NCBI RefSeq assembly: GCF_005780165.1 | Contig: NZ_VAUV01000009.1 | Coordinates: 1-64,000 of the forward strand | From: Phragmitibacter flavus | GTDB taxonomy: Bacteria; Verrucomicrobiota; Verrucomicrobiia; Verrucomicrobiales; Verrucomicrobiaceae | Direction of reading: 5' to 3' | Length of the DNA: 64,000 nucleotides | Shown: positions 1 through 64,000 of the stretch, in pieces | How positions within the stretch are numbered: position 1 is the first letter of the stretch | Layout of the letters: every line of letters begins with the position of its first letter | The notes under the pieces: generated by a model | The model's database searches: none | Told to the model about the DNA's origin: nothing | What the model saw: the letters and a program-made list of their open reading frames with translations, nothing else | Position numbers and translations under genes: made by a program

Positions 1-46
1 CCTCCCTGCGCCCCCGTCCACTCACCCCCTCCCCTCCCCCCACCCC

Positions 47-177
47 CCACTTCCCACTGCCCACTGCCCACCTCCCACTTCCCACCGCCCACTGCCCGCT
101 CCCCACTGCCCACTGCCCACTGCCCACTGCCCACCGCCCACCGCCCACTGCCCACTGCCCACTGCCCACTGCCCACT
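47..177. repeat. C-rich heptamer tandem repeat upstream of nuoF
   Basis: A tract of imperfect tandem copies of CCCACTG, with variants CCCACCG, CCCACTT and CCCGCTC, runs from about 47 to 177, preceded by a looser C-rich stretch from base 1. The unit is 7 bases, so expansion or contraction would change spacing and, if translated, frame. It lies directly upstream of the Rex-like operator and nuoF. No coding sequence is evident within it. Confidence 0.85.
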
Positions 178-185
178 TCTCCCGC

Positions 186-203
186 TTGTGAAAAATTTCA
201 CAA
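186..203. promoter_or_regulatory. Perfect Rex-type operator upstream of nuoF
   Basis: The 18 bases TTGTGAAAAATTTCACAA form a perfect inverted repeat (TTGTGAA, 4 A/T bases, TTCACAA). This is the established consensus for the NADH-sensing repressor Rex, which controls NADH dehydrogenase and fermentation genes in other bacteria. It sits 41 bases before the ATG of nuoF at 245. Its identity as a Rex site is inferred from the match and the target gene; no rex gene lies in this window. Confidence 0.75.
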
Positions 204-244
204 ATTGCCCTTGCCCCCATTTTCACTCAGCCGCATCTTGTCCC

Positions 245-1642
245 ATGGCAAAGGCCGAGCTCTCCTACAAAACAGGCAAACAGCCTCACCCACGCGAACA
301 CCGCCTGATCTTCCGCAACATCGATCGCGAGGGTTACGACCCTTCCATCGAATGCTACCAGAAGCACGGCGGCTACGACCAGCTCCGCAAAGCCATCGGC
401 ATGGAACGTCAGACCATCATTGACGAGGTCAAAAAATCCGGCCTCCGCGGTCGTGGCGGTGCCGGATTCCCCACCGGCGTCAAATGGGGCTTCATACCGC
501 CCACCAATACCAAGCCTGTCTACCTCATCTGCAACGCCGATGAATCCGAGCCCGGCACCTTCAAAGACCGGTATATCATGCACCAGGACCCGCATCAACT
601 GGTCGAAGGCATGATCATTTCCTGCTTCGCCGTCAAAGCCCAGCTCGCCTACATCTACATCCGCGAAGAATTTCCCCAAGCCGCCATCATCCTCGAAAAA
701 GCCCTGGCCGAAGCGCGCGCGCAAAATTTCCTTGGCAAAAACATCCTCGGCAGCGGATTCGACCTCGAAATCCACGTCCATCGCGGTGCCGGAGCCTACA
801 TCTGCGGCGAAGAAACCGGCCTCATCGAATCGCTCGAAGGCAAACGCCCCTATCCACGCATCAAGCCTCCCTACTTCCCTGCCGCGCTGGGCCTCTACAT
901 GAGCCCCACCATCGTCAACAACGTGGAATCGCTCTGCCACGTCAAACACATCCTCGAAATCGGCGGCGAAGAATACGCCAAACTTGGCACCCCCAACAAC
1001 ACCGGCACCCGCATCCTCTGCGTCTCCGGCGATGTCCAAAAACCCGGTTATTACGAGATCCAGGTCGGCAAGCTCACCATGCGCGAGGTTATCGAAGACC
1101 TTTGTGGTGGCCTCAAACCCGGCCGCAAACTCAAAGCCATCATCCCCGGCGGTTCCTCCTCAAAAGTCCTTCGTGCCGACGAAACCTATAAACTCAAAGA
1201 CGGCCGCGAACTCACCATCTGGGACATCCCCATGGACTTCGACACCATGGCCGCCTGCGGATCCATGGCCGGCTCCGGCGGTGTCATCATCATGGACGAC
1301 TCCCGCTCCATGAGCTGGGTCATCAACAACCTCAACAACTTCTACGCCCACGAAAGCTGCGGCCAGTGCACCCCCTGCCGCGAAGGCAGCCTGTGGATGA
1401 AGAAAATCAGCGACCGCATCGTCGCCGGCAATGCCAGTCCCAGCGATGTCGACGAACTCGAACGCGTCGCCAACCAGATCGAAGGCAAGACCATCTGTGC
1501 TTTCGGTGAAGCCTGCTCCTGGCCCACCCAGTCCTTCGTTAAAAAATTCCGCGAAGAACTCACCGGCGACACCAAACCCGATCTCGAAGGCCTCATCAAA
1601 AATCCCGAGTCCGCCCTCGCCGCTGCCAGTCTGGTTGCTTGA
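245..1642 (+). CDS. nuoF: NADH-quinone oxidoreductase subunit F
   Basis: NuoF is the NADH-binding, FMN-containing subunit of respiratory complex I; it takes hydride from NADH and passes electrons to iron-sulfur clusters on the cytoplasmic arm. The protein (465 aa from this start) has the nucleotide-binding glycine motif GRGGAGFP near residues 69-76 and the N3 [4Fe-4S] ligands C372, C375, C378 (SCGQCTPC) and C418, with the family's 39-residue spacing to the last Cys. The reading frame is open back to a GTG at 188, but that codon lies inside the Rex-like palindrome (186-203), so the ATG at 245 is preferred. The neighbouring nuo gene expected after it (nuoG) is absent; instead a foreign-looking segment follows, and a second copy of this gene's last 13 codons lies at 3187-3228. 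Likely NADH-responsive through Rex. Confidence 0.95.
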   Translation: MAKAELSYKTGKQPHPREHRLIFRNIDREGYDPSIECYQKHGGYDQLRKAIGMERQTIIDEVKKSGLRGRGGAGFPTGVKWGFIPPTNTKPVYLICNADESEPGTFKDRYIMHQDPHQLVEGMIISCFAVKAQLAYIYIREEFPQAAIILEKALAEARAQNFLGKNILGSGFDLEIHVHRGAGAYICGEETGLIESLEGKRPYPRIKPPYFPAALGLYMSPTIVNNVESLCHVKHILEIGGEEYAKLGTPNNTGTRILCVSGDVQKPGYYEIQVGKLTMREVIEDLCGGLKPGRKLKAIIPGGSSSKVLRADETYKLKDGRELTIWDIPMDFDTMAACGSMAGSGGVIIMDDSRSMSWVINNLNNFYAHESCGQCTPCREGSLWMKKISDRIVAGNASPSDVDELERVANQIEGKTICAFGEACSWPTQSFVKKFREELTGDTKPDLEGLIKNPESALAAASLVA

Positions 1643-1707
1643 GGACAGCGTCGCCCGCGCTCAAAGTCCTGCTCGCGTCCCGTGCGTTCAGGCTAAACAA
1701 CCCCCTA

Positions 1708-2493
1708 CTAAACCGAAACCCTTCCACGCCTCGCCGTGATGGCTGAGAAGGCGATCATCAACAACACCGCCCGCGAAGGCTCAGGCACCTGCACAATCTG
1801 AAATCCCGCCACCTTGCTGCGCTCCGTGGTTGTTGATCCATCTGCCGCAAACAGAGTGAGCAAAAGATCCGACCCGGTCAGTCCGCTAAATTTCACATAG
1901 TTGCCTTGAGTGACCGAGGCATCGACCCCATTCACAATCGTCGTATCGGTTGAAAGCACATAACCAGTCCCCGAGGTATTGGGCATTCCGGCTCCACCCC
2001 TCGCATAATAAGTCGTTGATCCAACCGTGAATCCACCGATCCGCGATGCTCCATCGTCAAACATGTAAACATACAGGTCATAAGCCGCGAACGGAATATT
2101 GCTGAAAGCTGCTGTCGCACTGGTGAACACATCGGCCACCCCATTGAACAACTGAGCGTCATTGGTTGACTCCCCGGTTCGGTTGCCGAAGTTCCCCCCC
2201 GTCCCAATACCTCCTGTGAAGGTGAAACTCATCGAAAAGCTCCCACCAACCAGGGTTCCATCCTCATAAATCACCGAATCGCTGGCATCAAGCAACGCGT
2301 TGTTTTGATTGAAATTGTTCCAGTTCCCAACCCTCACCCCGGGCGCACCCGCCAGATCCCCCACCAGCATATCCCCGTTTGGACCGGCGGAATGCGGACT
2401 AAAACTGATCACTGTCGCCGCCGAAGCTATTGATGAGCAAAAACACACCATCCCCATCCACCCGACCACGGCTGTTTGCGTAACCCACTTCAT
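1708..2493 (-). CDS. PEP-CTERM sorting domain protein
   Basis: An exported protein of 261 aa. It begins with a signal peptide (about residues 1-25, ending SSIASA) and ends with a PEP-CTERM tail: VPEPS, then a hydrophobic helix (AVLLMIAFSAITA) and a final RRGR cluster. In known systems this tail is cut by an exosortase and the protein goes to the surface or matrix. The middle is rich in Gly, Thr, Ser and Asn and reads as a beta-sandwich surface domain, but I do not recognise a specific family. No exosortase gene is in the window. The gene runs against nuoF and lies within the segment bounded by the two nuoF tails, so it is probably cargo of an insertion. Confidence 0.85.
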   Translation of the reverse strand: MKWVTQTAVVGWMGMVCFCSSIASAATVISFSPHSAGPNGDMLVGDLAGAPGVRVGNWNNFNQNNALLDASDSVIYEDGTLVGGSFSMSFTFTGGIGTGGNFGNRTGESTNDAQLFNGVADVFTSATAAFSNIPFAAYDLYVYMFDDGASRIGGFTVGSTTYYARGGAGMPNTSGTGYVLSTDTTIVNGVDASVTQGNYVKFSGLTGSDLLLTLFAADGSTTTERSKVAGFQIVQVPEPSRAVLLMIAFSAITARRGRVSV

Positions 2494-2672
2494 AAAACGA
2501 TATTAGCCAGCACCAGCCTGTAAATCCAACAAAACCTGCCCGTATTGGCCCTAAAAAACCAATCACTCCAACCGGGCCAACTTCTTCTGCACGCCATAGC
2601 GACAACTTCACCGCATAGACTTCGTCGTGACGGAAAACTCGCAAAAACACGTCTCACCTGCCAACCCATCGC

Positions 2673-3164
2673 TCATGGAGCCGACGCAGATCGAGTCTGA
2701 CTACCCGGAGCCAACCTCATGGCCATCGTCTCAAACACTAGATATGTCGGACCAACCGCACGGTCCGCCGCCTGCATCACCCCCACCACACGACCCGTTC
2801 GAACATTGACCACCGGCGATCCACTGGTTCCCGCCACATTCTCGGTGGTCTGAACCGCAAATCGTTGCATCGTGGGGCGATCCCACAACTTGATGTCTTC
2901 CTTCGCCATCAGTTTGCCGACAATCCACTTTCCTTTGCCAATCACCAACGCGAGTTCATCCCCGGGCAAAAGCTCGTCCTCCACCCGATACTCAAGCACA
3001 TTTAACGGACCTGTCGTCGCCGTCACCAGCTGCATCCATGACTTCGGTTGCGCAACGGTCTTGGTGACATCCAACGTGACAATGTCATCATCCAACCCCT
3101 CCAATCTGGCGGGAGGTTTCTCCATCGATTCGTATTGATGACGGCTGCTCGCCGCAAAGATCAC
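2673..3164 (-). pseudogene. N-terminally truncated trypsin-like serine peptidase
   Basis: The 163-residue frame carries the serine-nucleophile motif of trypsin-like (S1 family) peptidases, GTSGSPVVN, near residues 115-123, followed by the usual hydrophobic GRVVGVM strand. The N-terminal half of the fold, with the catalytic His, is missing. The first codon (3164) is only about 20 bases from the displaced nuoF tail at 3187-3228, so the truncation coincides with a rearrangement boundary. It could instead be a shortened expressed domain, but without His it should be inactive as a peptidase. No signal peptide is visible at this start, and no ribosome-binding site is evident. Function is not assigned beyond the family fragment. 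Confidence 0.6.
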
Positions 3165-3186
3165 CCCCCCAGCGGCGCGAAACAGG

Positions 3187-3228
3187 AATCCCGAATCCGC
3201 CCTCGCTGTCGCCAGCCTGGTTGCTTAG
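3187..3228 (+). pseudogene. Displaced second copy of the nuoF 3' end
   Basis: Bases 3187-3228 encode NPESALAVASLVA and a stop. The real nuoF ends NPESALAAASLVA and a stop at 1601-1642. Over the 40 bases before the stops' last letters the two copies differ at 5 positions, and four of the five codons or base changes involved are silent or give only one Ala-to-Val change. Similarity stops abruptly upstream of 3187. It is not translated as part of any full gene here. Interpreted as an original nuoF end pushed away by an insertion, or as a remnant of a duplicated nuoF. Confidence 0.8.
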
Positions 3229-3269
3229 CGGGTGATCCCTTTCACATCGCATTCCCGAACGACTCAGAA

Positions 3270-3296
3270 AGATCGCGCTCTACGGCGCGGTTTTTG
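3270..3296 (+). terminator. Intrinsic terminator downstream of the displaced nuoF tail
   Basis: CGCGC (3274-3278), a 6-base loop, GCGCG (3285-3289), then G and five T on the plus strand. The T-run orientation suits plus-strand transcription coming from the nuoF direction, not the minus-strand vapC gene beside it. This supports the idea that 3187-3296 is the original downstream end of the nuoF transcription unit. The stem is short, so confidence is moderate. Confidence 0.45.
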
Positions 3297-3304
3297 TGTT
3301 TCCT

Positions 3305-3715
3305 CTATGCTTTGCGCCAGTCGATGATCTGCAAACCTTGTATTCGACTGAAGTCGCGAACATTGTTGGTCACCAGGGACAGCTTCAGCACCAGCGCCAG
3401 GGAGGCAATAAACACGTCTGGCAGGCTGATCGGCATGCCTGCATTGAGCAATTTCGCGTTGATGGTAGCCGCCTCTTTGGCGCATCGGCTGTCGAAAGGC
3501 AAAATCTCCAAATGCGACAACAACAACGCGACCTTGCGACCTTCCTCAACTTGATAATCCGGACCGGCTCGCTCCGCTCCCTGATACAGTTCGAACTCAG
3601 TGATGGTCGAGAGCACCAGCTCCGCAGGTTTGTGTGCTCGAAAATGGGTTGTGACGAGCTTATGCCCCCGCAAAAGATCGATACACACATTCGTATCCAA
3701 CAATAGCCGTTTCAC
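3305..3715 (-). CDS. vapC: VapC-type PIN-domain toxin ribonuclease
   Basis: A 136-aa PIN-domain protein, the usual size for VapC toxins, which are Mg-dependent endoribonucleases that cleave tRNA or other RNA and arrest translation. The acidic metal-binding positions are present: D7 (LLLDTN), E42 (TEFEL), D100 (SLPDVFIA) and D121 (NNVRDF). Its start overlaps the end of the upstream antitoxin gene by 4 bases (3712-3715), the normal translationally coupled arrangement for vapBC. The intact catalytic set suggests an active toxin. The module sits immediately beside the rearranged nuoF region, consistent with the mobility of toxin-antitoxin pairs. Confidence 0.93.
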   Translation of the reverse strand: MKRLLLDTNVCIDLLRGHKLVTTHFRAHKPAELVLSTITEFELYQGAERAGPDYQVEEGRKVALLLSHLEILPFDSRCAKEAATINAKLLNAGMPISLPDVFIASLALVLKLSLVTNNVRDFSRIQGLQIIDWRKA

Positions 3716-3930
3716 AGGCTTTTCTCGCTATAAGTCACAAGTTCACGACCAAAACTTTTGCGCTTGATCTGAATGTCTTCAAAAAAACCTTCAGGCCAAT
3801 CGCTGGTGAGTTTTTCAATTACAATCTTGTCTCCCACTTTGCTTAGTGAGACTTTTCCAGGAGGCAGTTCAAATCCTTTGGGAAGACGAACCGCCAGCGA
3901 ATTGCCTGATTTAAAGACCATCGTTTCCAT
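3712..3930 (-). CDS. vapB: VapB-type antitoxin (AbrB/SpoVT fold)
   Basis: A 72-aa protein whose first half has the swapped-hairpin AbrB/MazE DNA-binding pattern (MVFKSGNSLAVRLPKGF), followed by a charged, probably flexible C-terminus that in this family wraps around the toxin. It is the first gene of the pair and overlaps vapC by 4 bases. A 12-bp perfect inverted repeat starts 4 bases upstream of its ATG, so the VapBC complex very likely represses its own promoter there. There is little room for a ribosome-binding site between palindrome and ATG, so the message may be nearly leaderless. Confidence 0.92.
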   Translation of the reverse strand: METMVFKSGNSLAVRLPKGFELPPGKVSLSKVGDKIVIEKLTSDWPEGFFEDIQIKRKSFGRELVTYSEKSL

Positions 3931-3933
3931 TCA

Positions 3934-3962
3934 GTGAGTATATACGCACCGTATATACTCAC
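3934..3962. promoter_or_regulatory. Palindromic operator of the vapBC pair
   Basis: Perfect 12-bp arms GTGAGTATATAC and GTATATACTCAC flank the 5-base spacer GCACC. The site ends 4 bases before the vapB ATG (3930). Such palindromes bound by the AbrB-like antitoxin are standard at vapBC loci; the A/T-rich core (TATATAC) could also hold the -10 element. Confidence 0.8.
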
Positions 3963-4030
3963 AACCACAAAATCGATTGACTGACACGACGAGCCACCAG
4001 TCGTGAACACTTCCGCACTAAGAAACTCTC

Positions 4031-4062
4031 AAAAAACGACCCGCCAGTTTCCAGGCGGGTCG
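4031..4062 (-). terminator. Intrinsic terminator after the 4108-6324 gene
   Basis: A perfect 9-bp stem (CGACCCGCC at 4037-4045, GGCGGGTCG at 4054-4062) with an 8-base loop. On the minus strand it is followed by six T (4036-4031). It lies about 45 bases beyond the stop of the minus-strand gene at 4108. Confidence 0.85.
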
Positions 4063-4107
4063 CGACGATGGTCGGGGATCACTTCAATTCATCCATCAAA
4101 GAATCAA

Positions 4108-6324
4108 TCAATCAATCGACACCGAGTCGCTGATGTCCCACTCGAAGGTGTTTTGCCAGACGCCGTCTTTTTCAAACACACGACCCTGCATGCTCTTGAA
4201 GGGTTTGATCCATTGCAGAGCCTGCTTCAATTGAGCCGCCTTCTCCGGCGTTTGATTGGGTGTGTTCGCGCTCACTCCTTCGACCAGTTCGGAAACCAGA
4301 CCCAGGTCGAGCTTCCACACACAACCATCCACCGAATCAGCCACTGGTTTGGCCAGGGAGGCAGCAATGCCTTCAGCCGCACCTTTTGATGTGCTGAGGA
4401 TCAGATGTTTGTCATTCAGGGTGCTGTTGGGAGTGAGATCACCGCTCAACAGTTCGAATTGATATGACCAGGTGGTGAATCCGTCCTTCTCCGTGCTTTC
4501 CAACGGAGGAATCAGCGACGGAGGGGCACCACCGCCCGGGGCTGCTCCACCACCTGCATTGGCTCCGAGCATCGCCGCGATCCCCGTCAGCGTGTCATTG
4601 ATGGTCGTCCAACCCTTGGCCACTTCGGCACGGCTTTTGACTTCAGAAACCGTGGTGATCCGTGGGAATGGCTGGTCTTCACCGGCGGCAACACCAGGAA
4701 GCGGCGGGGTCACTCCGGCAAGGTCAATAAGAATGGCGGTTTCGGCACCGAGCCCCTTGTCGACAATGTCCTTGTCAGCCGCATAAACTTTCTGGAAAGT
4801 AGGCAGGATCAGCATGTCAAACATCGCCGCCTGCTGCTGGCCCTGAGCTCCGGCCACTCCGGCCTTGATCAGTTCCTTGGCACCCACATAAACCACGCCA
4901 AAAAGTTTTTCCAACCACGCGCGCAACTCCATGTTGAACTGTGGATTGCCATGATAGGTGATGCCAAACAGCGTTTTGTCCTGGTCAAGCAGGCCGGCAT
5001 AATTGAGCGGTTTGCCCGACACCAGGAACTTGGGAGTCAAGCCGCCATACGACACGCCCTGCATGCCTTTCTCCCACCAGAAAGCACCAACGGCATCCGT
5101 CGCTTGGTGACCAAAAGCCGTTTTCTCCACCGTTGCCAACTCGTCGAGCTGGGCAGAAAGCACATTGCCCGCCTCACCGAACATGGCGTTGCCTTTCATC
5201 GCGGAAACCACGCCGCGCAGCATTGGCACAATCGGCTGGTCGTCATGCAGGGCCAGCATCGATTTTTCATTCAGAAAGCTGATCGCAAAAAGATCCTTGT
5301 CCTTGTGCGGAACAATCTTTTCCATCGCAGGACTGGCCAGCAACGAAGAAGCCGGATCCGCAGCAAACTTGAGGTGATCAAGATTTTTGCCGCTGGCAAA
5401 GATGATCTGCCCCTGAACCACGCCCCAGGCGACATGCATTTTCTTGGAACGCAGATCGGCGAAAAGTTTCTCCATCATTTTCCTCGACTCTTCCGAAATG
5501 TCGGGAGGAAGCTGGTCAAGACTGCTCTTCTGCATCTCCTCGTCAATCAGCAGGCTCACATCGATCAGCGCCGCTTTGAACGAATGTCCATCGGCGGTTT
5601 TATGATCGGTCACCTTGATCTTCTTCGCTTCAAGCTCTGCGATGGCTTTGGCAGGAATGAGTTTGGCGAGCTTTTGTTCGGCATCGTCCGCCTTGATGCC
5701 GATCATCAAAGGGAAGATTTCGATGTTTTTTACCAGCAATCCAGCGCGCTCCAGCGTCGCAGGGTCGTTGAGAATCGCCTGGAGATACATCAACGGGCCA
5801 GCCGCCATGCCGCCGCCCATGCCGGGTTGCAACCCAGCCGTCCCACCCGCCATCAACGCACGGAAGTTCATCTCGTTGTAGAAGCGGTTGAAATCGCGCA
5901 GGATACCAACGCTTTCAGAGAAGCCGGCAGCCCCGGCGATGAAAAAATCATCGCCCCAAAGCTGTTTGAGGGTATTCAGCGACTCCACGGCTTCAGGTGA
6001 GCTGTTCGAGGTGTCGGCAGCGGGCGTTTTGTCTTCGATCAACGCGCTGACATTCTTCCACCAGTTTGAAGCTTTGATGGCTTCGTTGTGCTTTTTCAAC
6101 TGCACGCTGCCCAGGTAGAACTCGGTGTCAGAAGGAAGAATGGCCGCTCCTCCGAGCAGACCCGCTTTGTCCCCAAAAGCAGTGGAGGCTTCGCCAGCAG
6201 TAGTTGCTTTGGCCTGCGCCTCGGGTGCCGCCTCTTCTTTTTTACCACAATGGGTAAGGGCAAGCATTGGGAGCATGGCGGCAGCCAGAACAGGCGCACG
6301 GAAAAAAGGATGTCGACGTCTCAT
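4108..6324 (-). CDS. Large exported protein, possible lipoprotein, unknown function
   Basis: A 738-aa protein from the ATG at 6324; the frame is open to 6387, but only the inner start places the signal sequence (MRRRHPFFRAPVLAAAMLPMLALTHC) at the N-terminus. C26 could be the lipidated cysteine, although His just before it is unusual for a lipobox. After a charged Ala/Glu linker the body is a globular mixture of alpha and beta segments with repeated phrases about strand-helix pairs (AAILPSDTEFYLGSV, AKLIPAKAIAEL) and a Gly/Met-rich insert near residue 190. A low-complexity GGGAAPGGGAPP linker lies around residue 610. I do not recognise the family. It stands alone, followed by a strong terminator, and is divergent from the cNMP-binding gene at 6474. 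Confidence 0.8.
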   Translation of the reverse strand: MRRRHPFFRAPVLAAAMLPMLALTHCGKKEEAAPEAQAKATTAGEASTAFGDKAGLLGGAAILPSDTEFYLGSVQLKKHNEAIKASNWWKNVSALIEDKTPAADTSNSSPEAVESLNTLKQLWGDDFFIAGAAGFSESVGILRDFNRFYNEMNFRALMAGGTAGLQPGMGGGMAAGPLMYLQAILNDPATLERAGLLVKNIEIFPLMIGIKADDAEQKLAKLIPAKAIAELEAKKIKVTDHKTADGHSFKAALIDVSLLIDEEMQKSSLDQLPPDISEESRKMMEKLFADLRSKKMHVAWGVVQGQIIFASGKNLDHLKFAADPASSLLASPAMEKIVPHKDKDLFAISFLNEKSMLALHDDQPIVPMLRGVVSAMKGNAMFGEAGNVLSAQLDELATVEKTAFGHQATDAVGAFWWEKGMQGVSYGGLTPKFLVSGKPLNYAGLLDQDKTLFGITYHGNPQFNMELRAWLEKLFGVVYVGAKELIKAGVAGAQGQQQAAMFDMLILPTFQKVYAADKDIVDKGLGAETAILIDLAGVTPPLPGVAAGEDQPFPRITTVSEVKSRAEVAKGWTTINDTLTGIAAMLGANAGGGAAPGGGAPPSLIPPLESTEKDGFTTWSYQFELLSGDLTPNSTLNDKHLILSTSKGAAEGIAASLAKPVADSVDGCVWKLDLGLVSELVEGVSANTPNQTPEKAAQLKQALQWIKPFKSMQGRVFEKDGVWQNTFEWDISDSVSID

Positions 6325-6473
6325 AATAAGAAATGAAGCTGAATGGAGAATGCCTTTTGGCTTCTGGTTTTTTTCCAATCCGATCATGTTGTGACTGCTT
6401 GTGGTGAAATTTCAAGCGAAAGGAACAGAATGCTTTCCATGCGACGCCTTTTTTGTAGTATGGTCGGGATTGC

Positions 6474-7067
6474 ATGAAAGAATTCGCCTTCATCCACGAA
6501 CACGGTCAGGTCCCGCCGTCGCTGCGCTCGCTTCCGTTTCTGGGATCATTCAACGACGATCAGCTTGACGATGTCCTCAACTCCAGCAGCTACATCAACT
6601 GCGAAGAGGGCGATGTCATTATCGAGGAAGGCACCTTCGACTCGCGCATCTACATTCTGCTCAGCGGTGCGGTCAATGTCTGCAAGGACAACAAGGTGCT
6701 CGTCACCATCGAACGTTCCGGTGAAGTTTTCGGAGAGATCGCCGTGGTCAACGAAGATCGCCGCAGCGCCTCAGTCGTTGCGGCCAAGCGGTCCGTCTGC
6801 CTCGCGGTTGACCAAAAATTCCTGCAGGACTTCAAACCGCGCGACGAAGATCCCGCCTTTTACGCCGCCCTCTACGAATTCATCGCCCGCGTCACCGCCG
6901 CGCGGCTCCAGAGCACCTCCCGCCGCCTCACTGAGGTCGAACTCGAACTGCGCGCGCTGAAAGAACAGATGGCCAACTCTTCCGTTGCTACGCGTGCAAT
7001 ACCAACGGTCGCCAAACCCAAGGGCAAGGCAAAACCATCCCGCAAAAAACTGACCGCAAGCGCTTGA
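6474..7067 (+). CDS. Cyclic nucleotide-binding domain protein
   Basis: A 197-aa cytoplasmic protein with one cNMP-binding beta-roll (about residues 20-135): glycine turns at EGDVIIEEG and LLSGAVNV, and a phosphate-binding-cassette-like stretch GEVFGEIAVVNEDRRSASV, where E and R are in the positions that contact ribose and phosphate in CRP-type domains. There is no helix-turn-helix; the rest is a helical segment and a basic Lys/Pro tail (KPKGKAKPSRKK). It therefore looks like a stand-alone regulatory or signalling domain rather than a transcription factor. Its stop overlaps the TTG start of the next gene, so the two are probably co-translated, and they lead into the MglA operon. Confidence 0.85.
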   Translation: MKEFAFIHEHGQVPPSLRSLPFLGSFNDDQLDDVLNSSSYINCEEGDVIIEEGTFDSRIYILLSGAVNVCKDNKVLVTIERSGEVFGEIAVVNEDRRSASVVAAKRSVCLAVDQKFLQDFKPRDEDPAFYAALYEFIARVTAARLQSTSRRLTEVELELRALKEQMANSSVATRAIPTVAKPKGKAKPSRKKLTASA

Positions 7068-8023
7068 CCCAGCCTGCACGCAGTGAATTACCGGAGAAAC
7101 AGGAAGGTGCCTCTGAGGCCTCCCTGCTCAATGGTCAGCGCAGCTTCCGACTGGAAATGTTGCAGGTGGCCAGGCTCGCCCCCAAAGTTTTGGGCGACGC
7201 CGCCGGTCTGGTTTCATCTTTCATGCAATCCCAGCTGACGCCCCATGGCGGATTTGGTGATCGTGATGGCCGACCCGATCTCTACTACACGGTGTTCGGA
7301 CTCGAAGGGTATCTCATTCTGCAACTCGATCTGCCACTGGACAGCGCTGCTTCTTATTTGCGCACCTTTGAAGATGGCGCAGGCCTCGATTTTGTCCATC
7401 TCTGTTCCTTGGTGCGCTGTGCCGCCAATCTGGGCATTCCCATTTTCACGACGGAACAACAAACCCGCCTCGCCGAACGCGTGGAAGCCTTTCGCACCCC
7501 CGACGGAGGTTATCACGGCTCCCCCAACAAAGCCCGGGGTTCCGCCTACGGAGCGCTGCTGGCCTGTGGACTCTACGCCGACCTCGGCCTGATTCCGCCC
7601 GATCCCGAACGGCTCGGGCTCTCGCTGCTCGGATTGCAACTCGACGACGGCTCCTACGCCAATGAACCCGGTCTTCGCCAGGGCACCGTCACCGCCACCG
7701 CCGCCGCCGTCACCCTGTTGCGCCTCGCAGGAGCGCCCACCGATCCCCGCACCGGAGAATGGCTGCTCCGCCAGGCTTTGCCACAGGGCGGATTCCTCGC
7801 CACCCCGGGTGCCCCCCTGCCGGATCTGCTCAGCACCGCCACTGCACTTCACGCTCTCTCCAGCCTTGAAGTCGATTTCAGCAGTGTGAAAGAACCTTGT
7901 CTGGATTTTGTGGATTCGCTGTGGTCAGCCGAAGGAGGTTTTCATGGCCATTGGGCCGACGATGACCTGGACGCCGAATACACCTGCTACGGGCTCCTCG
8001 CTCTCGGCCACTTGAGTTATTGA
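7064..8023 (+). CDS. Prenyltransferase/squalene-cyclase-type repeat protein
   Basis: A 319-aa soluble protein with several repeats of the alpha/alpha barrel found in protein prenyltransferase beta subunits and terpene cyclases: GGFGDRDGRPDLYYTVFGLEGY, DGGYHGSPNKARGSAYGALLA, DGSYANEPGL and GGFHGHWADDDLDAEYTCYGLLAL. The D-x-x-YT and GGF motifs match the family; the final segment resembles the Zn-region of the Rab-type transferase beta subunit, but zinc ligands cannot be confirmed by eye. The start is TTG overlapping the upstream stop (TTGA), implying coupling to the cNMP-binding protein. Role unknown; being next to a small-GTPase operon, lipid or protein modification is a guess only. Confidence 0.75.
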   Translation: MTQPARSELPEKQEGASEASLLNGQRSFRLEMLQVARLAPKVLGDAAGLVSSFMQSQLTPHGGFGDRDGRPDLYYTVFGLEGYLILQLDLPLDSAASYLRTFEDGAGLDFVHLCSLVRCAANLGIPIFTTEQQTRLAERVEAFRTPDGGYHGSPNKARGSAYGALLACGLYADLGLIPPDPERLGLSLLGLQLDDGSYANEPGLRQGTVTATAAAVTLLRLAGAPTDPRTGEWLLRQALPQGGFLATPGAPLPDLLSTATALHALSSLEVDFSSVKEPCLDFVDSLWSAEGGFHGHWADDDLDAEYTCYGLLALGHLSY

Positions 8024-8185
8024 GTGCTCGCCCCGATTTTCCGCAGAGATTGCCAAAATTCCCGCATCCTGAACGTCTATCAGCTTCGATGACACATGGC
8101 ACGAATGCCCGTATCGTCTGAATTCGCTTGATTTACTGATCGAGAAAATTCATGTTTGTGAAGTTTATACCGCACCTTTGGACCA

Positions 8186-8213
8186 TTGAAACGTCCTTTT
8201 TTTCGGTGATAAT
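8186..8213 (+). promoter_or_regulatory. Sigma70-like promoter before the 8253 gene
   Basis: TTGAAA (8186-8191) and GATAAT (8208-8213) are separated by 16 bases, ending about 40 bases before the ATG at 8253. This suggests that the proline-rich protein and mglA have their own promoter, separate from the 6474-8023 pair. Promoter calls by eye are uncertain. Confidence 0.4.
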
Positions 8214-8252
8214 CTGCAATCGAGGCAAAGTGCTTAGTCCCCCCAACTCTCT

Positions 8253-10295
8253 ATGGCCTTTTCCATCCGTTCACTCTTCAGCCCGGATAACGACGGGCAA
8301 CCCATTGATCGTCCTCTTTCCGAGGGGATGCCAATCTCCGTTCCATCACCCACTTCAAGTTCAGCTTCCAAGTCCCAAAATATGTCTGAAGCTGAATCTA
8401 CCAATTTGCTGTTCAAGGTCATTCGAGGCAAAGAGTCCAGCTCAGGACCAATCCACTCACCTTTCTCTCCTGTTTCGGGGGCACCCGAATCGGCCCCTTT
8501 GACCATTGGCGACGTTCTCTCAGCACTGCCCGCCGAATCGCTCTCCCAGGCCCGCATCGATCCCTCCACACCGCTCCCAGTGCAGAAGGAGTCCATTGAA
8601 CGCGCGCTGCGCAGCGGTCAGGCGTCCCTGCCACTTCACGAAGTCTTCCGCGCCTGCCCTTCCCTGTTTGCCCAGCAGATCGCCCAAGACGACCCTCGAC
8701 GCGTTTCGCTGCCCGCAGCCAAGATCGTCAAACTCCTCGCTTCGTTCGGATCTCCATCTCCGGCCAACCATCCGGGTCCCGAAGGCAATCCCGCCGCCGC
8801 CTCTTCAGTGTTTTCCGTCGCAACTCCCGCTGAATCGCCCCCAACCCCGACCCCTGCCAACGTCAAGATCTCTGCCGCCAAAGATCCGGTGTCCGGCCTC
8901 TTCTCACAGGACGCCAACTGGCCCCCCCCTCCACCCAAGGCATCCGGCCAGCTGCCCGATGGTTCAAACGGCTACACTGATTCCGTCAAATCAAGCCCCT
9001 TCTCATTTGCCCAGAAAGCAGATCAGGTGCCGAATCCGGCCCCCGCAAATTCACCGCCAACCACTCCCCCCTCATTGACCAATCCTTTCGAACGCATCAC
9101 GGCATTGGCCAAAGTTCCAGACCCGACACCAGGCAGCCAGGCGCCTGCCGTTCCCGCCCCGCCAGCGCCGCCCGTCGTTACCGCCCCCTCAACATCTTCC
9201 AACGAGAAATTACGTCTTCCACTGCCGGTGGCCCTTCAATTCTGCACGGAAGAAGATCTGGGCATCGATCCCTCCCTGCTTCCCGAATCCGTCGAAGTCA
9301 GCCTGCCTGAAGAGGTCTTCCATCGTCAACTCGCCCACGGCGAAAAACCCTGCGTGCGCCTCGCCGAAATCCGGCTCGGTCTCATTCCGGAACACAAGGT
9401 TCTCCTCGCCGCAGCGCGCCCAGAGCTAAAAATCCGCCTGCCCGTTGACCTGTTCGAGTCCAACTCCGGCATTCCCCACCCAGCGCCGACTTCAGCCTCC
9501 CCTCCGAAACAGGCTCCGGCTCCGGCTCCGGCTCCGCCAGCCATCCGAAGCTCGTTCCTCATGGACGGATCAGGCGACGAGTCCGATCCATTCGCCGAAA
9601 TGCCCATGTTGCCCGACTGGACCAATGCCGATCCCGATGGCGTGGCCCGATTGGACAACAATCCCTTCGACTTTCCCCCCCTCCCCGACCTTGCCGAGCC
9701 AGTCTCGACAGCCAAACCCGTCCCCAAAGCAGAGCCTGCATCAAACTTTCCGCTGGCACCAACCGCACCACCGGTGGCGACACCCCGATTCAACAGCTTC
9801 ACCTCACAAGAAAAGGAACACACGTCATCTTCCGTTCCTGCTGCCAAACCCCAGCGTTCAAGAGTGACCTCCACCCGCCCCGGCAGCAAACACCGCCGCC
9901 TCTTGTTGCGTGTGCTGCTCGGCACCCACGAGGACCTCGACGCCGAAGGTGCCATCCAAAAAATCTGCAAACTCCCTGGCGTCTGTGCCGTGGCCTGCAT
10001 TCGTGACAATGCCTTGTTCTCCTATGCAAGCGATGGATCCAGCGAAGCGCTCTCCTTCATCCAGCAAGCCCTTCCTCTCCGGCAGCACCTGTTGCCGCTG
10101 AGCCAGGTCTCCGGACTTGAGAACACCGAAATCATCACCCTGCGCAGCGAACAACGCCTTGTCTCCTTTGCCCTCAACACCAGCCTCACCCTCGGCATCC
10201 TGCACACTCCAAGCCCGCACGAGACCGAACTGCTGGAACGCGTCACCCTTTTGACCACGGAACTCGCCGCCATGCTTGCATCCGACGACGCTTAG
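8253..10295 (+). CDS. Proline-rich protein with roadblock-like C-terminus, MglA partner candidate
   Basis: A 680-aa protein built of long Pro/Ala/Ser-rich disordered linkers with three folded pieces. Two are copies of one module: about residues 85-170 (ending LHEVFRACPSLFAQ and VSLPAAKIVKLL) and 320-405 (LAEIRLGLIPEHKV and IRLPVDLFES). The third, about residues 545-680, has the size and alternating strand-helix pattern of a Roadblock/LC7 domain (LPGVCAVACIRDNALFSY, then a long C-terminal helix). Roadblock proteins of the MglB type are the GTPase-activating partners of MglA, and the next gene, 55 bases downstream, encodes an MglA-type GTPase, which is the main support for this reading. No signal peptide or membrane helix is visible. 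The roadblock call is a fold-level inference. Confidence 0.6.
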   Translation: MAFSIRSLFSPDNDGQPIDRPLSEGMPISVPSPTSSSASKSQNMSEAESTNLLFKVIRGKESSSGPIHSPFSPVSGAPESAPLTIGDVLSALPAESLSQARIDPSTPLPVQKESIERALRSGQASLPLHEVFRACPSLFAQQIAQDDPRRVSLPAAKIVKLLASFGSPSPANHPGPEGNPAAASSVFSVATPAESPPTPTPANVKISAAKDPVSGLFSQDANWPPPPPKASGQLPDGSNGYTDSVKSSPFSFAQKADQVPNPAPANSPPTTPPSLTNPFERITALAKVPDPTPGSQAPAVPAPPAPPVVTAPSTSSNEKLRLPLPVALQFCTEEDLGIDPSLLPESVEVSLPEEVFHRQLAHGEKPCVRLAEIRLGLIPEHKVLLAAARPELKIRLPVDLFESNSGIPHPAPTSASPPKQAPAPAPAPPAIRSSFLMDGSGDESDPFAEMPMLPDWTNADPDGVARLDNNPFDFPPLPDLAEPVSTAKPVPKAEPASNFPLAPTAPPVATPRFNSFTSQEKEHTSSSVPAAKPQRSRVTSTRPGSKHRRLLLRVLLGTHEDLDAEGAIQKICKLPGVCAVACIRDNALFSYASDGSSEALSFIQQALPLRQHLLPLSQVSGLENTEIITLRSEQRLVSFALNTSLTLGILHTPSPHETELLERVTLLTTELAAMLASDDA

Positions 10296-10350
10296 AGGTA
10301 AATCCTCTGCACCAAACAACGGCTGGAGAAATTCAACGCATCGATAACGT

Positions 10351-10986
10351 ATGGCGGTCATTCACGAAGAACAGCGCACCGTCAGTTTCAAGATCGTCTA
10401 CGGCGGTCCCCCGCTTGGCGGCAAGACCACCAACGTCCAGCACATCCACTCCTGCCTGGACCCCGACACCCGCAGCGACCTCGTCAGCCTCGCTTCGGCA
10501 GCCGACCGAACCCTGTTCTTCGACTTCCTCGCCATCGACGCGCCCATGCCCAACGGCTACCAGGCAAAGTTTCATCTCTACACCGTTCCCGGCCAGGTCC
10601 TCTACAACGCCACCTACCAGCTCGTCCTTCGTCAGGCCGATGGCATCGTGTTTGTCGCCGACTCACAGATGGATCGCATGGTCGACAACATCCAGGCATG
10701 GGAGATCCTGCAAACCAACCTCAAACGCAACGGCCAGTCCCTCGACCGCATCCCCCTGGTCCTCCAATACAACAAGCGCGATCTCCCCAACGTCGCCCCA
10801 ATCGAATACATGGAATACCTGCTCAACTCCGGCGAGCGTCGATTCTACAGCTACGAAGGCGCCGCCGCGCACGGTCACAACGTCCTCTCAACCCTCAACA
10901 CCATCTCGCATTCTGTGCTCACCCGCTTCAATGCCATGATGGAGGCCGAGAGACAAAACGCCACCGTGGAAGCTGTCAGCGCGTGA
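10351..10986 (+). CDS. mglA: MglA-family small GTPase
   Basis: A 211-aa Ras-like GTPase of the bacterial MglA group, which set cell polarity and drive motility or pilus positioning in Myxococcus and have homologs across many phyla. The P-loop GPPLGGKT is at residues 19-26, the G3 region carries the MglA-typical TVPGQ (78-82) in place of Ras DxxG, and G4 is NKRD (141-144). It follows the roadblock-like protein by 55 bases and overlaps the GTG start of the thioesterase gene, suggesting one transcription unit. In Verrucomicrobia the cellular role is not established; polarity of pili or of prostheca-like structures is a reasonable but unproven idea. Confidence 0.9.
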   Translation: MAVIHEEQRTVSFKIVYGGPPLGGKTTNVQHIHSCLDPDTRSDLVSLASAADRTLFFDFLAIDAPMPNGYQAKFHLYTVPGQVLYNATYQLVLRQADGIVFVADSQMDRMVDNIQAWEILQTNLKRNGQSLDRIPLVLQYNKRDLPNVAPIEYMEYLLNSGERRFYSYEGAAAHGHNVLSTLNTISHSVLTRFNAMMEAERQNATVEAVSA

Positions 10987-11426
10987 TACGCATGGATGCC
11001 AGCGCCGCCGAAGCCTATTTTCATCAGCAAATGCCCCTCACCAAGGCCATGGGGCTGCGTGTGGAATCCTGTGATGCCGATCACATTGAACTCAGCGCCC
11101 CGCTTGAGCTGAATCACAACCACCTGGGCACCGCCTTCGGTGGCAGCCTCGCCGCTCTCGCAACTTCTGCCGGATACGGCATGCTGTGGACCATCCTGCA
11201 AGATCCGAGCTTCCATCTCGTCATTCGCAACAGCAGCCTCACCTACCATCGCCCGGTGCGCGGTCCAATCCGCGCCATCTGCCGCCGACCCGACGAAGCC
11301 CCCCTCGCCGAATTCCAGTCCACCCTTGCCGCCAAAGGCAGGGCCCGCATCGATTGCGAAGTCCACATCGAAGAAAACGGCGAACGCGCCCTTACCTTCA
11401 TCGGCACCTTTGTTGCCATTCGCTAG
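10983..11426 (+). CDS. Hotdog-fold thioesterase (YiiD C-terminal type)
   Basis: A 147-aa protein with the hotdog thioesterase pattern: an N-terminal strand, the long central helix region LGTAFGGSLAALATSAGY where the acyl-CoA or acyl-ACP substrate binds in relatives, and strands ending ALTFIGTFVA. It resembles the C-terminal domain of YiiD-type proteins. Two starts are possible: GTG at 10983, which overlaps the mglA stop (GTGA), or ATG at 10992. I use 10983 because of the coupling arrangement, and because GGAAG lies 10 bases upstream; only three residues differ. Substrate is unknown. Confidence 0.75.
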   Translation: MIRMDASAAEAYFHQQMPLTKAMGLRVESCDADHIELSAPLELNHNHLGTAFGGSLAALATSAGYGMLWTILQDPSFHLVIRNSSLTYHRPVRGPIRAICRRPDEAPLAEFQSTLAAKGRARIDCEVHIEENGERALTFIGTFVAIR

Positions 11427-11514
11427 TCACTGCAGCCTGCCTCTCACAGGGCAGTCCGTTGCATGGATCACCATCCCCGTGGAAGAATCCCGCCATTCCG
11501 AGCGTATTTCCCTT

Positions 11515-13755
11515 GTGCCCATCCGCCCTGCCCCGATCTGCCAACCTCTCATTGCCCTCAGCACCCTGCTGGGCACGATGATGGCAGCCCTCAGCGCCCC
11601 GGTCGTTTCTTTCGACAACCAGGTCCAGGCCGTCATTGCCAAAGCCGGCTGCAACCTCGGCACCTGTCACGGCAACGCGACTGGGAAGGGCGGCTTCAAA
11701 ATGTCGCTGCGCGGGGACGACCTCGACTACGACTTCGCCGCCCTCGTGCAGGACGCCAGCGGCCGACGCGTCAACCTCATGCAGCCCGAAAACAGCCTGC
11801 TGCTGCTCAAAGCCACCCAGGGCATTGCCCACGAAGGCGGCAAACGTTTCGATACGAACTCCTGGGAATACCGCACCCTGCACGACTGGATCGCCCAAGG
11901 TGCCACCCGCCACCAGAAAGACACCCCCACTCTCACCAGCCTCGACGTCTCCCCCATCCAGCAAATCCTCATCGCCTCAGCGAAATCGGTCCAGCTCAGC
12001 GTCATCGCCAAATTCTCCGATGGCACCCAACAAGACGTCGCCTCCCAGGCCGTCTACGAACCCGCCCAAATCGGACTCGTCAAGATCTCCCCGAGCGGTC
12101 ATGTCACCTCCCTCCAGCCCGGCGAAGCCACCATCATCGTCCGCTTCCTCAAACAACAGCAGGCCGTCACCCTCACCTTCGTTCCCGAAAACCCCACCTT
12201 CGCGTGGCAACCCACCCAGCAAAAGAATTTCATCGACCGCCACATCTTCGCCAAACTCAAATCCCTGCGCATGAACCCGTCGCCGCTTGCCGACGACCAA
12301 ACCTACCAACGCCGCGCCCATCTCGACCTCCTCGGCATCCCCCCCACCGCCGCCGAAGCCCGCAGTTTTGCTTCCGATAAATCCCCCGACAAACGCGAAC
12401 GACTCATCGAGAAACTCCTTGCCCGATCCGAGTTCACCGACTTCTGGACCCTCAAATGGGCTGATGCCTTGCGCGTCGAATCCCGCACCATGGACAAAAC
12501 CGGCATGACCAAATTCCATGCCTGGATTCGCGACGCCATCGCCACCAACCGCCCGGTCAACCAGTTCGCCCGCGACATCCTCGCCGCCCAAGGCAGCACC
12601 TACAACGTCCCCCAAGCCAACTTCTACCGCGCCATGCGCGACCCCAATGCCCGCGCCGAAGGCATCGCGCGCATCTTCCTCGGCACCCGCCTCCAGTGCG
12701 CCCAATGCCACAACCATCCCTTCGACCGCTGGACCCAGGACGATTACTTCAACTGGTCCGCCGTCTTCTCCCGCATCGATTACCAGCTCCTCGACCAAAA
12801 AAGCGTCGACAAAAACGACAAACACTTCTTCAACGGCGACCAGATCGTCCAGATCAATCTCAAGGCCAAACTCGAGAACCCTCGCACCGGCAACCCCGCC
12901 CAGGCCAAACTCCTCGGTGCTGCACTTCTCGATCCTAAATCCCTCGAAGAGAAACGGGACCTGCAAACCGCGGCCGACTGGGTCACCAGCCCAGCCAACC
13001 CCCTCTTCGCCCAGGCCCAGGTCAACCGCATTTGGTTCCACCTCATGGGCCGCGGACTCGTCGATCCCGTCGATGATTTCCGCGCCACCAACCCCGCCTC
13101 CCATCCCGCCCTGCTCCGCGAACTCGCCGACACCTTCGTCAAAAGCGGCTACGACATGCGCCACATGATCCGCCTCATCATGACCTCGCGCAGCTACCAG
13201 CTCAGCAGCGAACCCAACGACTCCAACGTCACCGATCAGGTCAACTACTCCCACGCCATCATCCGTCGGCTCAGCGCCGAACAACTTCTCGACACCCTCA
13301 ATCAATTCGCCGGTGTCCCCGCCAAGTTCGACGACTTCCCCCAATACACCCGCGCCAGCCAGCTTCCCGGCCCCATTCACAACCGCAGACGCGGATCACG
13401 CAACGACAGCATGAGTTTCCTCCAGCAGTTCGGCCAGCCTCCCCGCATGCTCGCCTGCGAATGCGAACGCACCGACGACACCACCATGGGCCAGGCCTTC
13501 TCCCTCATCGGCAGCCCTCAAATCACCACCCTCATCAGCCGCAAAGACAACACCCTACGCCACCTGCTAAATCAAAAACTCCCCAGCGCCCAGATCATTG
13601 ACACCCTCTTTTGGAGCGCCTTAACCCGCCCGCCCTCCAAAACCGAAAAAGACAAACTCTCTCAATATCTCGACACCGCGCCCGACCAACGGATCGCTCT
13701 CGAAGACATTGCCTGGAGCCTCATCAACGCCAAAGAGTTCGTCCTGCGGCACTAG
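11515..13755 (+). CDS. Exported DUF1549/DUF1553 protein with Ig-like domain
   Basis: A planctomycete/verrucomicrobial-type exported protein (746 aa from this start). Order: signal sequence (PLIALSTLLGTMMAALSAP), a cytochrome-like segment with GTCHGN, a Big2-type Ig-like domain (about residues 145-225: VQLSVIAKFSDGTQQDVAS...), DUF1549 (IDRHIFAKLKSL... to a second CAQCHNHPFDRW motif with CxxCH), and DUF1553 near the C-terminus (ADTFVKSGYDMRHMIRLIMTSRSYQLS). CxxCH motifs suggest covalent haem, so an extracytoplasmic redox role is plausible; the family's activity is not established. The frame is open upstream, overlapping the thioesterase gene; the GTG at 11515 gives a signal peptide directly, while GTG at 11479 would add 12 residues. 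The usual partner DUF1501 gene is not adjacent here. Confidence 0.85.
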   Translation: MPIRPAPICQPLIALSTLLGTMMAALSAPVVSFDNQVQAVIAKAGCNLGTCHGNATGKGGFKMSLRGDDLDYDFAALVQDASGRRVNLMQPENSLLLLKATQGIAHEGGKRFDTNSWEYRTLHDWIAQGATRHQKDTPTLTSLDVSPIQQILIASAKSVQLSVIAKFSDGTQQDVASQAVYEPAQIGLVKISPSGHVTSLQPGEATIIVRFLKQQQAVTLTFVPENPTFAWQPTQQKNFIDRHIFAKLKSLRMNPSPLADDQTYQRRAHLDLLGIPPTAAEARSFASDKSPDKRERLIEKLLARSEFTDFWTLKWADALRVESRTMDKTGMTKFHAWIRDAIATNRPVNQFARDILAAQGSTYNVPQANFYRAMRDPNARAEGIARIFLGTRLQCAQCHNHPFDRWTQDDYFNWSAVFSRIDYQLLDQKSVDKNDKHFFNGDQIVQINLKAKLENPRTGNPAQAKLLGAALLDPKSLEEKRDLQTAADWVTSPANPLFAQAQVNRIWFHLMGRGLVDPVDDFRATNPASHPALLRELADTFVKSGYDMRHMIRLIMTSRSYQLSSEPNDSNVTDQVNYSHAIIRRLSAEQLLDTLNQFAGVPAKFDDFPQYTRASQLPGPIHNRRRGSRNDSMSFLQQFGQPPRMLACECERTDDTTMGQAFSLIGSPQITTLISRKDNTLRHLLNQKLPSAQIIDTLFWSALTRPPSKTEKDKLSQYLDTAPDQRIALEDIAWSLINAKEFVLRH

Positions 13756-13780
13756 TCAGACGCTTCTCCCGTCTCCTGGG

Positions 13781-13830
13781 GAGCACACGCATCTTGCGTG
13801 TCGTTTTTGGCGTCCCGCCGAAAACACGGA
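13781..13830. repeat. REP-like double hairpin
   Basis: Two hairpins in tandem in the 162-base gap between genes. First: ACACGCA (13785-13791), TCT, TGCGTGT (13795-13801), perfect. Second: TTTTTGGCG, TCC, CGCCGAAAA directly after, with one mismatch. The pattern 'acacgcatcttgcgtgt' followed by 'ggcgtcccgccg' is one I associate with interspersed intergenic repeats of Verrucomicrobia, from memory only. It does not look like a terminator because there is no T run after either stem. Confidence 0.6.
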
Positions 13831-13917
13831 CGCGAAGCGCCCAGAAGTTTTGTCTTGCCGACTTCCCACCGACCCGCGCAGAATGCCCATCCACCCTAAC
13901 TCAGGAGCACCAAAAAT

Positions 13918-15933
13918 ATGCCGCGCCCACTCCTTTTCCTCGCCGCCCTCCTCCTCAGCGCCGCTGCGAATCTCCCCGCCCAAGACCCTTCCAAATCCAG
14001 CTTCACCACCAAATCCTACCCATTCAAATCCGATGAATTGACCAACGGCTTCATCCTTCCTAACAAAGGCCAGCTCCGCGCCCCAGGTCTTCCCGACACC
14101 CCCAACGCCAAACCAGCCGACATCACCAAATTTCTCGGCCTCAGTCATGCCGTCCTCGCCGAATACCTGCTCCCCCAAGGTGTCCACCTTCCCGAAGGCT
14201 CCCTCATCGCCTACAATCCCGCCAACTCCACCCTCACCGCCCGCACCACGGCCGAAGTCCATGCTCAGCTCTCGACGCTTTCCGAGCAAAGCCTCACGAC
14301 AGTTCCAAACATCCTTCGATTCCGACTCCACCTCCTCGAAGCCGACGAAACCTCCGTCCGCACCCTTCTCAGCAAAACCCGACTTCCTCACGACCACACC
14401 CAGGCCTATCAGGAATTTCTCGCGACCCCCAACACCAAAGAAATCGACCTCCTCACCATCGACTCCCGCAGCGGCCAGCGCAGCATCTCCAATCAAATCA
14501 CTGATTTCATCTACAACGCCGAGTTCACCGCCACCCAATCCGGCCTGCCACTCACCACAGGAAACCATGTCGAGCAAGTCGGCACCACTCTCGAAATCGA
14601 TCCCGTCCTCGGCCCCGATGGCCGCACCCTCGACATCAACTACCAACTCAACCACCATTACGCCCCTCCGCAACAACGCTGGGAACCCATCGCCATCAAT
14701 GGCGAAAAGCGGCAGGAAGTTCGCCTCACCAACTTCTTCAAAGCCAACAACAGCACCTCCATCATGATGTTCAGCGGCACCACCCGCCTGCTCAGCGCGT
14801 GGAAACCTCAAGACATCAATTTTCTCGAGGGCCGCCTGCAAACCGCGTTCCTCCGCGCCGACGTCGTTAAAATTCTCCCCGACACCGATCCCCAAATCGA
14901 AACCTGGTTCGGCAAAGAAGGCAAAGACCTCAAACCCAAAGCGCTCCCCAAACCAGGCGAAGACCCCCTCCTTCCTCCCGGCATGATGATGCGCACCTTC
15001 CGTGTGCCACCCGATTTTTTCAGCGTCCTGAGAGGCCAAAACAGCAACGACCACGCCCCAGCCGATCCCTTCGCCCCAGCCGCAGCATCCAGTGAACCCC
15101 AAATGACCATTCGCGCCACCGCCCTTGAAATCCTGCGTGCCCAAGGGTTCGAATTCCCCAAAGGCTCTTCTGCCAATTTCAATCCCGCCACCGGCGAACT
15201 CATCGTGCGCAACACCCAGGAAAACCTCGAAGAGCTTGAGGCCCACATCGGCAGCATCAGAATTCGTCGTCCCCAGCAACTCGTCTTCACCCTTCACCTC
15301 ATCTCCGGCGACGCGACCTATCTCCGGGACATCACCACATCCGGCATTGCGTTGGCCAATCATCAAAAAATCTTTGAAACCATCCAAGCCGCCGCCAACA
15401 CCAACCCCGCCCCTCATCAGTTAAAATGGCTTCATAGCACCCGGCTTCAATGCCGCTCCGGACAACGGGCCGTGTTAAAAACGGGTCCCATCCACCAATT
15501 CGTCGACCAGGTCAGCGAAACCAAACCAGCCCCAACCGCCAACTCCAAAGAAGGCGATAAAGCTGTCCCTCCCGCCCAAGCTGCCGTAGCTGATGCTCTC
15601 CGCGATTTCTACGCCGTCACGGATCAACGCGAAGCCGGACTTGAATTTGAAATTGATCCGGTTCTTGGCCCCGACGGCGAAACCATCGACATCAACCTCA
15701 GCCTCGAAAACCATTTCCGTGCTCCCACGCTGCTGCTGTCTGAAGCCGATGCCCTTCACCTTGACGCACCACAAACTCATTTCCACACCTATCAAAACAA
15801 CACGTCAGTGACCCTGATCAAAGGTTCCACCCGGCTCCTCGGGCTGTGGCTGCCCAAGGGCGCAAACTCAGCCGAGGATCCCGCCCAAGCCCACGCCGCC
15901 TTCCTGCAAGTCGACCTCATGACCCTGGAATAA
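13918..15933 (+). CDS. Exported protein with duplicated secretin-like module
   Basis: A 671-aa protein with a clear signal peptide (MPRPLLFLAALLLSAAANLPAQ). It consists of two homologous halves. Each begins with a short secretin/TonB N-terminal-type domain (LLPQGVHLPEGSLIAYNPANSTL near residue 80; ILRAQGFEFPKGSSANFNPATGEL near 405), continues with a strand LRFRLHLLEAD / LVFTLHLISGD, and ends with the matching phrase EIDPVLGPDGRTLDINYQLNHH / EIDPVLGPDGETIDINLSLENH and a beta-strand pair TRLLSAWKP / TRLLGLWLP. This last part resembles the secretin core (dP.i..dg.i.l.i). It lacks the length of a complete pore. Probably a periplasmic or outer-membrane protein; no partner gene is adjacent. Function not assigned. 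Confidence 0.8.
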   Translation: MPRPLLFLAALLLSAAANLPAQDPSKSSFTTKSYPFKSDELTNGFILPNKGQLRAPGLPDTPNAKPADITKFLGLSHAVLAEYLLPQGVHLPEGSLIAYNPANSTLTARTTAEVHAQLSTLSEQSLTTVPNILRFRLHLLEADETSVRTLLSKTRLPHDHTQAYQEFLATPNTKEIDLLTIDSRSGQRSISNQITDFIYNAEFTATQSGLPLTTGNHVEQVGTTLEIDPVLGPDGRTLDINYQLNHHYAPPQQRWEPIAINGEKRQEVRLTNFFKANNSTSIMMFSGTTRLLSAWKPQDINFLEGRLQTAFLRADVVKILPDTDPQIETWFGKEGKDLKPKALPKPGEDPLLPPGMMMRTFRVPPDFFSVLRGQNSNDHAPADPFAPAAASSEPQMTIRATALEILRAQGFEFPKGSSANFNPATGELIVRNTQENLEELEAHIGSIRIRRPQQLVFTLHLISGDATYLRDITTSGIALANHQKIFETIQAAANTNPAPHQLKWLHSTRLQCRSGQRAVLKTGPIHQFVDQVSETKPAPTANSKEGDKAVPPAQAAVADALRDFYAVTDQREAGLEFEIDPVLGPDGETIDINLSLENHFRAPTLLLSEADALHLDAPQTHFHTYQNNTSVTLIKGSTRLLGLWLPKGANSAEDPAQAHAAFLQVDLMTLE

Positions 15934-15934
15934 C

Positions 15935-16035
15935 CGCCGACTGTGATCAAGGCTCGGGACGAGCCCTCTACTTTCATCCCCCAGTAGCAGCCGACATAAG
16001 GAGGCTCTCACCTCCCCGTCTCGCGCTACCGTCCA
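15935..16035. repeat. REP-like intergenic hairpins between convergent genes
   Basis: The 118-base gap between the plus gene ending at 15933 and leuC contains GGCTCG-GGA-CGAGCC (15951-15965) and GGAGG-CTCTCA-CCTCC further right (about 16000-16015). The words 'gcagccgacataaggaggctct' and 'gggacgagccctcta' look like the repeat families common in verrucomicrobial intergenic DNA (recognition from memory). No T run follows the stems, so terminator function for either gene is uncertain. Confidence 0.45.
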
Positions 16036-16051
16036 TCCCTCCGCACCCCGT

Positions 16052-17476
16052 TCACGCCACGGCTTCCGCAAAACCAAACACCTCGCGGGCATCGGCAATC
16101 TCACCGGTAATCGCCGCCGCTGCCACCATCACCGGACTCATCAAAATCGTGCGCCCCGTAATGCTGCCCTGACGGCCCTTGAAATTCCGGTTGCTGGAAC
16201 TCGCACAAAGTTGATCACCGATCAGCTTGTCCGGATTCATCGCCAGACACATCGAGCATCCTGCCGCACGCCATTCAAATCCTGCATCGGTAAACACCTT
16301 ATCAAGACCCTCATTACGCGCCAGCACATCCACCACCTGCGATCCAGGAACCGCAATCGCCTTCACATGGCTGGCCACCTTACGACCCTTCAAAAACTTC
16401 GCCACCTCACGGAAATCGGAAAGCCGTCCGTTGGTGCAACTGCCGACAAACGCCACATCAATCTTGATGCCCTTGATCGGCTCACCCGCCGGCAGCTTCA
16501 TGTATTCCAAAGCTTCAATGATGGATTCACGCACCACCGCATTCGCCGCGCCTTCTGGCGTTGGCACCGTTTCGGTCACCGCAATCGCCTGATCCGGGCT
16601 CACACCCCAGGTCACGGTTGGAGGAATGTCTTCGGCGCGGATGTTGACCACATCGTCATAGACCGCATCTTCATCTGAAGCCACCGCCAGCCAGGCCTCC
16701 ACCGCCTTGTCCCAGTTCTCGCCTTTCGGCGAATACGGACGCCCCTTCAAATACTCAACCGTCTTCTCATCCGGATTCACATAACCACAACGCGCACCAC
16801 CTTCGATGGACATGTTGCAAACCGTCATGCGTTCTTCCATCGTGAACCCGTCAAAAATGCTGCCGCCGTATTCATACGCGTAGCCCTTGCCACCACCCGC
16901 ACCCAGCAATCGGATGATGTGAAGAATCACATCTTTCGAATAAACGCCAGGGCTCAGTTCACCATCCACATTGATGCGGCGCACCTTCATCGGGCTCAAC
17001 GCCATCGACTGGGTCGCCAAGATATCGCGCACCTGAGTCGTGCCAATCCCAAAAGCGATTGCGCCAAAAGCCCCATGGGTCGCCGTGTGCGAATCGCCAC
17101 AGGCAATCGTCGTTCCCGGCTGGGTGATGCCCTGCTCAGGACCCACCACATGCACAATCCCCTGCTTGCCACTTGCCAGGTTGAAATAGGTGATCCCAAA
17201 ATCATCCGCATTGCGCTGCAACTCCGTGATCATCGCATCCGCCAAAGGATCCGCAAAAGGCTGCTCGCGCTGATCGGTCGGCACAATATGGTCAACCGTG
17301 GCAAATGTCCGCTCAGGATGAAGCACTTTCAGATCCAGGTCACGCAACATGCCAAACGCCTGGGGGCTCGTCACTTCATGAATCAAGTGCGTATCAATGA
17401 GCAGTTGTGTCTGACCGTTGGCAAGCGTGGCGACAGAGTGCGATTCCCAGACTTTAGCGAAGAGTGTTTTGCCCAT
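16052..17476 (-). CDS. leuC: 3-isopropylmalate dehydratase large subunit
   Basis: LeuC, with LeuD, isomerises 2-isopropylmalate to 3-isopropylmalate in leucine synthesis; it carries a [4Fe-4S] cluster of the aconitase type. At 474 aa it has normal length. Cluster ligands are C347 (GSCTNGR), C407 and C410 (GCSMC). Aconitase-family motifs such as [21 protein letters not shown] (near 126-146) and [12 protein letters not shown] are intact. The start [13 protein letters not shown] is typical. No leuD gene is adjacent: downstream is a convergent gene, upstream a divergent one, so the small subunit must be elsewhere. The 370-base upstream gap may hold its regulation, but I see no recognisable leader peptide or T-box. 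Confidence 0.97.
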
Positions 17477-17846
17477 GATGATGATTTACGAGTGAGGAGC
17501 CTTCAAGATAGCACGCTCATTTCCCCAGCGCAAAGGGAGAGGAGCACTTTTTCCTTTCGACTGCCCTTAACCCGATTGATGATTCACATCCAAGCCTCGC
17601 ATCGCCGCAAATCCCCCACCTCTCGCGGGAGTATCTTCCCTATTTTTGACTTACGCTGTCGTTATTTCCCTTCCATAAAACGATATTTCATCGACCGTCG
17701 CCACCCGGCTGTTCTTGCCGCCATGAGTGACCGCAACGCTCAAATTCCAACAAAAAAGCCCCATCTGCCCCCTCCGCCATCCGTTGCTCTAACAACCACA
17801 AAATCCGCCCAGCACCCTGCGAAACCCGTCCTATTTTGAAGGTGCA
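17477..17846. other. Divergent intergenic region leuC / outer-membrane protein
   Basis: 370 bases without a supportable gene. It should contain the promoters of leuC (minus) and the barrel protein (plus). A GAAGGTG ribosome-binding site lies just before the ATG at 17847. Small open frames here have no recognisable protein features. Confidence 0.6.
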
Positions 17847-18761
17847 ATGAAAACTAAATTCGACAACCTGTATGCAGGGCTGCTCTTCGGCAGCCTTTTT
17901 TTATGCCCCCAAATTCAGGCAGGAAACCCCGTTACCTACTCCGATAAAACACCGGCTTCCGTCGCCACCGAAGCCGCCAGCTGGAAAGAAAACACCATCA
18001 CCCCAGTCGCCAATCCCGTCTTCTTCGAAGACGCCATCATTCGCTCCGAAATTCGCCCGTTCTTCGCCTACCATCGCATCGACGACTCGTTCGTCACCGG
18101 CGGCGGCCATGCTGAAGTTTATGCCGTGCAACTCCGCTACGCCATCACGGATCGCCTCGCCTTCATCGCCACGAAGGACGGTTACATGGACCTCAACACC
18201 CCCGGCATTGGCGACAGCGAAGGCTGGTTGGATATCGCCGCAGGTTTAAAATATGCGCTTATCGATGACGAAGCCAACGCCTTCATCCTCACTCCCGGCT
18301 TCACCTTCGAAATTCCGCTCGGCAACAGTGAAGTCTTCCAGGGCGAGGGCTCCGGTGAATGGAATCCCTTCATCTCCGCACAAAAAGGTTTCGGCAACTT
18401 CCACCTGCAAACCAACATCGGCGTCCGCATCCCCAACGACTCCGACGCCAAGAGCACGATTCTGCACTACAGCCTGCAAGCCGACTACTACCTGCATCGC
18501 TGTTTCATCCCCTTCGTAGCCGCCAATGGCTACACGGTCGTCTCTGAAGGGAACAAACTGCCCATCGACTCCGAAGGATACGACGTGATTAACTTCGGCA
18601 GTTCACAAGCCGATGGCACCACCCAAATCACCATCGGTGCCGGATTCCGCTCCCGCCTCACCTCGCACATTGACTTCGGCATCGCCTATGAAAAAGCGGC
18701 CGCCACCCCCAAAGGCCTTTTTGACGACCGGATCACCGTTGACTTCAGCATTCGCTTCTGA
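17847..18761 (+). CDS. Outer-membrane beta-barrel protein, unknown substrate
   Basis: A 304-aa exported protein with a signal peptide (about residues 1-25, ending QIQA). The mature part is a series of alternating amphipathic strands (AEVYAVQLRYAITDRLAFIATKDGYMDL; WLDIAAGLKYALID; NAFILTPGFTFEIPLG; NFHLQTNIGVRIP; TQITIGAGFRSRL) ending in a C-terminal phenylalanine (VDFSIRF), the classic signature for insertion by BamA. The arrangement is typical of 12-14-strand barrels annotated as putative transporters or phenol-degradation MetA-like proteins, though no specific family was recognised. Single-gene unit with its own terminator at 18801. Confidence 0.8.
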   Translation: MKTKFDNLYAGLLFGSLFLCPQIQAGNPVTYSDKTPASVATEAASWKENTITPVANPVFFEDAIIRSEIRPFFAYHRIDDSFVTGGGHAEVYAVQLRYAITDRLAFIATKDGYMDLNTPGIGDSEGWLDIAAGLKYALIDDEANAFILTPGFTFEIPLGNSEVFQGEGSGEWNPFISAQKGFGNFHLQTNIGVRIPNDSDAKSTILHYSLQADYYLHRCFIPFVAANGYTVVSEGNKLPIDSEGYDVINFGSSQADGTTQITIGAGFRSRLTSHIDFGIAYEKAAATPKGLFDDRITVDFSIRF

Positions 18762-18800
18762 ACTCCAACCAATTTAGCTGGCGCAAAGAGAACACTCCAA

Positions 18801-18830
18801 AGAGCCGTCAACATTGACGGCTCTTTTTTT
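18801..18830 (+). terminator. Strong intrinsic terminator between convergent genes
   Basis: A perfect 11-base inverted repeat AGAGCCGTCAA (18801-18811) / TTGACGGCTCT (18814-18824) followed by T's to 18830 on the plus strand. On the minus strand the stem is followed by TTT only, so it may also help end nrdA, which terminates at 18870. Confidence 0.9.
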
Positions 18831-18869
18831 GGAACTTCAACTCAAGCGAGCAGCTCGATCACCGACCCT

Positions 18870-21800
18870 TCACTGGCACATCTCGCAATCCTCGCCCGCC
18901 TGGGCCTTCGCCCTTGCCGCCGCGATGAACTCCGCATACTCCTTCGGATCGGCCGCCGCACTGGCCGCTCCCGCCGTCGAAGCCGCCACGGTCTGAGCAA
19001 TCACCCCGCTCAACTTCTTGGCCGTGGTCGAATCCGCCTGCTCAATGTTGCTCGATGCAATGGTGCGCAAATAATACGTCGTCTTCAATCCCTGACGCCA
19101 CGCCGCGCGATACATGTGGCTCATCGGACGCATGTCGCGCTCGGCCAGCCAAAGGTTCACCGACTGACTCTGGTCAATCCACTTCTGACGACGCGCCGCC
19201 GACTCAATCACAAAGGCCCAATCCACCGCAAACGCCGTCGCATACTTGCGCTTCAGATCCGCAGGAATCTCATCAATCGGATTCAACTCGCCATGATGAT
19301 ATTTCAACTGACCGCGAATCTCTTCGGTCCACAATCCGCGCTTCTTCAAATCCTTGATCAAATACGGATTCAACACAAAGAACTGCCCGCCCAGGTTCGA
19401 CTTCGCAAACGCGTTGCTGAACAACGGCTCGATGCACGGACTGCTGCCCATGATGTTGGAAATCGTCGCCGTCGGAGCAATCGCCAGCACGTTGCTGTTG
19501 CGCATCCCCTGCTTGGCGATCTTCTCGCGCACCGGTGTCCAGTCCATCTTGCCACCGCGTGGCACATCCACCTTCACCCCACGCTCCTCTTCCAACAGAT
19601 CCAATGTGTCCTGTGGCAACAATCCACGTGACCATTTGCTGCCTTTATAACTGCTGTAGGTGCCCAACTCCGCAGCAAGATCGCTGCTCGCTTCATAAGC
19701 ATAATAAGCAATCGCCTCCATCGCCTCGTCATTGAACTCCACCGCCTCTTTCGAAGCAAACGGCAGCCCTTTCGCATACAACGCATATTGCAAGCCCATC
19801 ACCCCAAGTCCAATCGGACGGTGTTTCGTATTGGAATTCCGCGCGGCTTCGGTCGGATAAAAATTGATGTCGATGACATTGTCCAAAGCACGCACCGCCA
19901 TGCGGATCGTCTCACGCAATTTCACATGATCAATGTCGCCCGCATCATCCAGATGGTTCTCCAAAATCACCGATCCCAAATTGCAAACCGCCGTCTCATC
20001 CGCGCTGGTGTTCAGCGTGATTTCCGTGCAGAGGTTGCTGCTGTGAATGACACCCGCATGATCCTGTGGACTGCGCACGTTGCAGGGATCTTTGAAGGTG
20101 ATCCAAGGATGACTCGTTTCAAACAACGCCCCCAACATCTTCTTCCACAAATCGAGGGCCTGCACGCGTTTGCCATACAACTCACCCTTCTCCACGCGCT
20201 TCTCATAAGCGACATAAGCCTCCTCAAATTTACGACCGTAAAGATCGTGCAGATCCGGCACGTCATTGGAACGGAACAAGGTCCACTGCTCACGTGCTTC
20301 CATGCGTTTCATGAACAAATCGGGAATCCAGTTCGCGGTGTTCATGTCATGCGTGCGGCGACGCTCGTCACCGGTGTTGATGCGCAACTCAAGAAAGTCT
20401 TCGATGTCGTTGTGCCAGGTCTCAAGATACGCGCAGCCCGATCCACGACGTTTGCCGCCCTGGTTCACCGCCACCAACTGATCATTGTGCAGCTTCAAGA
20501 AAGGAATCACACCCTGGCTCTCACCATTCGTGCCTTTGATGTAACCCCCCGTGCCACGCACCGAAGTCCATGACCCACCAAGACCACCCGCCCACTTGCT
20601 GAGGAAAGCGTTCTCCGCGATCCCACGAATCATGATCGATTCAATGGAGTCATCCACCTTGTAAAGATAACAGGAGCTCAACTGACTGTGCATCGTGCCG
20701 CTGTTGAACAAGGTCGGCGTGCTGCTGCAGAAACGACGGCTCTTATACAAACGATACAACGCCAAAATCCGCTCCGATGCGTTCTCCTCCGCAATGAACA
20801 AGCCCATCGCCACCCGCATCCAGAACAACTGAGGTGTCTCCAGACGACGATGCGGTTTGACCTTTTTGTCGACGATCAAATAACGGTCATACAAGGTGCT
20901 GATGCCCATGTAATCAAAGTCAAGATCCGCCGCCGGATCCAGCGCATCGGCCAGCTTGTCGATCTCATAATCCAACAACTTCGGATTCAAACGCTCGATC
21001 TCCACCCCACGGATCAAATTGCGACGGAACGCGCGACGATGAAACGCCTGCAACTGCCCAACGCCATCCCGCACGATGTCCCAGCCCAACACCTCTTCAT
21101 AAATGTAGCTGAGGTGAATCCGCGCCGCAAACTTGGTAAAATCCGCATCACGCTGCATCAACGACTTCGCATTCAATGTCACCGTCAGATTCAACTGCTC
21201 AATGGTGATGTCACTCTGAATCGAACGACGCAGTTCCGTCTCAATTTCATCGCGCGTCAGATTCAGATCCAATCCCAGCATCGCAAACTCGATGCGCTTC
21301 TTCAGATCGAGACCATCCCAGAGAATCGTCTCCTTGTCATTGAGCCGCACCACGATGAACAACTGCTGCGCATCTTCACTCAACGCCTTCGCCTTTTCGG
21401 CCTCAACCGCCGCCGGTTCATCGATCTCGCGCTGACGCTGACGCAGTTCGCGATACTGAATATACGCTTTCGCCACTTTGAAATGGCCCTGACGCATAAT
21501 CTCTTCTTCGACCAAATCCTGCAACTGCTCAATGTGAATGAACTGCTTGTGATCCGATGCCAGTTGACTGCTCAATGCCTCTGCAATTCCCACCGCCGGG
21601 GCGGAATCCAGCTCCAGTGAAAGGAACGCCTTGCGCACCGCCACTTCGATCTTGTTCGGGTTCCATGCCACCACCTGGCCATTGCGACGAATGACCTTCG
21701 TGGGCACCTGCAAAGCGGCAGGATTGTTGTCGTAATCTTGATTCATTTTGTCGAAATACTGACGTCGTGCCATCACACTGCGCGCCACATCATGCGCGTT

Positions 21801-22202
21801 GTTGCGAATGAGCACACTCTCAATCGCGGTATAAATTTCATGTGGATCCAGCAACACCATGCTGTCACCAAACTGCTCCGCCGTCTTGCGTGCCCGCTGA
21901 TTCAATTCCTGCGCCACCAACAAACTAAACAACTTCACCTGACGACGATTCTCTTCATTAAAAATGTCGTCCTGTTTACGCGCCACCATCAAATCCGCCA
22001 GCGCATTGCCGATGGTGTCCGCAATCTCCTGCAAATTGAAATCACGCTGTTCCCCGCCCACCTTTACCTTCAACGGACGCTGTGGTGCCACGCCTTCGGC
22101 CAGCGTATCATCACTCCATTGAAACCGCGCCTTTTGATCTTTCGGCGTGGTGGCAAGACGCTTAAGCGCGAGGTCTTCGTTGTAAAGGTTACGGGAGATC
22201 AT
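18870..22202 (-). CDS. nrdA: Ribonucleoside-diphosphate reductase class I alpha subunit, triple ATP-cone
   Basis: The large catalytic subunit of class I ribonucleotide reductase: reduces ribonucleoside diphosphates to deoxy forms using a radical generated in NrdB. At 1,110 aa it is much longer than E. coli NrdA (about 760). The extra N-terminus contains ATP-cone-like domains at about 44-150, 168-260 (KVIRRNGQVVAWNPNKIEVAVRKAF) and a more diverged third at 275-370, a pattern known from chlamydial R1. Active-site elements are intact: SSCYL cysteine, NLCTEI (N-x-C-x-E), VCNLG, the radical-transfer YY in TTYYLRT, and the C-terminal redox pair CEMC. It follows nrdB by 144 bases and shares its NrdR-controlled promoter. 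Confidence 0.96.
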   Translation of the reverse strand: MISRNLYNEDLALKRLATTPKDQKARFQWSDDTLAEGVAPQRPLKVKVGGEQRDFNLQEIADTIGNALADLMVARKQDDIFNEENRRQVKLFSLLVAQELNQRARKTAEQFGDSMVLLDPHEIYTAIESVLIRNNAHDVARSVMARRQYFDKMNQDYDNNPAALQVPTKVIRRNGQVVAWNPNKIEVAVRKAFLSLELDSAPAVGIAEALSSQLASDHKQFIHIEQLQDLVEEEIMRQGHFKVAKAYIQYRELRQRQREIDEPAAVEAEKAKALSEDAQQLFIVVRLNDKETILWDGLDLKKRIEFAMLGLDLNLTRDEIETELRRSIQSDITIEQLNLTVTLNAKSLMQRDADFTKFAARIHLSYIYEEVLGWDIVRDGVGQLQAFHRRAFRRNLIRGVEIERLNPKLLDYEIDKLADALDPAADLDFDYMGISTLYDRYLIVDKKVKPHRRLETPQLFWMRVAMGLFIAEENASERILALYRLYKSRRFCSSTPTLFNSGTMHSQLSSCYLYKVDDSIESIMIRGIAENAFLSKWAGGLGGSWTSVRGTGGYIKGTNGESQGVIPFLKLHNDQLVAVNQGGKRRGSGCAYLETWHNDIEDFLELRINTGDERRRTHDMNTANWIPDLFMKRMEAREQWTLFRSNDVPDLHDLYGRKFEEAYVAYEKRVEKGELYGKRVQALDLWKKMLGALFETSHPWITFKDPCNVRSPQDHAGVIHSSNLCTEITLNTSADETAVCNLGSVILENHLDDAGDIDHVKLRETIRMAVRALDNVIDINFYPTEAARNSNTKHRPIGLGVMGLQYALYAKGLPFASKEAVEFNDEAMEAIAYYAYEASSDLAAELGTYSSYKGSKWSRGLLPQDTLDLLEEERGVKVDVPRGGKMDWTPVREKIAKQGMRNSNVLAIAPTATISNIMGSSPCIEPLFSNAFAKSNLGGQFFVLNPYLIKDLKKRGLWTEEIRGQLKYHHGELNPIDEIPADLKRKYATAFAVDWAFVIESAARRQKWIDQSQSVNLWLAERDMRPMSHMYRAAWRQGLKTTYYLRTIASSNIEQADSTTAKKLSGVIAQTVAASTAGAASAAADPKEYAEFIAAARAKAQAGEDCEMCQ

Positions 22203-22346
22203 GGTGGTGGTTGCTGGTGCAGGTTGACGGTTGCTGGCGGATGGGAGTTTTTAAGAGGAAAGAAGGATCACCATCGGAATATCATTCAGTATGGCAGCCT
22301 CCCGATTGACGAACAAAAAGGACGGAAGTCGGTTCAATGGTGAGCC

Positions 22347-23429
22347 TTAAAGCTCATCATCACTGGCCATCGCCAACGCGCTCTTTTTGGAGTAGTCGGT
22401 GACCTTGCTTTCGAAGAAATTCGTCTCTTTACGCATGTCCTGAATTTCAGACAGCCAAGGAAATGGATTGGTGATGCCAGGGTTCAATGCGGGCAATCCA
22501 CAACCCTGCAAACGACGGTCGGCAATGTAGTCGATGTAAAGTTCAAACTCGCCAGCGCTCAGCCCGACGGAACTCATCGGCAGGCAATCGCGAATGAACG
22601 CCTTCTCCAGCATCACCGCCTCCTGCATCGTAGCGACCAGATCAGCACGGAAGTCCGCCGTCCAGATTTCCGGATTCTCATCCACCAGATCCATGAACAA
22701 CGAACGGCACAGCTCGATGTGGTTCGATTCATCGCGCAACGTGTATTGGAACATGTTGCCAATGCCCGGGAATTTGCCCTGACGCGACAGACCCAAAATC
22801 ATCCCGAACAACCCGTAAAACTGCGTGCCTTCCATGCACTGGCCAAACACAAAAATATTCTTCGCGAACAGCTTCTTGTTCACCGGATCGGTCAGATCGA
22901 TGTCACGACGCAGTTCGCGCGACACCTTCGTCACAAACTCGTTCTTCCGCTTGATCGTCTCAATCTGCTCAAACATCGCCTCGCACTCATGCGGGTTGAT
23001 GCCCAGTGAAGAGATCATATAAAGCAGCGAATCCGCATGGATGTTCTCCTCATGCGCATGCCGACCCAACACCAGTTTCAACTCTGGTGCCGTCACCAGT
23101 TCGCGCACCACGTGCAAAATGTTGTCCCCAACAATCCCCTCGGCCGCCGAAAAGTAGCCAATCCCCATGCGAATGATCCAGCGATGCACATCCGAAGTGT
23201 CCGGATCGCGCCATTGCTCGATGTCCTTCTGCATCTGAATGTCCTCAGGCTCCCAATGGTTGGCCTTCATCGTCCGATACAAATCATAAGCCCACTTGTA
23301 TTTCAGCGGCAGCAGGTTGAACGCTTCCGATTTGCGGCCATTGATGACCTTTTTGGCGGCATAAGCCTCTTCGGCCTTGTCCTGATCGAGCACAAAAGTG
23401 CGGCTTCCTAAAGTGAATGTTTTTTCCAT
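22347..23429 (-). CDS. nrdB: Ribonucleoside-diphosphate reductase beta subunit, tyrosine-less (subclass Ic type)
   Basis: The small subunit (360 aa from ATG 23429) of class I ribonucleotide reductase, a ferritin-fold dimetal protein. Metal ligands can be assigned as E97 (AAEGIVG), E128 and H131 (EENIH), E200 (MEGTQ), E234 and H237 (DESNHIE). The residue four after the first His, which is the radical Tyr in E. coli R2 (Y122), is Leu135. Together with Glu instead of Asp at the first ligand, this matches the tyrosine-less R2c proteins (first described in Chlamydia trachomatis, Phe there) that use a Mn(IV)/Fe(III) cofactor. The frame is open to a GTG at 23483, but the family starts near the ATG used here. 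First gene of nrdB-nrdA. Confidence 0.95.
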   Translation of the reverse strand: MEKTFTLGSRTFVLDQDKAEEAYAAKKVINGRKSEAFNLLPLKYKWAYDLYRTMKANHWEPEDIQMQKDIEQWRDPDTSDVHRWIIRMGIGYFSAAEGIVGDNILHVVRELVTAPELKLVLGRHAHEENIHADSLLYMISSLGINPHECEAMFEQIETIKRKNEFVTKVSRELRRDIDLTDPVNKKLFAKNIFVFGQCMEGTQFYGLFGMILGLSRQGKFPGIGNMFQYTLRDESNHIELCRSLFMDLVDENPEIWTADFRADLVATMQEAVMLEKAFIRDCLPMSSVGLSAGEFELYIDYIADRRLQGCGLPALNPGITNPFPWLSEIQDMRKETNFFESKVTDYSKKSALAMASDDEL

Positions 23430-23533
23430 GAACGGACGAAGATTATTGGGTTGCGGTTGAGGTGAAGACGAGGACGAATCCACCCGGAAAAAGTTGAATC
23501 ACACGCTGCGGCAGAAATGAGTGCAATCGTTAT

Positions 23534-23581
23534 GAACACTATATCTAGGCGGCGCGAGGAAGAGACTACACAATATATAGG
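23534..23581. promoter_or_regulatory. Tandem NrdR boxes upstream of nrdB-nrdA
   Basis: Two copies of the NrdR motif, GAACACTATATCTAGG (23534-23549) and CTACACAATATATAGG (23566-23581). Their starts are 32 bases apart, about three helical turns, exactly the spacing known for NrdR box pairs. They lie about 105-150 bases before the nrdB ATG. NrdR is an ATP/dATP-sensing repressor of ribonucleotide reductase genes. No nrdR gene is in the window. Confidence 0.85.
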
Positions 23582-24515
23582 GGTGCGCCAAGTAGAAACT
23601 ACAATTTGTTGGGGTTGGTGCCCATCCGGCAAGTCGCATTTGACGCAGTGCGTAGGCGAGCACGCCGATAATCTTTTTTCTCACGTAAAAAGTGCATCCT
23701 TGCGAATCATTTCCGTCGAGTAAAAGCGCAAAATATGCGCATGTTTCCCAACTCCCTCAAGTTGAGCCCCATCGGCCCGATTTGGCTCTTCGCAGTAATG
23801 GGAAGGCGCAATCAGGTGACAATTGAACATCACCGGCAACTGGAATTCCATGCGGTTCTCCAATCCAAGAATCGACACTAAACGTCACTGCAAATATTTT
23901 TTGCCCACTGTTCATTGCCTCACCCATCGCCGCGATCGCACGAGGCCGGCCCAAGATGCCGGGGTGAGTTCAGGACTGCAGACCGCGTCGACCTCAACTT
24001 TTCATCAAGCGGCGAAACCGCAGTGTTGCAGAAGGCACATCTTCCCCCGCGACGGGTTCGTTGTGGACTGGGGTGGCCTGCCGCCGCTTTGGGAGGCGAA
24101 GCTAGCTGCGCTCCGGTGGGACAGATAAGATGCCCCTTGGGGCAGAAGAAGGTATTGCGGCTTTGTGCCTATGGCTGACACGAACCGGCAGGCCGGTTCC
24201 GGAAAAGCGGCGGCAAGCCGCCGCAGTCCACAGCGCCACACGCGCACAACTGCACTCAGCACATACAGCTTTGACCCAATGCATTTACAAGTTGCCGAGC
24301 GCCTGTTTGAGCTTTCTAAAATCAAACTGGGGGAAGATTCAAATCCTGCTCTGCACTTCATGGGCAACCAGACGGCAGTCTCTCCATCTCTCCTCCCACT
24401 ACCGACTACCTCCAACCATCCATCAGCCACCTCCCCATCATTCGTCGCTCGCGCCACTTGCAATCCCAAAAACCTGCTTTAATCTCCGTGCTCGCCAATT
24501 TGTTTTGGCGAACCA
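23582..24515. other. Intergenic region between nrdB promoter and tRNA-Ser
   Basis: About 930 bases with no supportable gene. It holds the inverted-repeat element at 24062-24232, the small palindrome TGCCCC-TT-GGGGCA at 24131-24144 within it, and otherwise unremarkable sequence. Open frames here read through the repeat element and have no recognisable protein features. Confidence 0.6.
24062..24232. repeat. MITE/REPIN-like element with 29-bp terminal inverted repeats
   Basis: The left arm 24062-24090 and the right arm 24204-24232 are inverted copies matching at 26 of 29 positions. Between them are 113 bases with further hairpins: TGCCCC-TT-GGGGCA (24131-24144) and AACCGG...CCGGTT (24183-24198). 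The right arm itself contains a perfect GCGGCGGC-AA-GCCGCCGC hairpin (24207-24224). Two REP-like hairpins in inverted orientation are the hallmark of REPINs, which are mobilised by RAYT transposases; none is in the window. Confidence 0.75.
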
Positions 24516-24605
24516 GGAGAGATGGCTGAGTGGTTGAAGGCACCTGATTCGAAATCAGACGTAGGGTCAAACCTACCGTGGGTTCAAATCCCACTCTCTC
24601 CGCCA
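24516..24605 (+). tRNA. tRNA-Ser (anticodon CGA)
   Basis: A complete 90-base tRNA including encoded CCA. Acceptor stem GGAGAGA pairs with TCTCTCC; D-arm begins TGGCTGAGTGG; anticodon loop TTCGAAA gives anticodon CGA (reads UCG); a long variable arm (GTAGGGTCAAACCTAC) identifies a class II serine tRNA; the T-arm is GTGGGTTCAAATCCCAC. The first anticodon-stem pair is a C-A mismatch. The last 17 bases plus one recur at 42507-42524, so the gene may be the attachment site of a genomic island. Confidence 0.97.
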
Positions 24606-24659
24606 CATTATCAACGAATTACAACGATTGATAAAGTAACAATTCGATAGGCAAAACAG

Positions 24660-24677
24660 AGGGTTTAACCCTTTTTG
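24660..24677 (+). terminator. Possible weak terminator after tRNA-Ser
   Basis: AGGGTTTAACCCT (24660-24672) is a compact palindrome followed by TTTTT on the plus strand, about 55 bases beyond the tRNA. The usable stem is only 4-6 bp, so termination is uncertain. Confidence 0.35.
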
Positions 24678-24766
24678 AAGCTGCCCAATCTTTCACTCAG
24701 GCCAAAACGGTCTGGTCTTCGATGGTCTCAACAAGAACTCCATTGGTGCGGTAGCCTTTGCGCTTT

Positions 24767-27277
24767 CTATACCCTTCTCAAGATCAAACCGCCCAACAAG
24801 CAGAGCAGTCCAAGCCAGCTAAACCAATGCCCTGCAGGCTTGGGTTGTGAGGCAACAGGCAGGTTGGCAAGCAGCCGATCCACATAGTAGGTGGGCAACG
24901 TGGTGAGTGCGTCAGGGACCTCACCATCCAAACGATATTCAGCAGGGTAGGGCGCGTGATAGTGCCTTACCTCCAGCTTGTCTTCAGTGGTGTCATGCAG
25001 CCGCAGGCTAAGATGTTTGCTCGATCCGAGTGGCAGTCGCGCCTGATATCTTCCCAGACCCGTCTCCAGCATTTTGATGTCTTGAGTATTGCCATTTTGG
25101 TCAAGTGTCTGCACCTTCCACTGCAGATGATTTAGAGGCGACGCATCTTCCCCACGGCGATCCACGTCAATGACCCATTCGCCATGGTTCACTTCATCAC
25201 GCACCGTGACCCCTTCCGTATCCGCCTTCCTCAATGCACCTCGCAACACCTGGGCCCAGAAGGCGCCACATCCATCCCACACCAGCCACTCACCACCCCA
25301 GTTTTCCGTAAGATCAGAGGTGTAGGCCAGCCCTATGCCCAAACCAAAACGGCCCACCGCCAGCATTGGATCACCCTGCTCAGCCGCCAGCAGGACCTGC
25401 GCAGATGGCTTCGCTTCGGTCATCACATAGCCCAAAATCACCGGTAAGCCATCAGCATCATAACCCGCCAGCATCGGATGTTCAGTAATTCCAACAGGTT
25501 GGAACAATCCTTCCTGCACTGCCGACTTGGACGCCTGCGCTGTTTCTTTGGTGAAAATCTGCGGCAGACTTTGCGGATCATTACTCTCGTAATATCGCCC
25601 TCTGCCGACATCCGCGATCTGCTGCAGCAGTTCACGTGCGGCACCTTCTCCCAACCCCACAGAGGACACCGTCACTCCAGAGTTCACCATTTCTTGTGTC
25701 AAGCCAAGATGGTCTGCATCCTGCGTCTGACCATCGGTCAGGCAAATCATGTGCTTCACCTTGGCGGAGGTGCGCTCCAGCATTTCCTTACCAAGCACCA
25801 TGCCAGGATACATGTTCGTGCCTCCACTGGCCTCCATGGAGTCAATAGCCGCCTGGATGGTGCCCTGCTGCGAAGCGGATGTCAGCTCACAAAACACCTG
25901 CGCATCCCCATCAAAACCAATCACCGCAATTTGATCTTGCTGACCAAGCAGCTCCGCAGCGCTCTTGGCAGCCTGACGTGCCAGCTCCATTGGCAGGCCT
26001 TGCATGGAACCGGATTTATCAATTACCAACACCATGGCCAGCGATGGCTTTTCCTTCTCTTTCTCAAATCGGGAAATCAACGGCAACACCTCTTCCACCG
26101 GGGTTTTATAATAACCGCCAAGGCCAAAGCTGTTCTCCGAACCCGTCATGATGAGACCACCCCCAAAGTCTGCCACATAACGGCGCAGCAGATTCATCTG
26201 GCGTGGGGTCATGTCGGTTGCGGAGAGGTTGGCAATCATCACCGCGTCAAAGGATAGCAACTCCTCCATCGTATCCGGCAGGCCGCGCTTGCCACGCAGA
26301 TCCACATCAAAGTCCTGCTCTTTCAAGGCTCTAGTAAACAAACGCATCTTGCGTTCATCCTCATGGATCACCAGCAGCCTTGGCTTGCCTTTTACCGTGA
26401 TGGTGGTGGTGGCGTGATTGTTGACTGCGAAATGGTCTTTGGCAGGGACCAGTTCAGCGCTCCACACCGTCGGGCCCGGCGTGTTCATTTCGGTGTCAAA
26501 CCACACCCGTGCTTCCTGCCCGGGCTTCAATTCAACTTCCTTCTCCTGCACCGCCACGCCTTTGTTTAACAATCGGACTTTGGCATTCATGGGTTGATTG
26601 GTCACCACACGGGCAGTCAGCCGCAATACCTCTCCATGAAATGCCAGGGAAGAGGCACTGTCCAAACCCACCAGTGCGGCTTCCGGTGCGGTCAGCCCTT
26701 TCAGTGGAACAAACAAGACATCCACGTCTTCATCCCGCAGTTGCTCCAGGGAGGCCTCGGTCTTTTCTTCAGTATCCACCCCATCGGTAAAAACAATCAG
26801 TCGTCTGGCTTTGCCAGATGGAAAGGCGAGGCGCGCTGCAAGTAAACTCTCCCCTATCTTGGAGTGCGCACGAAAGGCATCATCAGCCAGGCCCTTGTCC
26901 CATGATTCAAGCATGGTGCGGAAATCGGCCAGCGGCTTTTCCCGTAATCCATCAGCCATGGCGAACAACGTGCTGCTATCTCCCTGTCGCAGTTTTTTCA
27001 CCCCAGCATCCACCTGATCCAACGCGCCCTTCGCCGATGCCAGATCAACCGACTGCGAGACATCGACCATAAAGACGATATGAGCTTCATCGCTCTTCTC
27101 CCTGACAAACGGCTGACACAATGCCAGCACCAGCAAAACAATGCCAAGGACTCTCAACAGAAAAGCCCCCAGCATCAAACCACGCGGGCGATCAACCAAG
27201 GTATAATGAAATCCGACTGCCACTCCAATGAGCAGCAACAGCCAGAGCAAGGGTGTCCAGGAAGTGAAGTCCATCAT
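24767..27277 (-). CDS. Membrane protein with two VWA domains and a GATase1-like domain
   Basis: An 836-aa membrane protein, last gene of the MoxR operon. Two N-terminal membrane helices (about 10-24 and 36-55) are followed by a VWA domain with a MIDAS motif DVSQS (72-76), Ig-like linkers, a class I glutamine-amidotransferase-like segment (about 300-395: KPRLLVIHEDERKMRLF... GGGLIMTGSENSFGLGGYY), a second VWA domain with DKSGS (420-424) and TDGQTQD, and a C-terminal helix (WFSWLGLLCLLGGLIL). It abuts the preceding gene with no gap. Proteins of this layout occur with MoxR/BatA in Planctomycetes and Verrucomicrobia. They are thought to help assemble or monitor envelope complexes; its target is unknown. 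Confidence 0.85.
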   Translation of the reverse strand: MMDFTSWTPLLWLLLLIGVAVGFHYTLVDRPRGLMLGAFLLRVLGIVLLVLALCQPFVREKSDEAHIVFMVDVSQSVDLASAKGALDQVDAGVKKLRQGDSSTLFAMADGLREKPLADFRTMLESWDKGLADDAFRAHSKIGESLLAARLAFPSGKARRLIVFTDGVDTEEKTEASLEQLRDEDVDVLFVPLKGLTAPEAALVGLDSASSLAFHGEVLRLTARVVTNQPMNAKVRLLNKGVAVQEKEVELKPGQEARVWFDTEMNTPGPTVWSAELVPAKDHFAVNNHATTTITVKGKPRLLVIHEDERKMRLFTRALKEQDFDVDLRGKRGLPDTMEELLSFDAVMIANLSATDMTPRQMNLLRRYVADFGGGLIMTGSENSFGLGGYYKTPVEEVLPLISRFEKEKEKPSLAMVLVIDKSGSMQGLPMELARQAAKSAAELLGQQDQIAVIGFDGDAQVFCELTSASQQGTIQAAIDSMEASGGTNMYPGMVLGKEMLERTSAKVKHMICLTDGQTQDADHLGLTQEMVNSGVTVSSVGLGEGAARELLQQIADVGRGRYYESNDPQSLPQIFTKETAQASKSAVQEGLFQPVGITEHPMLAGYDADGLPVILGYVMTEAKPSAQVLLAAEQGDPMLAVGRFGLGIGLAYTSDLTENWGGEWLVWDGCGAFWAQVLRGALRKADTEGVTVRDEVNHGEWVIDVDRRGEDASPLNHLQWKVQTLDQNGNTQDIKMLETGLGRYQARLPLGSSKHLSLRLHDTTEDKLEVRHYHAPYPAEYRLDGEVPDALTTLPTYYVDRLLANLPVASQPKPAGHWFSWLGLLCLLGGLILRRV

Positions 27278-29065
27278 TTAGCCAACCTTCCTCCGATGAT
27301 AAAGAATGGATTCGCCAGTCAGCAGCACCACTGCCCCCACCAGCAGCCAGTAACTCGGCGCATAGCCACTGGCCAGCGGCGCGGTGGACTCTTTGATTTC
27401 AGCACTGCCCGCTAGTGATTCAGCCGAAGCAATCACCGACACACCTGCCGTCCATTGGCCCGCACCTGAGTCGATTGTCACCTCATGGAATCCCGCCTCA
27501 TTCAGAGCACCAGTTTCCGGCCCAGTGAACGCTATTTCAGTGGTGGAAGATGCAGAAGATTTCAACACCGCAGATTGCCCCTCTGCAAGTCCCGGCACGC
27601 GCAATGCACTGCCTGTGGCCAGCGTTGCTGCCGGCATGACTTCACGATTCGCCAGATGCAACGCCGCATTGTGAATCAGCACTGGAAACCATGCGGACAG
27701 ATAGAAACGTGATGTCGTTGGATCAAGGTTGAGCACCGCCTGCGTGTGCTCGCCACGACGCAGCAGGTAGATCAAAGGCGTGCCTCCTTCATCTGCCACC
27801 AGCACCACCGCACCGGCAGGAGCCTTCAAGCGTTTCGCCCCGCTGTAGGACAATGTCTCCGCATCCAGATAACGCAGCAGCGGATGCTCCTTCGCAATTA
27901 CCTGCGGCACCACCGGTTCGGGCAATTCCTCGCCCAGTTCCAGCCACAGCTCAGACTCTGCTTGGGGATGAATGACAATGGCACTCCCCTGTTTCGGTGG
28001 CGACCCCTTGGCCAGCGTGAACTTTGCCTTCTCAGCCTTCTCTGCCAGGGTTAACAATTGATCACTTCGCTCAAATGCAGCCACCACCTGCTGCCAGAAG
28101 AAGGGATCATCGCCCGCTAGCGCCACCGGCAGAGGCTCTGTGGGAGCAACAAAAAAGTGCGCCGTGTCATCCACAGCCAAAGCATCTTCTATGGACAAAG
28201 AAGCCGTCCATTTCCCGCGAGGTGCATCGTCCAGCGTCATCGTGATGGCTGGGTTCTCATCAGGCTTCAAGGTGACCGGCACCACCTTCATCAGCTGCCC
28301 GCTGTCTTCATGCGTCAGCAGCAAATCACAGGACACTTCCTCATGGAATGACGACACCGGTATGATAAACAATCCGAGGCGATCCGAACCTCCAGGCAAA
28401 GGACGCAGGTCCGCATGAGCAATGCCGACGTTCGGCTCATCACTCGCAATGCGCAGCACTTCAACCTGTGGCAGTCGCTCACCAGCATCCAGCGCCGCAT
28501 CGGTAATCAACAACATGCGTAGTTTGGTAGCACGCTCACTGCCGGGCTGGAGCGCGTGAAGTGCATCCACCCGCGAGGCGAGTTGTGTCGGACTAATTTG
28601 ATTCACTGCATCCAGCAATGCCTTCCGATGCCTCGTGGGATGCGCAAGGATGTGGGTGGTGTCCGCAAATGAGGCAACCGCGGCCCGCTGAGCACCATGC
28701 AGTCCCTTAATGATGGAACGCGCTTTCTCCTTGGCCAGATCCAAGCGCGTAGTGCCACCCTGCTTGGCCGACATGGAGACCGAGTGATCGATGACAATCA
28801 AAAGATCCTCCCTCTTATCTCCATGGAGATCTGGCTCAGCCAGCGCCAATGCTACCGCAGCGAAAGCCAGAGCCATCAGCAACAGCGACCACAGATCTCG
28901 CAGCCGCTTAAACAGAGCCGATGCTTTTTTTTCCGTGAAGATGCGCTGCCAGAGGAAGTAAGCCGTAACCGTTTTCTTCCGTGGCCTCACCTTAAGAAAA
29001 TAGATCATCGCCAGCGCTGCCAGCGCTGCAAAGGTCCACAAGAATGCCGGTGCCAGAAAGGTCAT
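27278..29065 (-). CDS. BatA-like VWA membrane protein
   Basis: A 595-aa protein with the N-terminal BatA domain (FLAPAFLWTFAALAALAMIYFLK..., two helices at about 5-24 and 58-77), then a VWA domain with DHSVS (93-97) for metal-dependent ligand binding, two beta-rich regions, and a C-terminal helix (WLLVGAVVLLTGESIL). BatA proteins belong to MoxR-linked operons implicated in envelope stress tolerance and metal-cofactor or complex assembly. Its start overlaps the stop of the DUF58 gene by 4 bases (29062-29065), and its own stop touches the start of the next gene, so the operon is tightly coupled. Confidence 0.87.
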   Translation of the reverse strand: MTFLAPAFLWTFAALAALAMIYFLKVRPRKKTVTAYFLWQRIFTEKKASALFKRLRDLWSLLLMALAFAAVALALAEPDLHGDKREDLLIVIDHSVSMSAKQGGTTRLDLAKEKARSIIKGLHGAQRAAVASFADTTHILAHPTRHRKALLDAVNQISPTQLASRVDALHALQPGSERATKLRMLLITDAALDAGERLPQVEVLRIASDEPNVGIAHADLRPLPGGSDRLGLFIIPVSSFHEEVSCDLLLTHEDSGQLMKVVPVTLKPDENPAITMTLDDAPRGKWTASLSIEDALAVDDTAHFFVAPTEPLPVALAGDDPFFWQQVVAAFERSDQLLTLAEKAEKAKFTLAKGSPPKQGSAIVIHPQAESELWLELGEELPEPVVPQVIAKEHPLLRYLDAETLSYSGAKRLKAPAGAVVLVADEGGTPLIYLLRRGEHTQAVLNLDPTTSRFYLSAWFPVLIHNAALHLANREVMPAATLATGSALRVPGLAEGQSAVLKSSASSTTEIAFTGPETGALNEAGFHEVTIDSGAGQWTAGVSVIASAESLAGSAEIKESTAPLASGYAPSYWLLVGAVVLLTGESILYHRRKVG

Positions 29066-29925
29066 CCTACCAAACCTCCCCGTCTCAACAGATCGCGGAT
29101 CACTTCATCAAAGCTCACCTCCGGCGTGGTGGAGGCAAAACCAATCCCACGCTGCGCACAGGCCTTCTGCAATGACTGGTTCCACTCCGCAACCGCATCC
29201 TCATACATCTTAGCCTCACGTGGTGAAACCGTGACTCGTTGTGTCATGCCAGTTTCCACACATTGCAGCGTTACATCACCCTTCCAGGCACAGTGCAGGT
29301 CCTGCTCATCCAGCACCTGAAGACAAAAGACCTCATGCTTGTGCCAGTGCAAACGGCTCAGCCCTTCTTCAAAGCCTCCCGGAAACAGGAAGTCCGAGAC
29401 CACACACACCAATCCTTTGCGGCGATGCCTTGCTTCGAACTGGCGAACGCACGCGGTGAAATCGGTATCACCACCAAACGAACCTGCAGCCTCCAAAGCT
29501 CGCAACAATGGCAGCGTTTGATTTCGCCCGCGCACCGGATCAAACAATGGCTGCAACCGATCCGCCAGACCATACACCGCCAGCCTGTCCAACGTGTTCA
29601 GAGCAATGTATCCCAGTGCCGCAGTGAGCTCCTTGGCAAAAGTCTGCTTGGAACCCATGGAAGGACTGCTGTCCATCAGCAGATAGATGGTTGCATCTTC
29701 CTCGAGCTCGAAGAGCTTGATCAAAAGCGACTCAAACTTCGCATAAACACGCCAGTCAATGGAGCGATAATCATCCCCCAATGAGTATTGCGCATAGTCC
29801 GCAAAGGTGATGCCTGCGCCCTTCTTGGTGGATCGCCTGTCCGCCTGTAGACTGCCTCCCAGTATCTTGCGGGCAAGCAGATACAAGGACTCCAGTCGGC
29901 GGATGAATGCGGGATCCGTGAGCAT
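29062..29925 (-). CDS. DUF58 domain protein of the MoxR operon
   Basis: A 287-aa soluble protein. The DUF58 signature GDDYRSIDWRVYAKFESLLIK lies near residues 50-70, followed by a VWA-like Rossmann core with MDSSPSM (about 84-90), GDTDF and VVSDFLFPGG. DUF58 proteins nearly always accompany MoxR ATPases and BatA-like proteins; the group is believed to act as a chaperone-like system, with DUF58 as adaptor. It follows moxR by 27 bases and overlaps the BatA-like gene by 4 bases. Confidence 0.93.
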   Translation of the reverse strand: MLTDPAFIRRLESLYLLARKILGGSLQADRRSTKKGAGITFADYAQYSLGDDYRSIDWRVYAKFESLLIKLFELEEDATIYLLMDSSPSMGSKQTFAKELTAALGYIALNTLDRLAVYGLADRLQPLFDPVRGRNQTLPLLRALEAAGSFGGDTDFTACVRQFEARHRRKGLVCVVSDFLFPGGFEEGLSRLHWHKHEVFCLQVLDEQDLHCAWKGDVTLQCVETGMTQRVTVSPREAKMYEDAVAEWNQSLQKACAQRGIGFASTTPEVSFDEVIRDLLRRGGLVG

Positions 29926-29952
29926 GATAGACGGCCGTTTCAGGGTGAAGAA

Positions 29953-30939
29953 TTAGGCCTTCACTTTCTCCAGCACATCGCCAATCACCGCATCCGTCTT
30001 CACGCCTTCTGCCTCGCCTTCAAACGACAGGAGAATACGATGACGCAACGCCGGAATGGCGGACTTGCTAATGTCATCACGCGCAACGGCATATCGTCCA
30101 TCCAGCAGCGCACGCACACGTGCCGCCGCGAGGATCGTCTGCGCACCACGCGGGGATGAGCCATGCCGCACATACTTCTTCACCTGCTCCGTCGCTTGCC
30201 CATCGGTGGGATGCGTGGCACGAACCACACGCACCAAATAATCCTGCACCGACTTCTCCACTGGCACCTCACGCGAGAGCTTGCCCATATTCAGAATTTC
30301 ATCCCCCGTGGCAACAGCCGCGATATTCGGCTGAGATACGCCACCGGTGCGGTTCAGAATCTCCACAAAGTCATCATGGTTGGGCACCTGCACAAAGAGC
30401 TTGAAGAAGAAGCGGTCCAACTGCGCTTCTGGCAGCGGATAAGTGCCATCCTGCTCAATAGGATTCTGCGTGGCAAGCACGAAAAATGGCATCTCCAACT
30501 GATGCGTTTTGCCCGCCACGGTGACGGTTTTTTCCTGCATGGTTTCCAGCAACGCCGATTGCGTCTTCGGCGTGGCACGGTTGATCTCGTCCGCCAGAAG
30601 CACGTTGCAAAACACCGGGCCAGGCTGGAACTCAAACACCTTGTGACCATCCCGTTCCACCAGAATCTGGGTGCCCACAATATCTGCCGGAAGCAGGTCT
30701 GGCGTAAACTGAATGCGCTGAAACTTCAAATGCAGCGCCTTCGCCAGGGTATTCACCAATGCCGTTTTCCCCAGACCCGGGACGCCCTCCAGCAGCACAT
30801 GACCGCCACAGATCACTGAGGTGAGCACATCCTCAATGATGTCTTTCTGACCCACAATGAACTTGGCGATTTCAGCACGGAGCTTCTCGAATGTTTCGCG
30901 AAATTGAACAACAGCGGCTTCGGTTTCTGCGGTGGGCAT
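29953..30939 (-). CDS. MoxR-family AAA+ ATPase
   Basis: A 328-aa AAA+ ATPase of the MoxR group (AAA_3). Walker A is GVPGLGKT (52-59), Walker B LLADEINRA, sensor 1 ATQNP, and the sensor 2/lid region RGAQTILAAARVRALLDGR with RHRILLSFE near the end are all intact. MoxR ATPases remodel target proteins, often with VWA partners that bring metal-dependent substrate recognition; both kinds of partner follow directly. The gap to the coiled-coil gene upstream is 107 bases, so moxR might also have its own promoter. Confidence 0.96.
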   Translation of the reverse strand: MPTAETEAAVVQFRETFEKLRAEIAKFIVGQKDIIEDVLTSVICGGHVLLEGVPGLGKTALVNTLAKALHLKFQRIQFTPDLLPADIVGTQILVERDGHKVFEFQPGPVFCNVLLADEINRATPKTQSALLETMQEKTVTVAGKTHQLEMPFFVLATQNPIEQDGTYPLPEAQLDRFFFKLFVQVPNHDDFVEILNRTGGVSQPNIAAVATGDEILNMGKLSREVPVEKSVQDYLVRVVRATHPTDGQATEQVKKYVRHGSSPRGAQTILAAARVRALLDGRYAVARDDISKSAIPALRHRILLSFEGEAEGVKTDAVIGDVLEKVKA

Positions 30940-31046
30940 AGTGTTAGGAAAAGTAATGGCAGATCAAATGATAGTGGCATGGACTTGGACATGAAGACGG
31001 ACAAACCAGCAGGCAGGAGTGAACGGCAGCAGCGAGAAACCAGTGG

Positions 31047-32690
31047 TTATTCGCCCACCTGTTGAATGCCTTTGAAGTATTCTTTCACCCCATCTTTGAC
31101 CTCAGCAGGCACATCTTCCCTTTGAATGAAGGACTCCACCTGACGTTGCCATTCACGCTCTGCCACTTTTGCCTGACGTGTTGCCGTGCCATTACCGCTA
31201 TCAGCCGCCTCCACAGTAGTGTTGGACGGCCCAGATCCTTTGATGCCTTGTAATTGATCGCGGTTGCCGTTGTCCTGCGTCTGTTCGCTAGCATCGCGAC
31301 GGGAGTCCGAGGATGCCGAGCCAATCCCTTTACCGCCACCCGGTTTGAGGCATTGGGCCAGGGACATGTTCTGTTGATCTTTCAGATACCCCTGACACTG
31401 ACTGGCACACTGACCAAGTGCAGCCAGCTTCTTCATAAGGTCTCGCTGGGTCGCGCATTTACCCACGCTTTTGCAAAGACCTGCCAGTTGTTGGTTCAGT
31501 TTACTCTGTGCTGCATTGCACTGGCTGGCATCTTGGTTCTGAGCAAGCGCCTTGTCATACTCCTGGACCGCCTGCTCCAAAGCCATCATCTGATCATCCA
31601 GAGAAGAAGAACCTGCTCCTCCCGATTGAGCGCCTGACTGCCCCTGGCTGCCCGACTTGGCAGTTTTACCGTTGGCTGCCTGGGTGGATTCCGAAGCACC
31701 GTTCTTGGATGAATTCCCCTGTTTGCCGCTGCGCTGCTGGTGCTGGCGTGCTGCCGCTGCCATTCGCTGCGCGGTAGATTTCAACCTCGCCAGCTCCTTG
31801 CGAGCCTCATCAGGTTTGCTCACATCCGCCTTCGCCTGCAGCATCTGCAGATCTTTCGTCGCTTCACGATAGTTCTTTTCCTCCAGCTTTTTGCCAAGCT
31901 CACGAGACTCAGCTTCTTGCTGCAACTCCTCCGCAGCCTTGTTCAGCAATTGCTCCTGCTCGCGCAGGCTCAGCTTTTCCGCAGCCTGTTGAACTTTTCT
32001 TTCCAGCTCCGCATACTGCCGCATGGCATCTTTTTGATCCTTCGTCTGCTCCAGTTCCTTCACCCACTTCCGCCATTCATCCGGGCGCAGCAGTTCTTTC
32101 TCTTCTTTGCTCGCATTCTTCAGCAGTTCTTCCACCTGCTCTTCCAGCTCCTTGTTGATCTCCTCAGTTTTTGCAGTGGTCTGCTCCTCCAGTATCAGTC
32201 GCTCCTTAACCACAGAGGAAGCATCACGGGAGCCCAGCACCGCCGAGGCAATCATCAACGTCGCTGACACTGCAAGCATCCTGCTCGGCCACACCAGCGG
32301 AATGGTTCCAACACTCAGCGCCTTTACCTTTTCAGCGGTTTGCTCAGCATGCAGTCGACGAAAGTCATCCTCACTATCCCGTTTAAATCCAAGAAATGAA
32401 GTAAGCGCATCCTTAAGTCCAAAGTGGGAATCTGCCGCATGGGCCGCCTTCTCGTGCGAAGTTCGCCGCCAGAAATAACCTGCCACCAGCAACAACAGCA
32501 AACCTGCTCCAGCCACACCATAACCCATCTTGGGCACCGCATAACCTCTCAGTATCCAATACAAACTCCAAAAAAATGCTGCCGATGTCGCCAGCAGAAG
32601 TGAAAGAGCCAAAATCCGCAGCATCCTCGATTCTTCCAAGCGACCGCGAACGAGCCGTAAAAAGGTGTGAATGTAGTCGTGAGCGGGCAT
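31047..32690 (-). CDS. Membrane-anchored coiled-coil protein of the MoxR operon
   Basis: A 547-aa protein, first in the operon. Two N-terminal membrane helices (about 24-45 and 53-69) and a third near 137-150 precede a long charged coiled coil (about 165-330, heptads rich in Glu, Lys, Leu and Gln: EEINKELEEQVEELLKN...). Then comes a low-complexity Gln/Ser/Gly region (about 330-370) and a Cys/Gln-containing helical part, ending QVESFIQREDVPAEVKDGVKEYFKGIQQ. Similar proteins head MoxR/BatA operons in Planctomycetes and Verrucomicrobia and resemble DUF4175-type proteins. I could not assign a function. Presumably it anchors or scaffolds the MoxR complex at the inner membrane. Confidence 0.75.
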   Translation of the reverse strand: MPAHDYIHTFLRLVRGRLEESRMLRILALSLLLATSAAFFWSLYWILRGYAVPKMGYGVAGAGLLLLLVAGYFWRRTSHEKAAHAADSHFGLKDALTSFLGFKRDSEDDFRRLHAEQTAEKVKALSVGTIPLVWPSRMLAVSATLMIASAVLGSRDASSVVKERLILEEQTTAKTEEINKELEEQVEELLKNASKEEKELLRPDEWRKWVKELEQTKDQKDAMRQYAELERKVQQAAEKLSLREQEQLLNKAAEELQQEAESRELGKKLEEKNYREATKDLQMLQAKADVSKPDEARKELARLKSTAQRMAAAARQHQQRSGKQGNSSKNGASESTQAANGKTAKSGSQGQSGAQSGGAGSSSLDDQMMALEQAVQEYDKALAQNQDASQCNAAQSKLNQQLAGLCKSVGKCATQRDLMKKLAALGQCASQCQGYLKDQQNMSLAQCLKPGGGKGIGSASSDSRRDASEQTQDNGNRDQLQGIKGSGPSNTTVEAADSGNGTATRQAKVAEREWQRQVESFIQREDVPAEVKDGVKEYFKGIQQVGE

Positions 32691-32920
32691 ATCAACGGTG
32701 GCTTTTCGCAGCGGAATTTATCTAGCGACAGATGCTTATACGGTGAAAGCCCTTGAGTGACAAGGCAGAAGCCGCAGGATTTGAAACTTTCCCCGTCATC
32801 TGCCAGATCATTTCACCAACAATCGCGTCCATAACAAATAGCATGCTCATGTTGTTTTACGTTGAATTGGTTCAATCCGATAATTGATTACACTAGCTTA
32901 TCCCATTAAGGCTGTGATAG

Positions 32921-35900
32921 TTACAAACGATCCAGCATCGCCGCCTGTAGCTTTTTCAGGTTATCACTTAGTGTGGCAACTGGCAGTGGCTCGACTAGCT
33001 TGCGCGCATCAGCTTTTTTATCCATCCGTTCCAGACATTGGGCTTGGTTGAGAATCCACTCTGCCTTCTTGCTGTTGAGCTCCTTGATTAGCTTGATCTG
33101 GCTGTCGCAGATCGCTGCGGCGTTGTCCCATTCTCCAATGCCCATCAAAACCTCCACTGCCTCCTGGGCAGAACGTCCATCGCGCGGATGCACCTCGTCC
33201 AGCACCTTGATCAAGTCCCCAGCTTCCTCTTCGCTGAACGCTTTGCCTGGTCCGGAGAGCAGACCCATCAGCTTGGTGGTGTTGCCATCCGTGCCCGAAT
33301 ACAGCGATGCCACAAACTCATTGCTGAACAGTGTTTTTATCAGCTTCAGCCTGTCCTCCAAACTGATGTGTGGCTTGGACTTGCCCACAAACCGCGCAAG
33401 GGTCTCGGTGAATGCGTTGTTCCGGCGCATCATGTTTTTGAACATCGACTTGTCATGCTCAGAATGGCGCTTCACCGCTTCTTCCATCGCCTTGGTATCG
33501 CCTTCCGCAGCATGGATGATCAACTGCGCGGTGAGCGCAAAATGCAGACGCCAGTCGGACTCACTATTGCTGCTTTCAGAATCAGAGCGCGGCATCTCTT
33601 GTTGGAGGAACTTCATCAACTCTGCAAATTTCTTGAGGTCGCCTTTCACACCCCGCTCCCACGCATTGACAGGTGTCCAGAAGGACTCGCTGGTAACGTA
33701 GCCAGCCGCATAGCGTTGATAATATTCCGGGCTTTCGCCAATCACCTTCTCAAAGCGCTGCCACAGCTGCTTGATGGCGTCATTATCCCCGCGGACCGAA
33801 TGCCACGCCAACGCAGCCGAGGCAGGTCTCAAACGCCACCAAATCAGCCACGTATTTTCCTGCGCGCAGACTTTTTCATAGTCCAGGCCGTTCAGCACCT
33901 CGGTATACTCCTTGTGCAGCGCGTCGGTCGTGGCTTCAATATTCGCCAACCGCTCCAGGCAGCGTGTGCGAATCGCCTCATTGGCGAACGTTGTCTGCTT
34001 AAGCCGCTCCGCAGTCTCAAGTGCGCGTTGATTGCGCCCTTTAAAACCCTCCTTCTTCACCCAGGATGGCGGATCATTCAGCGAAGCCAGCAACGCCTGC
34101 CCTAGCACCGCAAGATCCTTGTTCGTGCAGTGCTTCACATACTCCTGCATCTTTGATTCCAGGCTCGGATGAAACTGCATCGTCGTGTAGGCATGATACA
34201 CTTGCGATTCCCAACTTCTGTTGAGCCAGACTTCTGCTTCCGCATACTGCCCCATGGATACAAGAGTGATAAACGCACTCGGATCATTGCTCAGGGCAGA
34301 GTGGCTGTCGCGCAGCACCTTGTCGATCCACTCCTTGTTCCCAAGCCCCGCAACAATGGTGAGGATGGCGCAGGCTGCTTCATCTTCCGGTTGGTAAGCG
34401 CGGTTATGCTTCCTGTCTTCACCATTTCTAGCATTGCGAGCCAGCCATGCATCCCAATGCAGTTTCGCTTCTGCCTTCCACGCATCATCCACCGGCAGTC
34501 GGCCGTAGCATTGAATGATCGGGGCATAGTGGAATTGCCCGCTCGTCGCATGCAAAGCCTGATGAGCCTCCCGGCACAGGCTGGCCGCTTTGCGCACCAT
34601 GTCACCATCCACATCATACCGCACCCTGCGGCACAGGTGCGAGGCCAGCGCGATCCTTACTCTCGGATTGATCGCTTCATTGGCCACAGCCTCTCGGTAG
34701 TGTTTCCATGCCGCATCTACGCCCCCAATCATTTCAAGATGAGCGTGCAGTTTCACATTTTCGTGAGTCTGAAGATGACTCTCAAAGAACACACGCCCAG
34801 CCATAGCAAACTCTTTGGCAATGGGGTCTTCTGCAGCCTTTTCATTTGCCCATTGCAACACATCCACGCGACTCACAGGAGCCAGCTTGTTGAAGAACTG
34901 ATACGCACCTAAAGCCAGTAATGTCGGGCGCGTTACCCCAAGCTGCGTTGCAATCTCTTTGCATAGCTTCTCCATCGCATCACCGGGATTCCCCATGCCT
35001 CCCCGATAGCGCCAGTAGTCAAACAGGCTGTTGCCCCATAAACCCTGCTCAGAATTGCCGTCCAGAATCAAATTACCACTCTGGTCTTCCTCACACAACT
35101 TCATCGCCAACGCCATGGCACCCAACCCTGGTGTTTGATCGTTAAAATCATCCAGCAACTCACTGCGCAATGTCCAACCCATCGTCCACGTGTCGCCCTC
35201 CCATCCCGATTGTGCAGCCTTGCGCTCCATTAACTCCGAAGCCTTGATAAACACGTTCCTTGCCTTCTCTGGATTCATTTTAAGCACCTCGCCCACCAAC
35301 TTCGGCACAGACTGCTCAAACTCATCATCAGTCCATCCAAGATCGTCAACCTTGCTTGCTTTAAGCAGGACATCCGCCCTGTTGGTCATCATCTTCAGAC
35401 CCCCCGCCATGATGACTTTCAATGCATCATGCAGTTGGGGGTCAATGTCTCCTTTGATCGTCTTTTTGATCAGTTCAGCCATCTCTGCATGCCGGACTGG
35501 TGGCAGTGTGGCTAGCTCCGCCGACCTCTTCACCAGCGCCTGCGTCAGCGCCGCCGAAGTGTCTTTTTGCAGCATGGCCAGAACAACGTCCGAGCCGAAG
35601 GTTGGATTCGGCAGTTCCTGGATGGATTTGACTACGGCATCCCTCACTGCAGCCTTGTTCCCGATGGCATTCACAATCGTCATTAGTCCACTATTGTTGC
35701 CCGAACGCTTCTGTGCGCCCCATGTAGTGAACTGGTCAACCTCGCCAAACAATGGCAGGCTTTTCAGCAAATCCATGCACGCATTCGCATCTGAACCAAT
35801 TTTGTCCGCTGCGCTTCTCAGGAAGTTTTGACGCCAATTTTCATGCTCCATCAGCCCCGACTTCTCAGCCAACAGAACGCCTGTGGCCACGTTGCTGGAT

Positions 35901-38900
35901 TGCGACAGTCCATTGACGAACTCTCCCGCCCGATACGCGCTAGCGTCATTAAAAGAACTTCCTGAGCCATATCGCGCATTGGTATAGCCCGTCATCCTTT
36001 GTTTCCAGGTTTGCTCAGGCCCCAGCATCGCCTCCATAAGTTTAAGGGAGAACTCGTATGTCTCTTTTACATCAGCCTTGCGTCCCTCCAGATAGGCAAT
36101 CATCCACGTCGGCTGGTTGTAGGATCGGGGATTCTTCTTTACCTCTGCAACCACATGTCCATCCAGATGCTCGGCCGATAGTTGGCGTCTCTGCCAGCAC
36201 TCCACCACATCCATAAACGACGCCATCTCAGCCTGGGGCCTGCCCACTGCGTTGTTTCTCGTCGGAAGCTTCAGGACTGCCGTGGCGGCACTTCCGAAGT
36301 CACTTTCAGAACAAGTCCACAGTTGGGCGTATAGCTGCAGCCACTTCAATTGTGCAGTCGGCACCGCCTTCTCAGCCAGGGGCAGTATCTCCGCTTCTAT
36401 CTGCTCTGACTTGCCGCTCTTCCATGCCTGCCAGATCAGAAATTCTGCTGGCTCGGGTCGCCAGATCTCCCTGCTTCTATCCTCCAACCAATAGGTTTGT
36501 TGTGGCATGGCTTTGAACCAGTTGCCGCCGGCTTTGTCCTTTGCCATCTTTTCCAGAACTTTCCTGGCCACAGGCACAAGGCTGTCGACTTCACGGCCAT
36601 CCTTGATCGCGATCCCAGCCAAAGATCGAAATCCTTCGGACGCAACCTTTGAATCCAGCAACATCGCAAGGCACACCTTCTCATGAACAAAAAATCTGCG
36701 TTCGACATCAGTCTTCGGCGGACTGCTATTGTAAGAACCCTGGTTACTATGCGGGCCGGCATACATCATTGGCAGTCTGACTTGGTTGTCATAGGTTGCC
36801 ACCGCCTGCGGCAAATCGTAAAGCCAGGTAAACGCCCCTGGAGGGGGCGGAGTATCTACCCGGCACGACGCCTCCATAAAGTTAGCCATCGCCTCTGCAA
36901 TCGCCATCCTGGCTTTGAAGGGCATCCCGTCTCCACGACGAATCTTGATCACAATGCTGGATCCGATCTGTGTGCTGGCCAGTTCCTTCCACGACAGTTT
37001 GTTCAACCTTTCCAGCGCCTTATCCGTGTCGCTGGTTGCCTCCGTCATCAAAAGCTCAAGTATGGCGACGTCATTCTTGGGATTCCGCTTCAAGACCTCT
37101 TCAAAAACTTGAATGGCACTCTTCTCCTCACCAATCATGGTAAGAAAGATGCCGCTTTCCAAAAGCTTCTGCTCACCTGCTCCCGGTGCCGGTTGTATCA
37201 GGCTCATTAGACGTTCCTTGGCATCCTTGAAGGTCAGTTTCTTCATCAGCTCCTTGGCTTGCCTTATGCTGTAATCCCGGTTGCCATTCCAGTTCTGCTG
37301 ATGCAGGCTCTTCACATCCTGCAGCGCGGCCCTTATTGCGCCATCTTCATTGCCTGCCGCTAGTAGCTTGTCCAGCTTGCTGATCGATTGTGTTCTTGAG
37401 TAAGACGAACTGCTTCTCCGCGATGAAGACGGGCTTATGGAAGCCATACGGGCAGTTTGCTTCTCCCATTGCTCTGCTTCCTCTGCCATCCCCAGCGTGC
37501 GCATCGCCGTCGTCAGTTCCAAACTATGCTCGATCGGCAGCTTGGTAGACCGCAGCCGTCTGATCGCCTGCTGCGCTTCCTTATGGAGATCCGCTGCCAG
37601 AGCCTTGCGCTTTTCTGCATCCAGATTCGTAACTGCATGCACCAAGGCAGCGTCCAACTCTGACCTTCTGTCTCCCTCCATCGGGAAATTCAAGGCTTTG
37701 GCAATCAACTCGATCGCACGCGCGTAGTCGTTCTGATAACCCGCAAATCCAACCGCCAACAGATAATCATCCATCGTAGGCGCGATTTGCTTCATCCGCT
37801 CATCCAGCATTTGCGTCACCAAGTCCTGCTTGTCAGCTTTGTGAGCCAAGATCAGTTTCAGATCCGGATCCTTCACCTTATCCAGATAAGCTCCCAATGG
37901 CTGCAGCGTTGGCTCTGGGCCAGACAGCGGTCCCTCGATATGAGGATTCCACGGATCTGCACGATGCATCATCACAACAAACAGGCCGGGCAACGACCCA
38001 CCCATGCTTGGAAAAGGAATAGGCTTGATGAATGGCGCGTCCATCCTGGCTCCCTGTAGATACAGCGACCAGATACGTGCAGGTTTCACGTTCTTCTTCT
38101 CTCGAGCCTTCTGACGTTCAAGCCATTCATCCCATAAAGCAACATAGTCGTCCCACGAGTTCGTCGCCTTGAAACCATTGATCCCGTAGATGATGTTGGA
38201 TTCGATCGCTCCCACATACGGCTCTTCTTTGTAGTTCGACATGGCGAGCTTCAGCAGAAACTGCCTGACTCTAGCCGCTGTGTCTTTAGGCAATTCCACG
38301 ATCAATGATGGGTCCGCCTTTTGCCCTCCTCCCAACAGCGATGCCACTGTCGACATGGAAAAAAACAGCCCGTCCTCATTCTGCCCATCATCCTTCAGCA
38401 GTGTGTCCAGAATCTCATTCAACAACTCCGCCCCTTTGGCAGCATCACTTCTCACCGCCAGCACCGCCGCATTCAACGCTAGCTGAATGTGCTTTTCCTT
38501 CAACTGCTCATACACTTGTTTGCAAAGTTCAATGTTCGCGGTGTTTGCGTTGCTGTAGCTCATGCGGCTCGTCAGCCACATGGCGCAATATACAACGTCT
38601 TTAATGTTCTGTTGAAGCACCTCGTCAGACAATAGAATCCCATTGCTGCCAAAAATATCATGCTGCACCGAAAGCAGCAGGTCTCCATACTCCGCTGCCG
38701 ACTCTTTCAGCTCACGTTGCAGCACTTCCTGCTCTTCTGCTGACAGCGTCTCCCTTAGATAAAGCAACTGCAACTGCGCATACTTGTGGGCAGCTTCCAA
38801 GTCCGCAGGCACGCCTACCCCACTGGCGTTAGATGAAGGTCTTCCATTGCGTCGGTCATAGTCATAACGCCTGACTTGGTATGCGCTTTGGATCAATGTC

Positions 38901-41818
38901 TGCGTGTCCATCACACCCGGAGGCATGATCTTTTTCATCCTAATCTGATAGCTCGATGCCACATTGGTATTGGCGTTGGCGCTTTTAGCCTTCGCTTTTG
39001 TCACTTCAGGCATCTCACTTTTCATGTGCAACACCTGAACGAACAGCTTCAGCGCCTCGCTGGATCTGCCTTCTTCAGACTCTGCCACAGCTACAAGATA
39101 AGGCAGGCGATAGTCTTCAGGGTATCTGGCAATCACTGGTCTCAGAAACGCTGCAGCCGAGGCCCACTCCCTCTTCGCCATCATCATGTCCGCAACTCGC
39201 ATGGCATCCTGAACCGGGATCTTATCTCCCCCTAGCGCATCCAGCATCATAGCCTGTCCCTTCTCCTCCTCACCCCAGCGGAAATGCACCATGGCCATCA
39301 TCTGGCGGCTGCGCTTCGTCTGATCAACGCGGCTTGCTCGGTCCAGTGTCGCCAGGGATTCCTTCCAACGCCCCAAATCCTCCTGCACCGTGGCGATCTG
39401 ATGCAGCAAGGGAATGTCGTTCTCACGAAATGCCAACGCGGTCTGCAAAGCCTTCAGACGCTCCTCCTGGTTTTGGGAGGTTTCATAGATCGTCGCCAGC
39501 GCCAGCCACGGCGCCGCATCCTGCCGGTTCAGCTTCTGCCTTTCTTGAAAGGTCGTGGTAAGCTTGGCCAATTCTCCACGGGAATACGCCGTCTTGGCCA
39601 GCGCGGTTATCCAGCGCAGCTTCTCAGTGATGTCCTCTGCTTTTTCAAACAAACCAAGATACAATCTTTCGGTTTCTGCATAGTTCCCATTGGCCGCATG
39701 CGCATCCCCCAGCGCGGCGATAAACGAAACATCATCATCAAACCGGCGGCTCGCAGCCTCCAGAGCTTTGATCTGCTCCTTGGGTTTGCTCACCAGCGCC
39801 AGCAGGTTTGCTTCTTCCAGCCAGGGCTGCGGCGCATTGGGCAACAGCGTCTTCCATTCTCCAATCAATTCCAGCGCAGCTTCAGGGTTCCCGGCACTGG
39901 TGCGCAGCTGCACCAGCCGCTGCAGGTTCGCCGCCGTTTTGCCGCCATCCAGCGCCACCAGTTTTTCCATCTCTTCCGCAGCACGCATCCAATCCCTGCG
40001 CGCTTCTACCAGGCGCACCAATCTCGCCTGGGCCGCCAGTTGATCCGCTTCAGGGGCCTTGCGCAGAATATCTTCCGCTCCCAGCGAATCTTTTTTCTCC
40101 TCAAGCAATACCGCGAGCAACGCCCGCTCCTGCAGTGTCAAAGCTTCCTTTTTGCTCAGCTCAGTCCTGATCTCATCCGTCGATTCAGCTCCAGACAATA
40201 CCTGCATCCCCTGCCGCAGCGCATTATCCAAAGCTTCAGGATCAGATGCCAGGGCAATGCGCTTCATCGCCCAAGGCTGCGCCTTTTTGAACTGCTTCAA
40301 TGCCACCGCTGCGGAGTTAAGCGCCGTGAGAACTCGGCTGTCGTCCTGATACTCCTCCACCTTCTTCTCCAGCAGACCAAAAGCCGCTTCGTTTTCCGAC
40401 CGCGCAATCAGCGTCTGTGCGACCGCCAGTAATTGATCACGATCTCCGCTTTCAGCCAGCTTGTTCCAAATCGCCAAAGCCTCATCCTTCTTATCTATGC
40501 GATGCAGATATTGGGCATAGGCATCCTGCGCGCTGACGCTCTCAGGAAAAATCTGCACAATTTTTTGATACGCGGCTAGCGCATCATCTTTCTTTTCTGC
40601 TTGCTCATAGATTCTTGCCACGCGCAAGTGGTCGAACTCCGTTGCATTCGCAGCAAGATACCGATCCAGCTCCACTTTGGCAGCCGCAGCATCCCCCGCC
40701 AGGGAGTGCAGGTTCGCCAGCCGAATCAGCAATTCGCCATCCCCTTTGTTCTGATCGAGCAGCAACTTCGTCTGCTCAATCGCCGCCGGATAGGCCTTGG
40801 TTCGTTCCAAAAAACTCAGATAGCCCTCTCTCAGCTCCCGCTGGCCCGGCGATTTCTCCAGCAAAGCTTTATAGATAGCTTCCGCTTCTTTCTGCTTGTC
40901 AGTCTCGATGTAGACATTTGCCAACTGACGGCTGATGGCGGCGCGCTGGGGATGCGCCTTGGCCATGTCCTCCAAATGGGTGGCGAGACCAGTCAGATTG
41001 TCTTCACGACGAAACACCTGCTCGATCCGGGCAAGCAATTCACTCTCAATCCACGTGCTCTGCCCTGCAGCTTCCAAAGCCCCGCCAAACTGCTTTAGTG
41101 CTTCATCCTTCTTCCCAGCCAGTAGAAAAATCTCACCCAGGCGCAGTTGCCTGTTTACCTTCGCATACACATCCCGCGTCCTGCCAATCAGGCTTTGCAT
41201 CTGTGCGGAAGCTTCATCGTGCAGCCCCTCATCCAACTGCATCTCCACCAGCTCTTCCGCCAGATCCTCATCATCGGAATGAGTTTCTATTAACCCCTTC
41301 CAGACATTTAGCGCCTCCTGCTGTTTTCCAGTGCGCAGCAGCAGGCGGCCTTTTAGTTTTTCCACATCCAGCTTCGTCTTGTCTGAAATATCTGGATTTG
41401 CAGAAGCCTTTGCCAGGCTTTGCAGTGCTGGGTCGAACGCCAGCGTTCGGGCTTCTAATTTTGCCCGTTCCAACCATAGTGCCACATTGTCAGGTTCCCG
41501 TTTCAGTCCTTCATCAAAGGCTTCCAGAGCTTCCTTTTCCTGACCCAGGCGCACCTTCACTAAAGCAAGTATCAGCCAGTCGCCTGCATTGGCTTCCGCC
41601 GTTTTGGAACGATCTGTGAGATAATTGCCAAGGTCATCAAGTGACTTCTCTTCCAGCCATGCATCGACAAATCGGTCAAAAATCACCCCGTATTGAGGCC
41701 GTTTCAAAAGCATCTGATAATACTTCTCAGCCTTTTCAGGCAAGGTGTGGTTAGCAGCAAAAGCTACCCCACTGGAAAGCACAACCGTTAACAATAAGAC
41801 GCAGTTCGTCCATTTCAT
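32921..41818 (-). CDS. Giant exported TPR-repeat protein (2,965 aa)
   Basis: An exceptionally long single frame with a signal peptide (MKWTNCVLLLTVVLSSGVAFAA). Residues 23 to about 960 are almost continuous TPR helices with the typical spacing (EEALEAFDEGLKREPDNVALWLERAKLEA; DDALAAYQKIVQIFPESVSAQDAYAQYL). The remainder (about 960-2965) is mostly alpha-helical, with more irregular TPR-like repeats, a Ser-rich linker near 1470 (SISPSSSRRSSSSYS) and further TPRs at the extreme C-terminus (DNAAAICDSQIKLI). No catalytic domain or membrane segment was recognised. TPR arrays bind proteins, so it is likely a periplasmic or surface scaffold. It lies upstream of the MoxR operon in the same orientation, 230 bases away, inside the putative island. 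Confidence 0.85.
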   Translation of the reverse strand: MKWTNCVLLLTVVLSSGVAFAANHTLPEKAEKYYQMLLKRPQYGVIFDRFVDAWLEEKSLDDLGNYLTDRSKTAEANAGDWLILALVKVRLGQEKEALEAFDEGLKREPDNVALWLERAKLEARTLAFDPALQSLAKASANPDISDKTKLDVEKLKGRLLLRTGKQQEALNVWKGLIETHSDDEDLAEELVEMQLDEGLHDEASAQMQSLIGRTRDVYAKVNRQLRLGEIFLLAGKKDEALKQFGGALEAAGQSTWIESELLARIEQVFRREDNLTGLATHLEDMAKAHPQRAAISRQLANVYIETDKQKEAEAIYKALLEKSPGQRELREGYLSFLERTKAYPAAIEQTKLLLDQNKGDGELLIRLANLHSLAGDAAAAKVELDRYLAANATEFDHLRVARIYEQAEKKDDALAAYQKIVQIFPESVSAQDAYAQYLHRIDKKDEALAIWNKLAESGDRDQLLAVAQTLIARSENEAAFGLLEKKVEEYQDDSRVLTALNSAAVALKQFKKAQPWAMKRIALASDPEALDNALRQGMQVLSGAESTDEIRTELSKKEALTLQERALLAVLLEEKKDSLGAEDILRKAPEADQLAAQARLVRLVEARRDWMRAAEEMEKLVALDGGKTAANLQRLVQLRTSAGNPEAALELIGEWKTLLPNAPQPWLEEANLLALVSKPKEQIKALEAASRRFDDDVSFIAALGDAHAANGNYAETERLYLGLFEKAEDITEKLRWITALAKTAYSRGELAKLTTTFQERQKLNRQDAAPWLALATIYETSQNQEERLKALQTALAFRENDIPLLHQIATVQEDLGRWKESLATLDRASRVDQTKRSRQMMAMVHFRWGEEEKGQAMMLDALGGDKIPVQDAMRVADMMMAKREWASAAAFLRPVIARYPEDYRLPYLVAVAESEEGRSSEALKLFVQVLHMKSEMPEVTKAKAKSANANTNVASSYQIRMKKIMPPGVMDTQTLIQSAYQVRRYDYDRRNGRPSSNASGVGVPADLEAAHKYAQLQLLYLRETLSAEEQEVLQRELKESAAEYGDLLLSVQHDIFGSNGILLSDEVLQQNIKDVVYCAMWLTSRMSYSNANTANIELCKQVYEQLKEKHIQLALNAAVLAVRSDAAKGAELLNEILDTLLKDDGQNEDGLFFSMSTVASLLGGGQKADPSLIVELPKDTAARVRQFLLKLAMSNYKEEPYVGAIESNIIYGINGFKATNSWDDYVALWDEWLERQKAREKKNVKPARIWSLYLQGARMDAPFIKPIPFPSMGGSLPGLFVVMMHRADPWNPHIEGPLSGPEPTLQPLGAYLDKVKDPDLKLILAHKADKQDLVTQMLDERMKQIAPTMDDYLLAVGFAGYQNDYARAIELIAKALNFPMEGDRRSELDAALVHAVTNLDAEKRKALAADLHKEAQQAIRRLRSTKLPIEHSLELTTAMRTLGMAEEAEQWEKQTARMASISPSSSRRSSSSYSRTQSISKLDKLLAAGNEDGAIRAALQDVKSLHQQNWNGNRDYSIRQAKELMKKLTFKDAKERLMSLIQPAPGAGEQKLLESGIFLTMIGEEKSAIQVFEEVLKRNPKNDVAILELLMTEATSDTDKALERLNKLSWKELASTQIGSSIVIKIRRGDGMPFKARMAIAEAMANFMEASCRVDTPPPPGAFTWLYDLPQAVATYDNQVRLPMMYAGPHSNQGSYNSSPPKTDVERRFFVHEKVCLAMLLDSKVASEGFRSLAGIAIKDGREVDSLVPVARKVLEKMAKDKAGGNWFKAMPQQTYWLEDRSREIWRPEPAEFLIWQAWKSGKSEQIEAEILPLAEKAVPTAQLKWLQLYAQLWTCSESDFGSAATAVLKLPTRNNAVGRPQAEMASFMDVVECWQRRQLSAEHLDGHVVAEVKKNPRSYNQPTWMIAYLEGRKADVKETYEFSLKLMEAMLGPEQTWKQRMTGYTNARYGSGSSFNDASAYRAGEFVNGLSQSSNVATGVLLAEKSGLMEHENWRQNFLRSAADKIGSDANACMDLLKSLPLFGEVDQFTTWGAQKRSGNNSGLMTIVNAIGNKAAVRDAVVKSIQELPNPTFGSDVVLAMLQKDTSAALTQALVKRSAELATLPPVRHAEMAELIKKTIKGDIDPQLHDALKVIMAGGLKMMTNRADVLLKASKVDDLGWTDDEFEQSVPKLVGEVLKMNPEKARNVFIKASELMERKAAQSGWEGDTWTMGWTLRSELLDDFNDQTPGLGAMALAMKLCEEDQSGNLILDGNSEQGLWGNSLFDYWRYRGGMGNPGDAMEKLCKEIATQLGVTRPTLLALGAYQFFNKLAPVSRVDVLQWANEKAAEDPIAKEFAMAGRVFFESHLQTHENVKLHAHLEMIGGVDAAWKHYREAVANEAINPRVRIALASHLCRRVRYDVDGDMVRKAASLCREAHQALHATSGQFHYAPIIQCYGRLPVDDAWKAEAKLHWDAWLARNARNGEDRKHNRAYQPEDEAACAILTIVAGLGNKEWIDKVLRDSHSALSNDPSAFITLVSMGQYAEAEVWLNRSWESQVYHAYTTMQFHPSLESKMQEYVKHCTNKDLAVLGQALLASLNDPPSWVKKEGFKGRNQRALETAERLKQTTFANEAIRTRCLERLANIEATTDALHKEYTEVLNGLDYEKVCAQENTWLIWWRLRPASAALAWHSVRGDNDAIKQLWQRFEKVIGESPEYYQRYAAGYVTSESFWTPVNAWERGVKGDLKKFAELMKFLQQEMPRSDSESSNSESDWRLHFALTAQLIIHAAEGDTKAMEEAVKRHSEHDKSMFKNMMRRNNAFTETLARFVGKSKPHISLEDRLKLIKTLFSNEFVASLYSGTDGNTTKLMGLLSGPGKAFSEEEAGDLIKVLDEVHPRDGRSAQEAVEVLMGIGEWDNAAAICDSQIKLIKELNSKKAEWILNQAQCLERMDKKADARKLVEPLPVATLSDNLKKLQAAMLDRL

Positions 41819-42301
41819 CGGCGGATGCTACTGCAACCTCCTTCCATTAGGCAATGACAACTTTACAGATATTTCTTACCAATGAATGGGGAATACCTTC
41901 ATTTCACCTGAAAGCACACTGCCTAAAGTATTGGGCTGTCGACTTTGGAAAAGGGGACCATACCTCTTCTTCAGTGCCGGATTCCTGCATCCCTCTTGCG
42001 TCCCGAGGCGATGCCAGAAAAAGCCACTCGATTCTCGCTTTGTAATGAGCTTGCCATGGTGAGATCACCTGGTCCACACAATGCTACTTGGATTACAGTC
42101 TGCTTGTTCATGCTCAAGATTTTGAAACACCACCCCTCTCGCAGGTTGTTCCAGTGTTTCTGAAATGTGGCCCGCCATGCCTAGCCACCTGCTTTTTCAC
42201 AAACCTCGACAGCTTTCTCATTTCCCTCTCCTGGTCGGGGTTCGATCCAGCAACACTGAACACACCTGCAATGTTGCAAGCTGATTCCTTATGGGTCCAC
42301 C

Positions 42302-42340
42302 ATGGCTGAGTGGCAAAGCACGAGATCGGACCGTGCTTGC
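42302..42340 (+). pseudogene. Decayed tRNA-Ser 5' half
   Basis: ATGGCTGAGTGG (42302-42313) is identical to 24522-24533, the acceptor/D-arm junction of tRNA-Ser. It is followed by a hairpin AGCACG (42317-42322) / CGTGCT (42332-42337) in the place of an anticodon arm. The loop has 9 bases with no usable anticodon, and there is no matching acceptor stem, so it is not functional. A tRNA-like 3' end follows 170 bases later. Confidence 0.5.
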
Positions 42341-42506
42341 CACACCATCCTTAAAACTATTTATCGCTACTCTCAACCAGTTGTTCACCGTAAAGCCTGA
42401 AGGCTCAATGCTTGAAGATGGATGGTCCGCACAACTGTTACACAATCAGAAGTTCACAATCTCGAATAGAGTTCGTTATCAATGAGTTGCTGATAGTGGT
42501 AAATTG

Positions 42507-42524
42507 TCCCGCTCTCTCCGCCAC
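42507..42524 (+). repeat. Copy of the tRNA-Ser 3' end (attR candidate)
   Basis: TCCCGCTCTCTCCGCCAC matches the tRNA-Ser 3' end at 24589-24606 in 17 of 18 bases, same orientation. No T-arm or 5' strand precedes it, so it is only the terminal fragment. Confidence 0.7.
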
Positions 42525-42612
42525 CTAGCCTGATGAAAATCCGGGGCAAAATCCCGACCGCAACGGCGAGACCAAAAGTCACTTTTCCCATATCAATCAC
42601 ACCAGCCGCTTT

Positions 42613-44727
42613 CTAACGCGGCAATGCCAGCAAACGACGACACTCCCCCACCAGAAACTCTGCGTGCACATACGGATCGTGGCTGATGTCACTCCACAAG
42701 ATCCGCCCGTCTCCATCCATCAAGAAAGTTCCGTGAAGTGGCTCTACGGCGAACTCATCATAACAGCGCCATTTTTTGAAAGCATCCATCTTCGGATCGG
42801 CCAACAACAAATAGGGAAGATCGGGATTTAACTCCGGTCCTTTGCCCAATCCCTCGGCAAGCTTCTCAACGGAATCGGTTCCGATCCCAACCACCCGAAT
42901 GCCCTCTTTTTCGAACGCCGGAATCTGCGGCTTGAACTTCTGCAACTGTTCCACGCAATGCGCACAACCCTGTCCAAGGAAAAAAATGACCAGCACCGGT
43001 TTACCCCTGAACTGGCTCAATGTATACAAGGTGCCGCTTTTGTCGGGAAGCTCTAGATCGGGAGCTTTGGCCCAATCCCTTTCAACCTCGTCAGAAGCTC
43101 CCTTTGGAATCGCCACATGCTTCTCGCCGTTGACCCCATCGCGCAGCTCCTTTGCCAGCCTCGTGAGCGGCACGGAGCCAGGCTGGGATTGCATGGCAGA
43201 GTCCAGCTTGGCCAGCGCCACTTCTTTGGCCTTCGCCTTCACCAACAAAGGCACCATGGCTGCCACAGGCACATCGGAGATCTGACTCAAAAATGGACTC
43301 AGCCTCCCACCCGCCAGCTGCATGAAGGCATCCGCGCCACGCTCCATTTTGGTCGTCAACTCGGCATATTGATTGAGATAGGAAGTTTGGCCAAGTTGCG
43401 CGACCATTGCTGCCAACTGCTTCCGCTGTTCCGTCGCGCGCTCCCTCTCGCCTCCCCCCGCATTGGCAATAACCGCCCAATATCGACGATAAACCTGTGC
43501 CAAAAGACCCGCGTCATCCGACTCGCCGCCCTCGACAAATTTGGCCAACTTATCCCATTCCCCCAAAGCCGCCAGGAGCTGAACCTTCAATCGATGTGCC
43601 TCCAAATACGGACTTGCTGGCGCATCATCAATCGCCATCAAGTTCGTAAATGCAGGTTTCCGGGGAACCGTCACCAATCGTTCAGCCACCGCAAGCGCCT
43701 CCTCAAACTCGCCCAGATGATAACTGGTCCAGGCAAGCGTTGCCGCAGTGCTGAAGCGCAGCTGTTCGCGATCATCCTCCACAAACCGGTCCTTCAAAAA
43801 GTCATTGCTCCCCTCGCGCAAAACGCTCGTCAGATACGCTTTCGCCTTCGTCAAATCTCCCGCTCCAAGAAATGCCTGCGCCGCGAGCCGCCAAAGGGTG
43901 GGGCAATCAAATCGATTTGCATGCGACTTCACCCATTCACTCGCGCGGACCGGATTAGTGCTCAACCACAGCAAGACGCCATACCCCACCAGATCGCCCC
44001 CGCCTTTTGCAGACAACCATTGTTCCATCATCGACTCCCATTCATCTCCATCCACCACCGGCAGACCCGATAGGTGCGAAGCCAGAAGCCGGTAACGCAT
44101 CGCAAACACCTCTGCACATCGATCCTCAGGATGCTGCGTCGCCATCCTCTGAAGCGTAGCGCTCAAACCATTCAGCCGCTGCACAATATCACCACCCGCC
44201 GCCGCATCAAAAAAGCCCTGGTAGGCCGCGATCCATCGTTTTTCCCCTGCTCCTGCACTCTTGATCTCGGCGGCTTTGCCAAGAAAATATTGAGCCCGCA
44301 TCGGTGACTTTTCATTTGCCATGGCAAGCCCCAACCAGCCGGAGGCGCATTGCGGATCCAACACCACAACGTCCCGGAACCAGCTCTCCGCATCCTCATC
44401 ATCCAAGGCATGCAGACTCCGCAAGCCCGCAATCATCCGCGCACCTATCTCCTCCTTTTCCCTGACTGAAGAAACCCACGGAAGATTGAAGTCTGAAACA
44501 ACCCCGGGCTGGCTCAACGTCAGCCGCTGAAACGGTCCACTGCGAAAAGCCTCCTTGTCATTAACCGGTTGTTGAAACTGTTGCTCTTTTTGCCAGGCCA
44601 ATGCCGAAAGACATTGAAAGGCAGCCTTCTGCGCCGGCTCGCCCTGCCCCCGAACACTTGCCGAAAACCCCGCAAAGGTCAGCGCGCAAACCAAGACCAA
44701 GGCCGAACTATTCAACGACAAGGTCAT
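42613..44727 (-). CDS. Exported TPR-thioredoxin fusion protein
   Basis: A 704-aa protein from the ATG at 44727, chosen because a signal peptide follows at once (LNSSALVLVCALTFAGFSASVRG); the frame is open to 44892 through another gene. The N-terminal 500 residues are helical, TPR-like repeats (AESWFRDVVVLDPQCASGWLGLAMANE). The last 150 form an AhpC/TSA-type thioredoxin fold: APDLELPDKSGTLYTLSQFRGKPVLVIFFLGQGC, with the active-site-like pair C587-A-H-C590, followed by the cis-Pro region PLHGTFLMDGDGRILW. A periplasmic thiol-disulfide or peroxide role tied to a protein-binding array is likely. It overlaps the next upstream gene by 20 bases, so the two are probably coupled. Confidence 0.85.
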   Translation of the reverse strand: MTLSLNSSALVLVCALTFAGFSASVRGQGEPAQKAAFQCLSALAWQKEQQFQQPVNDKEAFRSGPFQRLTLSQPGVVSDFNLPWVSSVREKEEIGARMIAGLRSLHALDDEDAESWFRDVVVLDPQCASGWLGLAMANEKSPMRAQYFLGKAAEIKSAGAGEKRWIAAYQGFFDAAAGGDIVQRLNGLSATLQRMATQHPEDRCAEVFAMRYRLLASHLSGLPVVDGDEWESMMEQWLSAKGGGDLVGYGVLLWLSTNPVRASEWVKSHANRFDCPTLWRLAAQAFLGAGDLTKAKAYLTSVLREGSNDFLKDRFVEDDREQLRFSTAATLAWTSYHLGEFEEALAVAERLVTVPRKPAFTNLMAIDDAPASPYLEAHRLKVQLLAALGEWDKLAKFVEGGESDDAGLLAQVYRRYWAVIANAGGGERERATEQRKQLAAMVAQLGQTSYLNQYAELTTKMERGADAFMQLAGGRLSPFLSQISDVPVAAMVPLLVKAKAKEVALAKLDSAMQSQPGSVPLTRLAKELRDGVNGEKHVAIPKGASDEVERDWAKAPDLELPDKSGTLYTLSQFRGKPVLVIFFLGQGCAHCVEQLQKFKPQIPAFEKEGIRVVGIGTDSVEKLAEGLGKGPELNPDLPYLLLADPKMDAFKKWRCYDEFAVEPLHGTFLMDGDGRILWSDISHDPYVHAEFLVGECRRLLALPR

Positions 44728-45259
44728 CTTGGGTAAACAACTCCTTGTCAGGACCCGCCGAACGAATCTCCATCTGCTTGGCGGACAGTGCGTGGAACCA
44801 GTAAGGCGTGCCCCAGGCATCCACCAATGCCCCATCCTTGATGGCGGGACTGTCTTTGGGCAACAAGGCGGTCCGCTTGTTATTCTCCCCAATCAATGCA
44901 CTCACCACCATCTCGTTGTGTCCAGGCGGATTGTCGCCAAATCCTTGCCGAAACAGATACAACACCTCCCGCACCGCCTGAATCCGTTCCTCTGGATTCC
45001 TCTCCGGATTGGCAAGCATGTTGGACATCTCCGCCGCCGCATCATGCATCACCACAGGGGCCAAGGGCTCTGACTTCATCTCAAGAGTGCCGCCATCCCG
45101 CGCAACATCCGTAGCACTTGGCACTGAGTTCTCAGCGAACGCATCATCAGTCGCAGGTTTCGGAGGCAACGGCGTGCGTCGCACCCTCGTCGCCAGCACC
45201 AGAAAAACGACCGCCAAAGCGATGATTAGCCAAAATTTGTGACGTTGAAGATACGACAT
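44708..45259 (-). CDS. Small membrane-anchored protein with pseudopilin-like C-terminus
   Basis: A 183-aa protein starting at ATG 45259 (a TTG at 45274 in the same frame would add five residues). One N-terminal membrane helix (FWLIIALAVVFLVLATRV) is followed by a Pro/Asp/Glu linker. The C-terminal phrase DAWGTPYWFHALSAKQMEIRSAGPD resembles the calcium-binding end of major pseudopilins such as GspG (D-x-WG-x-P.. ..SaGpD), although no prepilin peptidase site is present. It might therefore be a periplasmic domain derived from, or mimicking, a pseudopilin. It overlaps the TPR-thioredoxin gene by 20 bases and lies 35 bases downstream of the DUF1501 gene. Function unknown. Confidence 0.7.
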   Translation of the reverse strand: MSYLQRHKFWLIIALAVVFLVLATRVRRTPLPPKPATDDAFAENSVPSATDVARDGGTLEMKSEPLAPVVMHDAAAEMSNMLANPERNPEERIQAVREVLYLFRQGFGDNPPGHNEMVVSALIGENNKRTALLPKDSPAIKDGALVDAWGTPYWFHALSAKQMEIRSAGPDKELFTQDDLVVE

Positions 45260-45294
45260 GGCAGGTATCTTCAATCCTACACAATCCGGCCAGA

Positions 45295-46923
45295 TTATGC
45301 ATCAAGGAAATCAAGATTCCCTGACGTGATGTTCGGCAGCGTCACGAAGCGGCCCAGGTTCGGAAAGATGGTGGACAACGCCGACGAATCCACTCCAAAC
45401 CATCTCGCGATATTGGCCGCATACTGATCCACCGACGTGCTCGGAATCCACAACCCGCGGCTTCCTGTGGCATCAATGGAGTTGGTCACCGTGCCCAGTT
45501 TCAATACGGGGAACTTGCCATAGACCCTGCCGCCCTTGACCGGACCGCCCATCACCAGCGTGTGACCACCCCAAGCATGATCGCTTCCCGCGCTGCTGTC
45601 TGCCTTGTTGGCCGTGAAGGTGCGGGTGAAATCCGACGCGGTGAAAGCAACCACATCGTTCCACTTGTTTCCGACCTCCGGGCCTTTGAGGGCATCCGCA
45701 AAACCTTTAAGCGCGCAGTTCAAGGTGCTCATCAGACCAGTGTGTCCTCCGGTAGCGCTGCCTTCAGGAATCTGCGCCACATGAGTGTCATACCCACCAT
45801 GCTGCACAAAAAATATCTGCCGACCATTGCCCAACGCACTTTGTCCAGCAATGAGGCGGGCCACCAGTTTCATCTGATTGGCAAACGAATTGTTGGCGCT
45901 GATCCCGGAATCGGCAAAAGCATTGGTGAAGTAGCTGTCGAGCGTCGTTGCATTGGTGCCGGGAGCGATCGTCGGCAACAAGGCGCTTCCAACCATGCCT
46001 TCGGTCACGCGGGCGCTGACGGTGACACCATTGTGGGCGTTCTCCATCAGGTTGGCATTGGCCATGTTGATGATGCTCTCAAATGCCTGCAATCGTCGCC
46101 CGGCTTCTGCCGAGGTTTTGTAATTGCTCGGTTCAAACAACACATTGGGATTGTTCACCGCGCTGGAATAGTTGGTCCCATAGCCGGAGAGGCTGACTAG
46201 ACCATTGCTGCTCATGATGTAAGGCGTAACATTGCCAGTGGGACTTACCTGAAAGCTGTTCACTCCGGATATGGAAATGTTCATGGAAACATTGCCGCTG
46301 GAAGGGTTGTGAACGGGGTCGAGAAGATCCGCGATGCGCCCTCCCCAACCACTGCTGAATGGGCGATCGGGAATGGAGCTCTGCCATTGCACCTGCTGGT
46401 CGGAGTGGGAGTAGAGCTGCGGTGGTTTGGGTGCGGTCGAATAATTTGCTCGTGTCACCCCCGGCATCGTCATTGAGCCGACGTTCGCCACAAAGGCAGC
46501 GTCTCCCTGCTCAAACAAGGTCTTGATCGCCCCAAGTTTCGGATGGATTCCATAGCTGCCAACATAACCACTGAGAGGATTGGATTCAGCGATGTTGGTG
46601 GCAGCGATGGGCAGCGCATTCAAACTTGCATCGGCGTTGTTGATGGGAATGGCCAGCAGTCCCCTGCCCGCTTCATAGTCCGCGCGGGCACCACCGGACA
46701 GTGGCATCAGCATGTTGTTCGAATCGTTGCCGCCGTTGAGGAAAACGCATACCAGCGCCTTGTAACCCCCTCCTCCAACCGGCTGGGCGTTGAGCGCCCC
46801 CTGCATCAATTTCAAATGCGCCAGGGTGTTCACCACGCTGGTAATCCCCATGGCCGAGCATCCGGTCTTCACCAAAAACTGCCGTCGATTGGGTTCGTTT
46901 TTTCGCGGAAAAATCAGGTTCAT
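45295..46923 (-). CDS. DUF1501 exported protein
   Basis: A 542-aa protein of the DUF1501 family, common in Planctomycetes and Verrucomicrobia. The N-terminus has a twin-arginine signal (RRQFLVKTGCSAMG, RR at 13-14), so it is probably exported folded. Landmarks: VFLNGGNDSNNMLMPL near residue 60, HGGYDTH, and DHAWGGHTLVMGG near residue 445, conserved in an alkaline-phosphatase-like fold. Metal-dependent hydrolase activity is suspected for the family but not proven. It is 50 bases downstream of the DUF1800 gene, its usual partner, and both are probably transcribed together. Confidence 0.92.
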   Translation of the reverse strand: MNLIFPRKNEPNRRQFLVKTGCSAMGITSVVNTLAHLKLMQGALNAQPVGGGGYKALVCVFLNGGNDSNNMLMPLSGGARADYEAGRGLLAIPINNADASLNALPIAATNIAESNPLSGYVGSYGIHPKLGAIKTLFEQGDAAFVANVGSMTMPGVTRANYSTAPKPPQLYSHSDQQVQWQSSIPDRPFSSGWGGRIADLLDPVHNPSSGNVSMNISISGVNSFQVSPTGNVTPYIMSSNGLVSLSGYGTNYSSAVNNPNVLFEPSNYKTSAEAGRRLQAFESIINMANANLMENAHNGVTVSARVTEGMVGSALLPTIAPGTNATTLDSYFTNAFADSGISANNSFANQMKLVARLIAGQSALGNGRQIFFVQHGGYDTHVAQIPEGSATGGHTGLMSTLNCALKGFADALKGPEVGNKWNDVVAFTASDFTRTFTANKADSSAGSDHAWGGHTLVMGGPVKGGRVYGKFPVLKLGTVTNSIDATGSRGLWIPSTSVDQYAANIARWFGVDSSALSTIFPNLGRFVTLPNITSGNLDFLDA

Positions 46924-46973
46924 GGCAATAAGTTGAGGGGACGGCTGGAAAGGCTTTTTTTAAATCTTCGATG

Positions 46974-49900
46974 CTATTTAAGGATCAACGCCTGCGGACA
47001 GCTCAGGACAAGATAGATGATGTTGCGAATGCGGGTGCGGGCATCGTTCCTAAAGTTGGTATTGTCACTGGTGTGGCGGTTGTTGGCGGCGATGAAGTTC
47101 ACTGCGTCGATGATCGACTTGCGCGGATTGGAGGTTCCCAGTGATCCGAATTTCGCTTTCAGATAACCACCACAAAAAAGCAGGTCATACTGATCCACCA
47201 ATGCTCTGACCGCTTCGGCATGCGCCACCTGTCGTTGAGTGGTTCCCGGTGTCGTCGGAACTGCAGCAGGAGCATATTGGTCGACCAGGGATGCGGCGTA
47301 AAGACTGATGTAGCTATCGATCAGTGGATCATAGTTCAGAATCAGATTGTCTTTTTGATTGCTGATGTTCACCGGCTGGGCCGTTCCACCCGGAGAGGAG
47401 TCAAAGGTCGTGGCAGTGAAATATCCAGCGTTGACCGAATATTGGGGGTTCGCCAGCTGCACCTGCGAAGCATTTTGATAGGATGCCATCATCGGGAAAT
47501 CATCCAGTCCGCGTCCGGTGTTGGTGTTGGTGGTCGATGGAAGCGAGGCAAAGATGGTGCTGTAGTGATAATTGAAGATGTTGACGACGCTGGACTCCGT
47601 AGCGACCTGAAGTTCAGGGGCCACCAAGCCCGCTGCGGCAAGCGGTCCAGGCATCACATAGTCCGGCAGGAACCAGTTGAAAACACTGGGGGAAAACTGC
47701 GGGCTCTGGGTAATGGACCCGGTCAGATCGGAGAACCTGAACCGCACCGGATTGGCCGTGAACTTCGCGAGTTCAGAAGTCGGATAGGCAGTGGTCACCG
47801 GAGACTGCTGCGAATTGAAGGGGACCGTCATGGTGGTCAGGTTGGCGAGCGGGGCACCAGAGAAAACCTTGGCGGCACGCAGATAGGCTGCCAGGTGCAG
47901 CAGCGGCTCCTTGGGTTTTCCTGCGGTGGCCACATTGTCAGCGAACGACAGACTGCGCGCTTCATAATCCAGCAGGATGGCCTTGATGACTTCCCCGAGA
48001 TTGCCATTCGTATCCCTGAACTTTTGTGCAACGCGATGAAGATAACCGGAGCTTGGATTGGAGGTGGTGAATCGCTGGATCAGTAACCGGCTGATGAACA
48101 TGGGCGTGTTGGGATGCCCGTCGTAAGTGGAAGAGGCCAACTGCCCCGCGAGGGCATTGAGCGCCAGACTAATATCTGCAAGTCCTTCTGATTCGACCCC
48201 TGAGTTATCAGTTCGCGCCGGGATGTTCGCCTGCCCCACCTTCCCCTCAAACAAGATCTTCGCAGCGAAGTCATGATGAGCATCGAATATCTTCATCGGA
48301 TTCGTCCACTGAGCCTGCCAGTAACGAATCTGGTTGCCCAAGTAGAAATCCGTATTGTTTTCAACTGCACCGATCCGCTGATTGGAGGTATTCGGATAGG
48401 TCGCAACACCGTTCACCACCGCGTGACGTTTTCCAAAGCCGAAGCCGGTCATGACTCTGGAGAGTTCGCGGATATCCTCCTGGTCGTAAGTGGGAATGGG
48501 AAGTCCGTCCTCATCCAGCTTCAGGCTGCCGTCGGGGTGGCGCAGCACCAAGCCAATGGAAAACAACTGCATGATCTCCCGCGCAAAGTTTTCATCCGGA
48601 GTAATGTTCCCGGAAGCCTTGCGGTTTTTTAGGTGGCTGAGATAGATCCCCATGATGGGATGCTGGGTAACATCCGACAATACCTGGCGGTATTTGCCAA
48701 AGGCATTGTTGGCCAGCATGTCCCAATAGTGGGCTGCCCCGTAGTGATAGGTGGCGACGGTGGTGTCGGCTTCGGAAATGACGACGATCTGACTCAAAGC
48801 AAAAGCCATGCGCTGGCGCAACTGGGCTTTGGCCTGCAATGTCAACGTCCACCATTCGCGACGGCGGTTCAGCTGATTGGGATAGTTGTTCTCGTGGATC
48901 GTGCTGCCTGACCAAGTGCGGTTTCCTGTATTCCAGGAAAATGAAGCGCCCCCAAACTGGGGATCGTTGTTCGCATTCAGATGCCGGTTGCCACGAATCA
49001 TAAAATCCTCCACGTCCGCCGCCTCCACCAAGGTTTTCAACGAAGGATATGGCGTGGTGGTGGCACTGATTTGTTGATCCAGCCACGCGGTGTAACCCGC
49101 GATCGCGTTGTTGCCATTGGCGGCAATCAGATTTTTCACCTCCTGGATGCTCTCCGGTGTGGGACCAAAGGTGGCCTGAGTCAAAAATCTCGCGATGTCC
49201 CGGTCAATGGCGTCGCCGGTCAACGCCGGCCATTGGGCGCTGCCATAGGCGGGGGGATCCGCAGGTGTCGGTGGCGGCATCACGGAACCTGAAGTCAGGG
49301 TATAATTACCACGCACTTCACCACTCGGGTAGTTGGCACTGTGGACGTTGATGTAAACATATCCTGCATGCAGGGCATTGAGCGTCGCCTGATCCGTTGT
49401 CCATCCCACCGCCGGTTCAGCTTCAATCGACCACGGATGTTCGCTGACCTGACCCAGCGGAATGCTTTCAATGATGGGCCCGCTGTTCTGAGGATCGATG
49501 GCAGGTGCCGCGTGCAAGTGAGACGCGCTTTGGATCGTTGTCAGGTTGCTGAATTCGGATCGCACCAACGCCTGAGTGTTGTCGCCATTCAGCAACAAGG
49601 TTGAGACCCCGGTCGCACTGGTCACCGCACCACCCTCGCGACCATAATACGAGACAAAAAGACGACGATTGTCATCCGTATTGGTGGCATCGCGCACGTC
49701 AACGGTGCAGGTGGTGCCGACCGGAATGGTCACGCTTCCGTTGTCCGCCTTGAACGAAAGCCGTAAGATTTCCGGCACTTCCGGAATCAGTGGCGTCTCC
49801 ACTTTGGGGGCCACCAACAAATCGTATTGCGTGGCACCACTGGCCATGGTGATGGTGCTGCCGGGTATTGCAACACCCGTGCTCGTTTGTAATGTGTAGT

Positions 49901-50645
49901 CGTTGGCAGAGGCCGATCCCTTCAGCGGATCAGGCGATCCCGCCGTGGTGAGCGAGATGGTCAGCGGCATGGTGGTGCCGTAAGTTCTTGTCAGCCGCAC
50001 ACGGGCTTTGATTCCTTCTTTTTCAAAGGCACTAGGGGTCACCACACTGGTGGTGATCGACATCAAGCTGCGCAAAGTCTCGCCATCGCTGGCAGCGCCC
50101 CCCGAAGCGTTGTTGGTCGAATTTGCAAGGGCAGGATTGGTGCCCATCACCGACTCCGCCCAGTCCGAAATCTGATCGCCATCGCTGTCCTGATCACACA
50201 CCTTCACCATGTAGAATTTAGGCGTTGTTCCCGTCCCCATCGGCACCGTGATCGTCATGGTCGCGTTGTTGCCCGTCACCGGACTGCCTTCTGCAACCCA
50301 GGTCGGCCCCTTGGGCGACGAACTGCTGACCAAACTGTAGCGTTTTCCCGTCAGAGTCTCGAACGATACCTGCACGTCCGTTCCGACAATCGCCATTGTC
50401 TCCACATTCAGCCGATCCCCCGCGCTGCGTGGATCGGTTCCCGCCACTGATTCCTCGTAATTGGATGCCCCGTCACCATCTTCATCTTCATCAGGAGGCA
50501 ACAAGTCCGGCGTGACCGAGTAGCGATGCTGCCAGACATCGTCGTAACCATCATTGTTAAAATCGCTCATTGCATAACCCGTTTGGGAAAATGACAGCAG
50601 CGAAGTGGTGACTAATCCCAGCACTAGGGGGAGGTTGAGCTTCAT
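46974..50645 (-). CDS. DUF1800 exported protein with CHRD domain
   Basis: A 1,223-aa protein. Signal peptide (MKLNLPLVLGLVTTSLLSFSQTGYA), an EF-hand-like calcium loop DFNNDGYDDVWQ and a second DEDEDGDGASNYEE, a beta-rich region with a Calx-beta-like stretch (KARVRLTRTYGTTMPLTISL), a CHRD domain (about 325-450: HLHAAPAIDP... AGYVYINVHSANYPSGEVRG) and a C-terminal DUF1800 domain from about 480 (DIARFLTQATFGPTPESIQE; NFAREIMQLFSIGL; FGKRHAV). The pair DUF1800-DUF1501 recurs in this lineage; exported calcium-binding surface proteins acting on polymers is one proposal, without direct evidence here. Tail ends SCPQALILK. Confidence 0.9.
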   Translation of the reverse strand: MKLNLPLVLGLVTTSLLSFSQTGYAMSDFNNDGYDDVWQHRYSVTPDLLPPDEDEDGDGASNYEESVAGTDPRSAGDRLNVETMAIVGTDVQVSFETLTGKRYSLVSSSSPKGPTWVAEGSPVTGNNATMTITVPMGTGTTPKFYMVKVCDQDSDGDQISDWAESVMGTNPALANSTNNASGGAASDGETLRSLMSITTSVVTPSAFEKEGIKARVRLTRTYGTTMPLTISLTTAGSPDPLKGSASANDYTLQTSTGVAIPGSTITMASGATQYDLLVAPKVETPLIPEVPEILRLSFKADNGSVTIPVGTTCTVDVRDATNTDDNRRLFVSYYGREGGAVTSATGVSTLLLNGDNTQALVRSEFSNLTTIQSASHLHAAPAIDPQNSGPIIESIPLGQVSEHPWSIEAEPAVGWTTDQATLNALHAGYVYINVHSANYPSGEVRGNYTLTSGSVMPPPTPADPPAYGSAQWPALTGDAIDRDIARFLTQATFGPTPESIQEVKNLIAANGNNAIAGYTAWLDQQISATTTPYPSLKTLVEAADVEDFMIRGNRHLNANNDPQFGGASFSWNTGNRTWSGSTIHENNYPNQLNRRREWWTLTLQAKAQLRQRMAFALSQIVVISEADTTVATYHYGAAHYWDMLANNAFGKYRQVLSDVTQHPIMGIYLSHLKNRKASGNITPDENFAREIMQLFSIGLVLRHPDGSLKLDEDGLPIPTYDQEDIRELSRVMTGFGFGKRHAVVNGVATYPNTSNQRIGAVENNTDFYLGNQIRYWQAQWTNPMKIFDAHHDFAAKILFEGKVGQANIPARTDNSGVESEGLADISLALNALAGQLASSTYDGHPNTPMFISRLLIQRFTTSNPSSGYLHRVAQKFRDTNGNLGEVIKAILLDYEARSLSFADNVATAGKPKEPLLHLAAYLRAAKVFSGAPLANLTTMTVPFNSQQSPVTTAYPTSELAKFTANPVRFRFSDLTGSITQSPQFSPSVFNWFLPDYVMPGPLAAAGLVAPELQVATESSVVNIFNYHYSTIFASLPSTTNTNTGRGLDDFPMMASYQNASQVQLANPQYSVNAGYFTATTFDSSPGGTAQPVNISNQKDNLILNYDPLIDSYISLYAASLVDQYAPAAVPTTPGTTQRQVAHAEAVRALVDQYDLLFCGGYLKAKFGSLGTSNPRKSIIDAVNFIAANNRHTSDNTNFRNDARTRIRNIIYLVLSCPQALILK

Positions 50646-50778
50646 GGCAGGAGGCTAGGCGTTGAGCTCAGGCCAATTACCGTGAGCAAACTCCTAAAAT
50701 GCCAAATATGCCAATAAAGATCAATCCAAAAATATTCGGAGGCAAATAATTGTTCATGCTCACCAACCAAAAATGGCG

Positions 50779-51714
50779 CTACTGCGGCACGGTCTCGCGC
50801 CAATCCAGCATGACCGCGCTCCCGCCATCTCCAGAAACCAAAACCGTGATGCTGCGGGCATAATCCCCTGCAACCCCCGTGCTCACCACCCGGCGGGTGC
50901 TCCCCTTGAGCGTCAACAAACCTTCGAGCAATACCATGTCGGCCTCTGAAATGCCCAGCAGCGCCGTCACTTCGCCCAGCTCTAAAAATGGCGTATCATC
51001 CAGCGTGTAACGTCGTCCATCGGGTCCGTCGCGGCGTGACGCCAGATCCCTTGCATTCAGCACCGAAACCCCCGTGAGGGCCGCAATCAGCTCAGGACTC
51101 GCCTCATTGACGTCCAGCATCCCATCTCCAAACACGGTGAAACTCTCCCGCCATTGTGGCCAAAGCTCGATCAACGTGTCCATTCCGGCCACCAGCGCCA
51201 CTTCATCCAGACTGCGAAACGGTCGATCATAAGGCCGCCCCGGAAAACCCGCCTTTTCATATTGATCGCGCTCCATGCTGTCGAGCCGCTGCAATTCATC
51301 GCCATCGATCCAGTCGAGCATGCGATTGACCAACGTCTGCGCCGCCGCCGCTTCCAAACCTTTCCCTGAAAATAACCGCTCCAAAATCAGCCGACGCTGC
51401 TCCGTGAGCAAGGCGTTGATGTTGAGCAAACTCTCCTCGGTGGAGATGATCGCTTCATACCTCTCCACCGGGGAAACCTGACGGCCCAGCAAAGGATCAC
51501 CCATCTTCACCATCGGATTCGACGCCACAGCAACCCCCATCTCCGCGAGCTGTCTCGCACGAAACACCTGGTGCCGCGCTCCCACCGACTCCACATCCTG
51601 CATGATCACCATCAAGGTGGTTACCACCAAAAAAGACAGCAGTGCGATCACCCATAACACCACCAGCAAGGCGGAAGCCCGGCTTTTTTTGGTCGGTAAG
51701 ATCGCGAAATTCAT
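50779..51714 (-). CDS. gspK: GspK-like minor pseudopilin of type II secretion
   Basis: A 311-aa protein from the ATG at 51714. The N-terminus has the prepilin-like hydrophobic helix (SRASALLVVLWVIALLSFLVV) of GspK; the rest has the GspK-typical helix-hairpin-helix region (DVNEASPELIAALTGVSVLNARDLASRR) and the 'NINALL... RMLDWIDGDE' segment. GspK caps the pseudopilus tip. The frame is open to 51837, but the extension lacks sense for a pseudopilin, so the inner start is preferred. It is divergent from the gspL-gspM-gspD operon across a 171-base gap, hence likely co-regulated. Confidence 0.87.
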   Translation of the reverse strand: MNFAILPTKKSRASALLVVLWVIALLSFLVVTTLMVIMQDVESVGARHQVFRARQLAEMGVAVASNPMVKMGDPLLGRQVSPVERYEAIISTEESLLNINALLTEQRRLILERLFSGKGLEAAAAQTLVNRMLDWIDGDELQRLDSMERDQYEKAGFPGRPYDRPFRSLDEVALVAGMDTLIELWPQWRESFTVFGDGMLDVNEASPELIAALTGVSVLNARDLASRRDGPDGRRYTLDDTPFLELGEVTALLGISEADMVLLEGLLTLKGSTRRVVSTGVAGDYARSITVLVSGDGGSAVMLDWRETVPQ

Positions 51715-51885
51715 CCAGTGCAGGCTATTGTTCACAGCGCCTCCATTCTGCCAAGCGGGAATCAACTTTTTCTCCCTTTCTTCGGGAAAGACACCCGCCT
51801 TGTCGTTCCCGGCAATCCCCGTGAATTTTTCTCGCACCGTGATTTCTAAGGCCTAAGATAGATCAGGATTTATTGACTTACTACC

Positions 51886-53109
51886 ATGCCCGCCGCCCCG
51901 AACCTCCACTTGTATCTTCCCGGCGAAGATAGCAGGGAGTTGTGGCGTCGTGAATCCAATGGCCGCTGGGCTCATCAAGTTACCGCTTCCACCGACACGA
52001 GCGGAGCCGTTCGGGCGATCGAGATGCTGGCATTCGACAGCAGTCCGTTTTTTGCATTGAACCCTGGCGATGACCACAAGGGCCTCGACCAGGCGATTGC
52101 GCTGCGCTGGGAATCCCTCGGCATGGAGGTTGAGCCGCCGGGCAAGGTATGGACCGGATGGGAGGTCGCTCATGAACACGGCCGTGTTCTGGTTGGAACC
52201 CTCGCGCTCAATGCCCAGGACCTGCCCGAAGAAATGCTCCGGCACAACGCTTCAGGATTTGAGCCCAGCATCTCGCTCTATGCGATCCCCCATCACAGTT
52301 TTGTCATCTACAAGGAACTCGGACGTTATGTCGTCGCCTTCATGCATGAGAAACGTTTGGTGCATGTGACCGTGCTCTCCTCCCGCCAGCTTGATGACCA
52401 TGCCGTGACGGAAATTCATCACCTGGTGGAAGCATTGCGCGGCAGCCTGCTGGTCTCTACTTTTCAGTGCGGCTATCTTTGGACCGAAGCCCCCGCCGCT
52501 TTCCTGACATCGATCCAACAAATTCTAGGCATCCCCATCCTGGTCGCCCCCAAACCTGCGCCCGAACTCCCGTTGGAATCCAGCGGCCTTGTGCCGCCCT
52601 TCGTGGCCATCGCCAGGCTTGCCCATCAAAAGCGCCGCCGACAAATGCAAATTTTCGCGTTCGCCGTTGCCGCCGTCGCGCTCTTGTTCGCTGGCTGGAT
52701 GGGTGCCCTGATGCTGCGCGAACACAAGATCAACGAACAAATGGCTGTCATCGAAGCCAGGCGTCCCGAAGTCGAAAGTGCCCGCACCGCGCAACTTCGC
52801 TGGTCCGCGCTCGAAGAGGCCGTGACGCCTGACACCTATCCGGTCGAAGTGTTTCACCAGATCGTCTCGCTGCTTCCGCCCGAAGGCATTCGCTTCAAGG
52901 AGTTCAGCATGAACAGTGAAAATGTCGTCGTCAGCGGCGAGGCCAGTTCACTCATCCATGCCTCCACTTTTCAGAAGGCGTTAAAAGAAAGCACGCCACT
53001 GCAACGCTACACCTTCAACGCCCCGCAGCCCACCATCATGGATGACAATCGGGCCAGCTTCCGCATCGAAGGAAACCTCAATCCGGGAGGTGCCGATGCA
53101 ACGCAATGA
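51886..53109 (+). CDS. gspL: GspL-like inner-membrane protein
   Basis: A 407-aa protein that resembles a fusion of PilM-like and PilN-like parts, the layout of GspL. Residues 1-240 form a cytoplasmic domain (YLPGEDSRELWRRESNGRW...), a single membrane helix lies at about 253-276 (FAFAVAAVALLFAGWMGALML), and the periplasmic part has a coiled coil and a ferredoxin-like fold (VEVFHQIVSLLPPEGIRFKEFSM). In type II secretion GspL links the ATPase to the pseudopilus. Its stop overlaps gspM by 14 bases. The start is preceded by little recognisable ribosome-binding sequence. No gspE or gspF lies nearby. Confidence 0.7.
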   Translation: MPAAPNLHLYLPGEDSRELWRRESNGRWAHQVTASTDTSGAVRAIEMLAFDSSPFFALNPGDDHKGLDQAIALRWESLGMEVEPPGKVWTGWEVAHEHGRVLVGTLALNAQDLPEEMLRHNASGFEPSISLYAIPHHSFVIYKELGRYVVAFMHEKRLVHVTVLSSRQLDDHAVTEIHHLVEALRGSLLVSTFQCGYLWTEAPAAFLTSIQQILGIPILVAPKPAPELPLESSGLVPPFVAIARLAHQKRRRQMQIFAFAVAAVALLFAGWMGALMLREHKINEQMAVIEARRPEVESARTAQLRWSALEEAVTPDTYPVEVFHQIVSLLPPEGIRFKEFSMNSENVVVSGEASSLIHASTFQKALKESTPLQRYTFNAPQPTIMDDNRASFRIEGNLNPGGADATQ

Positions 53110-53626
53110 ACGTCGATTGCTGATCGCCAGCGGCACCATCGCCAGCGTGTTCGCTTTGTTGCTGGTCTCGCAACGGCTCATCAACTGGCAAAAAAACCTC
53201 GACCGCCGTGAGCGCGAAATCGAGTTGCTGCAAATGGAAGCCGACGCCCTCCTCGCCGATGCCCCTGCATGGGAAGCTCGCGCACGCTGGCTATCCCAAA
53301 CCCAGCCAGTGGCCTCCGACGAACTCGAAGCCAACAAGGAACTCGATCACATCGTCTCCCTGGCCAAACGCGAAGGTCTCGTCGTGCAGTCACAACAACT
53401 TCAAGAGCCACTGAAAACCGACTACTTCCTGCAAATCGGTGTCACCCTCTCCGTCAAAGGCCAGGTTCCCGCCGTTTTCCGGTGGATGCACACCCTGCTC
53501 ACCCCTTCCGAATTCCGCATCGTTCCCGCCCTCAAAGTCATCCCTGACAAGGAAGACCCCGCCCAAGTCGTCGCCCAAGTGCAATTCTGGCGGCGCTACT
53601 CACCCGCCCTGGCCGCCACCCCATGA
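53096..53626 (+). CDS. gspM: GspM/PilO-like inner-membrane protein
   Basis: A 176-aa protein from the ATG at 53096, which has a good ribosome-binding site GGGAGG five bases upstream; the frame is open to 53042 but that start has none. One membrane helix near the N-terminus (LLIASGTIASVFALLLVSQRLI) is followed by a coiled coil and a small alpha/beta domain (YFLQIGVTLSVKGQVPAVFRWMHTLL), as in GspM and PilO. It overlaps gspL by 14 bases and the next gene by 4 (ATGA at 53623-53626). With GspL it would form the inner-membrane platform. Confidence 0.72.
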   Translation: MQRNERRLLIASGTIASVFALLLVSQRLINWQKNLDRREREIELLQMEADALLADAPAWEARARWLSQTQPVASDELEANKELDHIVSLAKREGLVVQSQQLQEPLKTDYFLQIGVTLSVKGQVPAVFRWMHTLLTPSEFRIVPALKVIPDKEDPAQVVAQVQFWRRYSPALAATP

Positions 53627-54336
53627 CCCCGCCACGAGTGATATTTTTCCTCTTCATCACCGTCATTTCCACGGTTGCTGCTGCTGTTGTCGTTGTCGGA
53701 CAAGAGTTTCCAGCACCAACGCCTTATCCTGTGGATCGATATGAAGCCGGCTGGAACACCAACCCCTTCACCCTCAAAACCGCCGCCGTTGCCACCCAAA
53801 AAGAGTCGTTCGCCAAAGATCTTGTCCTCGGCAGCATGTATCAGGTCGGACTCGAAACCACCGTCGTTCTCGTCAACGCCAAGACCCGCGAACGCATCCG
53901 CATCGTCAGCACCCAGGCCGACCCCAACGGCATGCGCATCAAATCCGCCAACATCCTTAACTCCCGCCGCGACTCCTACGCCGAAATCGAAAAGGACGGC
54001 GAGATCGCCATTCTCCGCTACGATGATCGCCTTCAAAAACAACTCGCCGCGCAGAATCAGGTTGCCAGCAACGATCCCAATGGCAACGGCAACCCAAACG
54101 CTGCGGCCATGAACGAGGCGGCAGCGGCAGCGGCAGCTCGCGGCCAACCGGTTCAAAAACCACCCGGTGCCATGGGAAACAATTCCGCCAATCCAAACCC
54201 GAATCCCAACGCCGACATCACCCCCCTTCCTGGCCGCAACACGCCGCCTCAGCGTCGAAGACTTCTCACTGCACCAAGATCTGCCCCCGCCCCTCGCCCG
54301 GCTCCCGCCCCGATGCCTCCGCCACCATCTCAATAA
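53623..54336 (+). CDS. Exported proline/asparagine-rich protein of the gsp operon
   Basis: A 237-aa protein with an N-terminal hydrophobic segment (VIFFLFITVISTVAAAVVVVG), probably a signal peptide or anchor. The middle (about 45-130) is a beta-rich domain (LGSMYQVGLETTVVLVNAKTRERIRIV...). The C-terminus is disordered: Asn/Ala/Pro-rich (NPNPNPNADI) and a long Pro/Ala/Arg tail. By position between gspM and gspD it may fill the GspC or PilP role, bridging the inner-membrane platform to the secretin, but no homology-region domain was recognised. It is coupled to gspM by a 4-base overlap; gspD follows 23 bases on. Confidence 0.55.
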   Translation: MTPPRVIFFLFITVISTVAAAVVVVGQEFPAPTPYPVDRYEAGWNTNPFTLKTAAVATQKESFAKDLVLGSMYQVGLETTVVLVNAKTRERIRIVSTQADPNGMRIKSANILNSRRDSYAEIEKDGEIAILRYDDRLQKQLAAQNQVASNDPNGNGNPNAAAMNEAAAAAAARGQPVQKPPGAMGNNSANPNPNPNADITPLPGRNTPPQRRRLLTAPRSAPAPRPAPAPMPPPPSQ

Positions 54337-54359
54337 ATTCCTCATCTCCTCTTGCCGCC

Positions 54360-56822
54360 ATGTCATCGCCTTCATCAGTTTTCCTAGCCTGCGCCATCCT
54401 GACTATCGGACTGTTCACCACCGTTTCCGTCGGCCAGACCATCCCATCGCCCCTGCCTTCCCCGGTTCGTGCACCAACCCCAGTTTCCAGCCCCGGGTCC
54501 GTGAGTGGAGTCACCGTGCAATTCCCGCCTGGCACCCCACTCTCCGAAGTCCTCGAAGTGTATCAACAACTCACCAAAAAGCGCCTCATCCGCGATCCTG
54601 CCGTCGAAGCCAAAACCGTCGGCATCGAAACCAGCGGCCAGCTCACTCCCGCTGAAGCGATCGAGTTCATCGAAAAATCCCTCCTGCTCTCTGATGTCGC
54701 CATCGTTCCCAGCGGCGACAACATGCTCAAGGTCGTCAGCACCGAAGGTGCCAAAAAACCGTCCGGCGAAGGGGTCCCTGTCATCCTTCGTGAAAGCGAC
54801 CTGCCGGAATCCGACCAAGTCGTCAGCTTTGTCCTGCCCCTTCAACACCTCAACGCCGAAGACGCCGCCCAAACCTTCTCCCAAATCGTTCCCCCCCACT
54901 CGTATGGCATCGTCGCCGCCATTCCCAATGCGCGCGCCCTGCACATCACCGAAAACACCAGCACCATCCGCGCCTACATCGCCCTGGCCCGGCAGGTCGA
55001 TGTCCCGCCCAACGAAACCAAACACCAGACCATTCACCTCCTCCGCGCCAGCGCTGAAGAAGTCGCCGAACAACTCTCCAACCTGCTCGGCCTTAATCAA
55101 GCCTCCTCCGCCACCTCCTCAGGCGGCGGAAGCAACAACCGTCGCGTCAATCCGCCGCTCACACGTCCTGACGTGCCGATGACCCCGCAACAAGCCGCCG
55201 CCCAGCAGGCCGCCCAAATCAACATCACCCCCACTGTCGGCACCGCCACCGCCGAAGCCGCCCCCCCCATCATCCAGCCCATCGCCCGCACCAACAGCCT
55301 CATCGTGGTCGCCAGGCCCCTCGACATCAAATACATCGAAGCCCTCGTCCAGGAACTCGATGCCGAATCCCCCACCCGTGGTTTCGTCTCGCGCCGTCTC
55401 AACTACATGGACCTCACCACCTTCATCACCGTTGCCGAGAAAGCCCTGATGCGACACAGTGACAACGCCAGAGGAGGCATCCCATCGAGCAGCGGCAGCG
55501 GCACCAATACCAGCACGAGCGCCGTCAACAGCGGCTCCACCACCGGCTTCGGCTCTGGCGGACTCAACAGCCGCTTTGGTGGCAGCAACAATAACAATAC
55601 CTTCGGGGGCAACGACTCGATGGGTGGCAACGGCTTTGGAACCACCAGTGGCTTCGGAACCAGCGGCGGCTTTGGTAGCAGCGGTAGTGGTGGTGGTGGC
55701 TTCGGCTCCGGTGTTAGCGGTGGTTCAGGCGCCGGCCTTGAAATCACCCCCAAGGCATTCAGCACCCTGGTGGCCAATACCCTGGTCATCGTCGACCCCG
55801 CCAGCTCCAGCTTTTTCGCCAGCGGTCCACCTGAACAACTACGCATCCTGAATGAACTCGCTGATTCGCTCGATGTGCGCCCCAAACAAATCCTGCTCAC
55901 CACCATCATCGGTGAATTCACCCTGGGCGATGACTTCAAATTTGGCCTCGACTGGATTCGCACCATCGACAACATCGGCAACAACAGCCTGATCGGTGGT
56001 GTCTTGCAAACCCAGGGAGCCGCCTATGCCAACCCTTCAAGTCTCGGCGGCGTCGAAGATTTCCTGCCCGCCCTCGACGGCCTCACCGTCTATGGCCAGA
56101 TCGGCAAGAACCTTTCCACCTTCATGCAGACCCTGGGAACCAGCAATCGTTTCCGCCTCTTGCAACGCCCCAGCATCACCACCTTGAACCACCAGACCGC
56201 CACCATCTCCACCGGCCAGCAAATTCCCTACGCAGGCTCCTCACTCACCACTGCCGACAATGTCGTCAGCGGAGCTTCGATCCAGTCGACGGTCCAGTTC
56301 GCCAGTGCCGAGCTTACCATCTCCATCACCCCTCACATTTACAACGACCGGGAAGTGCTCCTTGAGTTCATGCAGCAAAACAACAACGTCAATGGCTTCA
56401 CCACCATCAGCGGCAACCCCGTGCCCAACATCAACTCTCAACAACTGCAAAACCGCATCATCGTGCCCGACCGCAACACCGTGATGCTTGGAGGATTGAT
56501 CACTGAAAACGACACCAACAACAAAAACGGCCTGCCCTTCCTCATCCGCGTGCCCATCCTGAAACACCTTTTCGGCAACACCAACAAAAACAAAACCCGC
56601 CGCGAACTGATGATCTTCATCCAACCCCGCATCCTGAAAGACGGCGAAGAATACATGACCGAACAAAGCGACATCAACCGGGACGTCATCAGCTATCCCG
56701 ACGTGCAAAGTTTCGCCAATCCCGGCGACGGCACTTCCCTGCTTCCCCTGCCCAACTGGCAACACGAGCGAGATGCCACCCCCCCCGTCAAAGCCCAGGA
56801 CGCATCCAACCCGGCCAGATAA
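54360..56822 (+). CDS. gspD: GspD-like secretin
   Basis: An 820-aa outer-membrane secretin. After a signal peptide come the N0 domain (VTVQFPPGTPLSEVLEVYQQLTKKRL), N1 (VVSFVLPLQHLNAEDAAQTFSQIV) and N2/N3 repeats, a Gly/Ser/Asn-rich insert at about 371-459 in N3, and the secretin core (about 500-765: IGEFTLGDDFKFGLDW; QRPSITTLNHQTATISTGQQIPYAGS; VPILKHLFGNTNK). The secretin signature and C-terminal VMLGGLITEND are intact. It forms the pore for type II secretion or a related machine. Last gene of the operon; the next gene is convergent, and no clear terminator was seen in the 38-base gap. Confidence 0.92.
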   Translation: MSSPSSVFLACAILTIGLFTTVSVGQTIPSPLPSPVRAPTPVSSPGSVSGVTVQFPPGTPLSEVLEVYQQLTKKRLIRDPAVEAKTVGIETSGQLTPAEAIEFIEKSLLLSDVAIVPSGDNMLKVVSTEGAKKPSGEGVPVILRESDLPESDQVVSFVLPLQHLNAEDAAQTFSQIVPPHSYGIVAAIPNARALHITENTSTIRAYIALARQVDVPPNETKHQTIHLLRASAEEVAEQLSNLLGLNQASSATSSGGGSNNRRVNPPLTRPDVPMTPQQAAAQQAAQINITPTVGTATAEAAPPIIQPIARTNSLIVVARPLDIKYIEALVQELDAESPTRGFVSRRLNYMDLTTFITVAEKALMRHSDNARGGIPSSSGSGTNTSTSAVNSGSTTGFGSGGLNSRFGGSNNNNTFGGNDSMGGNGFGTTSGFGTSGGFGSSGSGGGGFGSGVSGGSGAGLEITPKAFSTLVANTLVIVDPASSSFFASGPPEQLRILNELADSLDVRPKQILLTTIIGEFTLGDDFKFGLDWIRTIDNIGNNSLIGGVLQTQGAAYANPSSLGGVEDFLPALDGLTVYGQIGKNLSTFMQTLGTSNRFRLLQRPSITTLNHQTATISTGQQIPYAGSSLTTADNVVSGASIQSTVQFASAELTISITPHIYNDREVLLEFMQQNNNVNGFTTISGNPVPNINSQQLQNRIIVPDRNTVMLGGLITENDTNNKNGLPFLIRVPILKHLFGNTNKNKTRRELMIFIQPRILKDGEEYMTEQSDINRDVISYPDVQSFANPGDGTSLLPLPNWQHERDATPPVKAQDASNPAR

Positions 56823-56860
56823 ACGGCGCGGAGCAGCCGACCTTTGCTCGCCTATATTGC

Positions 56861-58060
56861 TCAGTTCGGATTCGCCGGAGGAGTCGCTGCCGGAGCCGGA
56901 GCCTGAACTGGCGCAGATGTGGGTGGTTGCGTTGGCGTCGGCGTCGGCGCAGCTGCGGGACGCGGAGCAGTTGGAGTCGGTGCCACTGTCGGAGTAGGCG
57001 GCGGAGTCCGTCGAGGTGCCGCTGCGGCCGCAGGCACTGGAGCCGGAACCGGATCACCGCCATCAATACTCTTCAGATACTTGAAGAAATCGCTGTTAGT
57101 CGTCAGGATCACCGTGCTGTCCGCACCCAACGTCGTTTTGTAGGTATCCAACGTTTTAATAAACTGGTAAAACGCCCCCGCCTCAGGACTGATGTTATAC
57201 GCCCGGGCATAAATCTCTGAGGCCGTCGCATCCGCCTCCCCTTGAATCTCCTGCACCTTGCGATAGGCACCCGATTCAATCTCACGCAATTCACGCTCTT
57301 TCCGACCACTGATCACCGCCGCCTCACCGGCTCCTTCCGAGCGAAACTTTTCGGCAATCTGCATACGCTCACTCACCATCCGGTCATAAATTTTCTCAAT
57401 GACCCCGTCCTTGTAATTGATCCGCTTGAAACGCACATCGAGCAACTCAATGCCCCAATCCGTCACCTTGGGAGCCGCCGCTGCCAGCACTTCCCGCTCC
57501 AAAATGGTTCGTCCCACCCGGATCGGCGGCAACACCCCAACCGTCGGAGAAGCCTCCGCCAGCGTCTCATCCACCTGCGGTTTGCGCTCCTTGTCCGTGC
57601 GCACCACCTCGATCAAATCATGACGCGCAATGACGTTGCGCGACTCACTCCCAATGATGTTCTCCAAGCGAGACAACGCGGTGCGCTCATCGCTTCCCAA
57701 CGTCTCGAAATAGCGCAACGGATTCACAATCCGCCAGCGCGCAAAGGTGTCGACCACAATGTAAAGCTTGTCCCGGGTTGCGATCTCATTCGGCGGTCCT
57801 TCCCAGCTGATGATGCGCTTTTCAAACCGGTTCACTTCCTGAACAAACGGCAGCTTGAAGTGCAGGCCTGCTTCACTGTTGTGCATATGCGACCCGGCTT
57901 CGCTTTTTTCGGGAGCCACATTCACCGGCTCCCCGACCGGCCTGCGGAACTGCGTCACAATGACCTGCTCGGTCTCGTCCACCACATACATACTGCTCGA
58001 CAGCACCACCACCCCTGCGAACACCAACAACAAAATAAACGGAAGAAAAACAGCTTTCAT
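56861..58060 (-). CDS. hflC: HflC-type SPFH/band 7 membrane protein
   Basis: A 399-aa SPFH-family protein from the ATG at 58060 (the frame is open to 58105, but this start places the membrane helix FLPFILLLVFAGVVVLSS at the N-terminus as in the family). The band 7 domain (VVDETEQVIVTQFRRPVG... to ELLDVRFKRINYK) and the coiled-coil with ERMQIAEKFRSEGAGEAA are typical of HflC, which with HflK surrounds and modulates the FtsH protease. The C-terminal 60 residues are an unusual Pro/Ala/Thr-rich tail (RRTPPPTPTVAPTP...). It follows hflK by 54 bases. Confidence 0.93.
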   Translation of the reverse strand: MKAVFLPFILLLVFAGVVVLSSSMYVVDETEQVIVTQFRRPVGEPVNVAPEKSEAGSHMHNSEAGLHFKLPFVQEVNRFEKRIISWEGPPNEIATRDKLYIVVDTFARWRIVNPLRYFETLGSDERTALSRLENIIGSESRNVIARHDLIEVVRTDKERKPQVDETLAEASPTVGVLPPIRVGRTILEREVLAAAAPKVTDWGIELLDVRFKRINYKDGVIEKIYDRMVSERMQIAEKFRSEGAGEAAVISGRKERELREIESGAYRKVQEIQGEADATASEIYARAYNISPEAGAFYQFIKTLDTYKTTLGADSTVILTTNSDFFKYLKSIDGGDPVPAPVPAAAAAPRRTPPPTPTVAPTPTAPRPAAAPTPTPTQPPTSAPVQAPAPAATPPANPN

Positions 58061-58114
58061 AACTAAGTTAGACAAAAAATTTAAATATTGAGAACCCATC
58101 AACAACCCACCCCA

Positions 58115-59179
58115 TTACCTCACCAAGCGGGAGGTCGGACTGGAGGGCGAATTGGTCGTTGTCGACGTAGGAACCGGCACCACCGCTGGTCGCGGTGTGG
58201 GCGCTGGCGTGGAAAGATTCAACAACGGCAGCAGTTGTTTCGCCTCGTCATCGATGATGATCTTGCCACCGATCATCGGAATGACCTCCGCCATCGTCTC
58301 CAGATAAATCCGCTGCCGCGTCACCGCTGGAGCCTTTTCATACTCCTTCAACAACGCCTCAAAGCGCGTGACATCCCCCTCCGCTTCATTCACCCGCTGC
58401 ACCGCATAACCCTCCGCCTCGCTGATCTTCTGCGTCGCCTCCCCCTTCGCCCGCGGCACCACCCGGTTATACTCCCCGTTTGCCTGGTTGATCATCTGCT
58501 CACGCTCCTGCTGCGCCCGGTTCACCTCATCAAAGGAATCCTGCACCGGCCCCGGTGGATGCACGTTTTTCAACTGCACCTGCTTCACCCGAATGCCGAT
58601 CTCCAAACGCTTCACCACCTCTTCCAGCTTCTGCATCGTCTGCACCTCAATCCCCTGACGGCCAATCGTCAACACCTCATCCACGGTGTGATCCCCCACC
58701 ACTTCACGCATCACACTCTCCGCAAAATCGCGCAATGTCGATTCCGGATCGCGCAGGTTGAACAAAAAATCCTTGGGAAAGGCAATTTCATACTGCACCA
58801 CCCACTCCACCTGAACCGCATTCAAATCGCCCGTCACCATGCTGCGTTCGGCCTGCATCACACTGGACGCCTTGAACTGCCCCGCCTGCCTTCCGCCCTC
58901 ATCAAAACCCAGCTCCAACTGCAACTGCCGCTTGACCGGAATCACCGTCACCTTGTCCACTCCGAATGGAATCTTGAACCGCAAACCCGGCGACACCACC
59001 TGCGAAAAACGACCAAACCGCTGCACCACCCCCTCCGACTCCACCGGAACCGTGTAATAGCTCGTGAAAATGCCCACCAACACCACCAATCCCGCCAAAC
59101 CAGCGAGGATGTAGTTGAAGTTCAATTTGAATTGGGGGTAAACCGGCGGAGGAGTCTTGGGATTAAGTTCGCGTGTCAT
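58115..59179 (-). CDS. hflK: HflK-type SPFH/band 7 membrane protein
   Basis: A 354-aa SPFH protein. A cytoplasmic start, one membrane helix (FNYILAGLAGLVVLVGIFTSYY, about 20-41), the band 7 domain (GVVQRFGRFSQVVSPGLRFKIPFGVD) and a coiled coil (RAQQEREQMINQANGEYNRVVPRAKGEA) that is a hallmark of HflK. It forms a complex with HflC around FtsH. A Pro/Thr/Ser-rich tail follows residue 320. A short hairpin AGGGAC-CTT-GTCCCT (59194-59208) lies 14 bases upstream of the start, between lpxD and hflK. Confidence 0.95.
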   Translation of the reverse strand: MTRELNPKTPPPVYPQFKLNFNYILAGLAGLVVLVGIFTSYYTVPVESEGVVQRFGRFSQVVSPGLRFKIPFGVDKVTVIPVKRQLQLELGFDEGGRQAGQFKASSVMQAERSMVTGDLNAVQVEWVVQYEIAFPKDFLFNLRDPESTLRDFAESVMREVVGDHTVDEVLTIGRQGIEVQTMQKLEEVVKRLEIGIRVKQVQLKNVHPPGPVQDSFDEVNRAQQEREQMINQANGEYNRVVPRAKGEATQKISEAEGYAVQRVNEAEGDVTRFEALLKEYEKAPAVTRQRIYLETMAEVIPMIGGKIIIDDEAKQLLPLLNLSTPAPTPRPAVVPVPTSTTTNSPSSPTSRLVR

Positions 59180-59274
59180 GAAGGGTCAGTTTCAGGGACC
59201 TTGTCCCTAAATGCCCCCCCTGTCATTGAAAACCTTTCCCGCATCCCCCTCCTGAGGAGCCCGCCATCCCTATT

Positions 59275-60360
59275 TCACGACGTGATTTTCTCCAAACGCG
59301 CTTCCATTTCCTTCAATTTTTTCTCCAAGTCCCTGACGCGCTGCAGGAGCTCCGGCACTTTCATCGGATACGTCAACATGCGCCGCCCTTCGAGCAACGG
59401 TTTTGCCGGATAACCCGTGTAAGCCCCCGGCTCAGGATAATCCTTGGTCAAACCTGACTTCGCCAAAAACGTGGTCTTGTCACCTATATTCAAATGCCCG
59501 GCCACACCCACCTGGCCGGCCAAAGTCACATAATCTCCCAACCTCGTGCTACCGGAAATCCCCACTTGGGAAACGATGATGCAGTGCCTTCCAATGACAC
59601 AGTTGTGCGCAATCTGCACCAGATTGTCGATCTTTGTCCCCTCACCTATCCAGGTCCGACCAAATCGCGAACGGTCGATCGTCGTGCACGATCCAATCTC
59701 CACATCGTCATCAATCTGCACAATCCCCACCTGGTCAATCTTCACATGTTTGCCCGCCACATGTTCATATCCAAACCCATCGCTCCCAATCACCGATCCA
59801 CTATGAATGATCACCCGGTTGCCGAGCAGGCTGCGGTCCTTGATCACTGCATTGGCATGAATCACACACCCTTCTCCCAGACTCGAGCCAAAACCCACAA
59901 ACGCCCCGGCGTGAATCGCACTGCCATTCCCCACCACCACCCCTTCTTCAACCACCGCATTTGGTCCCACATAACTCCTGGCCCCATCGATCTGCACGCT
60001 TTCATGGATCGATGCGCTCTCGTGAATTCCCGCAACAAAAGGCCTCGGTTGCGGTCCAAACTGCTTCACAATCAATCCAAACTGCAGCGTCGGATTGCCC
60101 ACCTGAACCACCGCCATACTGTCGGGAAAATCCTGAAAATTCGCATCCACCAAAACCACACTGGCCCGCGATTTCTTCAGTTGCGGTGCATACCGGGCAT
60201 TGCCCAAAAAGGTAATGTCCCCCTCCTCCGCCTCCTGAATCGTGCTGAATCCACTCACCACTAGGGCACCATCACCTCGAACAATTTCCCCGCCAACAAG
60301 CACAGCTAGTTCTTCCAACGTAATCTTCACAGGACTCCAATTAAATGCTAAGGGTTGCAT
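59275..60360 (-). CDS. lpxD: UDP-3-O-acylglucosamine N-acyltransferase
   Basis: LpxD adds the N-linked acyl chain in lipid A synthesis from acyl-ACP; it shows that this organism makes lipopolysaccharide. 361 aa from the ATG at 60360 (the open frame reaches 60435, but the longer form adds a poorly conserved leader). The N-terminal uridine-binding domain (VSGFSTIQEAEEGDITFLGNARY) is followed by the left-handed beta helix of hexapeptides (about 120-310) with the catalytic His in the segment VQIAHNCVIG, and a C-terminal coiled coil (LLQRVRDLEKKLKEMEARLEK). Downstream of skp across a terminator, and upstream of hflK. Confidence 0.96.
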   Translation of the reverse strand: MQPLAFNWSPVKITLEELAVLVGGEIVRGDGALVVSGFSTIQEAEEGDITFLGNARYAPQLKKSRASVVLVDANFQDFPDSMAVVQVGNPTLQFGLIVKQFGPQPRPFVAGIHESASIHESVQIDGARSYVGPNAVVEEGVVVGNGSAIHAGAFVGFGSSLGEGCVIHANAVIKDRSLLGNRVIIHSGSVIGSDGFGYEHVAGKHVKIDQVGIVQIDDDVEIGSCTTIDRSRFGRTWIGEGTKIDNLVQIAHNCVIGRHCIIVSQVGISGSTRLGDYVTLAGQVGVAGHLNIGDKTTFLAKSGLTKDYPEPGAYTGYPAKPLLEGRRMLTYPMKVPELLQRVRDLEKKLKEMEARLEKITS

Positions 60361-60439
60361 GAAGCGCCGACGGCACTCCAAATTCTTCGCCGTCGCTACA
60401 GTGAAGAAACCCTGAGGACATCCGGCTGGATGCATCCAT

Positions 60440-60478
60440 AAAACAAAAATCCCCGCTTTGCGAAGACAAAGCAGGGAT
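60440..60478 (-). terminator. Intrinsic terminator after ompH/skp
   Basis: ATCCCCGCTTTG (60449-60460) and CAAAGCAGGGAT (60467-60478) pair at 11 of 12 positions with a 6-base loop. On the minus strand the stem is followed by TTTTTGTTTT. It lies 46 bases beyond the ompH stop at 60524 and before lpxD, so at least part of bamA-ompH transcription stops here. Confidence 0.8.
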
Positions 60479-60523
60479 GATTGAAAAAGTTTGGACGGTT
60501 ATTTATCGTCCGCAAGACAGTCT

Positions 60524-61153
60524 TTAATTCGAGGCAGGGGCCGCCGCCGCCGCTGGAGCCGCTGCGTCGGCAGGGGTGGCGTCTGCAGGAGCAGCCTTGT
60601 TAAGCTCGACGATCACTTCGGAGGTGAAATCTTCAGCAACGCCTTCTTTCGAATGAATGAGGAAAGGAAGACCAAGGGCGCCAAGACCGCTTTTGTCGAA
60701 CACCAGATCATACTTGCCCGCTTCGGATTTCTCCTTCACGACCTTCAGGATCTCGGTGTAAAGCTCACGACGTTGTTCCATCCCCTGTTGCTGGATCTGG
60801 CCTTCACGACGCTGACGGAATTCCGCGATGTCACGCTCAAGGGATTTGAACTCCTGCGCTTTGGTCTGGGCTTCGGCACGGCTTTTGGCGCGCTCCTGTT
60901 CACCCAGCACCGGGTCCTGGGATGCACGTGCTTTTTTCTCCACTTCGTCGTTCAGCTTCTTCAAGGCGGCAAAACGCTCGGTCAACTCTTCCTTGGCTTT
61001 GGCGGCGTTGGCGTCCAGACCTTCCTTGGCGGTTTTGGTTTTGTTGAACTCGGCAAATGCCTTGTTGAGGTCGACCACACCAATTTTGAGGTCAGCAGCT
61101 TGGGAAGCTCCACAAAGCGTGGCGGCGAGGAATAATGCGGGAATGAATTTCAT
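60524..61153 (-). CDS. skp: Skp/OmpH-family periplasmic chaperone
   Basis: A 209-aa protein from the ATG at 61153, which directly precedes the signal peptide (MKFIPALFLAATLCGASQA). The body is a long charged coiled coil (AKAKEELTERFAALKKLNDEVEKKARASQ... AEAQTKAQEFKSLERDIAEFRQRREGQI), as in Skp, which holds unfolded outer-membrane proteins on the way to BamA. Start GVVDLNKAF and the C-terminal YDLVFDKSG are family features. A Pro/Ala tail (about 180-209) is not typical. It follows bamA by 74 bases, the conserved gene order bamA-skp-lpxD. Confidence 0.93.
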   Translation of the reverse strand: MKFIPALFLAATLCGASQAADLKIGVVDLNKAFAEFNKTKTAKEGLDANAAKAKEELTERFAALKKLNDEVEKKARASQDPVLGEQERAKSRAEAQTKAQEFKSLERDIAEFRQRREGQIQQQGMEQRRELYTEILKVVKEKSEAGKYDLVFDKSGLGALGLPFLIHSKEGVAEDFTSEVIVELNKAAPADATPADAAAPAAAAAPASN

Positions 61154-61227
61154 TGGGGTGTTGACTGGAGACAAGTATTGAAGGGCCCGTGTTGTTTTAC
61201 ACTTGGGCAGGTTGAATGAGCTTTAGA

Positions 61228-63561
61228 CTAGAAACGATAGCCGATGTTGAAATTGAATTGGCCGCTCGAATCATTAAATTCGTCGGAAGTCATAGGAATA
61301 CCATAATCGAGACGAATTGGACCGGTTGGCAGGAAGAACAGACGGAGACCAACACCGACGTCAGAATTGACATCGCCGCTGCCGCTGAAGCTCTCCTCGC
61401 TGACCACACCGACATCGTAGAACACCGCACCGCGGATTTTTTCGATGACCGGGAAGCTCAACTCAAGCGAGGCATAAGCGGAGGTCTTGCCACCGATCGG
61501 CTCGCCGCGCTCGTCTTTTGGACCCACATCACGGAACTCAAAACCACGAAGGTTGTTGGCGCCACCAAGGAACAGACGTTCGAAGATCGGCACCCGGTCC
61601 CCATCGCCAAAGGTGTCCACCGTGCGGGCGGCACCTTCAAAGCTGAAGATCATGTCGAAAGGAAGTGACACGTATTGAGCCGCTTCGAAGTTAAAGCCAT
61701 AGACCCCCACGTCCCCTCCAAGGAAGTCGCCGGACACCAGGCTGCCGAATTGCAACTTGTGACCTTTGCGGGTGATGAAGACCGAATCACGAGTGTCGTG
61801 AGCAAGGGTGAAGTCCAGTTTGCTCTGAAGGAATTCACCTTCTTCAGCACGAATGATTTCAGATGCCTCGCTGGCGATGCCGTCAATGGTGATGTTCTGA
61901 ATCGTGTAGGAGATTTCAGCGTAGGCGTTTTCGCCAATCGGTTTGCGCAGATTGATTGCCGCACCGTAGTTTTGCTGTTCGTAGTCATCGCTGAGGTAGA
62001 ACAAATCGCGGAAGAACAACTCACCGCCGAGCGAGAGACGCTGGCCCATGAACCATGGTTCAACGATGTTCAAGCTGAAATCGCGGCGCTTGTCACCCAC
62101 ACGGACGTCCATTCCGAAACGCTGGCCGGCACCCGTGAAGTTGGGCCAGTTGGTGATGTCGAAGTTGGTCTGAGTCAGCGAGAAGAAACCGACCACGCTG
62201 TCGATCGAGCTGAAACCTGCACCGACGTTGATGGCACCGGTGGACTGCTCGGTCACGTCAATGTCAATGTCCTTGAACCCGGGCGTGCCGGTCGGGTTGT
62301 TGCGCAGGTCGACCTGGCTGAAATAACCCATGTTCTGCAAACGGTTGCGGCTTTTCTCGATCTTCACCGTGTTGAACTCTTCACCGGGGGCGAAGGCAAG
62401 TTCACGACGAATGACATTGTCTTGGGACTTGCTGTTGCCCGCGATGTTGATTTTGCGGATGTAGGATTTTTCACCTTCAGTAATCCGGTAGGCCACACGA
62501 ACCGTGTCAGCACCGTCGGCCAGCACGCTGGTGTCGATGCGGGCATCGGCGTAACCACGTGAGCCATAATAATCGCCCAGCATCTTCTCATCGTTGGAGA
62601 TGTCCGTTGCCGAATAAGGGAAGCCAGCCTGAACGCTCAACGCAGGGGTAAGCTCTTCCAAGGTGAACACCGTGTTGCCCTCAATGGAGACACCAGCGAT
62701 GTTGTATTGGCTGCCTTGATCGACCACGAAAACGATGTCCACACGGTCATCTTTGATCGGCTCGCGACGCACTTGGGCGACTTTCGCATAAACGTAACCT
62801 TCGTCCTGAATTGTGCGCTCCACGGTGCGGATGTCTTCCTGCAACTCGTCATTGCTCAACTTGCCAGCCTTGCCCCAAAGGTGCCAGACGCGTTTTTTCT
62901 TGAGCTTCAGCTTCGAACGAATGTCGCCTTCCTTGATGTTGCTCAGGCCCTCAAATCGGATGTCGTTGATGATCCCGCGCTGACCTTCGGAGACCGTGTA
63001 GATGATGTCCACAAAACCCTGCGTTGCCGAAGGTTGCGTGCGGTATTCCACCGAAACATCAGCGAAACCACGCTTGCCGTAAAGCTCGCGGATCTTGGTG
63101 GCTCCGGTGAAAAGTTTCGTTTCGTCAACCGGCGCACCGGCTGCCACTTCGACTTCCTTGCGAAGACGGGCGGCATCAAAGACCGTGTTGCCCACAAAAG
63201 AGACATCACCTGCTGCACCACGACCCGTCACACGCACCAACACGCGGACGCCGCCGGTCACGTCGGAGGTGGAGATCTCCACGTTGTCCACCAGACCTGT
63301 GGTATAAAGATTTTTTACGTCCTGCTCCAGAACGTCTTCCTCGAAGGCATTGCCAACCCGGGTGGCCATGTTGGCGCGGATTCGACTTTCATCGATCTGC
63401 GCACCACCTGCGGAAATCACTTCCACAGCTTGGACCATGCGGGGTGCAACGGCTGCCTCTTGCGGGGCGGCGTCAGGAGCCTGCGCTTGCAGACCAGAAG
63501 TGGAAACGACACCTGCCATAAGCAGGGCCAACGTCCATCGTGAGAGATTGGATAATATCAT
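61228..63561 (-). CDS. bamA: Outer-membrane protein assembly factor BamA
   Basis: The 777-aa central subunit of the machine that folds and inserts beta-barrel proteins into the outer membrane. A signal peptide (LALLMAGVVSTSGLQAQA) precedes a POTRA series (VEVISAGGAQIDESRIRANM; VRVLVRVTGRGAAGDVSFVGN; YTVSEGQRGIINDIRFEGL; IVFVVDQGSQYNIAGVSIEGN; YRITEGEKSYIRKINIAGN), and a C-terminal Omp85 barrel from about 425 (GAINVGAGFSSIDSVVGFF), with the loop-6 motif region LRGFEFRDVGP and a terminal Phe (NFNIGYRF). First in the envelope block, divergent from ruvB. Confidence 0.97.
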   Translation of the reverse strand: MILSNLSRWTLALLMAGVVSTSGLQAQAPDAAPQEAAVAPRMVQAVEVISAGGAQIDESRIRANMATRVGNAFEEDVLEQDVKNLYTTGLVDNVEISTSDVTGGVRVLVRVTGRGAAGDVSFVGNTVFDAARLRKEVEVAAGAPVDETKLFTGATKIRELYGKRGFADVSVEYRTQPSATQGFVDIIYTVSEGQRGIINDIRFEGLSNIKEGDIRSKLKLKKKRVWHLWGKAGKLSNDELQEDIRTVERTIQDEGYVYAKVAQVRREPIKDDRVDIVFVVDQGSQYNIAGVSIEGNTVFTLEELTPALSVQAGFPYSATDISNDEKMLGDYYGSRGYADARIDTSVLADGADTVRVAYRITEGEKSYIRKINIAGNSKSQDNVIRRELAFAPGEEFNTVKIEKSRNRLQNMGYFSQVDLRNNPTGTPGFKDIDIDVTEQSTGAINVGAGFSSIDSVVGFFSLTQTNFDITNWPNFTGAGQRFGMDVRVGDKRRDFSLNIVEPWFMGQRLSLGGELFFRDLFYLSDDYEQQNYGAAINLRKPIGENAYAEISYTIQNITIDGIASEASEIIRAEEGEFLQSKLDFTLAHDTRDSVFITRKGHKLQFGSLVSGDFLGGDVGVYGFNFEAAQYVSLPFDMIFSFEGAARTVDTFGDGDRVPIFERLFLGGANNLRGFEFRDVGPKDERGEPIGGKTSAYASLELSFPVIEKIRGAVFYDVGVVSEESFSGSGDVNSDVGVGLRLFFLPTGPIRLDYGIPMTSDEFNDSSGQFNFNIGYRF

Positions 63562-63808
63562 ACGGTCACAGAGAGTCTGAAGTCGAAGCCACGCCTATCT
63601 CGCCGGGGACAAGCTCAGTCAAGCCTGAAATGCGTGCGGATAGTAAAAAGGATTGGCCGGGAAACCGAGCCCTAAGGCCCAGTCCCCACCCTAAATTGCT
63701 TCATTTTTCGTGCCAGTGCTCTTCGAAAACCGGTTCGACCACCCACCGCGATCACCCTCAATCCCGGCACTTAAGGTTTGTTGTTTTGTGCTTTCAGGTT
63801 GTGACGTT

Positions 63809-64000
63809 ATGCATTCTATTTGGTCTACCTTGAGCGAAAATTTCTACGACCAAACGGCCTCCGCGCCCGAGACTCCCTTCGACGTTGCCCTGCGTCCTCC
63901 CGACTTTGATGAGTTCACCGGCCAGACCCGCGTGAAAGAACGCCTCATGCTCATGGTCGAAGCCGCCCGCCAGCGCGGCGACACCCTCGACCACGTGCTC
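63809..64000 (+). CDS. ruvB: Holliday junction branch migration DNA helicase, 5' end only
   Basis: The first 64 codons, from ATG 63809 to the window edge. The sequence [23 protein letters not shown] matches the N-terminus of RuvB just before its Walker A motif (RP..F.eyiGQ..vke.L). RuvB is the AAA+ motor that drives branch migration with RuvA during recombination repair. It is divergent from bamA, with a 247-base gap between. The gene continues beyond the window, so later motifs cannot be checked. Confidence 0.9.

Follow-up and report, generated by a model that had tools for sequence, protein, structure and literature searches.

The nuoF upstream region

The window, by which we mean the whole 64,000-nucleotide stretch analysed (contig C9, 1-64000), begins at the very end of its contig (C9:1) and opens with a seven-base minisatellite, an 18-bp inverted repeat and nuoF, the gene for the NADH-binding subunit of complex I (Table 1). 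The repeat, TTGTGAAAAATTTCACAA, lies 41 bp 5′ of the nuoF ATG. A GTG-started reading frame of 484 aa overlaps the repeat and is unlikely to mark the gene start, the ATG at 245 being the likelier one for NuoF (TIGR01959). The gene apparently forms a transcription unit of its own. Among named relatives its product is closest to those of Verrucomicrobium sp. BvORR034 and BvORR106 (89%), of Prosthecobacter MAGs and of further Verrucomicrobiaceae, so that the organism most likely belongs to this family.

The minisatellite is probably the cause of the contig break at position 1. The start of contig C24 holds the 5′ end of nuoF, the palindrome and the minisatellite in reverse, with 1 mismatch in 111 bp from the palindrome outward. 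The array on C24 (L027 120-333) is followed by a membrane-metalloprotease-like gene (L027 390-1049) with an HELGHAFL motif, M50-like by eye, which is divergent from nuoF with the minisatellite in between. No array of this kind was noted upstream of nuoF in the relatives' sequences read; a similar repeat-rich stretch also lies 5′ of nuoA in this genome (L282).

Table 1. Features of the nuoF upstream region (window positions) and exact 18-bp sites in the genome (contig:position where given).
Feature	Location	Strand	Remarks
7-bp minisatellite (CCCACTG)n	46..177	+	directly 5′ of operator; at least 30 copies on contig C24
Putative Rex operator TTGTGAAAAATTTCACAA	186..203	+	18-bp inverted repeat, A/T-only spacer
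Putative −35 box TTGCCC	211..216	+	7 bp 3′ of operator
Putative −10 box CATCTT	234..239	+	weak here; GATAAT/GATACT in relatives
nuoF, complex I NADH-binding subunit, 465 aa	245..1642	+	TIGR01959, 574.7 bits against a cut-off of 558.65
Site	C2		before nuoD-nuoE
Site	C8		before atpB and ATP synthase genes
Site	C9:186		before nuoF
Site	C9:191661		before actA-actB, then more alternative complex III and cytochrome oxidase genes
Site	C11:90337		before nuoH-I-J-K-L-M-N
Site	C11:93091		before nuoG
Site	C14		before nuoB-nuoC

The initial annotation had described the palindrome as a perfect operator for the redox regulator Rex, and this holds at every position, since it is an exact match to TTGTGAANNNNTTCACAA, the generalized Rex consensus of Ravcheev (2012) in the form in which PMC5317091 quotes it. 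It agrees exactly as well with the form established for Staphylococcus aureus, TTGTGAAW4TTCACAA with an A/T spacer (PMC2883068). The spacer, AAAT, is A/T-rich, as mutational data for S. aureus require (PMC2883068), and among 100 aligned sites 78 have either ATTT or AAAT. TTGTGAN6TCACAA occurs exactly nowhere else in the window, where the sole match with two mismatches, at 11069, is at the level found in shuffles. With a GC content of 0.56, base composition would give about 0.002 exact sites per 64-kb window and 0.2 per 5.91-Mb genome. The nuoF palindrome is almost certainly a Rex binding site.

Sites and rex in the genome

The genome (5.91 Mb in 44 contigs, 99.9% complete) contains eight exact 18-bp sites, while the reversed control gave none. 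As the match at C24:94 repeats the end of contig C9, the eight correspond to seven distinct loci, and all seven precede respiratory or ATP synthase genes at a distance of 20-90 bp (Table 1). The target genes were named by reading their translations, and the same proteins later served as queries in relatives. Further sites upstream of other respiratory genes had been proposed as a check of the Rex assignment, and six more perfect ones are thus present. Complex I is here made up of several transcription units, nearly all with a perfect site of their own. It would seem probable that one redox sensor controls respiration as a whole in this lineage. The operator is absent from the flanking DNA read around nuoA (C8:76019, L282), which stands apart from the other complex I genes and has a small ORF and a hemA-like gene downstream of it. 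No cyd or hem sites were found.

That the palindrome might be a repeat element or a chance sequence with no regulatory role has some appeal, in that the 18-mer is nearly identical everywhere and the genome-wide search gave no site with one or two mismatches. The flanks, however, are unrelated past about 10 bp, the sites are placed before respiratory genes only and they are kept across families with different flanks. Placement and conservation already refute this origin, and we give it practically no weight. Sites with three mismatches do appear to be chance matches, as several were checked and none lay before a recognised respiratory gene, some being inside ORFs. A 16-bp palindrome at C4:58471, inside a lipid-kinase-like ORF, is likewise put down to chance. 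In a relative, G051, TGTGAGCAATCACA and 14-mers related to it turn up about 15 times, several of them clustered, and are probably an unrelated repeat.

The presence of a rex gene, the other check that had been suggested, is borne out. There is one, at C4:305160 (PF06971, E=1.7e-17), and its product, of 206 aa, exceeds the curated cut-offs of several NCBIfam Rex models and has both the winged-helix and the NAD-binding domain. The product matches eight distinct solved Rex sequences, the best being that of Thermotoga maritima (E=1.9e-45, via entry 7WB3). Of the 12 DNA-contact residues defined in the ternary complex of T. maritima Rex (PMC8836258), 10 are identical (R13, S34, K44, Q47, R49, K50, G59, R61, G62 and Y65). 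The remaining two are changed (E34D and S52T), at positions that fall among those the same study calls not conserved.

Conservation and co-occurrence with rex

Among 80 named NuoF loci an exact site is found 31-94 bp 5′ of nuoF in 30, and in 28 more it heads a nuoD-E-F or nuoE-F unit; the remaining 22 include many truncated contigs. The palindrome is therefore kept before nuoF in relatives, either directly or at the head of the unit. Some 70 sites from twelve genomes of the order and class were read, and nearly all of them lie before nuoB, D, E, F, G, H or I, atp genes or actA, and the rest before nuoM, atpA, atpD, atpG or the genes for a polyprenyl diphosphate synthase, NDH-2, MqnE and cytochrome oxidase subunit II, these remaining targets being identified by eye from the sequence, without profile search. 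In G054 there is a separate site at each of nuoBC, D, E, F, G, H, I and M, and at separate atp genes. Sites on separate nuo and atp units in relatives imply that complex I has been split repeatedly and that the fragments carry their own operator. The lineage clearly illustrates how an operon can be broken up while nearly every fragment keeps or regains the site of a transcription factor.

The sites and rex occur together. In 57 relatives exact sites are present in 51 and a rex match in 48. The six genomes with no sites, all of genus g12, have no rex either, and the three with sites and no rex match are 76-85% complete. When only relatives that are at least 90% complete are considered (49 of the 57), 43 have rex and sites and six have neither. 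Genus g12, without both, offers a natural comparison group. The wider set was drawn from a sample of the phylum and comprised its 126 genomes from this order and class, with counts read by hand and five weak PF06971 matches (E about 1e-4 to 1e-3) not scored as rex. Of these genomes, 23 have both, one has rex only, three have a single site and no strong rex match, and 99 have neither (Fisher p = 6.5e-21, with genomes treated as unrelated). The genome with rex and no exact site is G338. Within genus g26, G286 and G297 have rex and sites and G260 has neither, an apparent second joint loss. In the rest of the phylum exact sites are rare, although rex is common. That Rex control reaches this lineage, as the initial annotation had supposed, is supported by the rex gene, the sites and their conservation before nuoF.

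The co-occurrence also bears on whether the palindrome could be the site of a CRP/FNR-family regulator. The consensus of that family, TGTGA-N6-TCACA, shares the half-sites, which are thus compatible with either regulator, yet the A/T-only spacer and the outer TT and AA fit Rex. The helix-turn-helix domain HTH_Crp_2, searched for with PF13545 alone, was not detected in this genome, nor in G007, G045, G050 and G056, which carry sites; genus g12, by contrast, has HTH_Crp_2 matches and no sites, and the sites track rex across genomes. We therefore reject a CRP/FNR regulator, on the missing HTH_Crp_2 match and the co-occurrence of rex and sites, and regard it as highly improbable. A 197-aa protein encoded at 6474-7067 of the window looks by eye as though it has a cyclic-nucleotide-binding domain. 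Since the genome has no HTH_Crp_2 match, this protein should not be taken for a CRP regulator.

Promoter geometry and the proposed control

When the sites are aligned on the gene strand, a TTG follows the operator by 5-7 bp in 83 of 84 nuo, atp and ndh2 sites (7 bp in 60, 6 bp in 11 and 5 bp in 12), and at this offset it is found in one of 19 act, prenyl-synthase and mqnE sites. At the nuo and atp promoters it typically belongs to a TTGCCG −35 box, which is followed after 16-17 bp by a −10-like hexamer, commonly GATAAT, GATACT or AATAAT. The best −10 match scores on average 3.82 of 6, compared with 2.33 (sd 0.09) for shuffled sequence. The arrangement suggests a sigma-70-type promoter at nuo and atp with the operator centred near −50. 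A sigma-54 reading of the TTGC box was discarded on inspection, as its GG would fall on operator bases that are not GG. The initial annotation had also given nuoF a promoter of its own. This is supported by a conserved −35/−10 pair between the site and the ATG in relatives, although the −10 box here is weak. The start site for nuoF would fall at about the ATG, so that its mRNA may be leaderless. At several act and prenyl-synthase promoters the −35/−10 pair ends just 5′ of the operator (TTGCAA-16-TACAAT at actA here), so that the operator would lie at about the start of transcription; the remaining ones gave no clear promoter.

These positions add to the case on CRP/FNR regulators, which often activate from upstream of −35. 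The nuo and atp placement resembles such activator sites, but the act and prenyl-synthase sites are near or after the recognisable start, where activation is unlikely.

We consider it very probable that the palindrome is the operator of Rex, an NAD(H)-sensing dimeric repressor, at a separated nuoF, and that it provides NADH-released control of respiration. With NAD+ predominant, Rex would occupy the operator beside the −35 box and transcription would be kept low. As NADH accumulates Rex would be released and nuoF transcribed, and with it nuoBC, nuoDE, nuoG, nuoHIJKLMN, the ATP synthase operon and alternative complex III would be induced together. Joint induction would let the cell reoxidise NADH, a high NADH/NAD ratio lifting the repression of NADH oxidation and of the use of the proton gradient. 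What this analysis shows is the sites with the genes they precede, the presence of rex, its co-occurrence with the sites, their conservation and the fixed promoter geometry; binding, release by NADH and repression we infer from the Rex proteins that have been studied, which bind in the presence of NAD+, dissociate with NADH and act as repressors (PMC2883068, PMC5355995). In Streptomyces avermitilis, nuoA-N, atp, cyd and ndh are all direct targets of repression by Rex (PMC5355995). If correct, this would provide a testable regulator candidate for most of this phylum's respiratory chain.

The least certain step is the sign of control at the −50 sites. An operator upstream of the core promoter would be less obviously repressive than one overlapping −35 or −10. 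Rex at about −50 might instead activate nuo and atp, or block another activator, rather than act directly on RNA polymerase. The rigid spacing to −35 across unrelated promoters is what contact with polymerase or another factor would produce. Known Rex proteins, however, act as repressors, even where the site is a few bp outside the promoter (PMC2883068). The act site is placed differently, and a position near +1 would mean repression there; for complex I and complex III to respond with opposite signs would be physiologically odd. Either alternative role thus seems unlikely, though less so than a CRP/FNR regulator. The same sign at nuo/atp and act is simpler to assume, given that the two complexes have to function jointly.

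Among known systems the regulon comes close to the Rex regulon of S. avermitilis and S. coelicolor. The operator consensus is the same there, and so are the respiratory targets, with nuo, ATP synthase and an NADH dehydrogenase under direct control (PMC5355995). In Streptomyces, however, nuo is one operon with one imperfect site, whereas here complex I is split and most units have a perfect one. Also unlike Streptomyces, alternative complex III joins here and a prenyl diphosphate synthase and mqnE join in relatives, and the cyd and hem sites are missing from those found. With S. aureus the lineage shares the identical operator and the A/T-rich spacer (PMC2883068), but the targets there are mainly fermentative and anaerobic genes and every site found in this genome precedes respiratory-chain or ATP synthase genes. 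The type of operator and regulator is already known; it is the layout of the regulon that is notable. No paper on Rex in Verrucomicrobia was found in the open-access literature searched, where three things seem to be unreported: a Rex regulon in Verrucomicrobiales, the way it covers scattered complex I units as well as alternative complex III, and its fixed promoter geometry. They would carry the Rex redox switch into a phylum that has been little studied.

Taking the break-up and the geometry together, we tentatively suggest, at somewhat less than even confidence, that a portable composite promoter re-equips the pieces of a broken-up complex I and ATP synthase and that Rex acts from two positions. 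The unit in Verrucomicrobiales would be a Rex operator, 5-7 bp, a TTGCCG −35 box and a GATAAT-like −10. The two positions would be upstream of −35 (nuo and atp) and near the start (act and the quinone-synthesis genes), possibly with different effects on transcription. If so, co-regulation would survive genome rearrangement.

The region upstream of rex itself

An autoregulatory site at rex is frequent in other lineages and is no requirement for a Rex operator. In the phylum sample G106 and G213 have their single site directly before rex, like autoregulated Rex genes elsewhere. The 18-bp operator is absent at rex in this genome, where a 16-bp variant with a spacer 2 bp shorter, TTGTGAATTTTCACAA, abuts the start codon (L005 1474-1492, contig C4). 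GTGA-N4-TCAC lies two bases 5′ of the rex start codon in all 19 family f1 loci read, many of which have TTGAC upstream, and the GTGA-N4-TCAC motif is missing from the family f2 loci read. Changes in spacer length strongly weaken binding by S. aureus Rex (PMC2883068), and the 16-bp palindrome is thus a doubtful candidate for autoregulation. It coincides with a likely −10 box, which suggests a leaderless rex mRNA.
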